Source: Spirochaetota bacterium (GTDB taxonomy: Bacteria > Spirochaetota > Brachyspiria > Brachyspirales > JACRPF01). From it: DNA of 64,000 nucleotides. Where the stretch lies: positions 124,001 through 188,000 of the forward strand of contig JACRPF010000014.1 in assembly GCA_016214035.1 (NCBI GenBank), given 5' to 3'. This document shows, one piece after another, positions 1 to 64,000 of this stretch. How positions within the stretch are numbered: position 1 is the stretch's first letter; every line of letters starts with the position of its first letter. The position numbers were made by a program, and so were the translations under genes. Below the pieces are notes generated by a model, which was not told where the DNA came from, ran no database searches, and saw only the letters and a program-made list of their open reading frames with translations.

Positions 1-1216
1 CGCCATCAGCGGCATTTTTCAGCGTGTCGTAGGGAACGCGACGTACATCAACGATGATATCAATACGGTCCATCACGGGACCGGAGAGGCGTGAGCGGTA
101 GCGCCGGATTGATGCCTCGGTGCAGGTGCATGCTTTCATTGTGTCGCCGAGATATCCGCAGTCACACGGGTTTGACGCCGCGGCAAGAATGAAATTCGAC
201 GGGAATTTCAGTGTGCCGCTCGCTCTCGATATGCTCACCGCGCGTTCCTCCATAGGTTCACGGAGCGTCTGAAGCACTTTTGGGTCGAACTCGCCGAACT
301 CATCGAGAAACAGGATGCCGTTGTGCGCGAGCGTGACCTCTCCCGGACGCGGGAACTGGCCGCCGCCGGCGATGCTTGCATACGATGCGGTATGATGCGG
401 TGAACGGAACGGCCGCTCGGCGATGATCGACTTGCCCGGCGGTATCAGCCCAACGATAGAATAGACTTTGGTGACTTCAAGCGCCTCTTTGTGGGTGATA
501 TTGGGCAATATCGTCAAAAGTCTCCGTGCGATGAGCGTTTTGCCGCAGCCCGGAGGGCCTATCATCATGAAATTATGACCGCCGGCAGCAACAATCTTCG
601 CCGCACGTTTCACGCTTTCCTGTCCGCGAACATCGTGGAAATCGAATGGGTAATTGGGTGTTGCAGCGTGGAATGTGCCGCCGGAAGCAGTACTTCCCGC
701 AACACGACCTTCGGCCACATCAATGGCTTCGGCGAGATTTTTCACCGGATACACCGTAAGCCCTTCGACGATCTCCGCCTCTTTGGCATTATCAACCGGA
801 ACAATAGCCGATGTGATGCCCTGTTCATGCAGCGTCAGGAGCATGGGGAAAAGGCCGCGCACCGGGCGCAGATTACCGTTAAGCGCAAGTTCACCGAAAA
901 TAGCGGTATGTGACAGATCGATTCTCGGGTCGGTCTGATTCGTGGCAATCATGACACCGAGCGCGAAGGCCGCATCATAGAACGAACCTGTTTTCCGCAT
1001 ACTTGCCGGCGCGAGATTGATAATGACGCGTCGTGCCGGGAAACTGCCGCCGGTGTTGGTAACGGCTGCAACAACGCGTTCACGGGCTTCATTAACGGCC
1101 TGATCGGGCAGGCCCACCACCTCGAATCTCGGCATACCGCCGGAAACATTGACCTCGATTGAGATACGATATCCTTCGATTCCAAGAATCCCGCCGGAAT
1201 ACAGTTTTGCGTACAT
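1..1216 (-). CDS. comM: ComM/YifB family Mg-chelatase-like AAA+ ATPase, 3' end missing
   Basis: Reading from the ATG at 1216, 405 codons are open to the window edge, so the C-terminus is missing. The N-terminal ~190 residues (start MYAKLYSGGILGIEGY) are the S5-fold domain of the family. A Walker A motif GPPGCGKT lies near residue 220 and a Walker B motif ILFLDEFGEF near residue 300, followed by a Cys-rich stretch with the CDCG and CTCT pairs usual in YifB proteins. E. coli ComM is a hexameric helicase that helps branch migration during natural transformation, but the family is widespread in bacteria that are not known to be competent. An AAGGA lies just upstream of the ATG. It diverges from the phosphorylase gene at 1384. 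Confidence 0.93.
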   Translation of the reverse strand, partial: MYAKLYSGGILGIEGYRISIEVNVSGGMPRFEVVGLPDQAVNEARERVVAAVTNTGGSFPARRVIINLAPASMRKTGSFYDAAFALGVMIATNQTDPRIDLSHTAIFGELALNGNLRPVRGLFPMLLTLHEQGITSAIVPVDNAKEAEIVEGLTVYPVKNLAEAIDVAEGRVAGSTASGGTFHAATPNYPFDFHDVRGQESVKRAAKIVAAGGHNFMMIGPPGCGKTLIARRLLTILPNITHKEALEVTKVYSIVGLIPPGKSIIAERPFRSPHHTASYASIAGGGQFPRPGEVTLAHNGILFLDEFGEFDPKVLQTLREPMEERAVSISRASGTLKFPSNFILAAASNPCDCGYLGDTMKACTCTEASIRRYRSRLSGPVMDRIDIIVDVRRVPYDTLKNAADG

Positions 1217-1284
1217 AAATATCCTTTTGTGTTGCTACCTATATAAACAACTTTTTCATACAGGAATCTGCCTGAGAATATGAC

Positions 1285-1304
1285 TTTTTCAGTTTTTTGA
1301 AAAA
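1285..1304. repeat. small AT-rich inverted repeat between divergent genes
   Basis: TTTTTCA and TGAAAAA form 7-bp arms around a 6-base centre, midway between the divergent starts of comM and the phosphorylase gene. It lies upstream of the phosphorylase promoter. It could be a binding site, or only chance in AT-rich DNA. Confidence 0.3.
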
Positions 1305-1325
1305 CGGCAGCGATGGTCAACTATT

Positions 1326-1353
1326 TTGACATTATGCAAAAGCTTGGTATTAT
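1326..1353 (+). promoter_or_regulatory. sigma-70-type promoter of the phosphorylase-AraC operon
   Basis: TTGACA (1326-1331), a 16-base spacer and TATTAT (1348-1353) give a near-consensus promoter. The start point would fall near 1360, leaving a leader of about 24 bases that carries a GAGGTG ribosome-binding site ahead of the ATG at 1384. Confidence 0.7.
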
Positions 1354-1383
1354 GCACTGAACGAATACGACTCGAGGTGCCGC

Positions 1384-2292
1384 ATGAATACCATTCCCGC
1401 GTTTGCTGTTATCGGCGGAAGCAATGGCTTTAGGCTGCTCGGCGACGGAGCAACAGGGTTCACTGATATCGGGCGAATTCGTACGCCGTTCGGTTTAAGC
1501 GAACCGGTGTTCCGCAAAGAGCATACAGCGGTACCGTTCTATTACATGTCCAGACACGGTGTAAGCGGTTATACGGTTACTGCGCCGTTCGTAAACTACC
1601 GGGCGAATGTATATGCGCTGAAGATGCTATCGGTGAAAAGCATTCTCAGCTGGAGCGGCCCGGGTGCGATTGACACGTCATATACGGTCGGTGATTTTGT
1701 GCTTCCGGATGACATCATCGATGAGACCAAATACCGGGCACGTACGTTCTATGAAAACACCGGACTCGGATTCATACGTCAGAATCCCGTGTTCTGTCCC
1801 TGTCTTGAAGGTTTCATTGTTAAAGTCGTAAAACGCGCGGGCCTTACACTAAAAAAGGGCGGTGTCTATGTCTGCACCGACGGTCCGCGGCTTGAGACAA
1901 AAGCCGAGATACGGAAGTATGCATCGTACGGCGGAAGTTTTGTGGGGATGACACTTGCACCCGAGGCTTTTCTTGCCCGTGAGCTTGAGATGTGTTATCG
2001 TCCGCTCTGTTATATCACCAATTATGCCGAGGGAGTGGTGGAGCGGCGCTACAAAAGCGGTGAGCTGTTCGAGGGAATGAATGACGCCGGTGAGAAACAG
2101 AAATTCGAATATGCGGTTTCAAAATTATCGGATATTGTCACTGCGGCGGCGGCTGAATTGGATGCTGACAGCGGGCTGCTGTCAGGTGATTGTTCCTGCC
2201 GCATGAGCATGGAACGTTATCGCAAGCGCGGCGATATCGACGCGAAATGGTGGAAGCATCTGTCGCCGGGAAATAAACGAACATTGAGATGA
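1384..2292 (+). CDS. MTAP/PNP family purine nucleoside phosphorylase
   Basis: 302 residues of the trimeric nucleoside phosphorylase fold (methylthioadenosine or purine nucleoside phosphorylase). Visible family blocks are the N-terminal VIGGSNGF, SRHG, PFVNYRANVYAL, the nucleoside loop FCPCLE, TDGPRLETKAEIR and GMTLAPEAFLARELE. At the position where MTAPs carry the TD-x-D base-recognition loop this protein reads TNYAEG, closer to 6-oxopurine phosphorylases, so the substrate may be an inosine-type nucleoside. The usual ACGSL-type segment is replaced by SGPGAID. The C-terminal ~40 residues extend beyond typical family length. The AraC gene starts 8 bases downstream and is surely co-transcribed. 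Confidence 0.85.
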   Translation: MNTIPAFAVIGGSNGFRLLGDGATGFTDIGRIRTPFGLSEPVFRKEHTAVPFYYMSRHGVSGYTVTAPFVNYRANVYALKMLSVKSILSWSGPGAIDTSYTVGDFVLPDDIIDETKYRARTFYENTGLGFIRQNPVFCPCLEGFIVKVVKRAGLTLKKGGVYVCTDGPRLETKAEIRKYASYGGSFVGMTLAPEAFLARELEMCYRPLCYITNYAEGVVERRYKSGELFEGMNDAGEKQKFEYAVSKLSDIVTAAAAELDADSGLLSGDCSCRMSMERYRKRGDIDAKWWKHLSPGNKRTLR

Positions 2293-2299
2293 AACATCG

Positions 2300-3067
2300 A
2301 TGATAATTGAACGTATCGGCATGTATGAAGGTGCGTCACGTACCGCACATTACCACGAGTGCTATGAGATGCGCTATATCGTCGACGGTGAATGCGTCCT
2401 GAAAATCGGCGATGACCGCCACCGGTTGACGCCGGGACTTGCGGCCTTCACCGCGCCGCGTGAGGGGCACACGGTAGTATACGATGAGCGCCGGCCCATC
2501 GTCCAGTATCTGATGCTGTTTACGCTTGATGAAAAGGACGGCGAGCTCGCAGAACATCTCGCCCGTCTTGCGAAAAAGCGCGTTATCGGAGTGGGTGAGG
2601 GAAAGGCGTATTTCTTTGAGACCCTGCGGATGAAAATGGAATCGCAGAGCAGGCGGCTTTCGCTTTCCGGCGTGCATCAATGCATATCGTTCCTGTACGG
2701 TCTCGGCGAAGATGCCAAACGTGATGTTGATGCGTCGCATCCGCGTATTGAAAAGGCGCTTGCGATACTGCATAAGTCGCTGTCGCGGCATACGGATGTC
2801 GTGTCACTTTCGCATCGCGCCGGCCTTGAGCGGTCATATTTCATACGCACATTCCGGAAAGCCACCGGACTCACGCCGATGAAATATCTTATGCGTTTGA
2901 AAGTTGAGGCAGCCTGTTCGCTCCTGTCGCGTACCGATATGTCGGTTGCGGCCATAGCCGAACGGTTCCGTTTTTCAGATCAGTATCATTTCAGCAGGAC
3001 ATTCAAACAGATGATGGGTGTCGCGCCTATTGTTTATCGCAAGAACGGCGGCGATGTGGGCGTATAG
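2300..3067 (+). CDS. AraC family regulator with cupin sensor domain
   Basis: 255 residues. Residues 1-80 form a cupin-like pocket (AHYHECYEMRYIVDGECVL, then LTPG), the usual ligand-binding half of AraC regulators. The last ~100 residues hold two helix-turn-helix motifs, ending with the typical block AAIAERFRFSDQYHFSRTFKQ and MGVAPIVYRK. It follows the nucleoside phosphorylase with only 8 bases between, so it probably controls that gene or senses a related nucleoside or sugar. The ligand is unknown. Confidence 0.9.
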   Translation: MIIERIGMYEGASRTAHYHECYEMRYIVDGECVLKIGDDRHRLTPGLAAFTAPREGHTVVYDERRPIVQYLMLFTLDEKDGELAEHLARLAKKRVIGVGEGKAYFFETLRMKMESQSRRLSLSGVHQCISFLYGLGEDAKRDVDASHPRIEKALAILHKSLSRHTDVVSLSHRAGLERSYFIRTFRKATGLTPMKYLMRLKVEAACSLLSRTDMSVAAIAERFRFSDQYHFSRTFKQMMGVAPIVYRKNGGDVGV

Positions 3068-3090
3068 ACGGTGCACCAGCGTTTGCATGG

Positions 3091-4110
3091 TCACAGTGTG
3101 ATGTGCATGCCTTCCCGGAGCGAGTCAACCGCAAGTCCGTTGGCGGCGTAACTGCGCGCTTCGGCTTCGATGTTTTCTATCATCGCATCGCTGGCTGACG
3201 GTGCATGGTGGCAGAGATACAGATTCTTTACCCCGGCTTCTTCAGCAACCTTCACGCAATAGTCCGGTGTGGCATGTCCGAAACCGGCGGCATAGCGCGG
3301 TTCGCCTTTTTTCGTATACTGACAATCCATGACAAGCGCCTGCGTGCCTTTGAGATACGGCTTCAATTCCACATGCGTGCCGTCGGTGTTCTCGTGGTCG
3401 GTGAGTATAGTGAGCGATTTACCGTTCGCCTCAAAGCGATATGACAGCGTTTTCTGCGGATGGTTGAGGCAGTCGTTTATTTTGATGATGAGGCAATCAT
3501 TGAGATACACCCAGTCAGAATGTTTGTTCATCTTGAAGCGTTTGCCGCTCTGCGACAATTCATGGAATTGCCTGAGCGTAAGCGCCTTGATGCCGAAGTT
3601 TTTATGACAGGCGAGGATGGTGTTCCGCGGCTGTTCAAGCGGTACCATTTTCTTGAAGCGCACTTCGCGTTCCGATATTTCTATGGGGAATACCGGGCGG
3701 TGCATGAGATGTGAAATGGCTTTGCGGGGGCCGATGCTCTGGTCATTGGGGCCGTAGACATAGAACTCCACATCGTGATCGGGTATGTGCGTATAGAGCG
3801 CCATTGTCAGGCCGATGGTATGGTCGTAATGATAATGTGTCTGCATGAGGATGACTTTCTTGTATCCGGCGAAATAGTAATACGGCGATGCGGTGAAAAA
3901 CCCGCTCCCGCTGTCGATGAAGAGGACGGTGTTCTCCGGAAGATATTTTGACTCAAGCGAGAAGCAGGTGGTGTTTATCCCGAAACGTGTGGAGAACGGC
4001 TCAAGTTTGGCCGCTTCGCCCACCGGAAGGAATTGTGTCATCTTGTCGCGGGCAGCGATACTGCCGCGGCATCCCCATACTTTCAACGTGAGGTCATTTG
4101 TGAATTCCAT
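3091..4110 (-). CDS. metallo-beta-lactamase-fold hydrolase
   Basis: 339 residues. The start KVWGCRGSIAA is typical of the cyclic-phosphodiesterase-like branch of the MBL superfamily. Metal ligands are visible in QTHYHYDHTIG (HxHxDH, near residue 135), in LTDHENTDG and DCQYT (Asp), and in YLCHHAPS near the C-terminus. No signal peptide, so it is cytoplasmic. The start has a GGAG box 6 bases upstream. It diverges from rnhB. The substrate cannot be told from sequence; a phosphodiester is most likely. Confidence 0.8.
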   Translation of the reverse strand: MEFTNDLTLKVWGCRGSIAARDKMTQFLPVGEAAKLEPFSTRFGINTTCFSLESKYLPENTVLFIDSGSGFFTASPYYYFAGYKKVILMQTHYHYDHTIGLTMALYTHIPDHDVEFYVYGPNDQSIGPRKAISHLMHRPVFPIEISEREVRFKKMVPLEQPRNTILACHKNFGIKALTLRQFHELSQSGKRFKMNKHSDWVYLNDCLIIKINDCLNHPQKTLSYRFEANGKSLTILTDHENTDGTHVELKPYLKGTQALVMDCQYTKKGEPRYAAGFGHATPDYCVKVAEEAGVKNLYLCHHAPSASDAMIENIEAEARSYAANGLAVDSLREGMHITL

Positions 4111-4191
4111 GTAAAGCTCCGAATACCAATGATGAGTGATTTTATCATATTCTATTAAGAAATACTATAGCAACACGTCCCCGCGTGCTGT

Positions 4192-4219
4192 TTGCGAAAC
4201 GCCGGAGACAGCATATAAT
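4192..4219 (+). promoter_or_regulatory. promoter predicted to make leaderless rnhB mRNA
   Basis: TTGCGA (4192-4197), 16-base spacer, perfect TATAAT (4214-4219), then six bases CTCCGC and the rnhB ATG. Transcription would start at or next to the A of the ATG. No Shine-Dalgarno sequence is present. Confidence 0.6.
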
Positions 4220-4225
4220 CTCCGC

Positions 4226-4861
4226 ATGGAAACTGAACCACGAGACCTGTACCGTTATGAGCGGGAACTCAATGAGCGCGGTGTCAAGCTTATCTGCGGC
4301 ATCGACGAAGTGGGACGCGGTGCGCTAGCCGGTCCACTCGTATGCGCCGGCGTCATCCTTCGCGCGGATAATATCCCGGAAGGTATCGATGATTCCAAAA
4401 AGCTTACCGCAAAAAAACGCGAGCAGCTGTATGATGCGATTCTCAAAGCCGCCGTCGGGTATAAGATTATATTCACGCCAATAGAGGTAATCGACAAGGT
4501 GAACATTCTGAATGCGACCATCATGACGATGCGGCGCGTGGCGCTTGAGATGGAGCCCGCGCCTGAGCATCTCCTCATCGACGCGCTCAGGCTTCCCGAT
4601 ATTACGATACCGCAGACGGGTATTATCAAGGGTGATGCCTCGTCTGTGTCCATTGGTGCAGCGAGCATCATCGCGAAAGTGGCGCGTGACCGGCATATGA
4701 CTGAGTTGGCGTCATCATTCCCTGCATATAAATGGGAAAAAAATAAAGGCTACGGCGCGCAGGTGCATCTGGACGCGCTTATGTCACACGGGGTTACCGT
4801 CCATCATCGTCGTTCGTTCGCGCCGGTCAGTGAAATGGTATCGGCTGATCTGTTCGGCTGA
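4226..4861 (+). CDS. rnhB: ribonuclease HII
   Basis: 211 residues from the ATG at 4226. The enzyme cleaves the RNA strand of RNA-DNA hybrids and removes single ribonucleotides from DNA. The catalytic blocks are visible: CGIDEVGRGALAGPLV (Asp-Glu pair near residues 26-27), LLIDALRLPD (Asp) and IGAASIIAKVARDR with the conserved KG-GYG block (NKGYGAQVHLDAL) after it. An in-frame ATG at 4136 would add 30 residues, but a perfect TATAAT lies between the two, so 4226 is chosen. Confidence 0.94.
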   Translation: METEPRDLYRYERELNERGVKLICGIDEVGRGALAGPLVCAGVILRADNIPEGIDDSKKLTAKKREQLYDAILKAAVGYKIIFTPIEVIDKVNILNATIMTMRRVALEMEPAPEHLLIDALRLPDITIPQTGIIKGDASSVSIGAASIIAKVARDRHMTELASSFPAYKWEKNKGYGAQVHLDALMSHGVTVHHRRSFAPVSEMVSADLFG

Positions 4862-4868
4862 TGCAGCG

Positions 4869-5180
4869 CTATTTAGGCAGTTCTCCGAAACGATTCAATA
4901 ACCACTCAAGCGCCTCGCGGTTATCGTCGTTCAGATAGATAAATTCGATATACTTTTTTTCTTCCTGCCATCGTTTTACCGCGCCTTTGAGCGCAAGGTG
5001 CTGCCCGGACAGTTCAAGTTCTATTTTCACGATCTCGTTCTTTTTATACTCATTCGCGGACATGATGGCGATGCCGTTGAGCGACAGGTCGACGAGACGC
5101 TCCAGAGCTTCGCCGCCGGCGATCTTGCGTATCAGCGCCGTTTCACCGGCCGTGAAATAGATGCGCACATCACGCAACAT
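4869..5180 (-). CDS. small PilZ-domain protein
   Basis: 103 residues forming one PilZ-like barrel. Arg residues near the N-terminus are followed by the diagnostic DLSLNGIAI segment (consensus DxSxxG), then the VKIELEL and GAVKRW strands. Such proteins are cytoplasmic c-di-GMP receptors. The RxxxR part of the motif is loose, so c-di-GMP binding is likely but not certain. GGGAG precedes the ATG. It lies 39 bases downstream of argH on the same strand. A diguanylate cyclase/phosphodiesterase is encoded at 22.9-25.4 kb. Confidence 0.75.
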   Translation of the reverse strand: MLRDVRIYFTAGETALIRKIAGGEALERLVDLSLNGIAIMSANEYKKNEIVKIELELSGQHLALKGAVKRWQEEKKYIEFIYLNDDNREALEWLLNRFGELPK

Positions 5181-5219
5181 GGAACGCTCCCTTGCTGTTA
5201 CTGCGGCTCATACGGACTG

Positions 5220-6626
5220 TCAGTACGATCCGCTTTTTATATCCGATTTGAACCGCTCGATGAGTCCCTGCGCCTGCACGAGCTGCGCTTTTATGGATGC
5301 CTCACCGGTGCTTCCCATCGATACTTTCCGCTGTATCGACTGCTCCGGTTTGACCGCATCATAGATATCATCACCGATATTATCACTGAAGCTTTTGTAT
5401 TCCGCTATCGTGAGCTCGGCGAATGTCTTTTTCTTTGTCACCGCGTGACGGACGATGCGTCCGACGATATTGTGCGCTTCCCGGAACGGCAGCCCTTTGG
5501 CTACAAGATAATCTGCTATCTCGACGGCGGTCATGTAGCCGCGGTCGCATGATTCACGCATCCGTTCCTTGTCGAACGCGGCAGTTTCGAGCACCGCACG
5601 CACTATGGGTATGGTTGCCAGCGCGGTGTCGATGGCGTCGAACATGGGCTCCTTGTCTTCCTGCAGATCCTTGTTGTATGCGCTCGGGAGCCCTTTCATG
5701 AGCGTGAGTACCGATATCAAATCGCCGAACACGCGTCCGCATTTGCCGCGGGTAAGTTCAAGCATATCGGGATTTTTCTTGTTGGGCATTATCGATGAGC
5801 CGGTGGTGTATCCGTCGGCGAGTTCTACGAACCGGTATTCGTTCGAGTTGAAAATGATGAAGTCCTCGGCGATGCGTGAAAGATGTGTGAAGAGTATCGC
5901 GATGCCGGCAAGGAACTCGGCGATGAAGTCACGGTCGGAGACAGAGTCAAGCGCGTTCTCGCTGATGCGGGCGAAACCCAGATCGCTTCGCACCATATCC
6001 CGTTCAATGGGGTAGTTGACGCCGGCGAATGCGCCGCTGCCGAGGGTGAGCATATCAAGCCGCTTGGCGCAGTCGTTGAGCCTGCCGATATCGCGGGATA
6101 TCATGAAGAAATAGGCGAGCATGAGATGTGAAAGCACCATGGGCTGCGCCGGCTGCAGATGCGTATATCCGGGCATGACGGTTTTCGTATGCGCCGCGGC
6201 GATTGAGTGCAGCGTCTTCTCGAGTGAAATAAGCTCGCGGACAATCTCATCGATGTATTTTTTAAGGTAAAGACGCATGTCGACATTGATCTGGTCATTT
6301 CTGCTGCGGGCAGTATGTAGCTTTCCCGCCGCGTCTCCGATGCGTTCGCGAAGCGCAGTCTCGATATGTGTATGGATGTCTTCGAGCTCCTCGGTGAACG
6401 TGAATTTTCCGGCTGTGATGTCCTGCCGGATTGCTTCCAGTCCTGAGGCGATTGACTCATATTCTTTTACGGTCAGTACGCCTATCTTTGAAAGCATTTT
6501 CGCATGGGCGATACTGCCGATGATATCTTCGTTGTAAAGACGTTTATCAAAGCCGATAGATGCGTTGAATGATTCAACAGAAGCATCTTTTTTGCCGTCA
6601 ATACGTCCTTCCCAGAGCTTTTTCAT
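5220..6626 (-). CDS. argH: argininosuccinate lyase
   Basis: 468 residues from the ATG at 6626 (MKKLWEGRI, matching the family start KLWGGRF). It splits argininosuccinate into arginine and fumarate, the last step of arginine synthesis. The superfamily signature is GSSIMPNKKNPD, near residue 280; other blocks are HTARSRNDQ and PGYTHLQPAQP with its conserved His. An ATG at 6638 adds four residues but has a poor ribosome-binding site. No other arg gene is adjacent. Arginine made here could feed the arginine decarboxylase at 51.7 kb. Confidence 0.96.
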   Translation of the reverse strand: MKKLWEGRIDGKKDASVESFNASIGFDKRLYNEDIIGSIAHAKMLSKIGVLTVKEYESIASGLEAIRQDITAGKFTFTEELEDIHTHIETALRERIGDAAGKLHTARSRNDQINVDMRLYLKKYIDEIVRELISLEKTLHSIAAAHTKTVMPGYTHLQPAQPMVLSHLMLAYFFMISRDIGRLNDCAKRLDMLTLGSGAFAGVNYPIERDMVRSDLGFARISENALDSVSDRDFIAEFLAGIAILFTHLSRIAEDFIIFNSNEYRFVELADGYTTGSSIMPNKKNPDMLELTRGKCGRVFGDLISVLTLMKGLPSAYNKDLQEDKEPMFDAIDTALATIPIVRAVLETAAFDKERMRESCDRGYMTAVEIADYLVAKGLPFREAHNIVGRIVRHAVTKKKTFAELTIAEYKSFSDNIGDDIYDAVKPEQSIQRKVSMGSTGEASIKAQLVQAQGLIERFKSDIKSGSY

Positions 6627-6657
6627 ACAGAGTCCCATGCCTTGATAAGATAATGGT

Positions 6658-6685
6658 ATTTTATCGCAATGGCATAAAATAGCAA
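6658..6685 (-). promoter_or_regulatory. promoter of argH-pilZ
   Basis: On the minus strand TTGCTA (6680-6685), 16-base spacer and TAAAAT (6658-6663) lie about 30 bases ahead of the argH start. Confidence 0.5.
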
Positions 6686-6812
6686 GAAAATCAATATGCT
6701 GCGGTTTGTATCACGGTATACATTATTTTTATCATCCGGTATATTGCCGCAAGCGCCTGGCGGTGATATAGTACATCTGTTCCGGAAAAGTTTACGTCGG
6801 GAGATTTTCACC

Positions 6813-8252
6813 ATGAAAAGGCCGAATATTCTCGTTGTCATGACCGATCATCAGCGCGGGGACACGGTGCTGCCGGAACATCCGTCGCTAACCCCGAATA
6901 TCAGAAGGCTTGCGGATGAAGGTGTGATGTTCAGCGAGGCATATTGTCCTACGCCGCATTGCTGCCCGTCGCGGGCAACATTTTTCACCGGATTATATCC
7001 GACGTCGCATGGTGTCTGGAACAATATCTGCAACGATCAGGCGCTCAGCAGGGGCTTGAAACCGGGCGTTAAAGTCTTCAGCGAGGACCTCGCCGCGGCG
7101 GGATATACGATGCATTATGCGGGAAAGTGGCATGTGAGCGTTGAGACATCGCCGAAAGACCACGGATTTACGGAACACTATGTTTCCGGTGTTAAAGGAG
7201 AAAGTCACGGCCAGCGTTGGGATCAGTTCAAAAATGCGCTGCCGTCAGATGCAAAAAAAACAGCAGTTGACGGAACGATAAAACGCCCAGGTTATAACGA
7301 TTACACGTTGTACGGTACGCGCGAAAAACAGGGACATGACGAGCAGACACACACTGCTGCGGTAAAGGCACTCAGGGAACTCAAAAACGAACGTGATCCG
7401 TGGATGCTCTATGTGAGTTACATCGCGCCGCACGATCCGTACATGGTTCCGAAAAAATATCTTGATATGTATAAGCTCGATGATATTCCGCTTCCCGCGA
7501 ATTATCACGATACGATGCGCGACAAACCCCGTGTCTATCAGCGCATGCGTGATCAGGTATTCGGTCAGTTGTCCGAAACAGAAGTCCGTGAAGGTATACG
7601 GCACTTCTGGGCGTACTGCACATATCTTGATGATCTCTTCGGCGAGTTGATGCGCGAGCTTGACGCCACCGGCCAGGCCGACGATACGCTTGTGATATAT
7701 ACATCCGACCATGGAGATTATTGCGGTGAACACGGCCTTTTTGCGAAAGGCATTCCGAACTTCAAAGGAGCTTATCATGTGCCCGCAGTCATGCGCTGGC
7801 CCAATGGTATAAAAAACCCGAGAAGGCGCATAGACGAATTTGTATCGCTTGCAGATTTTGCTCCCACATTTCTTGAACTCGCCGGGGTGAAGACGGATCG
7901 ATATTTTTCCGGCAGCAGTTTTGCGCCATTGCTTCAGGATAATACACCTGCAGATTGGCATGATGAGATGCATTTTCAGTGCAATGGTGTTGAGCTCTAT
8001 TACACACAGCGCGCGGTGAAGACTAAAGCATATAAATATACGTTCAACGGATTCGATTTCGATGAATTGTACGACCTGGAAAAAGACCCGCACGAGATGG
8101 TGAATGTCAGCGATAAACCGGAATATGAGGCGGTCAAGCGGGAAATGTGCCGGCGTATGTGGCGATTCTCCCGAAAGGAAAATGACGGAGCTACAAACCC
8201 CTACATTACGGTTGGTCTCGCTCCGTATGGCCCCGGGATTGCGTTCGAATAA
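6813..8252 (+). CDS. type I (formylglycine-dependent) sulfatase
   Basis: 479 residues from the ATG at 6813, which has GGGAG upstream; an in-frame start at 6696 would add 39 unconserved residues. Alkaline-phosphatase superfamily: metal site MTDHQRG at the N-terminus, the activation signature CCPSRATFFTGLYPTSHG (C-x-P-S-R, Cys-type, needing oxidation to formylglycine), GKWHV and TSDHGDYCGEHG. The C-terminus has the usual YDLEKDPHEMVN block. There is no signal peptide, so it acts in the cytoplasm on an imported sulfate ester, like choline sulfatase. No sulfatase-maturing enzyme is visible in the window. The substrate is unknown. Confidence 0.92.
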   Translation: MKRPNILVVMTDHQRGDTVLPEHPSLTPNIRRLADEGVMFSEAYCPTPHCCPSRATFFTGLYPTSHGVWNNICNDQALSRGLKPGVKVFSEDLAAAGYTMHYAGKWHVSVETSPKDHGFTEHYVSGVKGESHGQRWDQFKNALPSDAKKTAVDGTIKRPGYNDYTLYGTREKQGHDEQTHTAAVKALRELKNERDPWMLYVSYIAPHDPYMVPKKYLDMYKLDDIPLPANYHDTMRDKPRVYQRMRDQVFGQLSETEVREGIRHFWAYCTYLDDLFGELMRELDATGQADDTLVIYTSDHGDYCGEHGLFAKGIPNFKGAYHVPAVMRWPNGIKNPRRRIDEFVSLADFAPTFLELAGVKTDRYFSGSSFAPLLQDNTPADWHDEMHFQCNGVELYYTQRAVKTKAYKYTFNGFDFDELYDLEKDPHEMVNVSDKPEYEAVKREMCRRMWRFSRKENDGATNPYITVGLAPYGPGIAFE

Positions 8253-8291
8253 CGGCATTTCACGGCACGAAAACGAAACGCTGCGCATTGC

Positions 8292-8320
8292 TTGACATCA
8301 CCGCATTCTGCATATAGTAT
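8292..8320 (+). promoter_or_regulatory. promoter of the surface-repeat protein gene
   Basis: TTGACA (8292-8297), 17-base spacer and TAGTAT (8315-8320). The ATG at 8350 follows, with an AAGGA ribosome-binding site in the leader. Confidence 0.65.
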
Positions 8321-8349
8321 GTCGCACATTATCCGCCAAGGACAATAGT

Positions 8350-9492
8350 ATGCGGTTTATCGTGTCTGCTGTTATTTTTTTCATTTCAGCATTTTCATTG
8401 TTTTCAGAAGTAATGAATATCGCCGTGCTCGAACTTTCGGCGAACGGTGTATCGCAGGCTGACGCCAAAGCGGTGACGATGCTTCTGCAGAGCGAGCTCG
8501 CCGCGAATAAGTCTTTCCGCGTCATCGAGCGCGGCACCATGGATGCGGTGCTCAAAGAGCAGGAATTCGCCGCTACGGGATGCACCGAGAGTTCATGCGC
8601 GGTGAAAATAGGAAAAATGCTCAATGTGCGTTCCATGGTATACGGCAGCGTATCAAAGCTCGGAGAAAGCTATTTTATCGCGGTGAATGTGGTTGATGTA
8701 GAATCGACTGCGGTCATCGGCACGGCGAAAGCGAAGGTAAAAAAGCTTGACGACGCGGATGACGCCGCTCATGATATCGTGACTGCGCTTGCGGAGAAAC
8801 GAAGCGTCACGACACACAGCGGAGTGAAGATAGATATCGCCATGCCGGATATAGGCGCGGCTGTGTCAAACGCGATGTCCATCGCGGAAAAAACACATGA
8901 TAATATGCAGAAGATTTCAGCTACACGCACCGTGAAATCGAATAATACGCTCGTCCCGCATCCCGGGTATGCGATCTGGCCGGTAGATATTGGCATAGCA
9001 TATCCGCTCAGCGTTACCGGGCTGGAACGACGCGCCACCATCGTATTCGTTTCTCTGGGGCTGATAACGACATATGCCGCCCGGCACTACGGCGTTAAAA
9101 TGAGCGGTATCGTGGGCATCGTTGAAGAGGATTTTATCGGCCTTACCATGTCGGTTATCGGAAATGAGATAAAGGAAAATGCCTCGGGTTTGGCTATGTC
9201 CGTCATATTCAACACGGCGGGAACCGGCACGATATTCGGACAGCTCGGTTTAGTGAATATCTGTCAGGAAGGCAATCTCGCATTGCAGCTTGGTCTTATC
9301 AATACATCGGGTTCGATGCGCGGAATTCAGATGGGACTTGTCAACGTTGCTGATAAAAACATGACGGGACTGCAGATCGGCCTGGTGAATGTAGCCGGGC
9401 GTTTCGGCGGCGTACAGCTGGGGCTTGTCAATACATCACGTGAGGGCGGGCTTCCGTTCCTGCCTATCATAAATATCGGTATCGCGTTCTGA
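8350..9492 (+). CDS. exported CsgG/TolB-like protein with LA_2272-type surface repeats
   Basis: 380 residues. A signal peptide covers residues 1-19. Residues 20-140 match the CsgG/LpoB-like fold used by spirochaete envelope proteins (NIAVLELSANG, FRVIERGTMDAVLKEQ, GCTESSCAVKIGK, GSVSKL). The C-terminal third is a run of ~20-residue repeats built on G-(L/I)-Q-x-G-L-(V/I)-N: QLGLVNI, QLGLINT, QMGLVNV, QIGLVNV, QLGLVNT. These are the surface repeats of leptospiral LA_2272 proteins and suggest a beta-structured outer-membrane or surface part. The fusion of both halves is unusual. The function is unknown. It has its own promoter and faces rlmI tail to tail. Confidence 0.8.
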   Translation: MRFIVSAVIFFISAFSLFSEVMNIAVLELSANGVSQADAKAVTMLLQSELAANKSFRVIERGTMDAVLKEQEFAATGCTESSCAVKIGKMLNVRSMVYGSVSKLGESYFIAVNVVDVESTAVIGTAKAKVKKLDDADDAAHDIVTALAEKRSVTTHSGVKIDIAMPDIGAAVSNAMSIAEKTHDNMQKISATRTVKSNNTLVPHPGYAIWPVDIGIAYPLSVTGLERRATIVFVSLGLITTYAARHYGVKMSGIVGIVEEDFIGLTMSVIGNEIKENASGLAMSVIFNTAGTGTIFGQLGLVNICQEGNLALQLGLINTSGSMRGIQMGLVNVADKNMTGLQIGLVNVAGRFGGVQLGLVNTSREGGLPFLPIINIGIAF

Positions 9493-9493
9493 A

Positions 9494-10660
9494 CTAGATA
9501 ACCCTGCAGATGAAGCCCTTGAGGTATTCGGCCTCGGGGAATGACAGACGCACCGGATGATCTTCCGCCTGTGAAAGCACGCGGAGCACCTGTACGTCAC
9601 GTTTTGCATCTTTCGCGCCCCATGCTATGGTAGTGCGGAAATCGTCGCGGGGTACGCCGCCGGAACATGAGAACGATGCGAGTATGCCGTTGGGTTTAAG
9701 GCACTTCATTGCAAAAAGATGCATGTCTTTATATGCACGCAGCGCTTTCGGTGCCGCCTGCCGTGTGGGGGCGAGTTTCGGCGGGTCGAGTATTATCGTA
9801 TCGAACATTTTGCCGTCTTCCGCCGATTTCCGCAGGTAGTCGAACACATCCGCTTCGATGGCGGACACATTGCCGGTGCAGCCGTTCTTTTCGCAGTTAA
9901 TGCGCATGCGGTCGAGCGCATCGCCCGATGAATCCACCGAGGTGACGCTGGTTGCGTGCGGTGCGGCATGAACGGTGAAACCGCCGGTATAGCAGAATCC
10001 GTCGAACACATCGCCTGAAACGTACTCTGCTACAATATGACGATTATCCCGCTGGTCGATGTAAAAGCCGGTCTTCTGTCCCGTGACAACATCGACGGAA
10101 TACTTTTTCCCATGCTCGGTTATCTCTGTTTCTTTCACCGTACCGAAAAGCGTTTTTTCCTCAAGCGTAAGACCTTCGGCTTTTGCCGCATGGGTATCAA
10201 CGCGTTCGTAGATGCCTTCCGGAGTATAGAGGTCGGTGAGTTCACGTATGATGATGCCGCGGAAGCGGTTCATACCGGCGGTGTGAAAGCCGACGGTTAC
10301 CATGTCGTTGTAACGGTCGATGATAAGACCGGGCAAAAGGTCGGATTCCGCATGCACTAAACGAACCGCATCGGTTACCGACGCAAGATTGCTTCTCCGT
10401 GCACATGATGCGCGCAGCTTTTCGGATATCCACGATTCATCGACGGTTTTGGCGGCATCCCATTCCATGAGCCGCACAATTATCTGTGAGTTTTTGTTGA
10501 ACGAGCCGTACGCGATGAAGCCGTCTTTGCCGGTGACCACACGGACAATCTCGCCGGGAGCAATGTCGTTGTCATGCGAATCAACCGCATTTGCGTATAT
10601 CCACGGATGGCGCAGCAGCGGGAGTTTTTCACGGCCGGGTTTAAGTGTTACTGTTTTCAT
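9494..10660 (-). CDS. rlmI: RlmI-like 23S rRNA cytosine-C5 methyltransferase
   Basis: 388 residues. The N-terminal PUA domain (HPWIYANAV, then PGEIVRVVTGKDGFIAYGSFN) is followed by the RlmI/RlmK Rossmann methyltransferase: QKTGFYIDQRDNR, DVFDGFCYTGGFTVHAA (SAM-binding), DTIILDPPKLAP (catalytic-side DPP) and FSCSGGV with the conserved Cys. The start codon overlaps the rseP stop as ATGA, so both come from one transcript. The exact methylated position is inferred from family membership. Confidence 0.88.
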   Translation of the reverse strand: MKTVTLKPGREKLPLLRHPWIYANAVDSHDNDIAPGEIVRVVTGKDGFIAYGSFNKNSQIIVRLMEWDAAKTVDESWISEKLRASCARRSNLASVTDAVRLVHAESDLLPGLIIDRYNDMVTVGFHTAGMNRFRGIIIRELTDLYTPEGIYERVDTHAAKAEGLTLEEKTLFGTVKETEITEHGKKYSVDVVTGQKTGFYIDQRDNRHIVAEYVSGDVFDGFCYTGGFTVHAAPHATSVTSVDSSGDALDRMRINCEKNGCTGNVSAIEADVFDYLRKSAEDGKMFDTIILDPPKLAPTRQAAPKALRAYKDMHLFAMKCLKPNGILASFSCSGGVPRDDFRTTIAWGAKDAKRDVQVLRVLSQAEDHPVRLSFPEAEYLKGFICRVI

Positions 10661-12009
10661 TTTAGTATGTGCATTATGTCGTTAAATGTTATGAGAAGAC
10701 CGAGCGTTACCAGCAGGATGAAACCGAACATCTGAATCTTCATGAGCACGCTGCGGTTGACCGGCTTTCGTGTGATGAGTTCCCAGAGTGAAATGATTAT
10801 AATCGATCCGTCCACTATGGGTATCGGCAGGAGGTTCATGACGAACAGTATGAGGCTTATGATTGCCATGAAGTTAAGGAGTCCGACGATGCTCGCTTTC
10901 GCCGCTTCCTGTGTCATCTGCATGATGCGTATCGGACCGCCGACGGAATCCTTTACGGGTATCTTGCCCGTGACAAGCATGCCGAGACCGGTGAGATATC
11001 CTTTCAGCATAGTGCCGCTTTCAGTGAAACCGGCAACAAGAGCCAGATGCGGCGGCTTCCCCGGGACAGATTCTTCCGCAAGCGGATTATCCTTGAATTC
11101 GACACCGAGCTTTCCGCGGGCAATACCGCCGCGCATATCCTGCCCCGGTATGACATCACGTTTTATCTGCTTGCCGTCACGGTTGACCGTTAGGGACATT
11201 TTTACACCAGGGTTGTCGTAGATAGCCTTTCTGAAATCGCTGTAATATAACGTAGGCACACCGTTAATGGCGATGATGGTATCACCCGATTTCAATCCTG
11301 CGGCTTCGGCTGCGGAGCCTTTTGCAATATTCTTTATGGAAAGTGAATTTCCGAATAAAAATCCCGGCGGCTTAGACTGCAGCTGCTGGAGTTGTTCCGC
11401 TTTAATCGACAGCGGCAGCTCTTTTCCGTTCCGGCGTACGATGAACGATACCGATTTCCCTTTTTCAAGGCTGGCGAGTTTCATGAGTGCGCTGTAAACA
11501 TCGCGGTCATTCGTCACCGCATTCCCGTTCGCTTTGACGATGACATCCCCGTTGCGGAATCCCGCGCTGTATGCGAGCGTCGTCTCATTTTTATCGGTGA
11601 GATATTTGTAGCTCTCGAATACCGTAACAACGGGCGCATAGGTCTTTTTAACATACGGCATTGTTGCGAGTACCGCAAGCAGCACTACGGCGAAAAAGTA
11701 ATTGAATGCCGGCCCGCCGAACGCGATGGCGATGCGTTTGAGCGGATGCATGTTGAGGAAATCGTCTTTTTCGAGCGCTATTGAATTCGGGTCTTCGCCT
11801 TTGAACTTGCAGTATCCGCCGAACGGAAACCAGCCGAGCTGGAATTTTATACCGAACAGTTCTTTTGAAATGATGCCTTTGCCGTATCCGATGGAGAAAA
11901 CCTCGGCTTTGATGCCGCACAGCATGCCGGCAATGAGATGACCCATTTCATGTACAAAAATAAGCACGCCGAGCACAAGAAATGCTACGATCCAGAAAAA
12001 TATGTCCAT
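10657..12009 (-). CDS. rseP: RseP-type site-2 intramembrane protease
   Basis: 450 residues. First membrane helix ends with the zinc site VHEMGHLIAG (HExxH, near residue 20). Two PDZ domains follow (about 150-300, with SAAEAAGLKSGDTIIAINGV in the second), then the C-terminal membrane helices with MNLLPIPIVDGS, the NPDG-like third ligand block. The enzyme cuts anti-sigma factors or signal peptides inside the membrane. An ECF sigma factor with a one-TM partner is encoded at 20.1-21.0 kb, a possible client. A TATAAT on the minus strand (12019-12024) lies 9 bases before the ATG without a good -35 box. Confidence 0.93.
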   Translation of the reverse strand: MDIFFWIVAFLVLGVLIFVHEMGHLIAGMLCGIKAEVFSIGYGKGIISKELFGIKFQLGWFPFGGYCKFKGEDPNSIALEKDDFLNMHPLKRIAIAFGGPAFNYFFAVVLLAVLATMPYVKKTYAPVVTVFESYKYLTDKNETTLAYSAGFRNGDVIVKANGNAVTNDRDVYSALMKLASLEKGKSVSFIVRRNGKELPLSIKAEQLQQLQSKPPGFLFGNSLSIKNIAKGSAAEAAGLKSGDTIIAINGVPTLYYSDFRKAIYDNPGVKMSLTVNRDGKQIKRDVIPGQDMRGGIARGKLGVEFKDNPLAEESVPGKPPHLALVAGFTESGTMLKGYLTGLGMLVTGKIPVKDSVGGPIRIMQMTQEAAKASIVGLLNFMAIISLILFVMNLLPIPIVDGSIIIISLWELITRKPVNRSVLMKIQMFGFILLVTLGLLITFNDIMHILK

Positions 12010-12087
12010 GACAGCTCCATTATATTCGTGTAACGCGAAAAGAATTGTATCAGAATACGTGTATATAGCAACCGCAATTCCTGAATC

Positions 12088-13434
12088 TTACGGTTTCCCG
12101 CCCGCAGTAATACGCGTCCGCACCATCTCGATATGCTGACGCAGAATATAGAACTGCCCCGCAAAGCCCACAGGTACACGGCTGCCCTTTATCTTTTCCT
12201 CGATTTTTTCAAGCCGTGATGTAACCGATGCGTCTTTGGCGAGATTGGGGTTTTCTATTACTTCCTGCTCAAGTGTCAAAAGTGCACGGTAGAGCCTGCC
12301 TATGCTCAGATCGATAACGAGACTGTATATGGCGGGGATAGCCTGGATGCCGGGAATCAGAAGTACAATGACCGGTATAACAACGACTATAAGCTGACTG
12401 ATCAGCGTAGCAAGCCAGTACGGGAAATGCCGGTAGAAGAAACTTTTTCCGGATTTGTAAAACCGGGCGGCATTCTCGCTCAACTGCAGATCGTTGGTCA
12501 GCGGGGAAGGGAATTCACCTCGTTTTCGATATGTCCCGGGTCTTCCGTGAATTTCCTGGGCCGCTTCAAGCAGAATGTCGCAGATTGCCGAATGAAGCTT
12601 GTCGCGTGCAACGAGTTCCACCGTAGTTCCGATAAGCGTTATGTCGTGCGGCGGCACATTCCTGCCGAAATCGATGGAACCCATCGGCAGTGTCAGTTTC
12701 GTGAGCGACTGCATGCGGCGTATGTATGCGTCAGCCTGCGTATAATTGAATATCTGGATGCCGGCGGTGCGCTGCAGCTTACGCATGGTCTGATACGATG
12801 CCGAATCTCCCATCATAAAAACAGCATCTATATCACCGGATATGAGCGCCTGAGCCGCATCTTCTCCGTCGGTATCAAGCAGCAGTGCATTGCTGTTCGT
12901 TGTTATACCGTTGAGCCCGAGTATCGATAACGCCAGTGCGCGTGTACCGCTGCCTTCAAGACCAACGGCGATACGGGAGCCTTTGAAGTCTGACAGCAGC
13001 TTTTTTTCTTCTTTGCCGCGGTAGTAAAGCATGAGCGGCTCGCTGTATAAGGTGCCGAGCGATACAATATTGGTGGCCTTGGTGCCTCGCGGCAGTCCGC
13101 CCTGCATGAATCCGACGCTCGCGGAGCTTTTTTTAGACATGAGCCTCGCGAGATTCTCACGTGAGCCATGTGACGGCAGAACCACAAGCTTGACGCCGTT
13201 TGCCGCCAGAAGCTTTTTATATCGTTCAGCATTTGTCTGAAACACACTGCCGTCGGGGCCGCTCGTCATAACGACGGTTGACGGCGGCGCGGAGATTATG
13301 AACCACACAATACTGAATGCTATTACCGCTGCAAACAGGATGAGGATGAGCGCGGTGACGATAGGACTCAGGCCGAACGTCTCTTTGAAGAACTTTTGAA
13401 TACGTACGATGCCGGATAATTTTTCTTGTTTCAT
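12088..13434 (-). CDS. membrane-anchored TAXI/NMT1-like solute-binding protein
   Basis: 448 residues. A membrane helix near residues 20-45 leads to a periplasmic binding-protein domain of the TAXI type (MTSGPDGSVFQTNAERYKKLL, then GSRIAVGLEGSGTRALALSIL and ISGDIDAVFMMGD). Residues 335-375 contain one or two further membrane helices, followed by a charged C-terminal stretch with coiled-coil character (RLEKIEEKIKGS). TAXI proteins normally deliver solutes to a TRAP permease, but no permease is adjacent, so this two-sided membrane architecture may be a sensor or an anchored receptor. The ligand is unknown. Confidence 0.78.
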   Translation of the reverse strand: MKQEKLSGIVRIQKFFKETFGLSPIVTALILILFAAVIAFSIVWFIISAPPSTVVMTSGPDGSVFQTNAERYKKLLAANGVKLVVLPSHGSRENLARLMSKKSSASVGFMQGGLPRGTKATNIVSLGTLYSEPLMLYYRGKEEKKLLSDFKGSRIAVGLEGSGTRALALSILGLNGITTNSNALLLDTDGEDAAQALISGDIDAVFMMGDSASYQTMRKLQRTAGIQIFNYTQADAYIRRMQSLTKLTLPMGSIDFGRNVPPHDITLIGTTVELVARDKLHSAICDILLEAAQEIHGRPGTYRKRGEFPSPLTNDLQLSENAARFYKSGKSFFYRHFPYWLATLISQLIVVVIPVIVLLIPGIQAIPAIYSLVIDLSIGRLYRALLTLEQEVIENPNLAKDASVTSRLEKIEEKIKGSRVPVGFAGQFYILRQHIEMVRTRITAGGKP

Positions 13435-13440
13435 AAAATA

Positions 13441-13469
13441 ATCGTATCATGTCTGTATTTTTTCGTCAA
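13441..13469 (-). promoter_or_regulatory. promoter predicted to make leaderless TAXI-protein mRNA
   Basis: On the minus strand TTGACG (13464-13469), 17-base spacer and TACGAT (13441-13446), then six bases TATTTT and the ATG at 13434. No ribosome-binding site fits between them. Confidence 0.55.
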
Positions 13470-13508
13470 TGAATCCGGTTGTTTTGATGAATAACCTAAC
13501 TGCGTTAT

Positions 13509-13536
13509 TTGACTATTGAATGATATATGGTAACCT
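13509..13536 (+). promoter_or_regulatory. possible promoter of the serine dehydratase operon
   Basis: TTGACT (13509-13514), 16-base spacer and TAACCT (13531-13536). The -10 box is weak. It would give a leader of about 40 bases before the ATG at 13585. Confidence 0.4.
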
Positions 13537-13584
13537 CCACCGGTATTGCTATTACACGATGCGCATATCGGCGGGAAATGCACT

Positions 13585-14835
13585 ATGAGAAGTCTTACTG
13601 AACTTTATCGAATCGGTGTCGGGCCTTCAAGCAGTCATACCATGGGGCCGAGGACCGCTGCGGAGACCTTCCGGAAACGAACAGCAGATGCGAAGCATTA
13701 TCGGGTTACACTGTATGGTTCACTTGCGGCAACAGGAAAAGGGCATCTCACCGGAAACGCCGTCAGAGAAGCGCTTGCCCCGGCGCGGGTACAGATAATC
13801 TGGAAACCGGACTTTGCTAAAAAACGTCATCCGAATGCACTCACGATAGATGCGTGTGATGGAGCGAAACGCGGCGTTACGGCGACGTTTTACAGTATCG
13901 GCGGGGGCGCCATCGAAGAGGAAGGGTCTTCCGGTAAACGAGCCGGTGATGTGTATCGTATTTCATCCATGAAACAGATGCTGGCATGGGCACGTACCCG
14001 CGGTAAAACGATTGCATCGTATGTGTTTGAAACCGAACCTGCTATAGAAAAATATCTGGCAAAAGTGTGGCGTGTTATGCGGCAGGCTATACGTCGAGGC
14101 AGTACAGCATCGGGAGTACTGCCGGGTGTGCTGAAATTAGAGCGCAAGGCGTCTTCGTATCATGCGAAAGCGAACAACGCCAGGTCTGTCGTCCGTGATG
14201 TGACGCTGGTATTTGCCGGAGCACTCGCCGTTGCCGAGGAAAACGCGTCGGGCGGAATTGTCGTTACGGCGCCAACATGCGGCGCTGCCGGAGTGCTTCC
14301 ATCGGTACTATCATATATCGCGCAGGTGAATGGCGTTACTGAAAAAAAGATAATCGAAGCACTCGCGGTTGCCGGTATGATTGGGAATATCGTCAAGACA
14401 AATGCATCAATATCCGGTGCAGAAGCGGGCTGTCAGGCCGAGATTGGTACTGCGTGTGCCATGACCGCCGGCGCGGCTGCATATCTATTCGGCGGAACAA
14501 GCCGGCAGATTGAATACGCAGCAGAAATGGGGATGGAACATCATCTGGGACTCACCTGCGATCCGGTTGCGGGGCTGGTGCAGATACCCTGTATCGAACG
14601 TAACGCCATGGCCGCCATGCGTGCGCTTGAGGCCGCCATCTACGCATTGGCATCGGACGGCATGCATAGGATATCATTCGACGATGTCGTCGCGACGATG
14701 AAAAGAACCGGTCATGATCTCGGCAGCGCCTACCGTGAGACATCGGCCGGCGGACTGGCGCTCCACTTTACAAAAAATGGAAAACAAAGTATCTCTATAG
14801 GTATCCGAAAGACCAAACGCCGGAAACGGCCGTGA
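13585..14835 (+). CDS. sdaA: single-chain iron-sulfur L-serine dehydratase
   Basis: 416 residues from the ATG at 13585 (MRSLTELYRIGVGPSSSHTMGP), which matches the family start; an in-frame ATG at 13546 adds 13 unconserved residues. The beta-type domain carries the SSSHT serine-binding motif. The alpha-type domain carries APTCGAAGVLPSVL, EAGCQAEIGTACAM and LTCDPVAGLVQIPCIERN, whose Cys residues bind the oxygen-sensitive 4Fe-4S cluster. The enzyme turns L-serine into pyruvate and ammonia. It is first in an operon with an M20 amidohydrolase, a Gfo/Idh oxidoreductase and an AraC regulator, all separated by 25-40 bases. Confidence 0.93.
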   Translation: MRSLTELYRIGVGPSSSHTMGPRTAAETFRKRTADAKHYRVTLYGSLAATGKGHLTGNAVREALAPARVQIIWKPDFAKKRHPNALTIDACDGAKRGVTATFYSIGGGAIEEEGSSGKRAGDVYRISSMKQMLAWARTRGKTIASYVFETEPAIEKYLAKVWRVMRQAIRRGSTASGVLPGVLKLERKASSYHAKANNARSVVRDVTLVFAGALAVAEENASGGIVVTAPTCGAAGVLPSVLSYIAQVNGVTEKKIIEALAVAGMIGNIVKTNASISGAEAGCQAEIGTACAMTAGAAAYLFGGTSRQIEYAAEMGMEHHLGLTCDPVAGLVQIPCIERNAMAAMRALEAAIYALASDGMHRISFDDVVATMKRTGHDLGSAYRETSAGGLALHFTKNGKQSISIGIRKTKRRKRP

Positions 14836-14868
14836 TGGTCGTTGTCGCAATACCGGCTAAGGAACATG

Positions 14869-16029
14869 ATGGCTATAGACCAGGACGCGCTTGAAAAACA
14901 GATACAACGCATGCTGCCGCGAGTTAAAACGTTACGTCGTATGCTGCATACCATTCCAGAGATAGCGTTCACAGAAGAGCGTACACGGGCTCAGCTGATA
15001 AAGGTGCTGCAGTCCTCGTCGCTTCGTATCAGAAAACCATTGATCGGTACGGACATTGTTGCCGATTTGAAGGCGCCCGGTGCAGAACATACCATCGGAC
15101 TACGCGCTGATATCGATGCGCTGCCGCTGCGCGAGACAAGCGGTGTGCGCCATCGCTCAAACACCGACGGCTTCATGCATGCCTGCGGACACGACGGGCA
15201 CGCGGCCATACTCACCGGTACCGCGCTGGTATTGTCGCATTTCAGAAAAGAACTCAAGGCAAATGTGCGTTTCATCTTTCAGCCTGCCGAGGAGATGGAA
15301 TGCGGCGGTGCGCTCCTGGTAAGAAAGGGCGTCTGTCGCGGTGTTGACGAGATGTATGCACTTCACGGCTGGCACGGATATCCTGTCGGATCTGTCGTCT
15401 GCAAGGAAGGTCATTTTTTCGCCGCGAACGGGACGTTTGCTGTCATCGTCCGCGGTAAAGGCGCTCACGGCGCCACACCCGAACAGGGCCGCAATCCCAT
15501 ACCCGCCGCGGCCGAGATTGTAGACAGGCTGGATGAGCTTCATGTGAACGTCCGCCGCGCATACGGCGCGGTGATATCGGTATGCACGATTGCCGCCGGT
15601 AAAAGCGCGAATGTGATACCGGAGCGCGCGATACTCCAGGGCACCACACGCTACTACAGCAGACGGGTGGGAGACGCTATTGTCAAGAATATCCGCGAGG
15701 TTGTTGCACAGGTGGCAAAAGCACACGGCGTTCATGCGCATGTTGTCTATGAAAGCAGATATAATCTGCCGGTGATAAACACGGTTCAGGGCGATACGCG
15801 TGTACGTGAAGCCGCAAAAGTTTGCGGTGAGCGTCATGTACAGATAAGCAAGCCGCTCATGACATCCGAGGATTTTGCGTTCTATCTGACCGGCCGCGAG
15901 GGTGCGCTCTTCCTCATAGGGCTCGGAAAACGTTCTCCGGCGCTGCACACACCGGCATTCGATTTCAACGATGAGGCGCTGGCCCACGGAATGCGCATGA
16001 TGTGCACACTCGCGCTCACCGCGCAATAG
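14869..16029 (+). CDS. M20D family amidohydrolase (N-acyl-amino-acid or hippurate-hydrolase-like)
   Basis: 386 residues; AAGGA precedes a doublet ATGATG (14866/14869) and either may start. The two-metal M20D site is visible: LRADIDALPL, FMHACGHDGHAA (His and Asp ligands), FQPAEEMECGG (Glu pair), LHGWH, and a C-terminal MTSEDFAFY. The lid domain includes GKGAHGATPEQGRNP. Relatives remove acyl groups from amino acids. Coming 33 bases after serine dehydratase, it may release serine or a related amino acid from an acyl conjugate; that is inference. Confidence 0.88.
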   Translation: MAIDQDALEKQIQRMLPRVKTLRRMLHTIPEIAFTEERTRAQLIKVLQSSSLRIRKPLIGTDIVADLKAPGAEHTIGLRADIDALPLRETSGVRHRSNTDGFMHACGHDGHAAILTGTALVLSHFRKELKANVRFIFQPAEEMECGGALLVRKGVCRGVDEMYALHGWHGYPVGSVVCKEGHFFAANGTFAVIVRGKGAHGATPEQGRNPIPAAAEIVDRLDELHVNVRRAYGAVISVCTIAAGKSANVIPERAILQGTTRYYSRRVGDAIVKNIREVVAQVAKAHGVHAHVVYESRYNLPVINTVQGDTRVREAAKVCGERHVQISKPLMTSEDFAFYLTGREGALFLIGLGKRSPALHTPAFDFNDEALAHGMRMMCTLALTAQ

Positions 16030-16069
16030 TATCGATGTATATCACCATGCAATCTTTCGGAGCATAGTA

Positions 16070-17293
16070 ATGGATATGATTCAGATCGGTATTATAGGTG
16101 TTTCAGGACATGCCAAAGAGCATCTCCGGGCGATAGCTTATTGTGAAGAACAAAAGCTCTGTCGGCTTGCCGCAGCGGTCATCAAACCGGATGCGGATTA
16201 TAAAGAATATGCCGACGGTTTTCGCGCCAAAGGTGTTCGTGTGTATCGTGAGTATGCGGAGATGTTTACCGCCGAACGCGGTACAATTGACCTTATCGCG
16301 ATACCGACGGGTATTGCATTTCATGAAGAGCATTCAGTTGCGGCGCTTGAAAGCGGTTTCAATGTGTTGTGCGAAAAACCGGTGGCGGGAACCGTTGCCG
16401 AAGCGGTGCATATGAAAACAGCGGCTGAACAAACGGGAAAAATGCTCGCCATCGGGTATCAATACATTTCATCGCCGATGGTTCAGCGTGTTAAGCAATA
16501 TACGGTAAACGGTACGCTTGGACGTATGCTGTCGGCACGGACGATGGCGTTCGGCGCCCGGGATGCAATATATTACACACGAAACGCATGGGCGGGAAAA
16601 CTGTCGCATCTCGGGAAAACCATATACGATTCACCGATACAGAATGCGTTTGCGCATTTTCTTATGAATATGCTGTATGTCGCATCAGCGGTGCCGGGAG
16701 AGGGTGCCCGTGTTGCGTCGGTACTGATGGAGAACTATCACGCAAAGGATATTGAAAGCGCTGATACGCAATCGCTGTTAGTAACTACTTCAGAACAGAT
16801 ACCGCTGTGTTTTCTCGCAACGCATGCATGTGAGCATCATGAAAGTGTTACCGAGTATCACTATGAACATGGCCGCATTGTATGGACACCGGCCAGGACT
16901 GACGTATATACACGTAACGGGAACGAGGAAAAACTTGTCGATACACTGGATAATGGGAATATACCAATACAAACACTCGTATTCATCGATGCGCTCAATG
17001 CTATCCGCAATTCCTGCAAACCGGCATGTACGATCAGCACCGCCATGCAGCAGACTATTGCCATTGAGCATGGATTTGCATCGTCCGGCGGAGTTAAGGC
17101 AATTGATAAAAAATACACGTCGCAATCACATAGGCTTAAACGCCCCGAGGGATTATCCGATACTGATGCTGCGAGATACAATACAGTCATCAATGATATC
17201 GTGCCGGCGATGAAGAATGCATTTGCCGCTGATGAAACGTTTTCAGACGCACAATTGCCGTGGGCTGTTCCTGGTAAGGTCATATCGATATAA
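16070..17293 (+). CDS. Gfo/Idh/MocA family oxidoreductase
   Basis: 407 residues. Rossmann start IGIIGVSGHAKEHLRAI, then the conserved NAD-site block NVLCEKPVAGTVAEAV (EKP near residue 103) and GYQYISSPMVQRVKQY. The C-terminal alpha/beta domain includes FAHFLMNMLYVAS with the usual His. Members oxidise or reduce sugars, inositols and related compounds with NAD(P). GGAG precedes the ATG. It is third in the serine dehydratase operon. The substrate is unknown. Confidence 0.87.
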   Translation: MDMIQIGIIGVSGHAKEHLRAIAYCEEQKLCRLAAAVIKPDADYKEYADGFRAKGVRVYREYAEMFTAERGTIDLIAIPTGIAFHEEHSVAALESGFNVLCEKPVAGTVAEAVHMKTAAEQTGKMLAIGYQYISSPMVQRVKQYTVNGTLGRMLSARTMAFGARDAIYYTRNAWAGKLSHLGKTIYDSPIQNAFAHFLMNMLYVASAVPGEGARVASVLMENYHAKDIESADTQSLLVTTSEQIPLCFLATHACEHHESVTEYHYEHGRIVWTPARTDVYTRNGNEEKLVDTLDNGNIPIQTLVFIDALNAIRNSCKPACTISTAMQQTIAIEHGFASSGGVKAIDKKYTSQSHRLKRPEGLSDTDAARYNTVINDIVPAMKNAFAADETFSDAQLPWAVPGKVISI

Positions 17294-17318
17294 CACGAGC
17301 GGGGATACGGCTTTTTCC

Positions 17319-18164
17319 ATGAAGAAAAAACTACCACTATCGGATACGCGCGGCGGGTATCCGCAGTCATTGACGCTGCAATCCATTGCATACAAAGAAC
17401 AGGGCTTGAAATATCATGTCGGTCTGCATACGCAAAAGGAATGGCAGTGGTATTGTGTCGTGTACGGCAGTGTTTCCATGACACATAACGGGAACGTTCA
17501 CCGCCTTACTCCGGGCACATCCATACTCATCCCGCCGGGAGACGAGCGTTCACCGCAATGTGCGGGCAAAGCGCCGGGATATATCGTTGCGCAGTTTATT
17601 AACCGGTCATGTGCACTGGAATCGATATCGGGAACGCGTTCTGCGATCACGTCCGATTTATTGCCGGAGCTGCATGCGCTTGTGGATGAATTGAAAAACC
17701 CGTCGCGCGTCAATTCATCCGAGCTGGTGCTGGCGCTGTTCAGCAGGATTATCATCGGGCAGGAACGGAACACCGCCGGCGGTGTTGTGCGGCAGAAAGT
17801 GAAAACATCCGGCATTAATCCTAAGCGGAAAGAGGATATTGCGGCACGGATAGATCATTTCCTTGAAACGCGCATGCACACCAAGGTGGACCGCAATGAG
17901 ATAGCCGCGGCATTCGGTATATCGCCGACACATTGCGCGCGGCTGTACCGGGAGACTCGCGGCATCACGCTGCATGAACGGCTGACCGCGCTGCGTATCG
18001 CCGAGGCGAAGCATCTCTTGCTCATGAGTACGCAGTCAATCTCGGATATAGCATTTGAGATAGGATTCGATTCGATCAGCCACTTTACGCGATTATTCCG
18101 TGCGGAGGTCGGCGCTTCTCCGTCTGATTACCGGCGCAGCGGCGGCCATGTGTACGGCGGTTGA
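17319..18164 (+). CDS. AraC family regulator
   Basis: 281 residues from the ATG at 17319, 25 bases after the oxidoreductase; a longer in-frame start would lie inside that gene. Residues 20-100 are an AraC-type cupin (LKYHVGLHTQKEWQWYCVVYGSVSM, RLTPGTSILIPPGD). Residues 175-275 hold the DNA-binding domain, with FGISPTHCARLYRETRG and the second helix block ISDIAFEIGFDSISHFTRLFR followed by GASPSDYRR. It is last in the operon and probably its own regulator. Confidence 0.9.
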   Translation: MKKKLPLSDTRGGYPQSLTLQSIAYKEQGLKYHVGLHTQKEWQWYCVVYGSVSMTHNGNVHRLTPGTSILIPPGDERSPQCAGKAPGYIVAQFINRSCALESISGTRSAITSDLLPELHALVDELKNPSRVNSSELVLALFSRIIIGQERNTAGGVVRQKVKTSGINPKRKEDIAARIDHFLETRMHTKVDRNEIAAAFGISPTHCARLYRETRGITLHERLTALRIAEAKHLLLMSTQSISDIAFEIGFDSISHFTRLFRAEVGASPSDYRRSGGHVYGG

Positions 18165-18183
18165 TATTTTCTCGCAAAAATAA

Positions 18184-19032
18184 TCATTTCCCTATAAGGA
18201 AGTACGCGCGCCCTTTTTTAACGATGAATCCGTCCATTTCGAGCGATTTAAGAATGCCGTTGAGCCGTTTTTCTGTTGCGCCTGTCTCGGATAACAAGGC
18301 GCGCAACATCTGTTTCGGTGCTGCAAGAAACAGACGTATTATCTGCCCGCGTATCTGACGGTCGGAGCCTTTAAACGGTTTCTGTTTTGTGTAATGTGCG
18401 CTTTTTCTCGACGGGTTTGCCGTCATCTTTTTCAGATGTGAACCGTAATCCATGAGCGCGGAATACCAGCGCCGCGGATTTTTCCGGTCGAGTGCAGCTT
18501 CGATGAACGGCAGAAGTTCGTCGTCCGGCACGTTTGTCCTGTCGGCGAAAAAATGATGTATGAAAACGCTGCGGATGTTGGTCTCGATGAGTACCGACGG
18601 TTTGTTGAAGGCGAACGCGCACACCGCTTTCGCCGTATACGGGCCGATGCCGGGAAGCGTCATGAGCGTCTCGATGTCGCCGGGGAGTATGCCGCCGAAT
18701 TGTCCGGCAACCGTCTGAGCGAGCCGGTGCAGGCTTACGGCGCGGCGGTTATAGCCCAGCCCCTGCCAGACGGCCAGGCAGTCTGCGAGCGGTGCGCGGG
18801 CGAGTATTTGTATCGTAGGGAACCGGTCCATGAATTCTCGGTATTTTTCGATGACGCGCGGGATCTGCGTCTGTTGGAGCATTATCTCTGAAATGAGTAT
18901 CGGGTAGGGGTCATGCGTATGACGCCAGGGAAGATCGCGCCCATGACGACGGAAGAATGAGTATACCGTTCTTCTGAAACGGGCTATGCGCTCAGTGTTC
19001 GCGGAGAAGTGCGGTGTACGGTCGTGTTTCAA
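18184..19032 (-). CDS. MutY-like HhH-GPD DNA glycosylase lacking the Fe-S cluster
   Basis: 282 residues. MutY features: DLPWRHTHDPYPILISEIMLQQTQI (with the catalytic Glu of SE-MLQQTQ), WQGLGYNRRA, and the helix-hairpin-helix LPGIGPYTAKAVCAFAF. Two departures from E. coli MutY are clear. The segment that normally reads DGNV reads ETNI, placing Glu where the catalytic Asp is expected. The Cys ligands of the 4Fe-4S cluster are absent: the stretch after MDYGSHLKK has none. There is no NUDIX-like C-terminal domain; the last ~60 residues look like a winged helix (MLRALLSETGATEKRLNGIL). It overlaps the CYTH gene by 41 bases; no closer in-frame start exists. Confidence 0.82.
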   Translation of the reverse strand: MKHDRTPHFSANTERIARFRRTVYSFFRRHGRDLPWRHTHDPYPILISEIMLQQTQIPRVIEKYREFMDRFPTIQILARAPLADCLAVWQGLGYNRRAVSLHRLAQTVAGQFGGILPGDIETLMTLPGIGPYTAKAVCAFAFNKPSVLIETNIRSVFIHHFFADRTNVPDDELLPFIEAALDRKNPRRWYSALMDYGSHLKKMTANPSRKSAHYTKQKPFKGSDRQIRGQIIRLFLAAPKQMLRALLSETGATEKRLNGILKSLEMDGFIVKKGRAYFLIGK

Positions 19033-19534
19033 TGTCGGTTTCCGGTATGCCTAATTCGCCGAGTATGGCGCGCAGTTTCAGTATCGTGCTGTCGTCGGGT
19101 TTTTCATCGGCGATGATTTCTATCTCTACAAACCAGCCGAGTCCCTTCACCTCGGAAAGTTCTATCAGCGTATTCTGATACCGGTATGCGCGTCCTTTTT
19201 TTATCTTGGTTACATACGGCTCATACCCGAGGAGCGTTGTGAGCATCGTCAGATACTTACGGGCATCTTTTTTATGGACTTTCATCTCGCGTTCGTCATT
19301 CACCTCAACGCCGTTGAGCATCGCGCGCTGTTTTACCGTGAAAATATGTCCACCGCGGTCCTGACGGATACGCACAAGACTGTCGATCGTATCATCGGAC
19401 GACCGGCGGAAATACATATCTTTTTTATAGTACTTGCGCACGAATTTCGCATTCGACTGCAGATAGTCGCTCACCTGCCCGGGATTCCGGACATGTGCTT
19501 TGATCTCTATTTCAACGGCGCGTGATGTGGCCAT
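18992..19534 (-). CDS. CYTH-domain protein, class IV adenylate cyclase-like
   Basis: 180 residues. The N-terminal EIEIKA is the ExExK metal and phosphate motif of the CYTH tunnel fold, followed by alternating basic and acidic strands (LVRIRQDRGGHIFTVKQ, YRYQNTLIELSEVKGLGWFVEIEI). Members include class IV adenylate cyclase, thiamine-triphosphatase and inorganic triphosphatase. The bacterial class IV cyclase label is likely for this length, but triphosphatase activity cannot be excluded. It starts one base after the ndk stop and overlaps the MutY-like gene, so all three form one operon. Confidence 0.8.
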   Translation of the reverse strand: MATSRAVEIEIKAHVRNPGQVSDYLQSNAKFVRKYYKKDMYFRRSSDDTIDSLVRIRQDRGGHIFTVKQRAMLNGVEVNDEREMKVHKKDARKYLTMLTTLLGYEPYVTKIKKGRAYRYQNTLIELSEVKGLGWFVEIEIIADEKPDDSTILKLRAILGELGIPETDIETRPYTALLREH

Positions 19535-19535
19535 A

Positions 19536-19958
19536 TCAGCGCTGCAGTAGCTCTTCCGGCTTGAAGAAGAACGCTATCTCACGGGCGGCGCTGGCGGCTG
19601 AATCTGATCCATGCACCGCGTTATAGCGGACGCTGGTGGCGAAACGGCGGCGTATCGTGTCCGGTGCGGCGGCGGTGAAATCGGTCTTTCCCATGAGCTC
19701 GCGCCATCGTTCGATCGCATGTTCGCCTTCGAATACGATGAGCATAGAGGGGCCGCTTGTCATGAAAACGATGAGCGGCTCATAGAATTCCTTGCCTTTA
19801 TGTTCGGCATAGAATCCTTCAGCGGCTCTGCTGTCAAGCCGTGTGGTCCTGGATGCAATGATCGACAGCCCGTTCGCTTCGGCATGACTGATGATTTTAC
19901 CCACCACGTTCATGCGGAAAGCATCAGGTTTTATAATAGCAAATGTTCTTTCATTCAT
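19536..19958 (-). CDS. ndk: nucleoside diphosphate kinase
   Basis: 140 residues, the usual length. It moves the gamma phosphate of ATP to other NDPs. Seen are the start ERTFAIIKPDA, the catalytic His in RYNAVHGSDS (near residue 116), and the C-terminal EIAFFFKPEEL. AAAGGAA precedes the ATG. It is first in the ndk-CYTH-MutY operon. Confidence 0.96.
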   Translation of the reverse strand: MNERTFAIIKPDAFRMNVVGKIISHAEANGLSIIASRTTRLDSRAAEGFYAEHKGKEFYEPLIVFMTSGPSMLIVFEGEHAIERWRELMGKTDFTAAAPDTIRRRFATSVRYNAVHGSDSAASAAREIAFFFKPEELLQR

Positions 19959-19976
19959 GGAAATTCCTTTAAAAAG

Positions 19977-20004
19977 ATTATATAGTATATATGTGTTATC
20001 GCAA
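19977..20004 (-). promoter_or_regulatory. promoter of ndk operon
   Basis: On the minus strand TTGCGA (19999-20004), 16-base spacer, TATAAT (19977-19982). The leader to the ATG is about 15-20 bases and holds the ribosome-binding site. Confidence 0.65.
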
Positions 20005-20091
20005 ATAGTGATTGGTTCAGTAAATTCGCTGTTTTGAGGCGGTATTTAACCTTTATGCGCCATTTCGGTTATTACCCACAAAGGAGTTTTC

Positions 20092-20682
20092 ATGGCTGAT
20101 GCTGATATTGAAACAACCGTACCGACATCGGTTGAACCGACGGATCAGGAACTCATAGCCCGATATAAAGCCGGCGATGATGCAGCTGCCGATACACTGC
20201 TCGGCAGATATAAAGATTATATTTACCGTCTTTGTTACCGTTTTATGCAGAACTATGAGGACGCGATGGACCTCATGCAGGATGTGCTCATCCGTGTGCT
20301 GCGGGCGCTTCCGCGTTATGAAGACAGAAATTATCTCAAGGGATGGCTGTATCGCATTGCATCCAACACGGCGATAAATATGCGCAAATCGAATGCGCGG
20401 CGGGCATTCCCCGATGATACCATATATCAGACGGCGCGGGACGATAAAAGCGATACCGCAAAGGTATTGGAGGACAGCTTTGTACGTGAGAAGATACATG
20501 AGGCGGCTCTCAAATTGAGCGGTAAACAGCGGGATGTTTTCATGCTCCGTTATTATGAAATGCTGCCGTATGCGGAAGTCGCGAAAATACTATCGATATC
20601 GGCAAATTCCGCCAAAAGTAACTACTTCTATGCGTTACAAAAGATGAAAACATACCTCGAGCAGGCGGGGGTAACATTATGA
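20092..20682 (+). CDS. ECF-type RNA polymerase sigma factor
   Basis: 196 residues. Region 2 spans about 30-100 (LLGRYKDYIYRLCYRFM, then EDAMDLMQDVLIRVLRALPRY and GWLYRIASNTAIN). Region 4 spans about 135-190 (LSGKQRDVFMLRYYEMLPYAEVAKILSI, then SNYFYALQKMKTYL). AAAGGAG precedes the ATG. The stop codon overlaps the next start as ATGA, so the downstream one-TM protein is translationally coupled and is the natural candidate for its anti-sigma factor. Confidence 0.94.
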   Translation: MADADIETTVPTSVEPTDQELIARYKAGDDAAADTLLGRYKDYIYRLCYRFMQNYEDAMDLMQDVLIRVLRALPRYEDRNYLKGWLYRIASNTAINMRKSNARRAFPDDTIYQTARDDKSDTAKVLEDSFVREKIHEAALKLSGKQRDVFMLRYYEMLPYAEVAKILSISANSAKSNYFYALQKMKTYLEQAGVTL

Positions 20683-21011
20683 AACTCATTGAACTCTTTC
20701 AGCAAAAATTGGAAAAACACCGTGAAAACGGGATAACACCGGGTTTAAGCGGTAATGACTGGACAAGGCTGCTATCACTGGCACATAACCGCTCCATTAT
20801 CCCCCCGTCGCGGCCGATGATGACGCTCCTGTCGTCGGTTTGGACAAGTGCATTGCTTGCTGCGGCCATCGGTATCGCCGCCATAGGCATAGCAATGACG
20901 CTGCCGAAAGCTCCGAAAGCGGCAGAGGAAAAACCAAAATATGAATCACTCAACCCGGATATGCCGAACCGCTCGAACATCCGGAATGTGGATGCGGCTG
21001 GACCGCTCTAG
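20679..21011 (+). CDS. small single-TM protein, candidate anti-sigma factor
   Basis: 110 residues, not recognisable as a known family. About 45 cytoplasmic residues are followed by one strong membrane helix (near 49-71, SSVWTSALLAAAIGIAAIGIA) and a short polar outer tail of about 40 residues with a KAPKAAEEKPK stretch. There is no zinc-binding HxxxCxxC, so it is not a ZAS-type anti-sigma factor. The 4-base overlap with the ECF sigma gene suggests that it holds or modulates that sigma factor at the membrane; this rests on position only. Confidence 0.6.
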   Translation: MKLIELFQQKLEKHRENGITPGLSGNDWTRLLSLAHNRSIIPPSRPMMTLLSSVWTSALLAAAIGIAAIGIAMTLPKAPKAAEEKPKYESLNPDMPNRSNIRNVDAAGPL

Positions 21012-21090
21012 GTGTACGGCGTTTTTTCAACTGTAGTTTTTCACCGTAGATGCCGAAAATAGAAAGGTATTCCAAAATAAGGAACAAACG

Positions 21091-21471
21091 GTGAAAGATA
21101 ATCTGCCCGTAGTACTGGCCATTGATGACGAACATACAATACGCGATCTGATCAAGTATACGCTTGAGCCGGAGAATATGATTGTGGTGACCGCCGATAA
21201 CGGCAGGGCGGGATTGCGTGTACTCGAGACCGAACCGGTTGACGTTATCATAACCGATCTGCTCATGCCGCTCATGACGGGTCTTGAGTTCCTCCGTGAA
21301 ATAAAAAAAAGAAAGACGGCCATACCGGTGATCATAATCACCGCATACGGCAATATTGAAATGGCGAAACAGATTCTATCCGAGGGTGTTTTCAAACTAC
21401 TTGAAAAACCCCTCGATTTTGACGTGCTCGTACCTATTGTCAAAGACGCGTTGAAACAGAAGAAACGCTGA
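21091..21471 (+). CDS. stand-alone CheY-like receiver protein
   Basis: 126 residues, one receiver domain and no output domain. It starts with GTG after AAGGAA. The acidic pocket is IDDEH, the phosphoacceptor Asp is in VDVIITDLLMP, the switch Thr in IIITAYG and the Lys in LLEKPLD. It follows the ECF sigma pair by 80 bases and may be part of the same transcript. No histidine kinase is adjacent. Confidence 0.9.
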   Translation: MKDNLPVVLAIDDEHTIRDLIKYTLEPENMIVVTADNGRAGLRVLETEPVDVIITDLLMPLMTGLEFLREIKKRKTAIPVIIITAYGNIEMAKQILSEGVFKLLEKPLDFDVLVPIVKDALKQKKR

Positions 21472-21482
21472 CGCAAAGCACG

Positions 21483-21917
21483 TTACTTATTATCAATAGT
21501 TCCATCAGACATCATTTTACGATACGACGCCGTCTGTTCTGCGGTCAATGTACGCATTCGTGTGAGGAATATCGTCACAACGGCTGCTATGCAGAACAGT
21601 ACCGCGCGTAGTGCCGTATGCTGAACGGCAAAAATAGCAGAGCATGATATCGTCAGCCACAGAAGCGTAATGGCGATGACTTTTGCGTGCAGCGGAACGG
21701 CGCGAAATGTCCGGTAATAGTGAATATATCGCCCGAACACCGGATGAGCGATAAGCCATCGATAGAGCCGCTGTGAGCTTCTTACAAAGCAGGCTGCGGC
21801 AAGCAGGAAAAACGGTGTTGACGGCAGGAGCGGCAGCACGATTCCCATGATGCCGAGCATAAGGAAAAGACATCCCGCGATGACGAGCAGTAGTCGCATG
21901 AGTTTCGTTTTTGCCAT
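21483..21917 (-). CDS. DUF454 (YbaN-like) inner-membrane protein
   Basis: 144 residues. Family block GCLFLMLGIMGIVLPLLPSTPFFLLAAACFVRSS is followed by HPVFGRYIHYYRTFRAVPLHAKVIAI and two more membrane helices, as in E. coli YbaN. The function of the family is not known. The ATG lies 6 bases after a TATAAT box. Confidence 0.9.
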   Translation of the reverse strand: MAKTKLMRLLLVIAGCLFLMLGIMGIVLPLLPSTPFFLLAAACFVRSSQRLYRWLIAHPVFGRYIHYYRTFRAVPLHAKVIAITLLWLTISCSAIFAVQHTALRAVLFCIAAVVTIFLTRMRTLTAEQTASYRKMMSDGTIDNK

Positions 21918-21923
21918 ATGATG

Positions 21924-21951
21924 ATTATACTAAAATATAACCAGGAGACAA
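21924..21951 (-). promoter_or_regulatory. promoter predicted to make leaderless DUF454 mRNA
   Basis: On the minus strand TTGTCT (21946-21951), 16-base spacer, TATAAT (21924-21929), six bases CATCAT, then the ATG at 21917. No Shine-Dalgarno sequence. Confidence 0.6.
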
Positions 21952-21957
21952 TAGCGG

Positions 21958-21987
21958 TTAGCAAAAATGAAAATAGTACGGTATACT
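21958..21987 (+). promoter_or_regulatory. promoter predicted to make leaderless mutase-like mRNA
   Basis: TATACT (21982-21987) ends 7 bases before the ATG at 21995. The -35 candidate TTAGCA (21958-21963, 18-base spacer) is weak. It is back to back with the DUF454 promoter. Confidence 0.45.
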
Positions 21988-21994
21988 GAACGAT

Positions 21995-22918
21995 ATGAGT
22001 CAACGCGGGCTGAAGAATAAATTACTGCTGCTGTTCATCGACGGTATCGGGCTTGGTTCCGATGATCCCGCGGTGAATCCGCTTGTCGCCGATCCTGATC
22101 CGCTGTTTTCGGGTCTCATGGACGGCACGCGGCTTACGTCGACACGGTGCGTGCGGCGATTCACCAACGGCGCACTGGTCCCCGTTGATGCGAATCTCGG
22201 CGTACCGGGGCTGCCGCAGTCGGCAACAGGACAAACGGCGATATTCACCGGAGTGAATGCCGCAAAGATTATCGGGAGACATCTGCACGCGTTTCCGAGC
22301 AACAGACTCGTGGCGTTAATCAAAGAAAAAAGTCTCATGAAAGCGCTTAAAGACCGGGAAGTGAGCGTCACCGGCGCCAATATGTATTCAAAGGAATTCT
22401 TTGAAAAGCGGAGGTTGATGAAACGCAACATGTTTCCGGTATCAACGCTTACCATACAGGCATCCGGTGAGGCGTGCCGTGATATCAAGGACTATCCCCG
22501 GATACCTGCGGTGAATATGGACCTCACCAACACCGTGATCCGCTCGCGCGGGTATGATATTCCAATCATAACGCCGGAAGACGCCGCGGTGAATTGCGGG
22601 CGAATCATTGACTCATATGATTTTGTGTTCTTCGAATATTTTCTGACCGATGTCTTCGGACATAAAAAGCATGCCGGGAAGCTTACGCAATGTGTTTCAG
22701 ATCTCAATCGCTTTGCAGCCGCGCTTTGGAATATGCGGCAGGCCTCCATAGTTATCGTCAGCGACCACGGTAATGCAGAGGATATACGTACACCGAGCCA
22801 CACAAGAAACAAGGTGCCGCTTATCATCCTTTCACGGGACAAAAAAGTCATCCGGCGCTTCTGCCGTGTCCGTACACTCACTGATATCTATAGCGCGGTC
22901 CTGGATTTCTATCGATAA
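21995..22918 (+). CDS. phosphoglycerate-mutase/alkaline-phosphatase-superfamily metalloenzyme
   Basis: 307 residues. Metal-site blocks are LLLFIDGIGLG at the N-terminus, LPQSATGQTAIFTGVNA (nucleophile Thr or Ser in TGQT), FFEYFLTDVFGHK and VIVSDHGNAEDIRTPSHTRNKVP near the C-terminus. These match the metal core of cofactor-independent phosphoglycerate mutase, phosphopentomutase and related enzymes, but at this length the protein lacks the large insert domain of GpmI. It is probably a cytoplasmic phosphatase or phosphomutase; the substrate is unknown. Confidence 0.8.
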   Translation: MSQRGLKNKLLLLFIDGIGLGSDDPAVNPLVADPDPLFSGLMDGTRLTSTRCVRRFTNGALVPVDANLGVPGLPQSATGQTAIFTGVNAAKIIGRHLHAFPSNRLVALIKEKSLMKALKDREVSVTGANMYSKEFFEKRRLMKRNMFPVSTLTIQASGEACRDIKDYPRIPAVNMDLTNTVIRSRGYDIPIITPEDAAVNCGRIIDSYDFVFFEYFLTDVFGHKKHAGKLTQCVSDLNRFAAALWNMRQASIVIVSDHGNAEDIRTPSHTRNKVPLIILSRDKKVIRRFCRVRTLTDIYSAVLDFYR

Positions 22919-22948
22919 CTATTATAGTGCTGCCGAGTTCGTATATCT

Positions 22949-25426
22949 TCAGCAGTGCGCTTGTGCAAATGCGAGAAACTTATCGTGCGGAAGCGCGGGA
23001 CTGTACAGATATCCCTGAATGATGCCGCAGCTGTTGCTATGAAGGAATGTGCACTGTTCCTTGGTCTCAACGCCTTCGGCTATGACGGTGAGGCCGAATT
23101 CGTGAGCCATGGAAATGATAGCCTTAACCAGGGCGGTATTTTCACGGTCGATTGGTATGCCTTCGATGAAGGAACGGTCTATTTTAAGCGTGGTTATGGG
23201 GAACCGTTTCAGATAACTCAGCGATGAATAACCCGTGCCGAAATCATCAATTGAGAACGATATGCCTTTTGACCGTATTGTGTTCAGTATGGCTATCGCG
23301 CCGTCAACGTCATCCACCAGCGCGCTTTCGGTTATTTCCAGATGCAATTGATGCACATCGATGCCGCTCGCCGCGAGAGCTTTATCAATGGTGTCTACGA
23401 GCGCTTTATCCCTGAACTGGCGAACAGATAGATTCACCGCGATTGACAGCCGTTCAAATCCGGCATTGGCAAGCCGTTTCAGATCGCCGCAGGCGGTTTC
23501 CAGCACCCATTTGCCGATGGGGATAATAAGCCCGGTCTCTTCGGCAACGGGGATGAACTCATCGGGCGGGATGAACCCGCGTTCGGGATGTTTCCAGCGA
23601 ATCAGCGCTTCGGCGCCGACGATGCGTCCGTTCTGGTCTATTTGCGGCTGATAATATACCTGGAATTCCTTGCGGTCTATGGCAACGCGCATCTGTTCGA
23701 TGAGCTTCAGTTTATCAAATGCCTTTGTCTGCATATCCGCGGTGAAAAACAGGAACCGGTTCCTTTCTTTCTTGGCTTCAAACAGCGCCTCATCGGCGTT
23801 ACGGAAAAGTGATTCCGCATCCTCGCCGTCGCGCGGGTATATCGCGATGCCGACGCTGGTCCCGGTGTGGATAGTGCTGCCGTTCATCACAAACGGTACC
23901 GCAAGTTCGTCGATTATTTTCTGGGTGACTATTCCCGCATGTGTCTCAGACATCATATTGGTGAGGAGCACCGCGAACTCGTCGCCGCCCACACGGAACA
24001 CATAATCGCTTGACCTGACGCAGCGCTGTATTGTCTGAGCTGTGCGGATGAGCACCGCATCGGCTATGGTATGTCCGAGCATGTCGTTGATATTCTTGAA
24101 ACTGTCAAGGTCGAGGATAAGGAGGCCCCAGCTGCTGACTCGATGCGCACGTTTTTCCTGTACGATGATATCGTCTATTTTCTGGTACAATGACTTGCGG
24201 TTGAATAAGCCCGTGAGCGCATCGTGATATGCGAGATACGTTAGATTGTCGTTCGCCTGTTTTGCATCGGTGATGTCCTCTGAAATACGCACCAGCCGGT
24301 TCGTTTCCCTGCCGTCGCTGAACACGGGTGCAATCCGTTCACGTATCCAGCGAGTCTCGCCGTCGGAACGCTGCATACGGTACTCTATTTCCATCGGGTC
24401 TGTGTGTCTGCTGTTGAATACCGCAGCCTCGACACGCGGTCTGTCGTCGCTGTGAATGGTTTCAATCCAGGTGTCAAGTGACGTATACAGCGCTTCATGG
24501 CGCTTGCCCCAGATGCGTTCATATGCCTGGTTCACGTACAGCAGTTTTCTGGCGTTCAGATCCACCAGCCAGAACACTTCATTAATGGATGACGCTATCT
24601 GCAGGAACTTTTCTTCGCTTGAATTGAATGCGGCATATGCGTTCTCAACGTCTTTTGCCTCATCGGCAAAACGGCGCGCGGTGCTTGCCATGGTGAGCAG
24701 AATAAAAACGGTCAGTCCTATCGTGAAGCGCGAATAATCAAGTTCGGGCATGGGCGTTATGTGTATGCGCGTGTAGATGTGAATAGTATCATCGGCAGCC
24801 GCATAAATAGCAATAAAAAGACCGGCGAGGATAAGCCCGAGATATTTTGCGCTTCGTTTCCGTATCATTTCCAGAATGATGACAGTGAATGCGTATATGA
24901 TCTCGACAGCGAGAAGAATATCTCTGATTGAATAGAAAATACCCTGTTTACCGCGTCCGTAGGCGGATTCACGCAGAAGCCAGTCATCCTGCGGAGAAGT
25001 CTGCGAAATGAACAGGTCGGGGGCAAGTATGGCGATTACCGTGATACCGCAGGAAATTATCAGTCCGCCTAGTGCGATACGTGCATTCAAACGTTTCCAT
25101 GACGGGGTTAAATCAAGGAGATAAGTGAGGAATAACGGCAATCCGAAAAGAAAATAAGCGCCGCACAACTGTTCCGTACGGTGGAATTGCCGTGAAATTG
25201 AGATATTGTGCTGCATGCCGCCGAAAATATCAGTAATGATACCGCTGCCGACAAAACCGAAAGCAAAAAGCGCCAGTAAAATCATTGCGAGATAGAGCCG
25301 CTGATGCCAGCGGGTGTATATAAAAAGGAACACCACAACGCCTGAAAATATGGCGCCGAGTGAAAATAACGGCGTAATAACTTCAAAGAAATTCAGCGGT
25401 GTCTGAAACAGCGATGCCGGTGACAT
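22949..25426 (-). CDS. 7TM-PAS-GGDEF-EAL cyclic-di-GMP signalling protein
   Basis: 825 residues from the ATG at 25426 with GGAAG upstream (a GTG two codons earlier is possible). Residues 1-245 contain about seven membrane helices, a sensor like the 7TM N-termini of histidine kinases. A PAS domain spans about 275-390 (NEVFWLVDLNARKLLYVNQAYERIWG, IHSDDRP). The GGDEF domain (about 395-555) has an intact RVGGDEF, and the EAL domain (about 575-820) has intact GAEALIRWKHP and DDFGTGYSSL. Both synthesis and breakdown of c-di-GMP are therefore possible. The PilZ protein at 4.9 kb is a possible receptor. Confidence 0.93.
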   Translation of the reverse strand: MSPASLFQTPLNFFEVITPLFSLGAIFSGVVVFLFIYTRWHQRLYLAMILLALFAFGFVGSGIITDIFGGMQHNISISRQFHRTEQLCGAYFLFGLPLFLTYLLDLTPSWKRLNARIALGGLIISCGITVIAILAPDLFISQTSPQDDWLLRESAYGRGKQGIFYSIRDILLAVEIIYAFTVIILEMIRKRSAKYLGLILAGLFIAIYAAADDTIHIYTRIHITPMPELDYSRFTIGLTVFILLTMASTARRFADEAKDVENAYAAFNSSEEKFLQIASSINEVFWLVDLNARKLLYVNQAYERIWGKRHEALYTSLDTWIETIHSDDRPRVEAAVFNSRHTDPMEIEYRMQRSDGETRWIRERIAPVFSDGRETNRLVRISEDITDAKQANDNLTYLAYHDALTGLFNRKSLYQKIDDIIVQEKRAHRVSSWGLLILDLDSFKNINDMLGHTIADAVLIRTAQTIQRCVRSSDYVFRVGGDEFAVLLTNMMSETHAGIVTQKIIDELAVPFVMNGSTIHTGTSVGIAIYPRDGEDAESLFRNADEALFEAKKERNRFLFFTADMQTKAFDKLKLIEQMRVAIDRKEFQVYYQPQIDQNGRIVGAEALIRWKHPERGFIPPDEFIPVAEETGLIIPIGKWVLETACGDLKRLANAGFERLSIAVNLSVRQFRDKALVDTIDKALAASGIDVHQLHLEITESALVDDVDGAIAILNTIRSKGISFSIDDFGTGYSSLSYLKRFPITTLKIDRSFIEGIPIDRENTALVKAIISMAHEFGLTVIAEGVETKEQCTFLHSNSCGIIQGYLYSPALPHDKFLAFAQAHC

Positions 25427-25489
25427 GCTCACTCACTTCCGCGTGGAAACGCGATTGAATACTTCAAACATCGGCGCAGCTACCTATAA

Positions 25490-25518
25490 ACTATAGCTAT
25501 AACGGCGTAAAAAAGCAA
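25490..25518 (-). promoter_or_regulatory. promoter of the GGDEF-EAL gene
   Basis: On the minus strand TTGCTT (25513-25518), 17-base spacer, TATAGT (25490-25495), about 60 bases before the ATG. Confidence 0.5.
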
Positions 25519-25617
25519 CTTTCCAGTATAACATACGACAATGACTTTTGTGAACGGTTTTCATGAAAAAGCGTATATTCTATTGTAAAGATTGTCACCG
25601 GATGTAACTATGCGATT

Positions 25618-26388
25618 TCATTTACAGTCGTGCGATGAGCTTTCCGTAATACTCACCTTAGTCTTTAGTATGATTTCTATTGCCTCGTATGCCGCATACT
25701 GGCCGAAAATGCTTACCATATATGAAACACTTCCAAGCGGCGTACGCGTGCGGCCGCGTTCATAATGCTCACGTTCATGCGCCGGCTGCATCATCGGCCG
25801 TATTACCGTTTCGGTTGAATAGACACAGCGAATACCTTCAGATATTCCGGACGACCGCAGCTTTTTTCTGATGCGGCGCGCAAGCGGGCATACATCGGTT
25901 TCGGAGATATCGGCACTGCGTATCAATGCCGGGTTTCGCTTTCCAGCTGCTCCCATGGATGACACAATACGCAGGCCGCGGGAATAGGCAACTCTCAACA
26001 GCGCCGTTTTCGGCGTAACGCTGTCGATTGCGTCGATAAGTACATCGCAGGAACGGCTGAGTATATCCCCGGCGCTATCCTCGTGGAAAAAAGTTTCCAT
26101 GGATGTTATTTTACAGTCGGGATTGATTGCCAAAGCACGTGCGGCTGCGGCCTTTACTTTTGTTGTTCCGAGCATCGGTTCAACGGCGATAATCTGCCTG
26201 TTGAAGTTACTTTCACGTATGACATCGAAATCGACGAGTGTTATGTGCCGGATGCCGGAACGTACCAGCGATTCGAGCGCGGCACCGCCAACACCCCCAA
26301 GTCCGACGATAATGATACGTGCATCAGACAAGAGCTTCAGCGCCGATTCCCCATAGAGCATAGCGGTTCGTTCGAATTTGCCGCTCAT
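25618..26388 (-). CDS. tcdA: tRNA threonylcarbamoyladenosine dehydratase
   Basis: 256 residues of the E1/ThiF superfamily. The nucleotide-binding GLGGVGGAALESLVRSGI is followed by LVDFDVIRESNFNRQ and the DAIDSVTPKTALL block. SSMGAAGKRNPALIRSADISETDVCPLARRIRKKL is the TcdA signature. The enzyme uses ATP to cyclise the t6A modification at tRNA position 37. The start overlaps the tatD stop by four bases. Confidence 0.93.
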   Translation of the reverse strand: MSGKFERTAMLYGESALKLLSDARIIIVGLGGVGGAALESLVRSGIRHITLVDFDVIRESNFNRQIIAVEPMLGTTKVKAAAARALAINPDCKITSMETFFHEDSAGDILSRSCDVLIDAIDSVTPKTALLRVAYSRGLRIVSSMGAAGKRNPALIRSADISETDVCPLARRIRKKLRSSGISEGIRCVYSTETVIRPMMQPAHEREHYERGRTRTPLGSVSYMVSIFGQYAAYEAIEIILKTKVSITESSSHDCK

Positions 26389-27167
26389 GACATCACCGCT
26401 GTCAGCGCACGAAGCGTGTTCTGCAATAATGTACCGGCCATGGTATCTTCATCCACCACTCGCAGTACAGCCATTGATTTCAATGTAGCCGTAATATTCC
26501 CGGGCTCGTTCGGTACATCATGCTGAACCGCGCCGTTGATAACCGGCGGAAGATCGGGCGCGTCGCTTTCAATGAGCAGGCGGTCACGCGGAACGGCCCT
26601 GACGGCATCATGGGCGCGTTTGTTGCGGGAGTAGGTAAGGGTTCCGGAAAACGAACAGTAGATTGCGCCGTCCGTAAGCCGGGGAATGAGCTCACGTGAC
26701 GCGGAGCAGGAATGTATGATGATAATCAGGTCATGGGCGTATTTTTCAAGCAGCGCCGGCATGACATCCCAGCATTGTCTGGCATGGATGCTTACGGGGC
26801 GTTTCAGCTCACGGGCGATTTCCATCTGGCGGATGAATATCGCCTGCTGGCGTGTGCGGTCAATGCCCTTTTCCGCAAAATCAAGGCCGATCTCGCCTAC
26901 GGCGCTTTTGGTGTTACCGAGCATATCGATAAGCCGTTTTTCCCAGTCTGCGGGTATTGAATCGCATTTATGCGGATGAACGCCGAAAGCAGGAATTATC
27001 CCGCTGTATTCATGGGCAATGTCGCATACCGATTGCCAATCTTCAGGTGATGTGCCGCAGGTGAGCATATAAGTGACGCCGGCATTTTTTGCCCTGGCAA
27101 TGATGCCGGCGCGATGCGGAAATAATGCCGGGTCCTGCAGATGACAGTGGCTGTCAATAATTTCCAT
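26385..27167 (-). CDS. tatD: TatD family metal-dependent deoxyribonuclease
   Basis: 260 residues forming an amidohydrolase-type TIM barrel. Metal ligands are visible: IDSHCHLQD (HxH), VGEIGLDFA (Glu), SIHAR (His), IIIHSCS (His) and IESDAPDLPP (Asp). The family has 3'-exonuclease activity in DNA repair and quality control. It sits between the M29 aminopeptidase (3-base gap) and tcdA (4-base overlap). Confidence 0.94.
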   Translation of the reverse strand: MEIIDSHCHLQDPALFPHRAGIIARAKNAGVTYMLTCGTSPEDWQSVCDIAHEYSGIIPAFGVHPHKCDSIPADWEKRLIDMLGNTKSAVGEIGLDFAEKGIDRTRQQAIFIRQMEIARELKRPVSIHARQCWDVMPALLEKYAHDLIIIIHSCSASRELIPRLTDGAIYCSFSGTLTYSRNKRAHDAVRAVPRDRLLIESDAPDLPPVINGAVQHDVPNEPGNITATLKSMAVLRVVDEDTMAGTLLQNTLRALTAVMS

Positions 27168-27170
27168 AGA

Positions 27171-28301
27171 TTAGCGGGAAGCGGTCAATGCACCGCGTGA
27201 CAGCGGCATAAGTTCTTCAAGAACGAACTCGCCATCCTTGCGTATCAATGTACCGTCAAAGCGTATCTCACCGCCGCCGTATGCCGGTGTCTGCACCAGG
27301 ACAAGGTCCCAGTGTATCGCCGATTTATTGCCGTTATTGCAGTCATCGTATGCATTCCCGGGTGTGAAGTGCAGCGAGCCGTAAATCTTTTCATCGAACA
27401 GTGCATCGCACATCGGCGTATCAACATGCGGATGAAGCCCGAGCGAGAATTCCCCGAAGAAGCGTGCGCCGTCGTCGGTGGAGAAGATGGCGTCAAGTGC
27501 GGCCCGGTCGCCCTCGGCTTTATAATCCACAATGCGTCCGTCTTTAACCTCAAAGCGCATATTGGCGAAGGAATGCCCGTCGTATACGGTTGGCGTATTG
27601 TACTGAATGATGCCGTTCACCGATTCACGTACCGGTGCGGTGAAGACTTCGCCGTCGGGAATATTATATTTACCGTCGCATTTTATCGGCGGAAGTCCCT
27701 TGATTGAAAATGAAATATCGGTTCCCGGGCCGGTTATCTGTACGCGATCGGTTCGTGCCATAAGCGACTGCAGCGGGTCCATTGCCTTTGAAAATCGTGC
27801 GTAATCTATGTTGCAGACGCGGAAATAAAAATCCTCGAACGCCTCCGTGCTCTTTTTCGACATGACGGCCATCGCGTTGTTCGGATAACGGAGTACACAC
27901 CATTTTTTTTTCAATCGCGTGTGTTCATGAACCTCGGTCCAGAAATATTTCCGTTTAAGCTTCTGCCCCGATGCGGGTACCGACGAAGCATCGAACGGAT
28001 TTGCCGAAGAACGTATGCCGATATAAGCGTCGCATGCAGCCATGTTCTTTTTATGGAATTCTGCGAATGCCCGGTGCTGTGTCTCGTCGGCGGCGGCAAA
28101 AAATGCCGCCGACAGATTGTCGTCGAAAAAGTTCCAGTAGGGAATGGCGCCGCGTTCTGTCACCGCGCGGACGATCTCGCGGGCAAGCGCAATGCCGTCA
28201 GAACCGATAAGGTCAAGATAGAGCGTTTCGCCCCGTTTCAGCGATACCGAATAATCAATGAGGGTGACGGAAAGATCTTTGAGCCGTTGGTCGATATGCA
28301 T
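27171..28301 (-). CDS. M29 family thermophilic-type metallo-aminopeptidase
   Basis: 376 residues from the ATG at 28301, which has GGAG 6 bases upstream; an ATG eight codons earlier is less well placed. The N-terminal domain shows LKRGETLYLDLIGSDGIALAREIVRAV. The C-terminal metal domain has the ordered ligands of AmpS/AmpT: IPDGEVFTAP (Glu), FFGEFSLGLHP (Glu), and SAIHWDLVL (His and Asp). It is a cytoplasmic broad-specificity aminopeptidase and is first in the operon with tatD and tcdA. Confidence 0.92.
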   Translation of the reverse strand: MHIDQRLKDLSVTLIDYSVSLKRGETLYLDLIGSDGIALAREIVRAVTERGAIPYWNFFDDNLSAAFFAAADETQHRAFAEFHKKNMAACDAYIGIRSSANPFDASSVPASGQKLKRKYFWTEVHEHTRLKKKWCVLRYPNNAMAVMSKKSTEAFEDFYFRVCNIDYARFSKAMDPLQSLMARTDRVQITGPGTDISFSIKGLPPIKCDGKYNIPDGEVFTAPVRESVNGIIQYNTPTVYDGHSFANMRFEVKDGRIVDYKAEGDRAALDAIFSTDDGARFFGEFSLGLHPHVDTPMCDALFDEKIYGSLHFTPGNAYDDCNNGNKSAIHWDLVLVQTPAYGGGEIRFDGTLIRKDGEFVLEELMPLSRGALTASR

Positions 28302-28327
28302 GCATGACTCCGGTGTAGTATGCATCT

Positions 28328-28355
28328 ATAATATAAACACGTGCGTTTCTGTCAA
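28328..28355 (-). promoter_or_regulatory. promoter of aminopeptidase-tatD-tcdA operon
   Basis: On the minus strand consensus TTGACA (28350-28355), 16-base spacer, TATTAT (28328-28333). The leader is about 20 bases and contains the ribosome-binding site. It is back to back with the tRNA promoter. Confidence 0.7.
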
Positions 28356-28369
28356 TACGCTTCATGGTG

Positions 28370-28397
28370 TTGACAAAAAATAGTATTACTGTATATT
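28370..28397 (+). promoter_or_regulatory. promoter upstream of tRNA-Leu and trxA
   Basis: Consensus TTGACA (28370-28375), 16-base spacer, TATATT (28392-28397). It lies about 100 bases before the tRNA gene. No terminator is visible between the tRNA and trxA, so both may share it. Confidence 0.65.
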
Positions 28398-28496
28398 TCA
28401 TAGCGTTCTGGACTGCCTGTGCATTTAACTCTCTCACGTGCGGAGCATACCATGCGACGCATGACTGGCCGGCACCGTGCAGTTCGTACGATCACC

Positions 28497-28581
28497 GCTC
28501 GGGTGGTGAAATTGGTAGACACGCTAGTTTGAGGGGCTAGTGGGCGATAAGTCCGTGCTGGTTCAAATCCAGTCCCGAGCA
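28497..28581 (+). tRNA. tRNA-Leu, anticodon GAG
   Basis: 85 bases with a full cloverleaf: acceptor arms GCTCGGG and CCCGAGC, D arm with GTGAAATTGGTAGACAC, anticodon stem CTAGT/GCTAG around the loop TTGAGGG (anticodon GAG), a long variable arm (GGGCGATAAGTCC) as in class II tRNAs, and a T arm with GTTCAAATC. The discriminator is A. The full CCA end is not encoded (ACA follows), so CCA must be added afterwards. Confidence 0.96.
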
Positions 28582-28625
28582 CATTGATTGCATCCTGTAT
28601 TACTGTTCTCTGCGAAGGAGTCCTT

Positions 28626-28946
28626 ATGGTAAAAGAAATATCATCGGTAGAGCATTTCGATAAGGAAGTGACCGGATTTCAGGGCTTAAGCGTTATTGAT
28701 TTCTCGGCGGGGTGGTGCGGACCGTGCAAAGCGCTTGCTCCGGTGATCGATCGTCTGTCGCAGAAATATACGAATATCAATTTTGTTATGGTGAATGTCG
28801 AGCAGCAGCCGACGATTGCGGCGCGTTTCTCCGTTAATGCGCTGCCGACGATACTGTTTCTGAAGAACGGGAAAGTATCCCAGCAGCTCACCGGTTCGGT
28901 GAGTGAAAGCAAGATAGTTGATGCGCTGACGAAAGGCATGGCGTAA
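28626..28946 (+). CDS. trxA: thioredoxin
   Basis: 106 residues from the ATG at 28626, preceded by AAGGAG. Active site SAGWCGPCKALAPV (WCGPC near residue 34) and the cis-Pro loop VNALPTILFLKNG are intact. It is a cytoplasmic dithiol reductant. It starts 44 bases after the tRNA and 15 bases before the next gene. Confidence 0.96.
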   Translation: MVKEISSVEHFDKEVTGFQGLSVIDFSAGWCGPCKALAPVIDRLSQKYTNINFVMVNVEQQPTIAARFSVNALPTILFLKNGKVSQQLTGSVSESKIVDALTKGMA

Positions 28947-28961
28947 CGCCGGCGGGCATTC

Positions 28962-29552
28962 ATGGATCGCGTGCATCTTTTTCTCTTTTATGTTTTATTC
29001 ATTTGCGCGAAGATATTCAGGCATCTGCGTATTCTCGTCCCGTCATTCCTGCTGAAACTCTGTTATCTTTTTGTCAAGAAATTATATATTGATCTCTCGC
29101 TTTATTATTATTTCAAAGACAAGGACGATGTGGGCCTTTTTGAGTGTTTTATCCTCGACAATGCGGCGCTGGATCATGTCGCCGGAAATACGGTCAAGGA
29201 TACCACCAGGCTCGACAGGCAGTCGTTTATCCTCAATATCGCGCGGAAGAACAAGACGCTGAGCGCACAGAAAAAGGAATCCGACGCAATCGTGCAGCAG
29301 AACACAACGATTGAAAAAAAGATGATAATCGCCGAGAAAACGATAGAGACCGATCAGGTTCTGACGTACTTTTCAAAACGAATCGAGAAGATTAATAAAC
29401 GCTTATATAAACGCATCAATTGGCTCCATCGTGTGTTCTATCTATCGGTCTACAAGCGCGACAGATCATTCTTTCCGAAGGAACACCTTATTCTTGAAAA
29501 ACCCGATCTCGATCTTATCGTCCGCATGGCTGTTGAAGGTGCCGGTCGGTAG
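28962..29552 (+). CDS. unknown membrane-anchored protein with coiled-coil stretch
   Basis: 196 residues, not recognised. The first ~55 residues are very hydrophobic (LFLFYVLFICAKIF, then LVPSFLLKLCYLFVKK) and form one or two membrane helices. The rest is highly charged, with a helical, probably coiled-coil region near 100-145 (SAQKKESDAIVQQNTTIEKK). Lys-rich codons and low G+C at the 5' end set it apart from its neighbours. It starts 15 bases after trxA and is probably co-transcribed with it. Confidence 0.6.
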   Translation: MDRVHLFLFYVLFICAKIFRHLRILVPSFLLKLCYLFVKKLYIDLSLYYYFKDKDDVGLFECFILDNAALDHVAGNTVKDTTRLDRQSFILNIARKNKTLSAQKKESDAIVQQNTTIEKKMIIAEKTIETDQVLTYFSKRIEKINKRLYKRINWLHRVFYLSVYKRDRSFFPKEHLILEKPDLDLIVRMAVEGAGR

Positions 29553-29566
29553 CGTGCATCATTCGA

Positions 29567-29594
29567 TTGCAAAATCGTTAGCTTGATATATCAT
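29567..29594 (+). promoter_or_regulatory. possible promoter upstream of the exported unknown gene and rbfA
   Basis: TTGCAA (29567-29572), 16-base spacer, TATCAT (29589-29594), about 30 bases before the ATG at 29623. Confidence 0.5.
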
Positions 29595-29622
29595 ACAATA
29601 AGAACATCAGGATACAACACAC

Positions 29623-30243
29623 ATGCGTCTCGTCCGGATTGCACTTGCATGCACTTTCCTTTATGCCGCTTTCGTGGTTGCTGAGCGTATTCCGGATACG
29701 CCGGTTTGGACGGTTGTATCTGTCGAAAGCGTGACGAATTGTCCGATCGGCGGCACGGTCATGATTACGAACGGCAGATATCTCATGGGTGATGCCGTTT
29801 TCACGGTTCGGCGGACTGCAGACGGGTTTATCGGTTATGATCAGAAGCAGCGGCTTTCAGCGGATGCGAAATACGCCTCGCCGTATCTGACGATCGTTTT
29901 CCGCAGAAATCCCAAAGGTTCTTCTGCAGGTTCGATGCGGGTTTACCCGGTCACTGCGGGCGGGAAAGACGCGCAGGAGCTTGTACGGAAACTGGAAGTT
30001 GCGTTTGCCAGCGGGAGTCGGCCGCTGTTCGATTCCTGTTTTTTACCGGGTCAGACCAACGGCAGTTATAACAGACTGCTTGAATATGTACTGGCACGAC
30101 GGCAGGAACATCTATCGATACATAATCCGGTGCATTTTGTTCAGGAGAAACGCGTTAACGGGCTTCTGCGGTTTTCGAGCGGACGTTACGTTGAACTGTC
30201 TTTTGCCGCGCATACTACTACTACCGTATGGTATATACGCTGA
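29623..30243 (+). CDS. unknown exported protein
   Basis: 206 residues, not recognised. Residues 1-20 (MRLVRIALACTFLYAAFVVA) are a good signal peptide or anchor. The mature part is rich in beta-strand-like segments (FTVRRTADGFIGYDQ, YLTIVFRRNPKG) and ends in SGRYVELSFAAHTTTTVWYIR. Two Cys residues in the mature part (TNCPIG and DSCFLPG) could form a disulfide in the periplasm. It lies 33 bases before rbfA. Confidence 0.6.
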   Translation: MRLVRIALACTFLYAAFVVAERIPDTPVWTVVSVESVTNCPIGGTVMITNGRYLMGDAVFTVRRTADGFIGYDQKQRLSADAKYASPYLTIVFRRNPKGSSAGSMRVYPVTAGGKDAQELVRKLEVAFASGSRPLFDSCFLPGQTNGSYNRLLEYVLARRQEHLSIHNPVHFVQEKRVNGLLRFSSGRYVELSFAAHTTTTVWYIR

Positions 30244-30276
30244 AAGAAATGTCTGTCGGCGTTGAAGGAGCATGAA

Positions 30277-30648
30277 ATGTCTAGTTTCAGAATGGACCGG
30301 ATCAATGAAAGTATCGCGCACCATCTCTCGCGCCTCATACTGGAGGAGGTGGCGGATCCGCGTCTTGCCACGATGATAACGATCACCAAGGTTGAAACGG
30401 CGAAGGACCTTAAAACGGCGAAAGTGTACTTATCGGTACTCGATACCGGTAAACGCGGCGATGTGCTCGCCGGCCTCAGGCATGCGGAACGCTTTTTCAT
30501 AGAACGGCTCAAGGAGCTTCTGGCGATACGCTATATACCGACGCTTACGTTTATCTATGACGATTCCATTGAGAGAATGAGCACGATATTAGGGAAGATT
30601 AAAGCGCTTGAGAATGAGAGGAAGGGGAATGATAGTAAAGAAACTTGA
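30277..30648 (+). CDS. rbfA: 30S ribosome-binding factor A
   Basis: 123 residues from the ATG at 30277 with AAGGAG upstream; a TTG five codons earlier overlaps the ribosome-binding site. The KH-fold pattern is clear: RMDRINESIAHHLSRLILEEVADPRL, then ITKVETAKDLKTAKVYLSVL and ERLKELLAIRYIPTLTFIYDDSIE. RbfA helps mature the 16S rRNA 5' end and aids cold adaptation. Next to nrnA, as in many bacteria; the two genes overlap by 20 bases. Confidence 0.95.
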   Translation: MSSFRMDRINESIAHHLSRLILEEVADPRLATMITITKVETAKDLKTAKVYLSVLDTGKRGDVLAGLRHAERFFIERLKELLAIRYIPTLTFIYDDSIERMSTILGKIKALENERKGNDSKET

Positions 30649-31618
30649 TGCGATCTGGGATGTCATTGAACGTCATCACGATTTCGTAGTTGTCGGACAC
30701 TACAATCCCGACGTCGATTGCGTCACCAGCACACTTGTTGCGGCGCTCCTGCTTGAACGGCTGGGGAAGCGCGTGCTCGCCGTGAATTCCGACGTTATGC
30801 ACAAAAAAGTGTCGACGGTGCCGTTTATCGACAGGGTTATGTTTTCATACGACGCCAACAAGATTGATATGAACGGAGTTCTCATCGTTGTCGATGCCGG
30901 CGATATCAACCGTATCGGACACTTGAAAGACTATAAACATCTTTTTAAGGAAGTCATTTTTATCGATCATCATGTGCTCCGCTGCGAAGGCGGAAGCTAT
31001 TCCTATATCGATGTGACCGCGAGTTCCACGGTGGAAATCATCTGTGATCTTTTCATGCCGCATGCGGCGGAGCATATCGACAAGGATATCGCAACGCTTG
31101 TCTATGCGGGGATCGCAGCAGATACGGGTTTTTTCTGTTTCCGGAATACCAATGAGCGTTCGCTGCTTACCGGCGCGGCAATGGTGCGTCTCGGCGCCGA
31201 TATCGAGGCGGTAGACGCGATGATCAACCGCATCATGGATGAAGATGATTACAAGGTGCTGTCGAAGATACTGCTGGACATCAAGGTCGCCGACGGCGGC
31301 AAGCTTGCATATACCGTGCAGCGCAAGGAGAACGGCGCGTCTCTGTATGCAGATTATGCGGTCAGTCCCATCGAATATGTGATGAAGCTCAGGAATATCC
31401 GCATCGGTTTTGTCATTCGCGAAGCGGAAAACACCTGGCGCCTGAGCATGCGCAGCCGCGGGCATGCGGATGTACGAAAGATCACTGAAAGTTTCGGCGG
31501 CGGCGGACACGTGAAGGCGGCCGGCTGTGAATTCGAAAAAGCCAAGTACGAACTTAAGGATATCATTGCGCTCGTGCTCGACCGGGCGCGTAAAGAAATC
31601 GAAGTACACGGGGAATAA
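30629..31618 (+). CDS. nrnA: DHH/DHHA1 nanoRNase/pAp phosphatase
   Basis: 329 residues from the ATG at 30629 after AGGAAGGGGA. DHH-family metal motifs: GHYNPDVDCVTS, VVDAGD, FIDHHVLR (DHH), and the DHHA1 RNA-binding end FGGGGHVKAAGCEF. The enzyme degrades 2-5 nucleotide RNAs and adenosine 3',5'-bisphosphate. It overlaps rbfA by 20 bases. Confidence 0.94.
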   Translation: MIVKKLDAIWDVIERHHDFVVVGHYNPDVDCVTSTLVAALLLERLGKRVLAVNSDVMHKKVSTVPFIDRVMFSYDANKIDMNGVLIVVDAGDINRIGHLKDYKHLFKEVIFIDHHVLRCEGGSYSYIDVTASSTVEIICDLFMPHAAEHIDKDIATLVYAGIAADTGFFCFRNTNERSLLTGAAMVRLGADIEAVDAMINRIMDEDDYKVLSKILLDIKVADGGKLAYTVQRKENGASLYADYAVSPIEYVMKLRNIRIGFVIREAENTWRLSMRSRGHADVRKITESFGGGGHVKAAGCEFEKAKYELKDIIALVLDRARKEIEVHGE

Positions 31619-31651
31619 GCATCGCCGGTATGCGGCGGTTACTTATCCGGG

Positions 31652-32812
31652 TTAATCAATCAGGTATCCTTTCAGTTTCTCGGACGACTTGAGCCGTTTT
31701 ATCCGTTCAAACGCCTCTTTCTGAACCTGACGCACGCGCTCGCGTGTTATATTAAGCGCCATACCAACCTCTTCAAGCGTTCGCACCGGGCTGCCGTCCA
31801 GGCCGAAACGGAGCATCACGACATTACGCTGTTTTTCCGACAGCTCATCAAGCACTTCCGTTATGGTGCGACGGAGGCTTTTCATGAACACCTCCTCATA
31901 CGGTGACGGCGTCTGCTTGTCTTCAAGGAAGTTCCTGAGATCGGTGCTGTCGTCGTTGAGCGGCGTCTCCATGGACGTGGGTTCTTTGGCGAAAATGCTG
32001 AGCGATGCGATGGTCTTAAGGCTCGCACCCATCGCCTGGGCTATCTCCTGCGGCGACGGGTCCCGTCCCAGCTTCTGATTGAGCGCTTTAATCGTTTCAA
32101 GATAGCGGCGGAGCATACGGTGAATATGCATGGGAAAACGGATGATGTGTTTTTTCGATTCGATAGCCTTCAGTATCGACTGTTTTATCCACCAGGTGGC
32201 GTAGGTGGAGAATTTAAAACCTTTGCGGTGATCGAAGCGCAGAATGGATTCGATAAGCCCTATGTTTCCTTCGTCGATAAGATCGAGGAACGGCAGGCCG
32301 CTTGATGTGTATTTCTTTGCGATGGTGACCACAAGGCGCAGATTTGATTTTACGAGGATGTGTTTGCACCGGTCAATATCCGTCTCAGTTGCCGCGCGCT
32401 CTGCGTCATAGTCTGCGTCGATTATTCTTCCGCCGGTTTTAAGCTTTTCAAGACGGTCACGCCGTGTGACCAATTTCCGTATTTCGACCCAGAGTTTGTG
32501 CTCCGCCCCTTCCGACAGCCGTTCGGTTTTTCCCATCTGTTTGAGATAGATGCCGACGGTTCCGTCAACGCCGACACGCTCGGGCTTTTTCTTTTCTACG
32601 GCGGGCGGCGCAGACTCCGGCACGGCGATGTGCAGTTTGTGCTGTACGGCAAAGGCGAGCGCATCGTCACATTCCGCCTTTGTCAATATTTTACGCCGTA
32701 CCGCCTCGCTGATGTCTTCCGTGCTCATGCTGCCCGATCGTTTACAGGCGGCGAGGAACGTGCTGCGGTTCGTTATGCTACCGTAACGCTTGGTGCTGAA
32801 CACAGTTTTCAT
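31652..32812 (-). CDS. sigma-70 family sigma factor, probably group 2 (RpoS-like)
   Basis: 386 residues. Region 1.2 begins [18 protein letters not shown]; region 2 holds [30 protein letters not shown] and the -10-recognising [18 protein letters not shown]; region 3 follows ([13 protein letters not shown]); region 4 includes [30 protein letters not shown]. The protein lacks the long non-conserved insert and region 1.1 of primary RpoD, so a stationary-phase or alternative factor is more likely. The N-terminal ~75 residues are poorly conserved, and an internal ATG ([10 protein letters not shown]) could be the true start. It follows nuoC by 66 bases. Confidence 0.88.
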
Positions 32813-32878
32813 ACGCAGCAGAACCGCCTTGTCAGTGCAGATAATTGTGCGGCATCGCGGGTATTGCCGTCATCATGG

Positions 32879-33370
32879 TCAGCCGCGCGGCAGAAGTATG
32901 TCTTTGATGAGATCGGGGCCGTTTCCGCCGGTGATGGGGAAATCCTTACGCATCGGGTGTCCTTCAAAACCGTCCATCATGATAATGCGCGAGAGATTGG
33001 GATGTCCCTCGAACGGAATGCCGAACAGGTCGAAGATCTGGCGTTCCTGCCAGTTTGCGCCCGCCCAGAGATCCGTAATGCTCGGTACGCGTTCGTTGTC
33101 ATGTACGGCGGTCTTGATGCATACGCTTACATTCTTTTCCAGATCGCTCAGAATATAATAGATAGAAAAACGCTTTTCGGATGAAGTTCCGTGATCAATT
33201 GCGTTCATATCCTTAAGAAATGTGAAATGCTTTTCTTTGTTCAGATAGGTGAGGGCTGCGATGAGTTTCCCCGGCTTGACGAGTGCGGTGTCCATGCCGG
33301 ATATCGCAGGCGCCACCGCGTCGATGATTTCCGGTTTTTCATCGATGATGGAAGTGAAGATGGAGCTCAT
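32879..33370 (-). CDS. nuoC: NADH-quinone oxidoreductase subunit C
   Basis: 163 residues. The diagnostic block is [27 protein letters not shown], followed by [10 protein letters not shown]. This is a peripheral-arm subunit of complex I. It overlaps nuoB by four bases. Complex I clusters normally continue with nuoD, but the next gene here is a sigma factor. Confidence 0.93.
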
Positions 33371-34002
33371 GGCCTACGCTCTCCTTCCGGATGATCATAT
33401 CGCAATCCGCAGTCAGTTCGTTCGGCGCAGGCGATACGGTTTATTTCTTCGGATTCATCCGCCGATAATGCGAATCGTTCACGCTGCTTTTGATCGTATG
33501 CCGGAGCGCCGGTATTAAATTCCTCGCCCTTTCCCTGCTGCACCTTTTTCTGCAGCTTCCATATCGCCTGGATGATGACCTCGGGCCGCGGCGGGCAGAA
33601 CGGCACATACATGCTGACCGGAATTATCTTATCGATTCCCTGCAGCGTGCTGTAGGTGTTGAACATGCCGCCGAGCGAAGCGCACACGCCGACGCTGAGC
33701 ACCCATTTCGGCTCACAGATCTGTTCATATATTTCTTTCAGTACCGGCGCCATTTTATAGCTTATCGTGCCGAGAACGATGAGCGTGTCGGTCTGTCGCG
33801 GCGAGAATGTGGGGCGTTCAGCACCGAAACGGGCGATATCGAAGTGCGGAGACATCATTGACATGTATTCAATGCCGCAGCACGCGGTTGCGAATGGAAG
33901 CGACCAGAACGAGTATGAGCGTGAGAGATTGAAGAACCGGTTGAGGCTTCCGACAACGAGACCTTTATATTTGGATTGTTCGCCGAGTGAAAACACGGTC
34001 AC
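33367..34002 (-). CDS. nuoB: NADH-quinone oxidoreductase subunit B
   Basis: 211 residues; it carries the terminal N2 4Fe-4S cluster of complex I. Ligands visible: the Cys pair in [21 protein letters not shown], and the last Cys in VPFCPPRPE. The protein runs ~45 residues past the usual end with a charged tail. Start and stop overlap nuoA and nuoC by four bases each. Confidence 0.95.
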
Positions 34003-34373
34003 TCCTTCCAGGAGAATGCGCCCTTCGCGAGCGCGTAAAGATAGCCGATGAAAAGCACACCGACAAATAATATGATCTCAATGAGCACCGCTGCCGAAAT
34101 GCCGCGCCGCACGAAATCCTTAAGCGCGCAGGCAAACGGGAAAAAGAAAAGTATTTCAACTTCAAAAAGAATGAAGAGTACGGCTATTACATAGAATGTT
34201 ATCTTCACCGGAACGCGTGCGTCATGAAACATGCGCACACCGCATTCATACGCGCTCATTTTGACCGGACTGGGACGTTTGGGAGACAGCAGCCAGCCGA
34301 GAAAAATGAATGCCGCGGATGCAACCGCAGCGAACATGACCTGAATGATGAGCGGTATAACCGTTTGTTCCAT
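33999..34373 (-). CDS. nuoA: NADH-quinone oxidoreductase subunit A
   Basis: 124 residues with three membrane helices. The conserved loop [38 protein letters not shown] (only key parts: YECG with its Cys, and the Glu pair in FEVEI) identifies NuoA. It is the first gene of nuoABC, and its ATG lies 6 bases after a TATAAT. Confidence 0.94.
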
Positions 34374-34379
34374 TTTTGT

Positions 34380-34407
34380 ATTATAGCCCCGTGCGGTTAA
34401 ATTGCAA
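34380..34407 (-). promoter_or_regulatory. promoter predicted to make leaderless nuoABC mRNA
   Basis: On the minus strand TTGCAA (34402-34407), 16-base spacer, TATAAT (34380-34385), six bases ACAAAA, then the nuoA ATG. No ribosome-binding site. Confidence 0.62.
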
Positions 34408-34423
34408 GATTCACATGCTGTTG

Positions 34424-35407
34424 TCAGGCGGTTGCAGTCTCGTTGATAACGCCCATTTTTGCGAATTTATTCAGACGGTCGTCCTTTAACTGCTGCGGCG
34501 AGAGTTTGCTCAGATCGGCGAGATGAGTGACTATTTCCTTTTTCAGGTTTGCAGCCGCGAGCGCGTGGTTGCGATGGGCGCCGCCGAGCGGTTCGGGAAC
34601 GATAACGTCGATGATGCCGAGTTTCAGCGCGTCGGGAGCGCCGTTCTTCAGCGCATTGGCGGCGCGTTCTTTTTTGCTGCTGTCCCGCCAGAGTATCGAT
34701 GCGCATGATTCGGGCGAAATAACCGAATAAATGGCGTATTGCATCATGAGCACGCGATTTGCAACCGCAATGCCGAGCGCGCCGCCGGAACCGCCCTCGC
34801 CGATGATGCAGGCGATGACCGGAACCGCGAGTTTCGACATTTCAAAAAGATTGCGTGCAATCGCTTCAGCCTGGCCGCGTTCTTCACCGCCCATCCCCGG
34901 ATAAGCGCCGGGCGTATCGACGAACGTGACTATCGGTTTGTTGAATTTCTCGGCCATTTTCATGAAGCGAAGCGCCTTCCGGTATGCTTCCGGGTTCGGC
35001 ATGCCGAAATTCCGTTTGATGTTCTCATCCATTGAGCGGCCTTTCTGATGGCCGATTACCACGACGCTTCTGCCTTCAAGCGTTGCTATGCCGCAGATAG
35101 TTGATCCGTCGTCGGCGAAATTTCTGTCACCGTGCATTTCGGTGAAATCGGAAAAAATATGCGACACATAATCAAGCGTAAGCGGCCGTTGAATATGGCG
35201 GGCCACCTGCGTGATCTGCCAATAATCAAGTTTACCGTAGATGTCTTTGAGCATCGCATTTGCTTCGTCTTCAAGTCTGGTGATCTTCGCCGTAAATTCC
35301 GCGTCGGGAGTATCACCGGCAATTTTTTTCAAGTCTTCGATCTTGCCGAAAATTTCGCCAACAGATGCTTCAAATTCCAGCAATGCTAATTTTTGTGTTG
35401 TGGCCAT
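34424..35407 (-). CDS. accA: acetyl-CoA carboxylase carboxyltransferase subunit alpha
   Basis: 327 residues. N-terminal helix bundle, then the crotonase-fold domain: RHIQRPLTLDYV, MHGDRNFADDGS, GHQKGR, FVDTPGAYPGMGGEERGQAEAIA, IGEGGSGGALGI. It carries out the transfer from carboxybiotin to acetyl-CoA together with AccD, which is not in this window. It starts 9 bases after the gyrB stop, an unusual pairing that suggests co-transcription. Confidence 0.96.
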   Translation of the reverse strand: MATTQKLALLEFEASVGEIFGKIEDLKKIAGDTPDAEFTAKITRLEDEANAMLKDIYGKLDYWQITQVARHIQRPLTLDYVSHIFSDFTEMHGDRNFADDGSTICGIATLEGRSVVVIGHQKGRSMDENIKRNFGMPNPEAYRKALRFMKMAEKFNKPIVTFVDTPGAYPGMGGEERGQAEAIARNLFEMSKLAVPVIACIIGEGGSGGALGIAVANRVLMMQYAIYSVISPESCASILWRDSSKKERAANALKNGAPDALKLGIIDVIVPEPLGGAHRNHALAAANLKKEIVTHLADLSKLSPQQLKDDRLNKFAKMGVINETATA

Positions 35408-35416
35408 GCATTTGTC

Positions 35417-37333
<1,917 letters not shown>

Positions 37334-37381
37334 TTACCGTTAGTGATGCCCGCGGGCTCAAAATCGTAAATTGTGCAAAGT

Positions 37382-37409
37382 ATTATAGCCTGATTTTCAA
37401 AAAAAACAA
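37382..37409 (-). promoter_or_regulatory. promoter of gyrB-accA
   Basis: On the minus strand TTGTTT (37404-37409), 16-base spacer, TATAAT (37382-37387). The leader to the ATG is about 55 bases. Confidence 0.6.
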
Positions 37410-37458
37410 CTGTCCGGAGAGGTTCTCGCGTGAGCGCGGAGGGGGGGGCACGCTTACC

Positions 37459-37576
37459 GTTCGGGAAGAAATGTCTTTCTGAGCACCGCAATAGGTCTCA
37501 GCTGTCCTTCCATGGACAGAATCGACGCACTCGCGCCATCTTATGCGGTGCGAGGGAAATACATTCTCCCCGAAAC
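37459..37576. repeat. dispersed element, copy 1, with imperfect terminal inverted repeats
   Basis: A 118-base non-coding element between gyrB and the cupin gene. The left end (37459-37488, GTTCGGGAAG...GCACCG) matches the reversed right end (37546-37576, read as GTTTCGGGGAG...GCACCG). Inside is the hairpin CTGTCCTTCCATGGACAG (37502-37519). The left end, the hairpin and their 42-43 base spacing recur in copy 2 near 59.5 kb. Short TIRs and no ORF fit a miniature mobile element or a REP-like structured repeat. Confidence 0.6.
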
Positions 37577-37590
37577 GAAGGGCGCGAAGA

Positions 37591-37908
37591 TCACTCACCC
37601 CTGATCATTACCAGCATCATCTTGAATTGTTCGACGGCATTTACCGCGTGCGGTATATTCGCCGGCATGATGATGTATTCACCGGGTTTCAGCGCATGCT
37701 GTTTACCGGCGATTGTGATCTCGCCGGTGCCGTCAAGATTATAGACCAGTGCGTCGAATGGTGCCGTGTGTTCCGACAGTTTCTGTCCCTTGTCAAAGGC
37801 GAACAGTGTCACCGTGCCGACCTTTTTATTGATGATTGTCTTGCTTACCACCGCGCCCGGGGCGTATGCCACCGAGGCTCCGGCGTTGATAGCTTCTTGT
37901 GTATCCAT
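37591..37908 (-). CDS. small cupin-domain protein
   Basis: 105 residues, one cupin barrel. First motif GQKLSEHTAPFDALVYNLDG, second motif LKPGEYIIMPANIPHAVNAVEQF. The His in SEHTAP and the Glu/His pair suggest a single metal site. AAAGGAG precedes the ATG. It is similar to small cupins found beside redox and regulatory genes; the role is unknown. It lies 198 bases downstream of the ferredoxin gene on the same strand. Confidence 0.85.
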   Translation of the reverse strand: MDTQEAINAGASVAYAPGAVVSKTIINKKVGTVTLFAFDKGQKLSEHTAPFDALVYNLDGTGEITIAGKQHALKPGEYIIMPANIPHAVNAVEQFKMMLVMIRGE

Positions 37909-38106
37909 GATAGTCTCCTTTTTTAGGTCTGTTGTTTTGTAATAACTTTAACTATTTGTGCATTGTAATTATTGTTGTCGCTTTCGCGATGCATCCGGCA
38001 TCGCTTGCGCTCACTTGAAGCGGGCAATATCTATTTTTCAGTATTGTCGCACCTCGTGTGTGATCTGATTGCCGCTTTCGGTGCCTTGTCGCATAGTAAT
38101 CCCGCT

Positions 38107-38949
38107 TCACCCCACCCACTCCTCATTCAGCACTTCGCCCTGCAGGCTTATCGTGATGGCTTTTACCGGGATTTTGCGCTTTGCCTTGTCCCGCGCCTGT
38201 TGTGCCAGATGCAGTAACCCGCCGCAGCAGGGAACCTGCATTATCATCACGGTCAGCGTATTTATTTTCGCTTCATCGATCATGGCGATGAGCTTTTCGG
38301 TATATGTCTCCTGGCCGTCGTCGAGTTTAGGACAGGCGATGGCGAGACTTTTTCCTTTGAGAAAGTCCTTGTGGAAATCGCCTACCGAGAAGGCCACACA
38401 GTCGGCTGCAAGGAGTACGTCTTTGCCCTGAAAATACGGCGCCATCGGTGATACGAGATGCAGCTGTACCGGCCATTGCCGAAGCTGCGATGCCCGCTGT
38501 CCTTCTTCTGTACCGGCGGTTGTATCGCCGAACTCCATTACTTTCGATCCCGGGCAGCCCGCGTGATGTGATGCGTGTTCCATTGTCTTTTCCTCCGTTA
38601 AAGGGTTATTTATATTGTTTTCTTTCAAATACTGAATCGCTTCGTTGAGATAACCGGTCTCTCCGTGGTCGCGTAGATGCGCAAGGTGTGCCTTAATCGT
38701 GTTCGTTCCGGCCTTGACGATAGACGGCATCACTTTTCGCTCGTCATACGGTTCCGCCTCCCGTTTCTCCACCGTTATGGCGCCTTCGGGGCAATGACCG
38801 AGACAGGCGCCGAGTCCGTCACACATGAGGTCGCTGACAAGACGTGCCTTGCCGTCAATCATCTGAATAGCGCCTTCGGGGCAGTTTGGTATGCACAGAC
38901 TGCATCCAGTGCACTTGCCCTCATCGATTTTGATGATGCTTCGTACCAT
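38107..38949 (-). CDS. two-cluster 4Fe-4S ferredoxin-domain protein
   Basis: 280 residues. Residues 1-60 hold two ferredoxin motifs, CTGCSLCIPNCPEGAI and CDGLGACLGHCPEGAI. The rest is a separate domain with further Cys and His groups (HASHHAGCPGSK near residue 130, ADCVAFSVGDFHKDFLKG, and VPCCGGLLHLAQQ near the end) that could bind a metal or another cluster. Such proteins are common in anaerobes, but the reaction is unknown. It lies 9 bases downstream of the TetR gene, whose operator is visible, so expression is probably ligand- or redox-controlled. Confidence 0.82.
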   Translation of the reverse strand: MVRSIIKIDEGKCTGCSLCIPNCPEGAIQMIDGKARLVSDLMCDGLGACLGHCPEGAITVEKREAEPYDERKVMPSIVKAGTNTIKAHLAHLRDHGETGYLNEAIQYLKENNINNPLTEEKTMEHASHHAGCPGSKVMEFGDTTAGTEEGQRASQLRQWPVQLHLVSPMAPYFQGKDVLLAADCVAFSVGDFHKDFLKGKSLAIACPKLDDGQETYTEKLIAMIDEAKINTLTVMIMQVPCCGGLLHLAQQARDKAKRKIPVKAITISLQGEVLNEEWVG

Positions 38950-38958
38950 TGAAAACTC

Positions 38959-39546
38959 CTATTTTTTATTTGCCGTAAGCAACGGCTTAATTGTTTCAAA
39001 TAATGCGCGTGTTTTTTTCACAAGATCAAAGTCATTACCGCTGTACATCCAGCGTGTGAGCAGAAGCCTGAACGCACCCATGATGATCATGAACATGTCG
39101 TCGGGGTCTTCCATGACAATCTCACGTGCGGATTGTCCCTGTCGTATGATGCCCACAACTGCCTGTTTATGGGCGTCCATGCCTTCGAGCACGGTCCTGA
39201 AGAGCTTTTTATTGCCCCGCAGCATCGTCTCCGGGAACATGACCGTCACAAAAGAAGGGTTTGCGCTGAAATACTCGGCCCGGTCGATAAGGAACCGGCC
39301 GATACGTTCCAGTGAGCTGCAGATTCCGTTATCGTTGATCTTTTTCAAAGCATCCAGTGAACCATCGCGAAAGAGGTCCACGATAGCGGCAAGAATATCG
39401 TTTTTGCCCGGGAAATGCTTATACAGAGCGGCATCGGAAATGCGCAGGCGTTTCCCGATTGCTTTTACGGTGAGCGTCTCAATTCCGTTTTCAGCAATCA
39501 CGGCAAGCGCCGCATCGGTTATCGATCGCTGTCGCGCGGTCAGCAT
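38959..39546 (-). CDS. TetR/AcrR family transcriptional regulator
   Basis: 195 residues. The N-terminal HTH reads RQRSITDAALAVIAENGIETLTVKAIGKRLRISDAALYKHFPGK (key block SDAALYKHF). The C-terminal ~140 residues form the helical ligand domain. AAGGAG lies 10 bases before the ATG. The operator palindrome at 39566-39583 indicates autorepression together with the ferredoxin gene directly downstream. Confidence 0.93.
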   Translation of the reverse strand: MLTARQRSITDAALAVIAENGIETLTVKAIGKRLRISDAALYKHFPGKNDILAAIVDLFRDGSLDALKKINDNGICSSLERIGRFLIDRAEYFSANPSFVTVMFPETMLRGNKKLFRTVLEGMDAHKQAVVGIIRQGQSAREIVMEDPDDMFMIIMGAFRLLLTRWMYSGNDFDLVKKTRALFETIKPLLTANKK

Positions 39547-39565
39547 GATGTTACTGCTCCTTGGA

Positions 39566-39583
39566 GGTTAGCGTTCACTAACC
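39566..39583. promoter_or_regulatory. TetR-type operator palindrome
   Basis: GGTTAGCGTTCACTAACC has perfect 6-base arms (GGTTAG/CTAACC) and, read on the minus strand as GTTAGTGAACGCTAAC, matches the operator type of many TetR regulators. It lies directly downstream of the -10 box of the tetR promoter, where bound repressor would block initiation. Confidence 0.72.
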
Positions 39584-39585
39584 AT

Positions 39586-39613
39586 ATTTTAATAATCTTT
39601 TTACAGGAGTCAA
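39586..39613 (-). promoter_or_regulatory. promoter of tetR-ferredoxin operon
   Basis: On the minus strand TTGACT (39608-39613), 16-base spacer, TAAAAT (39586-39591). The palindromic operator begins two bases after the -10 box. Confidence 0.6.
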
Positions 39614-39636
39614 GCGCGGATTTTATTTTTCTTGTA

Positions 39637-39665
39637 TTTACATCATGCCAAAAATGATGTAGTAT
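39637..39665 (+). promoter_or_regulatory. promoter with palindrome in its spacer
   Basis: TTTACA (39637-39642), 17-base spacer, TAGTAT (39660-39665), ahead of the LiaF-like gene. The perfect 7-base inverted repeat ACATCAT-N7-ATGATGT (39640-39660) fills the spacer, so a dimeric regulator could bind between the -35 and -10 boxes. Confidence 0.5.
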
Positions 39666-39691
39666 AGGGTTATCATATTAAGGAGTTTTGT

Positions 39692-40249
39692 ATGTGCAAG
39701 ATATTCCCTCCGTCATTGTTTTTCGGGATGCTGCTCATCGTCGGCGGTATTCTCGTCATCATCAAGAATTTTACCCATATCCGCATTCCGATCTTCAGCG
39801 TCCTGTTCGCGCTGTTCCTCATCTGGCTCGGCGTGTGCCTGCTGGTCAAGCCGAAGGATTCTGTCTTCGCACGAACGATAACCGCCGACCGTGTTTCGGC
39901 GACGCTTCATAATGAGCGCATCGACATGAACGGCAAGGATATTACCAACAAAGCATACGATGTTTCTTTCGGGCAGCTCATCGTGGATATGAAAAATGCC
40001 ACCGTCGCCAAAGGTTCAACCGCGGTGACCATGTCGGTAAGCTTCGGAAATCTCGAAGTGTATATCGACAAAGCAAAGCCGCTGAAGATTACCGGATCGG
40101 TATCGTTCGGCAATCTCGATATATTTGAGAAACAGACTTCAGGTCTCGACGGAAGCATAGTCTATGAGACGCCGTCGTACAAGGACGCAAAGAACAAAAT
40201 CGAAATGCGTGTTGATTGTTCGTTCGGGAATGTCCGCATCCGCGAATAG
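39692..40249 (+). CDS. LiaF-like membrane protein
   Basis: 185 residues. Two membrane helices (about 8-28 and 36-53) are followed by a beta-helical domain with repeated strands: YDVSFGQLIVDMKNATV, MSVSFGNLEVYID, GSVSFGNLDIFEK and VDCSFGNVRIRE. This S-F-G-N-L repeat is the hallmark of the LiaF/DUF2154 cell-envelope-stress domain. AAGGAG precedes the ATG. Its promoter carries a palindrome, in line with stress control. Confidence 0.82.
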   Translation: MCKIFPPSLFFGMLLIVGGILVIIKNFTHIRIPIFSVLFALFLIWLGVCLLVKPKDSVFARTITADRVSATLHNERIDMNGKDITNKAYDVSFGQLIVDMKNATVAKGSTAVTMSVSFGNLEVYIDKAKPLKITGSVSFGNLDIFEKQTSGLDGSIVYETPSYKDAKNKIEMRVDCSFGNVRIRE

Positions 40250-40261
40250 TACGATTACGTA

Positions 40262-42094
40262 ATGAATGAACGTCTCCTTGATGCGCTTGCGTCACGTATT
40301 GTAGTTGCCGATGGTGCGCTGGGGACTGAGCTCTATGCAAAAGGCATTGCTCCCGATGTTTCCTATGATGCGCTGAATCTGGATAATCCCGGGATCATCG
40401 CGTCGATTCATGCGAGCTACATTGATGCCGGCGCGGAACTCATTGAGACAAATACCTTTGGCGCGAACCGTAATAAGCTTGCACATTTCGGACTGTCCGG
40501 CAAAGTATATGAAATCAACCTCGCCGGTGCGGCAATTGCAAAACGATGCGCCGGCGACAGCGCGTGGGTTGCCGGATCTATCGGGCCTATCGGCAGAACT
40601 GATGAAGAGTTATCGGATGAGGAAAAGGCTTCCCTGTTTGCAGAACATGCGTCCGGCCTCATCGACGGCGGCGCGGATGCCATCATTCTTGAGACATTCG
40701 ATTCACTTTCAGATTTACTGATTGCAATCAGTACCATTTCAAAAAAAACATCGATACCGATAATAGCACAGCTTCTGTTCACCGCCGGCGGACGGACTGC
40801 GTGCGGCATAGAGCCGGTGATAGCATTCCTGAAACTGAGGGATGCCGGAGCGGCTGTCGCGGGTGCGAATTGCGGCACGGGCCCGAAAGGGCTGCTGCTT
40901 GTCATGGAGAAAGCGGGCCTTCGCACCGGCGGATTTCTGTCGGCATTTCCCAATGCGGGCTTTCCCGAGAGAACCGGCGACAGAATGCTCTATGTTCCCA
41001 AAGCGGATTATATCGCTTCAGTGGCCAGACAGCTTGCAGCCAGCGGCGTGAATATTATCGGCGGCTGCTGCGGGACCACACCCAATGATATACGTGCAAT
41101 TGCACACGCGCTGCGCGGGATGTCGCCAGTGGCGCATTCGCCGATATCATTAGCGGATGCGATGGCGGAAGAACGCACACGCGCACTTGCGAAATATCAG
41201 ATATCATCCGGATATCTGCTCACGCGTCTTAAAGAAAAAAAAGTGATCAGTGTCGAGCTTGATCCCCCCAAAGGCCTTAATTATGAACCGGTCATCGACG
41301 GAGCCAAAGCGCTGAAAGAGGCCGGTGCCGACGTAATCAGTGTTGCCGAAAATCCGCTTGCCATCGTCCGTATGTCGAACATATCGCTTGCCTCGTTGAT
41401 ACAGCGTGAGGCGGATATTGAGACTATCGTTCATATCACCGGACGCGACCGCAATGCCATCGGCATGCAGTCGATGCTCATGGGGCTTGCGGTGGACGGG
41501 ATAAAGAACATCCTTGCTGTCACCGGAGATCCGCCGGCGGCGCATAACACCAAAGGCACCGGCGTTTTTGAACTGCGCTCGTATGATCTCATTTCGCTCA
41601 TCGCCAAGATGAATGCCGGCATGAACTGGTATGGCGAGGACATAAAAAAGCGTACCGCATTTTCTATCGGCGCCGCGTTCAATCCGAACACGCCGGATAT
41701 CGCGGTTCAGATTGAACGCATGAAAAAAAAGATTGATGCCGGCACGCAGTATTTTCAGACACAGCCGGTGTTCAGTAACGAGCGCATCGACACGATATTG
41801 GAATTGACACAGGGGATGAAAATCCCGATAATGCTCGGTATATTGCCGCTGGTAAGCTCAAAGAACGCCGAATTCCTGCATAACGAATTTCCGGGAATAA
41901 GCATCCCCGATGACATTCGCGAACGGATGCGGAAGGCCGGCGAAAACGGCATTGCCGAAGGTAGTGCAATAGCGTTTGAGCTCATCGCGCATGCATATAA
42001 TCACGTTGCCGGAATTTACATAATGCCGCCGTTCAATAAACACGCTGTTGCCGTTGAACTGATCAGGCGCATACGTGATTTGCCCCGTTCATGA
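40262..42094 (+). CDS. yitJ: fused homocysteine S-methyltransferase / methylene-THF reductase (YitJ-like)
   Basis: 610 residues. Residues 1-285 are the Zn-dependent S-methyltransferase: VADGALGTELYAKG, ETNTFGANR, and the zinc Cys pair in NIIGGCCGTTPNDI, with the third Cys in AGANCGTG. Residues 310-610 are a MetF-type FAD reductase: KVISVELDPPKG, HITGRDRN, LAVTGDPP, and QTQPVFSNERI. The enzyme would reduce methylene-THF and may pass methyl groups towards methionine. A TACGAT box ends 6 bases before the ATG and no ribosome-binding site is seen. The stop overlaps the DUF2161 start by four bases. Confidence 0.93.
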   Translation: MNERLLDALASRIVVADGALGTELYAKGIAPDVSYDALNLDNPGIIASIHASYIDAGAELIETNTFGANRNKLAHFGLSGKVYEINLAGAAIAKRCAGDSAWVAGSIGPIGRTDEELSDEEKASLFAEHASGLIDGGADAIILETFDSLSDLLIAISTISKKTSIPIIAQLLFTAGGRTACGIEPVIAFLKLRDAGAAVAGANCGTGPKGLLLVMEKAGLRTGGFLSAFPNAGFPERTGDRMLYVPKADYIASVARQLAASGVNIIGGCCGTTPNDIRAIAHALRGMSPVAHSPISLADAMAEERTRALAKYQISSGYLLTRLKEKKVISVELDPPKGLNYEPVIDGAKALKEAGADVISVAENPLAIVRMSNISLASLIQREADIETIVHITGRDRNAIGMQSMLMGLAVDGIKNILAVTGDPPAAHNTKGTGVFELRSYDLISLIAKMNAGMNWYGEDIKKRTAFSIGAAFNPNTPDIAVQIERMKKKIDAGTQYFQTQPVFSNERIDTILELTQGMKIPIMLGILPLVSSKNAEFLHNEFPGISIPDDIRERMRKAGENGIAEGSAIAFELIAHAYNHVAGIYIMPPFNKHAVAVELIRRIRDLPRS

Positions 42095-42771
42095 AAGAAA
42101 CCGAGCTTTATCGGCCCATTGCCGACTACCTTGCAGCAAACGGATACACCGTCCGGGCGGAAGTGAAAGGGTGTGATATAACCGCTGTCAAGGGAGACGA
42201 TCTTATCATCGTCGAGATGAAAACAAAGTTTTCGCTTGAACTGATGCTTCAGGCCGTTGACCGCCAGCGGATATCATCGTCGGTATATGTGGCGATTCCG
42301 CTGTCTGCAGTTTCGCAGCGCGGTAAAAAATGGCGGACAATTGTACGGCTGTTAAAGCGCCTGGAAGTGGGTCTCATCTTTGTGTCCATAGAGACCGGTA
42401 TGGTGCAGACGGCGATTCATCCGGTGCCGTTCAAGCGTATGAAAGATCATAGGCGAACACGGGCTATCCTCACCGAGATGAGCGGCAGAAGCGCCGATAT
42501 GAATGTCGGCGGAAGCACGCGGGTGAAACTGGTGACCGCATACCGTGAGCAGGCGATACACGTTGCGTGGCTTCTTTCTCAGGCCGATGCCGCGGCGCCT
42601 GCGGAATTATGCGTGAAAGGTGCTGTTAAAAAATGCGGTTCAATACTCTACATGAATTACTACGGCTGGTTCGATCGCGTCGGGGTGGGGAAGTACCGGC
42701 TTTCCACCAAAGGGAAAAAGGCATTGAAAGAATATCCGGCATTGATAAAACGTCTGCAAAAGAAGCGTTGA
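42091..42771 (+). CDS. DUF2161, PD-(D/E)XK nuclease-like protein
   Basis: 226 residues. The N-terminal half has a PD-(D/E)XK core: GYTVRAEVKGCDITAV (Asp), DDLIIVEMKTKFS (E-x-K) and LMLQAVDRQRISSSVYVAIPL. The C-terminal ~90 residues look like a winged helix (AIHVAWLLSQADAAAPAELCVKG, YRLSTKGKKAL). The family is described as a putative nuclease fold of unknown function. The 4-base overlap with the methionine enzyme gene means co-translation, but no functional link is evident. Confidence 0.85.
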   Translation: MKETELYRPIADYLAANGYTVRAEVKGCDITAVKGDDLIIVEMKTKFSLELMLQAVDRQRISSSVYVAIPLSAVSQRGKKWRTIVRLLKRLEVGLIFVSIETGMVQTAIHPVPFKRMKDHRRTRAILTEMSGRSADMNVGGSTRVKLVTAYREQAIHVAWLLSQADAAAPAELCVKGAVKKCGSILYMNYYGWFDRVGVGKYRLSTKGKKALKEYPALIKRLQKKR

Positions 42772-42787
42772 CGCTCATCATACTCTC

Positions 42788-42804
42788 CCGTTTTGTGCAA
42801 ACGG
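42788..42804. terminator. weak stem-loop after the DUF2161 gene
   Basis: CCGTTT-TGTGC-AAACGG forms a 6-bp stem with a 5-base loop, 16 bases after the stop codon. It is followed by pyrimidine-rich sequence but no clean T run, so a terminator is only possible. Confidence 0.3.
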
Positions 42805-42878
42805 ATGACCGCTTTCTTCATTCTGTCTAGGGCCCGATATCATTACTATACCTCCATACTAATCCCGGAGGCATTGTT

Positions 42879-43841
42879 ATGCGTGCTGCGATGTTATCAA
42901 ACAATGGATTTACCATGACCGATATTGAAAAAGTAAAACCCGCTGACGGTGAGGTGTTGGTACGCTCACTTGGCAACGGCATCTGCGAGGGCGATGTATT
43001 CAAGTATCGCGAGGCTCTTGCCGGTGCTCCGGTGGACACCACCGTACCGCTCGGTCATGAGGGTTCGGGAATCATCGAGGCAGTCGGTCACGGCGTCAGC
43101 GGATATAAGCCGGGCGACCGTGTGACGGCACTCGGCGGAGCTTATGCGGATTATTTTGCCTGTCCCGCATCAGCACTTGTAAAACTGGAAACGATTGACC
43201 CGGTAATGGCGCTCGGGGAGCCGCTCGCGTGCTGTGTGCATGCAGCATCCCGCTTCGGCATATCCTATGGCGACAGGGTTGCCGTCATCGGTTCGGGATT
43301 CATGGGGCTTATGTGTCTGCAGCTCGCTCAACTTCGCGGCGCAGGTTATACGGCTGCATTCGATGTTATCCCGTGGAGACTGTCCGCGGCGAAGGAATTC
43401 GGCGCCGATGATGCGTTCAATTCAAATGACTTTAAACCCACGGACACATTCAATGCAGACTCCGTTGCACGTGAACTCGGCGAGTTCGATGTTGTCATCG
43501 AAGCCACCGGCGTTCCCGGCGCGGTGACGCTTGCCACCGACCTTGTAAAGCAGCACGGTACGCTTGTGCTTGTGGGATACCATCAGTCAAACGACGGCAT
43601 GCGTTCGGTGAATATGAAGACATGGAATTTCAAGGCGATAACCGTGGTGAACGGCCACGTGCGCCGCAGCGACGAGAAATACACGGCAATGGCGCAGGCG
43701 ATGAAGCTGCTTGCGGCAAAGCGGATACGTCTTGACGGTCTGATCACGAATTATCCGTTTGAAAGTGTATCGTCAGCATTCACCGATCTTGTCAACCGCA
43801 AGGAAGGATTGTTTAAGGCGAATCTTGTATTTCAAAAATAG
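42879..43841 (+). CDS. medium-chain zinc-type alcohol dehydrogenase-like oxidoreductase
   Basis: 320 residues. The catalytic domain shows NGICEGDVFKYRE (Cys zinc ligand position) and PLGHEGSGIIEAVGHGVSGYKPGDRV (GHE). The four-Cys structural zinc lobe is missing. The Rossmann domain has VAVIGSGFMGLMCLQLAQLRGA for NAD(P). Members oxidise polyols, sugars or threonine. GGAGG precedes the ATG. It faces the AraC gene tail to tail. Confidence 0.86.
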   Translation: MRAAMLSNNGFTMTDIEKVKPADGEVLVRSLGNGICEGDVFKYREALAGAPVDTTVPLGHEGSGIIEAVGHGVSGYKPGDRVTALGGAYADYFACPASALVKLETIDPVMALGEPLACCVHAASRFGISYGDRVAVIGSGFMGLMCLQLAQLRGAGYTAAFDVIPWRLSAAKEFGADDAFNSNDFKPTDTFNADSVARELGEFDVVIEATGVPGAVTLATDLVKQHGTLVLVGYHQSNDGMRSVNMKTWNFKAITVVNGHVRRSDEKYTAMAQAMKLLAAKRIRLDGLITNYPFESVSSAFTDLVNRKEGLFKANLVFQK

Positions 43842-43893
43842 CGCGGACCGATATCGCCTGGCCGAATAATTGATATTGGCATACGTGAAATAG

Positions 43894-43922
43894 CCGGCGC
43901 GGTTGACCGGTGTGAGCGCCGG
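43894..43922. terminator. bidirectional stem-loop between convergent genes
   Basis: CCGGCGC (43894-43900) and GCGCCGG (43916-43922) pair perfectly around a 15-base loop, between the stops of the dehydrogenase and AraC genes. A competing stem GACCGG/CCGGTC lies inside. There is no T run, so any terminator would be of a non-classical kind. Confidence 0.4.
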
Positions 43923-43923
43923 T

Positions 43924-44697
43924 CTATAGGCGGAATTCCTTGTGTGCTGATGCTTTTCCCGGCAGAGATACGATCCTGTCCCTGTATTCGCGGGGTGAAA
44001 TACCCTCGACCTTTTTGAATATCCTGCTGAAGTAGTATTCATTTTCGAAGCCGCAGCGAAGCGCCGCATCACGTATCCTGATGCCGGTCTGCTCAAGCAT
44101 GAGTTTCGCATTCTCAATTCGCTTGGTGATGAGATACTGCAAAGGACTTACGCCGTGGTGTTTACGGAACGCATGGCGCAGATAATCGCGGCTCAGCATC
44201 AGATTGTCTGACAGGAGCGCAATGCTGATATTCTCGCTGAAATGCGAATCAATGTATTCTTTTGCCTTGTCTGCCGGGGAATGCTCGTCTTCGAGCGGCA
44301 TACCCTCGAGCCTTTTGATGCCGATGATGATCTCCGATGATTTATGTTCTATCATGGATTTGAAATACGGACGTTGTTCCTTCAGTTCGTATTCGATCTC
44401 GAAAAACTGCGCGCGAATCATATCGGTTCCGGCATGGACGCCGTCACGAAGCGTATCAATCTCCCATCCTTTTACACCGAGACAGAAATGGCGGGAGGCC
44501 TTCTCGTTATAGGCGATATGTTTTAATCCCGGGCGATGCACGAGTACATCACCGTCGGCATAGGGGATTTTGTTTCCGTCGATGATAACGTAACCGCCGG
44601 AACCGTCCGCGAAAACGATCTCACAGTGCCCATGAGCATGCTCGTCGGATGAGTGACGTGCAGGCAGTGTCTCGATGAAGAACGCTGAAAACAGCAT
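43924..44697 (-). CDS. AraC family regulator
   Basis: 257 residues. Cupin half: SDEHAHGHCEIVFADGSGGYVIIDGNKIPYADGDVLVHRPGLKH (key pattern H-x-H-x-E then G-D-V). DNA-binding half: LSDNLMLSRDYLRHAFRKHHGVSPLQYL and IRDAALRCGFENEYYFSRIFKKVEGISPREYR. GGAG precedes the start. Its target is unknown; the convergent dehydrogenase gene is a candidate. Confidence 0.92.
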   Translation of the reverse strand: MLFSAFFIETLPARHSSDEHAHGHCEIVFADGSGGYVIIDGNKIPYADGDVLVHRPGLKHIAYNEKASRHFCLGVKGWEIDTLRDGVHAGTDMIRAQFFEIEYELKEQRPYFKSMIEHKSSEIIIGIKRLEGMPLEDEHSPADKAKEYIDSHFSENISIALLSDNLMLSRDYLRHAFRKHHGVSPLQYLITKRIENAKLMLEQTGIRIRDAALRCGFENEYYFSRIFKKVEGISPREYRDRIVSLPGKASAHKEFRL

Positions 44698-44774
44698 GGG
44701 CCGATACTCCGGATCGCATGAATGATAATAAGCACTATCAGTATAGCGAAAGGGGAGAAAATGTCAAAATCAGC

Positions 44775-46325
44775 TTATTTTCCGCTGTGGTCGCGTCCGA
44801 GATAGAAGTTCTGCCAGCCTGATGTATTGAGCCATTTCGCATCGCAGATGACGATTCCATCGTACGGCTCACGCTCTTCGCCGTGGGGTTTAAGCCGGTT
44901 GTATGCGCGCCGCCAAATGCATTGTTTATCGTCGACTTCGCATAATCCTTTTCTCGAGCCGCCGCAGGGGCCGTTACGCTGGTTTTTCGAGCATTTTTCC
45001 ATGGGGCAGAGATATGCTATCTCCGTAAGCGAACAGTCGCCGCAGTCGTTGCAGCCGTAGAGCGCGGCCTTTGAGATATGCTCAAAGAAGTGAAAGAACT
45101 TTTCGAGCGTTTTTTTACCGTTGATGATGCGATAAAACAGTTTCAGCAGATGATAGAACGGCGATTGCTTTTTAAAGAGAAAAAAATGAACGACACGGCT
45201 TATCCGGTATATCACAGGTTCGGTTATCAAACGGCGGAGGAAACGGCGTACCGGTTTCCGAGAACGGATATAGGTGTCTGCGAAATCCCGGTTCGGTAGT
45301 CCGTTTGCGTCTTGTTTGAAAAGATAAAACTCGTCCGGAAGCGGGTAGGAGAGCTCTTTATAGAATTCCTTCCAGTCGTTATCACCATACTTTTCCGCCA
45401 TTGCTTTGATCGCGAGTATCTCTTCGGCTTTGTGACTTCCGCCGATATATACACCTTTGAAGCCGAGACCCTTGGCGACTGCCCATTGTTTTGCGGCGAA
45501 TTCATGGAAGAAGGCTTTCCCTTTGTCAGGTGATGCCCCGGCTTTATTCGCGATTTCAAGCAGTTTCGGCGATACCACACATCCGGCGATGCGTTCGTCA
45601 TGGAATACTTTTGCAACACCCTTGGTAAGCAGGTAGATATTGGCGAACATCGGCGCGGCAATAGCGCGCATTCTTGTATAGGCAAGCAGTTCAGCCCATT
45701 TGCGGGCATCATACCCGAGCTGCAGGAGAAAAAAGTGAGCGCCGGCGCGTATCTTTTTTTCCATCTTGAAAAGCTGCGGCAGATATTCGGCTTCGTATTT
45801 TTTAAATGGGCTTACCGCCGCTGATATGAGGAACTCGGTTTTGGAAAGCATTGTCGGCGGAGCGTCCTTTTTCATCGACGGGACGGCAATGCCGTTATTC
45901 ATGTCGGAGAGCATTTTGATGAGTGCGACTGCGTCGATGTCGAACACGGGGTGCGGAGTACCGCTGTAACCGGGGGCCGGATAATCGCCGGTGAGTGCGA
46001 GCACATTGTTAAATCCCTCGCTCGCAAGCTGCCATGCCTGCATCTCAAGCGCATTGCGGTTTCTGTCTTTGCACGATAGATGGATATTTACATTATGGCC
46101 TTTTGCGAGAAGGCTTTTGCCAAGACAGTCGGCGGCGAGCATGGGATTTCCGCCGGGATTGTCGGTGATGCTGATGAAATCGAATGCGCCGCTGTCCATG
46201 ATGTCATGTGCGAAACGTTCCGCTTTTGCGCACTCGGTCTTCAGTATGCCGCGCGATGACACAAGCTCGACGCCACGCAGAAAATCATTCTTCGATATTT
46301 TTTCTTTCAGCGATACACCTGTCAT
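44775..46325 (-). CDS. methylene-THF reductase fused to MetV-like Cys-rich domain
   Basis: 516 residues from the ATG at 46325 after GGAGG (an ATG 12 codons earlier has no such site). Residues 1-300 are a MetF-type barrel (FDFISITDNPGGNPM, LSCKDRNRNALEMQAWQLASEG, LALTGDYP, FFLLQLGYD). The last ~130 residues form the Cys-rich MTHFR C-terminal domain seen as MetV in acetogens: YGCNDCGDCSLTEIAYLCPMEKC, then NGPCGGSRKGLCEV and CIWRRAYNRL. In acetogens MetF and MetV are separate partners; here they are one chain. It is last in the folD-fhs-methyltransferase operon. Confidence 0.88.
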   Translation of the reverse strand: MTGVSLKEKISKNDFLRGVELVSSRGILKTECAKAERFAHDIMDSGAFDFISITDNPGGNPMLAADCLGKSLLAKGHNVNIHLSCKDRNRNALEMQAWQLASEGFNNVLALTGDYPAPGYSGTPHPVFDIDAVALIKMLSDMNNGIAVPSMKKDAPPTMLSKTEFLISAAVSPFKKYEAEYLPQLFKMEKKIRAGAHFFLLQLGYDARKWAELLAYTRMRAIAAPMFANIYLLTKGVAKVFHDERIAGCVVSPKLLEIANKAGASPDKGKAFFHEFAAKQWAVAKGLGFKGVYIGGSHKAEEILAIKAMAEKYGDNDWKEFYKELSYPLPDEFYLFKQDANGLPNRDFADTYIRSRKPVRRFLRRLITEPVIYRISRVVHFFLFKKQSPFYHLLKLFYRIINGKKTLEKFFHFFEHISKAALYGCNDCGDCSLTEIAYLCPMEKCSKNQRNGPCGGSRKGLCEVDDKQCIWRRAYNRLKPHGEEREPYDGIVICDAKWLNTSGWQNFYLGRDHSGK

Positions 46326-46412
46326 ACAGTCCCTCCATTCGGGTCTCGAACCGTTGTTCAATGAACTCTTATCGTTACACGAAGCGCTGAGCCACGCTTC
46401 CTGAATGCTGAA

Positions 46413-47279
46413 TCAGTTGTTGTAGAATTCCTGTACGCGTGTGATGATGTCAAACCCTTCACGGGCAAGGACATCGTTCAGCGTCTGCATTGCCGGATGT
46501 TCGTTCGTGAGGAATTCATATTTCTTTTTCGTGCTGCCGACGCAGTAGTCAAGTCCGCGCGGAACGGCGAGTGTCAGAAATGCGTTCTCAAGCGGCGTCT
46601 TTACCAGCGCGCCTGATTTCGTTTTGCTCGGTATCTGGACGGTGAAGTTCGACAATCCAACCGACATATGACAGCCTTTGAACAGCGCCGTCTGTCCGAT
46701 AAGCCCTATGCCGTTGAGCGTCATTTTGGTGAGCCCCTGATAATCGCTCCCTATGGGCGCGATGGTGGGATCGAATATCATGTCGTCGTTGGTAAGCCCG
46801 TGCTTTTTTGCGTGCTCATACATCTGTTTCGCCGCTTCAAGGACATCTTCGGCGACGCAGTTCGGTGTATTCTCGCCGTTCACGCTGCGTTCACTCGACA
46901 TGAGAATCGCTTTGAACGGTTGTATTTTCAGCAGCTCGAACATCTCAAGACGGCCGAGGCTGATGGAATTGAGCAGCGGTTTTTTGCCGCCGGCTTTTTT
47001 CGGGTCATACACTTTAAGCGCGCGTTCGGCTATTGCCGGTGACGGCGTGTCGATTGACAGCGGAACGGTGACCAGCGATTGTATCGCTATGATGAGATCT
47101 TCCATGAGCTTCGGATCGCGCGGACCTATGTTGACATCGATATAGGTAGATCCTTCCGCCTGTTCCTTGGCGAGATTGATTATCGCCTGCATGTCGCCTT
47201 TCTCGAACAGCTCATGTGTTGACGGGACCGAGTCATTTATCTTTTCGGCGATGATATTAAGTTTTCCGTTGATAGCCAT
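46413..47279 (-). CDS. methyltetrahydrofolate:corrinoid methyltransferase (AcsE-like)
   Basis: 288 residues, a pterin-binding TIM barrel. Blocks: NIIAEKINDSV, STYIDVNIGPRDPK, PLSIDTPSPAIAERAL, PLLNSISL, MIFDPTIAPIGSD, SVGLSNFTVQIP, FLTLAVPRGLDYCV. This is the family of AcsE and related enzymes that move the methyl group of methyl-THF to a corrinoid protein. The acceptor and the carbonyl-branch genes (acsABCD, cooS) are not present here, so its direction and partner are open. Confidence 0.85.
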   Translation of the reverse strand: MAINGKLNIIAEKINDSVPSTHELFEKGDMQAIINLAKEQAEGSTYIDVNIGPRDPKLMEDLIIAIQSLVTVPLSIDTPSPAIAERALKVYDPKKAGGKKPLLNSISLGRLEMFELLKIQPFKAILMSSERSVNGENTPNCVAEDVLEAAKQMYEHAKKHGLTNDDMIFDPTIAPIGSDYQGLTKMTLNGIGLIGQTALFKGCHMSVGLSNFTVQIPSKTKSGALVKTPLENAFLTLAVPRGLDYCVGSTKKKYEFLTNEHPAMQTLNDVLAREGFDIITRVQEFYNN

Positions 47280-47301
47280 CTTTTTTCTCCTGAGATAGTG
47301 T

Positions 47302-49068
47302 TTAAAACAGACCCTTTACTTTGCCCGTATCCGTGTCCACATCGATCTTTCTGAACGCCGCATCGGACGCGGTGCCCGGCATGAGCTTGATATCCCCGGC
47401 AATGGGGACGACAAAACCGGCGCCTTTGAATACCACGACATCACGCACCGGCACCGTGAATCCTTTCGGGCGTCCTTTCAAGGCGGGATCGTGTGAGAGA
47501 CTGAGGTGCGTTTTCACCATGCAGGTTCCCATCTCTTTCACCTTCGGGTCCGCGTCGAGTTTTTCGATCTTTGCTTTCGCTTCGGGCGAGAACGATATGC
47601 CGTCGGCTCCGTATACTTCTTTCGCGATCTTCTCAATGCGTGCCGCCATCGGCATGGAGAGATCGTAGAGGAATTTGAAATTCGGTTTCTCTTTGCATGC
47701 ATCTGCAACCGCGTCGGCAAGTTCGAGTGCGCCGTCACCGCCTTTTTCCCAATGCTTGGAAACCGCCACGCGTGCGCCGGCCTGTTCCGCGGCTTTGCGT
47801 ACTTCTGCCACCTCTTCATCATTGTCGGTGTAGAAATGATTGATGCAGACAACGGGAGGTATTCCGCTTTTCTTGACCGTCTCGATATGAGCTATCAGGT
47901 TCTCAACGCCTTTTGCCACCAGCGCAGTGTTCTTTTCTGTGTACGCTTTGTCGAGCGGCTTGCCCGGAACAACCTTCGGTCCTCCGCCGTGCATTTTGAG
48001 CGCGCGAACGGTTGCAACGATGACCGAACAGTTCGGTGTTAGTCCGCTCATGCGGCATTTGAGGTTCCAGAATTTCTCGAAGCCGATGTCGGCGCCGAAA
48101 CCGCTTTCCGTGACATGATAGTCGGCGAGTTTGAGCCCGATGCGGTCGGCAAGTATCGACGACTGACCGATGGCAATGTTCGCGAACGGCCCCGCGTGTA
48201 CGAGTACCGGCTGGCCTTCAATCGTCTGCATGAGATTCGGGTATATCGCCTTTGACATAATGGCGGTCATGGCGCCTGCAACCTCAAGGTCGTCTGCGGT
48301 GACATCGTTACCTTTTTTGTCATGCGCAAGCACCATGCGGCCGATACGCTGACGCATGTCCTTAAGGTCTTTTGCCACGGCTAGTATGGCCATGACTTCG
48401 GATGAAACGGTTATCTGAAAACCGCTTCTCATCATAAAGCCGTCCATTCTGCCGCCCATGCCTATGATGATATCACGAAGCGACTGTGCGCAGAAATCAA
48501 TGGCCCATTTTATCTGCACATTGTCCGGGTCGATGTCGAGGCGTTTGAGGTTCTTTTTTGCAAGCATGGCGTCGTCGTAATTGAACTCATGCTGCAGTCT
48601 GCTCGTGAGTGCGACCATGGCGAGATTGTGTGCGTTGGTGATGGCGTCGATATCGCCGGTAAGACCGAGGCTGAACTCGGTAAGCGGAACGCATTGTGAA
48701 AGACCGCCGCCCGCAGCGGAGCCTTTGATGTTGAATGTAGGCCCGCCGGAAGGCTGACGTATGGCGCCGATGACTTTCTTATTGCGTCTGCCGAGTCCCT
48801 GGATAAGCCCGATGGTCGTGGTTGATTTGCCTTCGCCGAGGGGCGTTGGCGTTATGGCGGTTATCTCGACAAATTTTCCGTCGGGTCTGTTTTCAAGACG
48901 TTTGAGTATGCTTAAAAAATCAAGTTTGCCGATGTTGTGACCGTAGGGGAGGAGCTCCTTTTTCTCAAGCGCAAGTTCATCGGCAAGCTGCGTCACGGGT
49001 TTCATATTATCAGCGGCGGCTTCAGCTATCTGCCAATCCGCCATTTTTGTCGGGTCAAGTTTTACCAT
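47302..49068 (-). CDS. fhs: formate-tetrahydrofolate ligase
   Basis: 588 residues. The ATP-binding [20 protein letters not shown] lies near residue 75, followed by [19 protein letters not shown] (key pattern), [13 protein letters not shown], and the C-terminal [27 protein letters not shown]. It activates formate as formyl-THF, or runs in reverse to make ATP. It lies 17 bases after folD. Confidence 0.97.
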
Positions 49069-49085
49069 GATGTTTGCTCCTCACG

Positions 49086-49949
49086 TTATAGTGAAATTCT
49101 TTTTTTATGCAATTCAAGCGTGTTGCTGAGCAGCATCGCTATGGTCATGGGTCCGATGCCGCCCGGAACGGGAGTGATATACGACGCGACCTGCGATGCC
49201 TCGTTATATGCGACATCACCGACAAGTTTATAACCTTTCGGGAGCGACGCATCATCAACACGGTTTACGCCGACATCGATGACAACGGCGCCTTTTTTTA
49301 TCCAGTCGCCTTTTATTATCTCAGGTTTACCGATTGCCGCACAGAGTATATCGGCGCTCCGGCATACCGCGGGAAGATCGTTCGTGCGTGAATGACAGAT
49401 GGTAACCGTTGCGTGTTCCGCCAGGAGGAGCTGCGCAAGCGGTTTACCGACGATATTGCTCCGCCCGACGACTACGGCATGAGCACCTTTCATGGTAATG
49501 GAATGGCGTTTCATGATCTCGATGACGCCCGCCGGTGTACAGGGCTTGACGAAAGGATTACCGGTGGCAAGATAGCCCACATTCATCGGGTGAAAACAAT
49601 CAACATCTTTCTGTATGGCGATGCGTTCAAGTACATTATGCTCGCTGATGTGTTTCGGAAGCGGCAGCTGACAGAGTATGCCGTCTACCGATGGGTCGGC
49701 GTTGAGCCGGTCTATCAGCGCAAGCAGCGCAGCTTCGGGAGTATTCCCCGGCAGCACATGCTTCTCGCTCAGCATGCCTATCTCCCGGCAGCCTTTTTCC
49801 TTCATGCCGACGTATACTTTCGATGCCGGGTCATCCCCGACAAGAACAACTACGAGTTTCGGCTTTATCTGCATCGATGACACTTCCGCCTGAAGTTCCG
49901 CCCGTATCTGGCAGGCTGTTTTTGTGCCATCTAAGATCAATGCGCTCAT
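49086..49949 (-). CDS. folD: methylene-THF dehydrogenase / methenyl-THF cyclohydrolase
   Basis: 287 residues. Catalytic YVGMKEKGCREIG (Lys), DGILCQLPLPKHI, PCTPAGVIEIMKRH, the NAD(P) site VVVGRSNIVGKPLAQLLL, and the end PVPGGIGPMTIAMLLSNTL. First gene of the methyl-branch operon; GAGG precedes the ATG. With fhs, the fused reductase and the methyltransferase it links formate with methyl-THF. Confidence 0.97.
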   Translation of the reverse strand: MSALILDGTKTACQIRAELQAEVSSMQIKPKLVVVLVGDDPASKVYVGMKEKGCREIGMLSEKHVLPGNTPEAALLALIDRLNADPSVDGILCQLPLPKHISEHNVLERIAIQKDVDCFHPMNVGYLATGNPFVKPCTPAGVIEIMKRHSITMKGAHAVVVGRSNIVGKPLAQLLLAEHATVTICHSRTNDLPAVCRSADILCAAIGKPEIIKGDWIKKGAVVIDVGVNRVDDASLPKGYKLVGDVAYNEASQVASYITPVPGGIGPMTIAMLLSNTLELHKKRISL

Positions 49950-50033
49950 CGGTTACCTCATCTACGTGATGGGATACAATATACTATCAAATCACTATCC
50001 GCATAGTAGTATTCTGCGAAAAAATGGAACGTA

Positions 50034-51689
50034 TCATGCTCTCGTATAGAGAAAGCGTTTGATTGATTTTTTCGGCGTTTTCTCGAATTCTTCCGGATAC
50101 AGCTCGATGCGGCTGACGGTGATATACGACGGCAGCTTTTTTGCGAGCAGCGAGAGGTTTTCCTGCATTTTTTTCTCGAGATCGTGCTCGCTAAGACCTT
50201 CCGCATCCGCCCGCTCAATGTCCGGATACACGAGCGCAACAAGTTTTTTGTCGCGTTCCACGACAAGCGATTCCTGCACATACGGCAGATAGTTCAGTTT
50301 CGCTTCGACCTCTTCAGGATATATGTTCTGCCCGGACGGCCCGAGCAGCATGGTCTTGCACCTGCCCTTGATGAACACGTTGCCGTCCTTGTCGATGGTG
50401 CCGAGATCCCCCGTACGCAGCCATCCGTCCTTGTCGATGGTGTCTTTCGTCGTATCCTTATCCTTGTAATACCCGTCCGTTATATTATCGCCGCGCACCA
50501 TGATCTCGCCGGTCACATTCTGCGGATCGGGCGAATCGATCTTTATCTCCATGCGTTCAACGGCCTTGCCGACGCTGCCGGGACAATAGTGCCGCCAGTC
50601 GCTGTAGCTGATGATAGGTCCGCATTCGGTCATGCCGTACCCTACCGTATAGCGGAAGTTTATGTTTTTAAGAAATGTCTCCACTTCCTGGTTGAGCGCG
50701 GCCCCGCCGATGATAAGCTCAAAATATCTTCCGCCGAACGCCTTATCGAGCTTGTTATAAACGATGCTGCCGAGCGCCTTGTTCACGAACGGCACTTTTG
50801 TAAGGAGCTGAATATGCCCTTTGTCGAACAGCGGTTTTATCTGCTTGAGATATATCTTCTCGATGACCAGCGGCACCGTGCAGATGAGACGCGGACGTAT
50901 TGCCGCGAAGGCTTCGAGTATGATCTTCGGTGACGGGATGCGTGATATGAAATGGATATGGCATCCCGCGGTGAACGGGAACAGGAAGTCGAATGCGCAT
51001 CCGAACACGTGAGCCACCGGCAGAAACGCGACGATAGCGTCATCCGGCGTGAGGTCGAAATTATGATGCGCGAACACGACGTTCGATGACAGGCTGAGAA
51101 GCGGCAGCATGACGCCTTTTGAAAATCCGGTGGTACCCGAAGTATACAGTATCGCGGCGAGATTTTTGTTGTCTGATTTCGGGAATGCAAACGACTGTGC
51201 GGTGATATGCGGCTCTTTTTTGCTGACGAAATGTTCCTTGGCTTCATGGATAATTGCGGCAATATGCTTATGCGAATGATACAGCGATTGAAACGTGTTG
51301 AGCGAAAAAGCGGCATTGATTTTTTTCATCGCCGAGGGGTCGAGTTTCTCGAATATATCATCGGACACGAACAGGAGTTTCGATTCGGAGTGGTTCACGA
51401 TGTGATGCATATCGTCGACATGGAAATCGGCGAGTACGGGAACGACGACGGCACCGTAACTGATGATCGAGATATAGGTAATCGCCCATGCCGCTGAGTT
51501 CTTTCCAATGAGCGCTATCTTATCCCCGTGGCGGACACCCGTTTCCTTGAACTGATGATGCAGCATGAGCGCGATCTTGCCGACCTCGCCGTAAGTATAC
51601 GTCCGTCCGCCGAAATCGGAAACCGCGTTGCGGTCCCAATTCGATGCGATGCTTTTTTCGAACATTTCAACGATGGTCTCTTTCAGCAT
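50034..51689 (-). CDS. AMP-forming acyl-CoA synthetase
   Basis: 551 residues from the ATG at 51689 after GAGGAGG; a longer in-frame start would run into the preceding gene. ANL-superfamily motifs: ILYTSGTTGFSKGVMLP (P-loop), GYGMTECGP, LRTGDLGTIDKDGNVFIKGR, and a C-terminal region with the catalytic-Lys surroundings KTPKKSIKRF. It most resembles long-chain fatty acid-CoA ligases. It is 53 bases after the arginine decarboxylase, in the same direction. Confidence 0.9.
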   Translation of the reverse strand: MLKETIVEMFEKSIASNWDRNAVSDFGGRTYTYGEVGKIALMLHHQFKETGVRHGDKIALIGKNSAAWAITYISIISYGAVVVPVLADFHVDDMHHIVNHSESKLLFVSDDIFEKLDPSAMKKINAAFSLNTFQSLYHSHKHIAAIIHEAKEHFVSKKEPHITAQSFAFPKSDNKNLAAILYTSGTTGFSKGVMLPLLSLSSNVVFAHHNFDLTPDDAIVAFLPVAHVFGCAFDFLFPFTAGCHIHFISRIPSPKIILEAFAAIRPRLICTVPLVIEKIYLKQIKPLFDKGHIQLLTKVPFVNKALGSIVYNKLDKAFGGRYFELIIGGAALNQEVETFLKNINFRYTVGYGMTECGPIISYSDWRHYCPGSVGKAVERMEIKIDSPDPQNVTGEIMVRGDNITDGYYKDKDTTKDTIDKDGWLRTGDLGTIDKDGNVFIKGRCKTMLLGPSGQNIYPEEVEAKLNYLPYVQESLVVERDKKLVALVYPDIERADAEGLSEHDLEKKMQENLSLLAKKLPSYITVSRIELYPEEFEKTPKKSIKRFLYTRA

Positions 51690-51742
51690 GATGTCCTCCT
51701 CATTGATACGCCCGTGATATGCTGCCGCACGCACATGTGCAT

Positions 51743-52288
51743 TTACATGACGAAAATAGCCCCGGCGAGCACGCTGACCCACACATCATGCTTTTTCACG
51801 ATGGCGGATTGCGTGACGTTATGTGTTTTAACAATCTGATCGCTCATTTTCCAGATGTCGCGTTTTACGTCGTATGATGCGCCCGGGTCGAAATCGAGCC
51901 CGAGGATGGTGGCAAGCATTTCCGCCGCGAGGTCTTCGGCATAGTCGCCGCACTCTTCGTCGGTCATGCCGAAAGCGTGATGCTCCGAAAGATATCCGTA
52001 TTGTCCCTTGTGCTGCGGTATACCCATGCCCACCGAAGCCGCAAGGAGGCGGTTGTATTCATTGCTGGATATATCGCTCAGCACGCAATGGACTATCTGC
52101 CCCGCGGAAAGCTCCTTGAGCCCTTTGTCGATGGGGATGATCTTGCATCCCGGCGGATAGATGCTTGATACGCGCACCAGATTGAACTGTGCGATTCGCG
52201 CATCGCGGAGCGCCATCTCAAAACTGAACAGCTTTTCTTTGTGAACGCCAACGCCTTTCGTAAGAAAAAGTTTTTTCGGCACGTACAT
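51743..52288 (-). CDS. pdaD: pyruvoyl-dependent arginine decarboxylase
   Basis: 181 residues, as in the archaeal and chlamydial enzymes. The proenzyme self-cleaves at the Ser-Ser pair in VRVSSIYPPGCKIIP (near residues 41-42), giving the pyruvoyl group. Later blocks are SNEYNRLLAASVGMGIP, GYLSEHHAFG and AEDLAAEMLATILGLDFD. It turns arginine into agmatine and CO2, for polyamine synthesis or acid resistance. GGGAGG precedes the ATG. It lies 29 bases after jag and before the acyl-CoA ligase; no agmatinase is adjacent. Confidence 0.93.
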   Translation of the reverse strand: MYVPKKLFLTKGVGVHKEKLFSFEMALRDARIAQFNLVRVSSIYPPGCKIIPIDKGLKELSAGQIVHCVLSDISSNEYNRLLAASVGMGIPQHKGQYGYLSEHHAFGMTDEECGDYAEDLAAEMLATILGLDFDPGASYDVKRDIWKMSDQIVKTHNVTQSAIVKKHDVWVSVLAGAIFVM

Positions 52289-52317
52289 ATGCGTCTGCCT
52301 CCCTGAAGAAAACGATA

Positions 52318-53217
52318 TTATCTCCGATCGATGCGATTGCCGATATCATCCGGCGGAAGTATTTCCTTATCATCCTGTATGCTGTTGCCGATATTGTCCG
52401 GCGGTATCTCGTCGCCGCGGTCGCGATAATTATCACCGCCGCCGCCGAAGCTGCTTCCGCCGCCCGTTCTTCTTCCGCCGCCGCTGCGATCGCCGTAGGG
52501 ACGACGTCCGCGATTATTGCTGCGATCGCCGTAGGGGCGCCGTCCGCCGCCGCGGCTGTTATTCTGATACCCGCCGCGCGAGCCGCCCTTCGGGATGATG
52601 CATACCTGCTTTATGGTGCCTTCACCCTCGCTCTTCGTTTCCACCTCGGTGTCGCCCTGCAGCGTTACGTGGATTACACGTCGCTCATACGGGTTCATCG
52701 GTTCAAGCATTTTCGAACGGTGCGTACGCTTGACCGTGTCGGCCACGCGTTCCGCCATCTGACGGAGCGCATCCTCGCGGCGTTTGCGGTAGCCGTCGAT
52801 ATCGATGACCACATGGTGTTCCTCATCAAGCCCGAACTTCTTTGAGACGATGAGCGAAACGATGAACTGCAGCGCCTCGAGCGTTGCGCCTTTTTTTCCG
52901 ATGAGTATCGCCGAGTTCTCGCTTTCAATGTTGATGTAGATTTTCTTCTCAGCCTCTTCGGTCGCCGTGACGGTTGCGGTAAAGTTCATGTTCTTCACGA
53001 TGCCTTCCACGATGTCGCGGACACTGTTCATCTTCGTGTTGATTTCCTCGTAGAAGACGCGGATGCGCGCGGGCACATCCTCTCCGATGCCGAGGATGCT
53101 GCGCTTGCCTTTGTCGAGCAGTTCCACGCGGATATCGGCTTCGGTGAGTGCGAGTTCTTCGAGCGCGGCCTTCAGCGCTTCTTTTTCATTTTTTCCGGAA
53201 AATTCTTTGACGAGCAT
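52318..53217 (-). CDS. jag: Jag/KhpB RNA-binding protein with long Gly-Arg-rich tail
   Basis: 299 residues. Jag-N domain (1-50, VKEFSGKNEKEALKAALEEL), KH domain (75-150, SAILIGKKGATLEALQFIVSL) and R3H domain (155-215, RMAERVADTVKRTHRSKMLEPMNPYERRVIH) are intact. The C-terminal ~85 residues are an added low-complexity tail rich in Gly, Arg and Asn, with a duplicated RRPYGDRS unit and a duplicated acidic end PPD-x-IGN-x-I. It belongs in the yidC operon as in most bacteria. The protein binds small and messenger RNAs and affects cell elongation in Gram-positives. Confidence 0.93.
   Translation of the reverse strand: MLVKEFSGKNEKEALKAALEELALTEADIRVELLDKGKRSILGIGEDVPARIRVFYEEINTKMNSVRDIVEGIVKNMNFTATVTATEEAEKKIYINIESENSAILIGKKGATLEALQFIVSLIVSKKFGLDEEHHVVIDIDGYRKRREDALRQMAERVADTVKRTHRSKMLEPMNPYERRVIHVTLQGDTEVETKSEGEGTIKQVCIIPKGGSRGGYQNNSRGGGRRPYGDRSNNRGRRPYGDRSGGGRRTGGGSSFGGGGDNYRDRGDEIPPDNIGNSIQDDKEILPPDDIGNRIDRR
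52484..52555 (-). repeat. two 36-base tandem repeats inside jag
   Basis: Two adjacent copies share CTGCGATCGCCGTAGGG on the plus strand and then differ. They encode the RRPYGDRS units of the Jag tail. They are in frame, and copy number may vary between strains. Confidence 0.6.
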
Positions 53218-53243
53218 GTATCGTACTCCTGATCAAGAGATTA

Positions 53244-54950
53244 CTATCGTTTTTTTGCCGTCGCCGCCGGAGCGGTGACATGCGTGACCTGATTCACGAT
53301 CACCTGCTGGATGATGCCGAGCAGGTTCATGAGCGTCCAGTACAGGACCAGCCCGCTGGCCATGCCGTAGAAGAAGAACAGGAAAACGGCGGGCAGGGCA
53401 ACGTTGAATATTTTCATCTGGTCTGCCTGTTCCTTGGAGCCGGTTTTCGGCGTCAGCATGGTGGTGACGTACGTTGTTGCGGTCATGAGAATCGGCAGCA
53501 GATTCACATCAAATCCGTTGATGGTCATCAGCCGGTCCGGAGACGTCAGGTCTTTGATCCACATGAACGATACGTTGCGCAGCTCCACCATGTTCTGCAT
53601 CATGTAGAAGAATGCGATGAGGATGGGGAAGGGGAGGAGCATCGGCAGACAGCCGCCCAACGGATTCACCTTCTCCTTTTTGTACATGTTCATCGTTTCC
53701 GTATTGAGCCGCTGCGGATCGTTGCGGTACTGTTTCTTGAGCTCTTCCAGTTTCGGGGTCAGCTCGCTCATCTTTTTCATGGATTTATACGATGACTGCG
53801 AGAGCGGGAATGTGACCAGTTTGTAGACGATGGTGAAAAGGATTATCGCCCATGCATAATGTTTCGTGAGTTTGAAAAAGAAATCAAGCATCCAGTTCAT
53901 CGCATACGTGAGCGGACGGATGTTGATGAAAATGAACTGCTCTTTGAAAATGCTTTCATAATTACGGTTGTACTCGGGAAGCATGGTACGCTTTTTCGGC
54001 CCGATGAACGACGCGTATTTCTCGCTTACCAGCTGGTTCGGTGCTACGGTGAGCGAGGCGCGGTAGTTCGCTGTCTGATATCCGTCGATATCAATTGCAT
54101 TGGTCGGATTGCCCATATTCACCGATTCAGCGAAGTATTCATATTTCGGCGGTGAGGTGATGATGGCGAAATAACGTCCCTCGATTGCGAGCCACTCTTT
54201 CTGTTCGGTTATGGCCTTGTATTTGAATCCCTTTTCATGTCCGCTGAAGACGTCTGATTTGTCTTTTTTACCGGTACGCAGATAATTCACTTTTATAATG
54301 TCGTCCTGGGTACGCTCTTTCTGCGCGCGGTACGGCCCGAGGCCGGAACCGAGGAACAACGAATACGTCAGATCGGCGGGCTTGCCTGACATGTTCTGAA
54401 ACTGCACGTCGAGGTCGACCAGATAGTCATTCGGTTTCATCGTAAAAATCTTCCGCATGCGGAACGGAACATTGTTCACTTTCACATCAGCTGAAAAAAC
54501 GACCTTATTGCTGGAACGTTCCTCAATCGTGAACAGGATACGTTCATTGTTGTTTATGGAATTCGAGGCGTCGGTAAAACTCACATAGAACGGATTGAGA
54601 TTGCCCCAATGCCGTGCTATCATCTCCACATTGGCGCCGTCAAGCATGTGGTAATCACTGAGCATATACGAGGTAAGGACCGCATTGACCGATGAGAACT
54701 GGGCTTTCACCCGTCCGTTGTCAATGGTAACCGTCTCTTCAACGCCGCGCGCAACCGGTTCGATCTTTACTGACGATGCATTCGCAAGGGGGATTACCGG
54801 AGCCGCAGATGCCGCGGGCGCTGCCGTTGTATTCGTTCCGCCGGCAACAGGTTTGGTCTTCGGCGTGAAGCGTTCCTGGATGAAAAATACCGCAAACATG
54901 AGCGCCGCCGACAATGCGACAGCCAGTATAAGACGTGAATTCTTTTGCAT
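53244..54950 (-). CDS. yidC: membrane protein insertase YidC
   Basis: 568 residues from the ATG at 54950 after AAGGAG. N-terminal helix (LILAVALSAALMFAVFFIQE), large periplasmic beta domain (about 70-330) typical of Gram-negatives, then the conserved core with five membrane helices: HYAWAIILFTIVYKLVTFPLS, SSYKSMKKMSELTPKLEELKKQY, NPLGGCLPMLLPFPILIAFFYM and ASGLVLYWTLMNLLGIIQQ. It inserts proteins with or without SecYEG. Part of rpmH-rnpA-yidD-yidC-jag. Confidence 0.96.
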   Translation of the reverse strand: MQKNSRLILAVALSAALMFAVFFIQERFTPKTKPVAGGTNTTAAPAASAAPVIPLANASSVKIEPVARGVEETVTIDNGRVKAQFSSVNAVLTSYMLSDYHMLDGANVEMIARHWGNLNPFYVSFTDASNSINNNERILFTIEERSSNKVVFSADVKVNNVPFRMRKIFTMKPNDYLVDLDVQFQNMSGKPADLTYSLFLGSGLGPYRAQKERTQDDIIKVNYLRTGKKDKSDVFSGHEKGFKYKAITEQKEWLAIEGRYFAIITSPPKYEYFAESVNMGNPTNAIDIDGYQTANYRASLTVAPNQLVSEKYASFIGPKKRTMLPEYNRNYESIFKEQFIFINIRPLTYAMNWMLDFFFKLTKHYAWAIILFTIVYKLVTFPLSQSSYKSMKKMSELTPKLEELKKQYRNDPQRLNTETMNMYKKEKVNPLGGCLPMLLPFPILIAFFYMMQNMVELRNVSFMWIKDLTSPDRLMTINGFDVNLLPILMTATTYVTTMLTPKTGSKEQADQMKIFNVALPAVFLFFFYGMASGLVLYWTLMNLLGIIQQVIVNQVTHVTAPAATAKKR

Positions 54951-54982
54951 GATATCTCCTTGATGCACTCGGTGTAATTATT

Positions 54983-55192
54983 TCAGGGGACGGGGTCGTA
55001 ACCGCTGCCGCCGAACGGATGACAGCGCAGGAGCCGGCGGACGGTGAGGATGAAACCGCGAAAGGCACCATACTTTTGAAATGCCTCTTTTGAATAATTG
55101 GAACATGTCGGCAGAAATCTGCACGCCGGCGGCAGATGCGGTGAAATGAGCTTCTGATACGCGGTGATGAGCAGTATAAAAATATTTTTCAT
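54983..55192 (-). CDS. yidD: membrane protein insertion efficiency factor YidD
   Basis: 69 residues. Amphipathic start [35 protein letters not shown] and the end [15 protein letters not shown] match the family, including its Cys residues. The start overlaps rnpA by four bases. Confidence 0.95.
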
Positions 55193-55539
55193 GCGGATGT
55201 TCGCTGATAGCGTTTAAATAGCGCGACGAACTTTTCCTGACGGACACTGAATGCAATCTCGATGCGGCGTCTGATGATGACGATGTAATCATATCCGCCG
55301 GGAATAACGTCCCTGTTTGTTCTGAATAGCTCTCTCACAAGACGCTTTTCCCTGTTGCGCTGCACGGCATTGCCAAGCGCTTTTTTAACAACAACGCCGA
55401 GCCGTGAACGCGTGGTGCCGCTGTCAGTGGCAAGTACCCGGTATACATCGTTTGCATGAGTGGTGTTTGTGTCGAAAATACGTTTAAAATCGCTACGTGT
55501 CCGTATACGGTCATCGCGCGATAACGTCCTATCGTTCAT
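55189..55539 (-). CDS. rnpA: ribonuclease P protein component
   Basis: 116 residues. The RNR motif is seen in [19 protein letters not shown], with N-terminal [15 protein letters not shown]. The protein supports the RNase P RNA in tRNA 5' processing. The start lies inside rpmH (11-base overlap) and the stop overlaps yidD. Confidence 0.94.
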
Positions 55540-55675
55540 CAGAAGCGGTAAGCTTTCGGCGTCCTTTCAGCCGGCGGCGTCTGAGCACTTCGCGCCCGCC
55601 AACGGTTTTCATGCGTTTTCTGAAACCGCATTTTCTTGCGCGCCGCAATTTACTCGGCTGATATGTGATACTCAT
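55529..55675 (-). CDS. rpmH: 50S ribosomal protein L34
   Basis: 48 residues, below the usual ORF length cut. [35 protein letters not shown] and [10 protein letters not shown] cover the whole L34 pattern. GAGGAG precedes the ATG. The last codons (ASDER) extend a few residues past most L34 proteins and overlap the rnpA start, so the two are translationally coupled. It opens the rpmH-rnpA-yidD-yidC-jag cluster; dnaA is not upstream. Confidence 0.95.
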
Positions 55676-55756
55676 GAATGGCAACTCCTCGAGATGTTTA
55701 TCAAACGTGTGATTTATATATTAAAAAAACAACGTTTCTTTACTAATGCTCGTTTG

Positions 55757-55776
55757 CCGCATGGTATATCATGCGG
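55757..55776. promoter_or_regulatory. palindrome overlapping the rpmH -10 box
   Basis: CCGCATG-GTATAT-CATGCGG is a perfect 7-base inverted repeat that covers the -10 box of the rpmH promoter. No T run follows, so an operator fits better than a terminator. Confidence 0.5.
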
Positions 55777-55789
55777 TTGGTTTTGTCAA
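55761..55789 (-). promoter_or_regulatory. promoter of the rpmH-rnpA-yidD-yidC-jag operon
   Basis: On the minus strand consensus TTGACA (55784-55789), 17-base spacer, TACCAT (55761-55766), about 80 bases before the rpmH ATG. Confidence 0.6.
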
Positions 55790-55815
55790 TACACCGGCTG
55801 ACTATTTTTACCGGG

Positions 55816-56649
55816 TCATCCGGCTATCTTGCAGCGATGGGCCTCGAGCGAGCGCTTCTCATACTCCTTGAACATTCCCTGCCGGCGCATCATACCGTCG
55901 AAATCGACCTGATGACCGTCAAACTCGGGTCCGTCGACGCAGACGAATTGCGTCTTGCCGTTTATCACCACACGGCAGCCGCCGCACATCCCCGTGCCGT
56001 CAATCATGATAGGATTAAGACTGACCACCGTCTTTATCTCATGCTGTTTGGTGAGCTTGGCGACGAATTTCATCATAATGGCGGGTCCGATAGCGACGAC
56101 TTCGCTTATTTTTTCACCGCGATTGATGAGCATCGTTATCATATCGGTGACAAGACCTTTGGTGCCGTAACTGCCGTTATCCGTGCAGATAATGATCTCA
56201 TCAGACGCCTTGCGCATGTAGTCTTCCATGATGATGAGGCTTTTATCCCGGGCGCCGAGAATGCTGATCACTTTATTGCCGGCTGCATGCATTGCCTGAG
56301 CAATGGGGTGGAGCGGAGCAATACCGATGCCGCCGCCTACACAGACTACCGTGCCTACCTTGTGAACCTCGGTGGGTTTTCCGAGCGGGCCCATGATATC
56401 AAGTATCTCATCACCTACGTTCATCTGCGAAAGCTGTATGGTGGATTTCCCCACCGCCTGCACGACGAGCGTGATGGAACCCTGAGCGGTGTCCGCGTCG
56501 GCTATCGTCAGGGGAACACGTTCGCCCTGTTTGTCAAGTCGCAGTATGATGAAGTTCCCGGCCTTCCGTCGTTCAGCGATTGCCGGTGCGAATACTTTGA
56601 ACATAAAAACATGTTCGGACCATTGTTCTTTTGCAAGAATTCTCGCCAT
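55816..56649 (-). CDS. NfnA/SudA-like FAD/NAD-binding [2Fe-2S] flavoprotein
   Basis: 277 residues. FAD domain (VPLTIADAD), NAD domain (VVCVGGGIGIAPLHPIAQAMH, then ILGARDKSLII), and C-terminal [2Fe-2S] site MCGGCRVVINGKTQFVCVDGPEFDGHQVDFD (key pattern MCGGCR...FVCVDGP). This matches the small subunit of NADH-dependent ferredoxin:NADP oxidoreductase and sulfide dehydrogenase. The large GltA-like partner (NfnB) usually lies next to it but is absent here. It has its own promoter. Confidence 0.9.
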   Translation of the reverse strand: MARILAKEQWSEHVFMFKVFAPAIAERRKAGNFIILRLDKQGERVPLTIADADTAQGSITLVVQAVGKSTIQLSQMNVGDEILDIMGPLGKPTEVHKVGTVVCVGGGIGIAPLHPIAQAMHAAGNKVISILGARDKSLIIMEDYMRKASDEIIICTDNGSYGTKGLVTDMITMLINRGEKISEVVAIGPAIMMKFVAKLTKQHEIKTVVSLNPIMIDGTGMCGGCRVVINGKTQFVCVDGPEFDGHQVDFDGMMRRQGMFKEYEKRSLEAHRCKIAG

Positions 56650-56690
56650 GGGTAAAACCTTCGCGGATGATTTCGTTCAACGTTGCATCA

Positions 56691-56718
56691 ATTATATAAA
56701 AGATCGAATAATCGTCAA
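56691..56718 (-). promoter_or_regulatory. promoter of the NfnA-like gene
   Basis: On the minus strand TTGACG (56713-56718), 16-base spacer, TATAAT (56691-56696). The -35 box overlaps the bactofilin stop codon. Confidence 0.6.
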
Positions 56719-57152
56719 TGGCTGCCGAGTGAGCGTTTTGCCATTGAAAGCACTTTCTGGTCGGAGAGCTTGTCGTCCTCGGTGCCGGGCTGTTTTGTCA
56801 CCGTACATTTGCCTTCATAAAATGCGCCCTCGTCGGCAACGATGCGCGGCGTTTCAATATCGCCGATGAGCTCGGCGGTGTCAAGCAGCACCAGGCGCTT
56901 CATCGCCTTGACATGCCCTTTTACCTTGCCGCCGATAATAATGATCTCCGCGATGATGAACGGCGTAGCCGGATCGACGGTCGGCCCCGCAACGGCTTTA
57001 CCGTTGACGCCCACAAGCACGCGCCCGCCCTTGTCGTCGATTTTACCGATGAACTCGCCGTCGATTCTGAGCAGTCCCTTCAGCTCGAATTCACCGCGCA
57101 GTTTTGTGCCTTCGCCGATGATGCTGTTGATGAGTAATGAATCCGCGTACAT
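56715..57152 (-). CDS. bactofilin
   Basis: 145 residues. Beta-helical DUF583 core: IGEGTKLRGEFELKGLLRIDGEFIGKI, VLVGVNGKAVAG, IIAEIIIIGGKVKGHVKAMKRLVLLDTAELIGDIETPRIVADEGAFYEGKCTV (key blocks G-x-V-x-G and F-x-G). It polymerises into cytoskeletal filaments. The gene lies 8 bases after an M23 endopeptidase gene, the pairing known from cell-shape loci. Confidence 0.94.
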   Translation of the reverse strand: MYADSLLINSIIGEGTKLRGEFELKGLLRIDGEFIGKIDDKGGRVLVGVNGKAVAGPTVDPATPFIIAEIIIIGGKVKGHVKAMKRLVLLDTAELIGDIETPRIVADEGAFYEGKCTVTKQPGTEDDKLSDQKVLSMAKRSLGSH

Positions 57153-57160
57153 ATACTATC

Positions 57161-58141
57161 CTAAAACCTTGTCGTCATATATGCCCACGGATCAACAGGG
57201 ACATCGCCGATGCGCACTTCGTAATGCGTATGCACGCCCGTAACGCGGCCGGTTTTTCCCATTAACGCGATCGTATCGCCTTTACGCACGCGCTGGCCTG
57301 CCACAACATTGATCCGGTAATTATGTCCGTACAGCGTTCTGAATCCGTATTTATGGTCAACGATAACCGTCTGGCCGTAACCGCCGAGCCAGTCGGCAAA
57401 GGTAACGGTGCCGTCCGCAGTGGCGACGATAGGCGTACCCTGAATGAATGCGATATCGATGCCTTTGTGGAATACACGTTTATTGGCGAACGGCGAACTG
57501 CGAATGCCGTAGCCGCTGGTGCGCTGTCCGAGATAATCCTTAACCGGCCATGCCGATGGTATCGCACTGACGAGTGAACGGCGGAGCTCAAGCAGTTTCA
57601 CCATGGTCGCAAGGTGTGACCGCGAACGGTCCAGTTCGGCGTTCAGCTTAAGCAGTGTGTCCGCATCGTTGGGATATGCGTATGGCGAGGGGATGGTCAT
57701 GCTGTTGGAAATTGAGACGCGGCCTTCGCCGGACGGATATGTCATGCCGGTGAGCACATACAGGCTTTTAAGTTCGGTCTCGTACGCATCGTACTCGCGC
57801 GTGAATTGCTTTGCATTGTCGCGGTATCGCTTGAGTATCGTCTGGGCTTTTTTCGTCTCTTCACGGAGCGATTTGATGCCGACATCAACCGGTGCGCGTT
57901 TTGCAAATACCGTTACTCCGGCAAACGCGACGAGCGCGGCCACGATGAGGCCGAGAAAAACGATGGTGTAGTTATACAGGTGGAAATTGAAAATACGCTT
58001 TTCGGAATGCGGCACGAACATAATCGTCTGTATCTCAAGGCCTTTGTGGTGTACCGCTTTCACCGCGCGCATGAAGAGCTGCGAGACGCGCACCGAAAAC
58101 TTTTTCTTTTTGATCAGGTAATCGTATTTATTCTGGTCCAT
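57161..58141 (-). CDS. membrane-anchored M23 (LytM-type) peptidoglycan endopeptidase
   Basis: 326 residues. A cytoplasmic N-terminus of ~50 residues precedes a membrane helix (YTIVFLGLIVAALVAFAGVTVF). A coiled-coil-like periplasmic linker follows, and the C-terminal ~130 residues are a LytM domain: VFHKGIDIAFIQGTPI (His and Asp ligands) and TGVHTHYEVRIG (HxH). All zinc ligands are present, so it should be active. Together with bactofilin it likely shapes the cell wall. Confidence 0.92.
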   Translation of the reverse strand: MDQNKYDYLIKKKKFSVRVSQLFMRAVKAVHHKGLEIQTIMFVPHSEKRIFNFHLYNYTIVFLGLIVAALVAFAGVTVFAKRAPVDVGIKSLREETKKAQTILKRYRDNAKQFTREYDAYETELKSLYVLTGMTYPSGEGRVSISNSMTIPSPYAYPNDADTLLKLNAELDRSRSHLATMVKLLELRRSLVSAIPSAWPVKDYLGQRTSGYGIRSSPFANKRVFHKGIDIAFIQGTPIVATADGTVTFADWLGGYGQTVIVDHKYGFRTLYGHNYRINVVAGQRVRKGDTIALMGKTGRVTGVHTHYEVRIGDVPVDPWAYMTTRF

Positions 58142-58159
58142 GCTGCAATCAATTCCTTG

Positions 58160-59185
58160 TCATTCTTCTATGCCGGTAAAAATATCCGGCGCGTTATGCG
58201 TGATGCCCAGATGCTGCCATGCGCCACGTGTGGTCATGCGGCCCTTCGGAGTACGCCGCACAAAACCGCATTGTATAAGATACGGTTCGACGACATCCTC
58301 GATGGTTTCCGGGTCCTCGGAAAGCGATACCGCGATGGTCTCGATACCCACCGGCCCGCCGCCGTAATGCTCGATGATTACGCGGAGGTATTTTTTATCA
58401 AGCGCATCAAGACCGCGCTCGTCGATACCGAGCAGTTTCAGCGCCTGTGCGCCGTTGTCCTCGGTGATGACGCCGTTGGATTTCATGACCGCGTAATCGC
58501 GCATGCGCCGTATGAGCCGGTTGACGATACGCGGTGTTCCCCGTGCGCGCCGTGCGATCATCGATGCGCCTGCGGATTCAATCGGTATGTCGAGGAGTTT
58601 GCAGCTTCGTGCAACGATGCGGCAGAGCTCTTCCTCGTTGTAAAAATTGAGCCGTTCCACGATGCCGAACCGGTGATAGAGCGGCGAGCTCAACATACCT
58701 GCGCGGGTAGTGGCGCCCACAAGCGTGAACTTCGGGAGCGGAACACGATAACTTTTTGCGGCTACACCCTCGCCGATCTTGATATCCACGAAATAGTCTT
58801 CCATCGCCGAATAGAGTATTTCCTCAACCTGCGGTTTGAGACGATGCACTTCATCGATGAAAAAGACATCGCCTTCTTTCAGTGTCGTGAGTATGGATGC
58901 GAGATCGCCCGCGCGTTCGATGACCGGTGCCGATGTGCTTCTGATCTCAACGCCCATCTCATGCGCGATTATCATCGCAAGGGTTGTTTTTCCGAGACCC
59001 GGAGGTCCGTAGAACAGCGTGTGATCGAGCGGCTCCGAGCGTATTTTTGCGGACCCTACATAGATAGAAAGTTTTTCTTTCAGTTCCGTCTGTCCGACAA
59101 AATCATTCAATAATTTAGGACGTATTGCATGGTCGATGGTGTCGTCTTCAGTGTGTTCCGGAGTAATAACGGCATCGTGTTCCAT
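58160..59185 (-). CDS. ruvB: Holliday junction branch migration helicase RuvB
   Basis: 341 residues from the ATG at 59185 (MEHDAVITPEH). Start LNDFVGQTELKEKLSIY, Walker A GPPGLGKTTLA, Walker B FFIDEVHRL, sensor region GATTRAGMLSSPLYHRFGI and C-terminal winged helix (GFVRRTPKGRMTTRGAWQHLG). A longer in-frame start at 59224 would lie upstream of the predicted transcription start, so it is not used. ruvA and ruvC are not adjacent. Confidence 0.97.
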   Translation of the reverse strand: MEHDAVITPEHTEDDTIDHAIRPKLLNDFVGQTELKEKLSIYVGSAKIRSEPLDHTLFYGPPGLGKTTLAMIIAHEMGVEIRSTSAPVIERAGDLASILTTLKEGDVFFIDEVHRLKPQVEEILYSAMEDYFVDIKIGEGVAAKSYRVPLPKFTLVGATTRAGMLSSPLYHRFGIVERLNFYNEEELCRIVARSCKLLDIPIESAGASMIARRARGTPRIVNRLIRRMRDYAVMKSNGVITEDNGAQALKLLGIDERGLDALDKKYLRVIIEHYGGGPVGIETIAVSLSEDPETIEDVVEPYLIQCGFVRRTPKGRMTTRGAWQHLGITHNAPDIFTGIEE

Positions 59186-59193
59186 AGCGCTGG

Positions 59194-59221
59194 AGTATAC
59201 AGCATGCGGGTAAAAACTCAA
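59194..59221 (-). promoter_or_regulatory. promoter predicted to make (nearly) leaderless ruvB mRNA
   Basis: On the minus strand TTGAGT (59216-59221), 16-base spacer, TATACT (59194-59199), then 8 bases to the ATG at 59185. No Shine-Dalgarno sequence. Confidence 0.55.
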
Positions 59222-59292
59222 CAATAGCGAGGGAATGCGGGATTCGACTGCGACGATGCTGATACGGATTTGATATCGCCCCTATTCTCCAG

Positions 59293-59321
59293 CTCCTTTC
59301 CCCGCTGTGCAGGGAAAGGAG
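59293..59321. repeat. 10-bp perfect hairpin in the ruvB-phoH gap
   Basis: CTCCTTTCCC (59293-59302) and GGGAAAGGAG (59312-59321) pair perfectly around CGCTGTGCA. It lies in the ~580-base stretch without a gene between ruvB and phoH. No T run follows. It may be a REP-like hairpin or part of a small RNA. Confidence 0.55.
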
Positions 59322-59471
59322 TGCGCCAGTTACAAGACGAAAGCCGATACTCTTTTTTCTCATTTGCATTCACATATTGCAGACCCAAAGGCACAACGGC
59401 GTTCGAGCGTTTGAATGTCAATAACATGGAAATACAATACTACAATCCTTTACAATCGCGCGATTGGTGAA

Positions 59472-59646
59472 GGGAAGAAATGTCTTTCTGAGTACTGGGC
59501 ATAGAATTCAATAAACATGTTCAAATCATCGAACAGAAGGAATAATAAATGCATCAGAGCGGCAGGATGCCGCGTATGCGACGAATCCGTCCATGGAAGG
59601 ACGGCTGAGGAGCGCCCGGTGCTCAGAAAGACATTTTTTCCCGAAC
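59472..59646. repeat. dispersed element, copy 2, with terminal inverted repeats
   Basis: The ends 59472-59495 (GGGAAGAAATGTCTTTCTGA then GTAC) and 59619-59642 (reverse complement nearly identical, and extending to GTTCGGG at 59646) form inverted repeats around a ~120-base centre. The hairpin CCGTCC-ATGGAA-GGACGG (59587-59604) matches that of copy 1 near 37.5 kb in the opposite orientation, with one compensatory base-pair change. No credible ORF is present. The rest of the gap, 59222-59471, shows only the hairpin at 59293. Confidence 0.6.
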
Positions 59647-59691
59647 AAAAACGCGCGAAATTCCTCGCCGCTTCGCGGTTCCCGCGGCTCC

Positions 59692-59720
59692 TTGACACCA
59701 CCCCCCTTTTCTGTTAAATT
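59692..59720 (+). promoter_or_regulatory. promoter of phoH-HD operon
   Basis: Consensus TTGACA (59692-59697), 17-base spacer, TAAATT (59715-59720). It starts transcription near 59727, which excludes an ATG at 59723 as the phoH start. Confidence 0.65.
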
Positions 59721-59770
59721 CTATGGACCTAACAACCGTGAGGAGCTTGAACGCGGAACGACCGCATACC

Positions 59771-60712
59771 ATGACGTCAACCGTAGAAATCGAAACAACC
59801 GATCACTTCATGACCGTATGCGGTAAAAATGATGCGAACATCAAACTCATTGAACGGGCTCTCGGTCTTGCGATATATACCAAGGGAACGGCTTTGACGA
59901 TCAAAGGCGCATCAGCCACGGTCACCCATGCCCGCGACATCATCAATGAACTGGTTGTGCTCACCCAGAAGAACGTGGCACTTGACGAAACGAAAGTAGA
60001 ACGGATTATACACACAAAATTGGAAAACGCGGGTCCGCTGGCGCCGCTCCTTTCAAAAAAGCTTCCGCTGGCAAAAGGCAGAAGTCTCGCCCCGAAAACG
60101 CCGTCACAGGCGACGTATATGGAGAAAATAGAAACGCACGATGTCACGTTTGCCGTGGGTCCTGCCGGTACGGGAAAGAGTTATCTTGCCGTCGCGCTCG
60201 GACTATATTACCTGCTCAATGACCGGTATGAACGGCTGGTGCTTACACGCCCCGTTGTGGAAGCCGGTGAAAGCCTCGGATTTCTTCCGGGTGATTTTGA
60301 GGAAAAAGTGTCGCCCTACATGCGCCCGCTCTACGATGCGCTGTATCATCTGGCGCCGTTCGATACGGTGAAGAAGTATGCCGACATGGATCGCATCGAA
60401 GTGGCGCCGCTCGCGTATATGCGCGGCCGGACGCTCGCAAACGCGTATATCATACTTGATGAGGCGCAGAACACGACGATTCCGCAGATGAAAATGTTTT
60501 TAAGCCGCATGGGCGAGGGCGCTAAAATGGTCATTACCGGAGACATAACGCAGTCAGATCTTCCCCGGTCAACCTCGAGCGGGCTTCAGCACGCGCTGCG
60601 TATTCTCAAGCATGTGCATGGCATCGCCGTGCATGAATTCGACCGTGCCGATGTCGTACGTCACCGTCTGGTGCAGCATATTCTTGCAGCATACGATGAG
60701 GCGGGAAACTGA
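59771..60712 (+). CDS. PhoH-like P-loop ATPase
   Basis: 313 residues if it starts at the ATG at 59771 (MTSTVEIETTDHF); an upstream ATG at 59723 lies before the predicted transcription start. Internal GTG or TTG starts are possible. N-terminal KH-like part (KLIERALGLAIYTKG), then the ATPase: FAVGPAGTGKSYLAVALGLYYLL (Walker A), LTRPVVEAGESLGFLPGD, AYIILDEAQNTTIPQMKMFLSRMG (Walker B) and VITGDITQSDLP. The family acts in RNA metabolism, often beside ybeY; here it precedes the HD phosphodiesterase gene by one base. Confidence 0.93.
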   Translation: MTSTVEIETTDHFMTVCGKNDANIKLIERALGLAIYTKGTALTIKGASATVTHARDIINELVVLTQKNVALDETKVERIIHTKLENAGPLAPLLSKKLPLAKGRSLAPKTPSQATYMEKIETHDVTFAVGPAGTGKSYLAVALGLYYLLNDRYERLVLTRPVVEAGESLGFLPGDFEEKVSPYMRPLYDALYHLAPFDTVKKYADMDRIEVAPLAYMRGRTLANAYIILDEAQNTTIPQMKMFLSRMGEGAKMVITGDITQSDLPRSTSSGLQHALRILKHVHGIAVHEFDRADVVRHRLVQHILAAYDEAGN

Positions 60713-60713
60713 T

Positions 60714-62987
60714 ATGGCACGGAACGGCATACCGCACGTCGGTCAGCGCATTGATCTTTTCTCGGCTATCAAACTCGCCGTTCTCGGCATTCTGTTCATC
60801 GTCACGCTTTTGATGCTGTCGCGGGGGTACATGAAGCAGAAAGTCGTTTTCAAGGCCGGGGAAACGGCAACGGAAACGATTGTCGCCGCGAAAACGATAT
60901 TCTACGAAAACAAACGTGAAACAGAAAAACGGCGTCAGATGGTGGTCGATACATTCCGTCCGATATTTCAGCTTGACGACAGCATCGCACCCGCCGTCCA
61001 GAGTAATGCCGTTCGCGTGTTTGAGTATTTACGCGGAGCGGAATCGGGGGCGGCAAGCATTGACGCCGCGTACCGCACGTTCACCGATGCGTTCGGAATG
61101 GCCGTCAGTTTCGAATCATTCAAGAATCTCATTCTGTATTATAAAGCCAACAATTATGAGGCAAAGGTCACGGCACTCATAACAAAGCTCTATGAGAAGG
61201 GAATACTTGCGCGGACCAATCTGTCCGATACCACCGTGATCAAGATGCGCAATGGCGTCACCGTATACAAGAACACCGAGCACGAGACATCAACGGCGAC
61301 GATAGAGGTTGACAGCATTCAGTTTCTCGAGGATATTTACCGCGATCTTCGCACCGTCGTGCTTGAGACATATTCGTTTCTTCCCCGCGACAAGATTGCC
61401 GCGCTCACGGAGCTTACCGGGGCGCTCCTCAAACCGGATATGCGCTACGATGACGTCATGACCGAGCGTAAACTCAATGAGATCCTCGAACGCTCGCGTC
61501 CGGCGATGAGCATATTCAAAAAAGGTTATGTTGTTGTCAACAAAGGCGAGATCATCACCGATGAAAAACTCGCGCTCATCAATGTGCTTTTCAAGGATGT
61601 GGCGTTCTACAACGTGCGTCTCGTGGTGCTTGATATCGTATACCTGGCGCTGTTTGCCGCGCTGTCAGTGCTCTATCTCAGGCGTTATATTCCCGGTGTC
61701 ACCGGCAATTTCAAGGAATTCATCCTCATCGCTTTCGAATATCTGCTTTCAGGCTTCATGCCGTTCATCATCCATTACAGCGTGCTGCCGGAGTTCATCA
61801 CCCGCGACATCCTTGCACCCTTGCCGGTATATGTCATCGCCTGGATACCGGTATTCACGATCATCAACACGCTGCTTCTCGGGCGGCGTTCTGCGTTCTT
61901 CATGGCGTTCGTCGGTTCGTTCTTTGCGGTTGCCGTGTGTTATGGCTCGCTGTTCGACCTGTTCATACTCATAGCCGCGGCCACGGCCACCATTCTCATT
62001 GTCGAGAATATAACCAAGCGTAATGACATTCTCATCGCCGGGGCAATCGCCGGCGGCATTCTCGCGCTCGGCGTCATGGTTGACGGTATCCGCAATGAGA
62101 CCGTAGTACTTACCATTGTCATCGAGGCGCTCATCGCACTCGGTGTGGGCGCGGTAATGGGAGTCCTTGCAACCGGACTGCTGTCGGCGCTGGAACATTT
62201 TCTCGGCAGAGCAACCGTTTTCAGACTGCTGGAACTTTCAGACCTCAATGCACCGGTACTGCGCCGTCTGCAGATGCAGGCCCCGGGGACCTATCACCAT
62301 TCATTCATTCTGAGCAGCATGGTTGAAGCCGCATGCGGTCGCATCGGAGCCAATGCGCTCCTCGGACGCGTGGGCGCATACTATCATGATATCGGGAAGA
62401 TGGAACATCCGCTCTATTTCATCGAGAATCTCACCGGCAAGGAGAACCGCCACCGTAATATCAAGCCGTCGCTCTCGGCGTCGATAATCAAATCGCATGT
62501 CAGGCTCGGCGTTGAGATGGCGGAACGTGAAAATCTGCCGAAAGAGATTATCGCATTCATCGAGGAGCATCACGGAACCACCTGTATCAAATATTTCTAT
62601 AATCAGTCGCTGAAGCAGGGCGGCAATATCGACAAAGACGTGTTCGTCTATGCCGGACCGAAGCCGCAGACGCGCGAATCCGCGGTGATGATGCTCGCCG
62701 ATTCCGTTGAAGCCGCCTCGCGTACCGTGACAAACCCGACGGGAACAAAGATAGAAGAACTGGTGCGGTCGATTATCAATGAGAAGATGCGGGAGCGGGA
62801 ACTGGAAGAAAGCGGTTTGACGCTCAAAGACCTCGCGCTCATTGAAGATACGTTCGTAAACGAGATTATGACTTCATTTCACGGACGGATAACCTATCCG
62901 GATGCAAGCGAGATTGCGCAGCGTGAAGGCGATGCGGCCGTTGCGACGGCGAATGCGGCAACCGCTCCCGTAAAACCGGCGGGCTGA
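60714..62987 (+). CDS. 7TM-HD (PgpH-type) membrane phosphodiesterase
   Basis: 757 residues from the ATG at 60714. A membrane helix near residue 20-40, a large extracytoplasmic 7TMR-HDED domain (about 60-300), seven membrane helices (about 300-500) and a cytoplasmic HD domain: GTYHHSFILSSMVEAA, GAYYHDIGKMEHPLYFIE (HD), IIKSHVRLGVEMAE and IEEHHGTT. Listeria and Treponema-type PgpH hydrolyses c-di-AMP. In many genomes the order is phoH, this gene, ybeY; here the next gene points the other way. The C-terminus ends in an Ala-rich tail. Confidence 0.93.
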   Translation: MARNGIPHVGQRIDLFSAIKLAVLGILFIVTLLMLSRGYMKQKVVFKAGETATETIVAAKTIFYENKRETEKRRQMVVDTFRPIFQLDDSIAPAVQSNAVRVFEYLRGAESGAASIDAAYRTFTDAFGMAVSFESFKNLILYYKANNYEAKVTALITKLYEKGILARTNLSDTTVIKMRNGVTVYKNTEHETSTATIEVDSIQFLEDIYRDLRTVVLETYSFLPRDKIAALTELTGALLKPDMRYDDVMTERKLNEILERSRPAMSIFKKGYVVVNKGEIITDEKLALINVLFKDVAFYNVRLVVLDIVYLALFAALSVLYLRRYIPGVTGNFKEFILIAFEYLLSGFMPFIIHYSVLPEFITRDILAPLPVYVIAWIPVFTIINTLLLGRRSAFFMAFVGSFFAVAVCYGSLFDLFILIAAATATILIVENITKRNDILIAGAIAGGILALGVMVDGIRNETVVLTIVIEALIALGVGAVMGVLATGLLSALEHFLGRATVFRLLELSDLNAPVLRRLQMQAPGTYHHSFILSSMVEAACGRIGANALLGRVGAYYHDIGKMEHPLYFIENLTGKENRHRNIKPSLSASIIKSHVRLGVEMAERENLPKEIIAFIEEHHGTTCIKYFYNQSLKQGGNIDKDVFVYAGPKPQTRESAVMMLADSVEAASRTVTNPTGTKIEELVRSIINEKMRERELEESGLTLKDLALIEDTFVNEIMTSFHGRITYPDASEIAQREGDAAVATANAATAPVKPAG

Positions 62988-64000
62988 TTAATTGCCCGAT
63001 TTCCTGAGGACAATAATATAATCATGATCTGATGCGGGCAGCGTGAGTGCGGTATTCCCCGCAACGGTTTCCTCGCGCATGTCGCCGTCAAGGTCATAGA
63101 CCCATCGGGTATACGATGCGTGCGGCAGGTTGAACGACAGAGAAAGTTCTGAAGCCGCGCGTGTACGGGCTATGCCGAATCCCTTTGTCGTATCATTACG
63201 CATGAGCTTCTCCGTGCCCGCGTAATTGCGCGCGTAGATGAGTATGCGTTCATAGTTATTTCCTGCGAGCAGCGCGGCCTGATATCCTTTTCCCACGGCC
63301 GCATACTGTTTCCCCGCCGGAAGATTTTTATCACGGAGCGGCGTGCATCCCGATTTACCGCCGAGGTCGAAGTCGAATTGAGCACCGGCATCGAGCGCGC
63401 GTCGGTTGTGCGCGAGCAATGCGTAATAATCAGCGCGGTTTGACTGGAAGTAATAGTAATCGCCGCCGATGCTGTGTGTCGCATCGACGCAGGCATCGCT
63501 TGCTGAACGCATGAACGTCGGGAGGTCGAGACGCGCCATGATGTTCGCGACAGGCCGATACACGGACGCCTCGGTGCCGCCGAACAGCCAGAAACAGTGC
63601 CCCGGATCGTTGACAAGCGCGAGCCAGACGATATCGCGAAGAAGATACTGCGGTGTCTCACCGGATTTAAAGAAGTTATCGAACCAGCCTGATTCACCGA
63701 GTATCGCCGGCTTATTGCACGCGCGTCCGTAACGGGTAAGCGTGTTGATCCAGTTGCCGAGTTCAAGGTCGTCGTCGGCAAGTCCCGCGGCCAGCGCGTC
63801 GGAGCGCGGCTTTTCTGAAAGCGTTGGGTATTGATGATAGGTATAAAAATCAACCGATGTTCCGCTGGTGAAAAAGTACGGATCCCCGGACAACAATCCG
63901 CCGCCGCCGGTGGACGCTGAAACCGGCGTCTTCGGATCGACGGCCTTGATTAAGGCGGTCATCTCGTTGATCCATGACGCCGGAGCGCCGACCATCTCGT
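62988..64000 (-). CDS. glycoside-hydrolase-like protein, 5' part outside the window
   Basis: 337 codons are open to the right edge, so the N-terminus is missing. The TIM-barrel half shows FYTYHQYP and NKPAILGESGWFDN, where the Glu in GES is a likely nucleophile as in clan GH-A enzymes. WLFGG forms the last barrel strand. The C-terminal ~130 residues are a beta-sandwich (YERILIYARNYAGTEKLM, LPASDHDYIIVLRKSGN), commonly found after such barrels. The family and substrate are not determinable from this fragment. Confidence 0.75.
   Translation of the reverse strand, partial: EMVGAPASWINEMTALIKAVDPKTPVSASTGGGGLLSGDPYFFTSGTSVDFYTYHQYPTLSEKPRSDALAAGLADDDLELGNWINTLTRYGRACNKPAILGESGWFDNFFKSGETPQYLLRDIVWLALVNDPGHCFWLFGGTEASVYRPVANIMARLDLPTFMRSASDACVDATHSIGGDYYYFQSNRADYYALLAHNRRALDAGAQFDFDLGGKSGCTPLRDKNLPAGKQYAAVGKGYQAALLAGNNYERILIYARNYAGTEKLMRNDTTKGFGIARTRAASELSLSFNLPHASYTRWVYDLDGDMREETVAGNTALTLPASDHDYIIVLRKSGN

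Follow-up and report, generated by a model that had tools for sequence, protein, structure and literature searches.

What kind of sequence occurs twice, in opposite orientations and without coding for protein, in the window (the whole 64,000-nucleotide stretch of DNA analysed here), and what is selection acting on? The first-pass annotation had described a small dispersed element with inverted ends, selected as a folded nucleic acid and not as protein. Both copies lie where it had placed them, oppositely oriented, and this general description is borne out by the further copies and the covariation reported below. The features referred to throughout are as follows, type A being the element itself and type E one of its relatives.

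59456..59658, + strand (the folded strand): copy 2, an intact type A element of 203 nt, bounded by the closing CGCGCG helix and its partner
59587..59604, + strand: apical hairpin P2 of copy 2, CCGUCC-AUGGAA-GGACGG, with an ANGGAN hexaloop, above the internal loop GAAU/CUGA
59559..59573, + strand: hairpin P3 of copy 2, GCGGCA-GGA-UGCCGC
59392..59455, + strand: short 5′ leader of copy 2, CACAACGGCGTTCGAGCG..., common to most leader-bearing copies
59239..59391, + strand: upstream part of the long 5′ leader of copy 2, beginning GGGATTCGACTGC, found in about eight copies
37449..37586, − strand: copy 1, a shortened type A derivative, with its P2 hairpin at 37502-37519
37977..38111, − strand: type E relative in the same window, with an approximate outer boundary and a partly degenerate outer stem

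The end shared by the two copies, GAAATGTCTTTCTGAG, recurs as had been claimed: three matches in the window are exact or carry one mismatch and one more carries three mismatches, a total of four that none of 100 shuffles reached. Taken by itself, the hairpin does not exceed chance expectation for the window, with at least two matches in 7 of 100 shuffles. The two copies are not equals. Copy 2 is intact, matches our covariance model (CM R1) at 59470-59644 (+) with 162.8 bits and folds at −97.2 kcal/mol (z −11.5 on the + strand and −9.0 on the − strand). Copy 1 is a shortened derivative without the AU-rich region of the element, matching at 37461-37603 (−) with only 40.2 bits and folding with a z of −4.65. 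Copy 2 is flanked by divergent genes which, from family features of their ORF sequences, we take to be ruvB and a PhoH-like gene. By the ORF list, the stop codon of a cupin gene lies a few bases from the end of copy 1, and the type E element at 37977-38111 sits between this cupin gene and the next gene.

Further copies in the genome and covariation of their stems had been set beforehand as tests, and the finding passed both. BLAST gave 57 matches to copy 1, and 31 elements scored at least 92 bits against a covariance model based on 22 copies, so that type A has at least 31 copies, intergenic and spread over many contigs. For the 28 best, full-model scores lie at 128-178 bits. Their architecture is, in order, a P1 stem of 27 pairs with a 2x2 loop within it, an AU-rich stretch (some 58 nt), hairpin P3 and hairpin P2. 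P2 reads CYGUCC-ANGGAN-GGACRG above the GAAU/CUGA internal loop; the hexaloop is ANGGAN in 28/28 copies, the internal loop is present in 21/22 and the stem is nearly invariant. The loop had been called unchanged, which is wrong: it is ANGGAN with N free, on a folded strand that is the reverse of the one then read. The P3 loop is CGA in 19 and GGA in 9 of these 28 copies.

Type A elements have changed in matched pairs, one strand keeping the same elaborate hairpin. The change from CTG/CAG to CCG/CGG in the P2 stem, from which compensation had been deduced, is compensatory across the genome: the pair is C-G in 14 copies, U-A in 8 and never broken. One pair of P3 is C-G in 12 copies, G-C in 9 and U-A in 1. 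The stems covary at 23 of the 44 pairs of the fold, where both sides have altered, and none of 500 shuffles, nor any structure slid along the alignment, came near this. Pairing cells amount to 96.8% against 86.8% in shuffles, and sliding the structure by 1-3 columns left 33-53%. As for the strand, the 28 copies hold 1136 Watson-Crick cells, 47 G.U and 14 A.C (26 G.U against 14 A.C without the two wobble-richest pairs), a count that alone is only moderate evidence because the cells are not independent events. The 2x2 loop in P1 is GA/GA in 10/28 copies, mostly Watson-Crick in the others and UC/UC in none, UC/UC being what the opposite strand would display. The strand can be assigned firmly, from the GA/GA loops together with an independent Rfam match of a relative, type C, to this strand. 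RNA is likely but not proven, since single-stranded DNA could yield the same strand signature. That this is a dispersed repeat selected for the folding of one strand is, in our judgement, very probable.

The ends first given for the element were too short. Outside P1 lie a second GA(A)/GA loop and then a closing helix, CGCGCG/CGCGCG, which belongs to the element and also covaries (CGCACG/CGTGCG in L111, GCGTG/CACGC in L085, and again in L090). As the element ends at this helix, type A spans about 205 nt. Its 3′ boundary is constant. On the 5′ side some copies are leaderless, and others carry about 82 or about 235 nt of leader. The upstream part of the long leader (59239..59391 in copy 2) contains a CTCCTTTCCC/GGGAAAGGAG hairpin. 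The modelled part has a near-constant length of 171-176 nt though its AU-rich stretch is almost unconserved, which suggests that the whole folded shape is recognised. The two ends resemble opposite arms of a single fold more than a protein-binding end present twice. This matters for the classical transposon that the earlier description implied, namely a MITE moved by a DDE transposase binding terminal inverted repeats. Inverted arms, fixed size, intergenic spread and a modular leader would all suit such an element, but we found no target-site duplication beyond chance (mean shared flank string 4.9 for own pairs and 5.1 for mismatched pairs), and in 10 copies the arms differ consistently at the GA/GA positions, at which perfect pairing would be expected of matching terminal inverted repeats. 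Moreover, different cores share the arms, and neither an autonomous, ORF-bearing copy nor a transposase between matching ends was found among the element and end matches examined. A MITE of this kind is therefore very improbable.

The placement of 48 copies was examined, the genes around them being called by a simple hexamer score that had been trained on the window. The folded strand points with its 3′ end at a stop codon, in most such cases no more than 45 bp off, or at a start codon at a distance of 61-238 bp (about 19 of the 48), with no clear bias of orientation relative to genes. Many copies lie a few to 40 bases past a stop codon and both strands fold well, as might be if the elements were long cis-acting hairpins at the ends of genes, terminating or stabilising the transcripts of their neighbours. 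However, it is on the strand antisense to those genes that the elements fold best and bear the strand signature, the 3′ end points at a gene start in the 19 or so cases just given, no run of U follows the stem, and the placement would also result if only sites between promoters and terminators tolerated insertions. We regard a role in cis as quite unlikely.

The same genome carries relatives of type A, which we call types B, C, D and E. Type B (18 copies) has P0, P1 and the GA/GA loop in common with type A and differs at its apex, CUGUUUGAGCA ... GCGAGUU, where the stems change together from copy to copy. Type C, represented by L052, L059 and L060, matches the RNA family TwoAYGGAY, with one copy above the Rfam cutoff (L059, 52.3 bits against a gathering cutoff of 43, on the inferred folded strand). 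Type D is a 37-base palindromic hairpin core, CCGCAAAACTAGTCCCGGGGGACTTGACAATTGCGG, whose long complementary arms vary from copy to copy; it lies some 1 kb into each of L054, L057 and L060, in the last of which it breaks up a type A arm. Type E was recognised by 52 hairpins in the genome with at most 3 mismatches, against none for a reversed control pattern, and the one in the window, GCGAUGC-CGGAU-GCAUCGC at 37977-38011, is among these 52. Most of the 52 have NGGAN loops, and most of 12 aligned units contain two such hairpins. P3 of type A with its 3′ flank (AGCG..CGCGAAUGCGAC) resembles the type E hairpin (AGCG..CGCGAAAGCGAC). The related cores show GGA-type loops on the same strand as type A, and copies L094 and L095 carry extra GGA hairpins, at least four in L095. 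Over the whole window, in a check for enrichment of GGA-loop hairpins, perfect hairpins are few.

A search for known riboswitches or other non-coding RNAs in Rfam, at gathering and relaxed thresholds, matched only type C; the copies of types A and B tested match no family in Rfam 15. A MIR1437 match on the opposite strand of L059 fell below cutoff and was dismissed as a long-stem artefact. By eye, the R and L box consensus of integron attC sites is absent from core and leader, and the copies do not support pairing of the GGA loops with the AU-rich region in a pseudoknot. To our knowledge few large structured repeats have been described in Spirochaetota, to which the best GyrB matches assign this uncultured spirochaete, and types A and B add such repeats to the phylum.

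TwoAYGGAY (RF01731) resembles these elements in its long outer stem with tandem GA loops around two hairpins with GGA-type loops. It matches 8 of 149 sampled genomes of the phylum, this one included, with three above cutoff; the matches in the seven other spirochaetes are weaker than that of type C. Tandem GAs have been reported in its stem and CsrA binding has been proposed (PMC4333381). Type A shares the tandem GA of the outer stem but does not have two AYGGAY-loop hairpins within it, the second loop being mostly CGA and not GGA. It differs further in an AU-rich stretch of conserved length, in the GAAU/CUGA loop under a strict hexaloop and in having at least 31 copies in one genome, and in the window it gave no RF01731 match at E≤5. 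In other spirochaetes (L129, L130, L131, L132, L135, L136 and L138) long hairpins resembling TwoAYGGAY occur singly or in small numbers; their outer stems differ, and some score under the Rfam cutoff.

Another possibility is that the elements are structured RNA genes, or parts of them, whose ANGGAN loops would bind CsrA, the dispersed copies jointly acting as titrating decoys. The small RNAs CsrB and RsmZ titrate CsrA, the same has been suggested of TwoAYGGAY RNA, and type A shares with them ANGGA loops on stems. The invariant P2 hexaloop with its free N is the loop context of CsrA sites, the genome has a single csrA gene, and the type C match on the inferred strand, the NGGAN loops of type E and the expanded copy L095 all point the same way. 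Yet the link of TwoAYGGAY to CsrA is itself a prediction, P3 is CGA in most copies, and the P2 stem is nearly invariant too, a constancy that CsrA binding does not need. Compared with CsrB and RsmZ, the usual type A copies have one conserved ANGGAN loop and are dispersed by the dozen, and they have no clear promoter or terminator: a TTGGAA-17-TACAAT-like arrangement is good in few leaders, many copies are leaderless and no terminator was seen. We hold the CsrA reading to be unlikely. A bolder version is improbable: the genome would carry roughly a hundred mobile elements or more, in at least four architectures, all with GGA hairpins on one strand, and these would be self-spreading CsrA decoys. 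If true, such a decoy family would make a selfish repeat also a global regulator.

The best reading is that type A belongs to a new family of REP/BIME-like dispersed repeats with a TwoAYGGAY-like architecture, joining two kinds of sequence that are usually treated apart. With REP, BIME and REPIN repeats and their TnpA_REP (RAYT) transposases the elements share high copy number (31 of type A, 18 of type B and 52 of type E), intergenic position, palindromic and strand-specific folds, compensatory stem changes, composite units, lineage specificity and the presence of REP-associated tyrosine transposases in the genome. Type A was found in none of 60 relatives, among them the sole further member of the family, and an exact motif scan of GTDB species genomes and IMG/VR, from which the genome of the window may be absent, gave no match. 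Three genes encode Y1_Tnp domains (L139, L140 and L141); one scores 83.6 against a cutoff of 80 for the NCBIfam REP-associated tyrosine transposase, which is also the best match of the other two. One of the three genes has a type E hairpin (C12:1862) at its 5′ end, some 180 bp ahead of the Y1 domain. TnpA_REP proteins bind one strand of folded hairpins (PMC8266576), and a Y1 transposase of the RAYT/TnpA_REP type recognising hairpins on one strand could be the mover here. The elements would then multiply through a single-stranded folded intermediate, and copies that no longer fold would decay, as copy 1 appears to have done. We give close to an even chance to this reading as a whole, in which type A is a non-autonomous and lineage-specific REP/BIME-type repeat multiplied in this way; mobilisation by a RAYT as such is a plausible but somewhat weaker proposition.

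Several observations count against RAYT mobilisation. No transposition event was seen. REPs usually measure 20-40 nt and bear a GTAG or CGTC tag (PMC3733652), as one or two hairpins, whereas type A has five times that length and a main stem of 27 pairs with tandem GA loops, and no tag at the hairpin foot, GTAG included, was established for it. In type E, 12 copies have C or T and then GTC before the hairpin region, which resembles the CGTC/TGTC tag (PMC3733652), but spacing and stem are unlike REP. Moreover, the transposase link is one of proximity, a single type E element at one of three Y1 genes, with no type A copy beside any, and the type A copies are old, with a mean column identity of 74% in the alignment. 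The folded strand shows no bias with respect to the G-rich strand (roughly 32/66, on a rough call of contig skew), which counts against a lagging-strand route through single-stranded DNA, since that might have produced one. The flanks of L139 and L140 hold other hairpins, tied to no repeat family described here.

Dozens of copies of several related folds in one genome provide natural covariation data. They also make it possible to ask directly whether CsrA binds such RNAs or a REP transposase acts on them.

Lastly, the leaders have some features of their own. In the other family member (G001) the leader search returned only a fragment of a generic hairpin, CTCCTTTCCCTGCACAGCGGGGAAAGGAG. This hairpin (59275-59310 in the window, and L050, L051 and L142) is present in the long leaders. 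The 5′ flank of L070 holds a short tandem array with units GACCGCCCCACGGGGATGCGT, directly upstream of a full-length leader.
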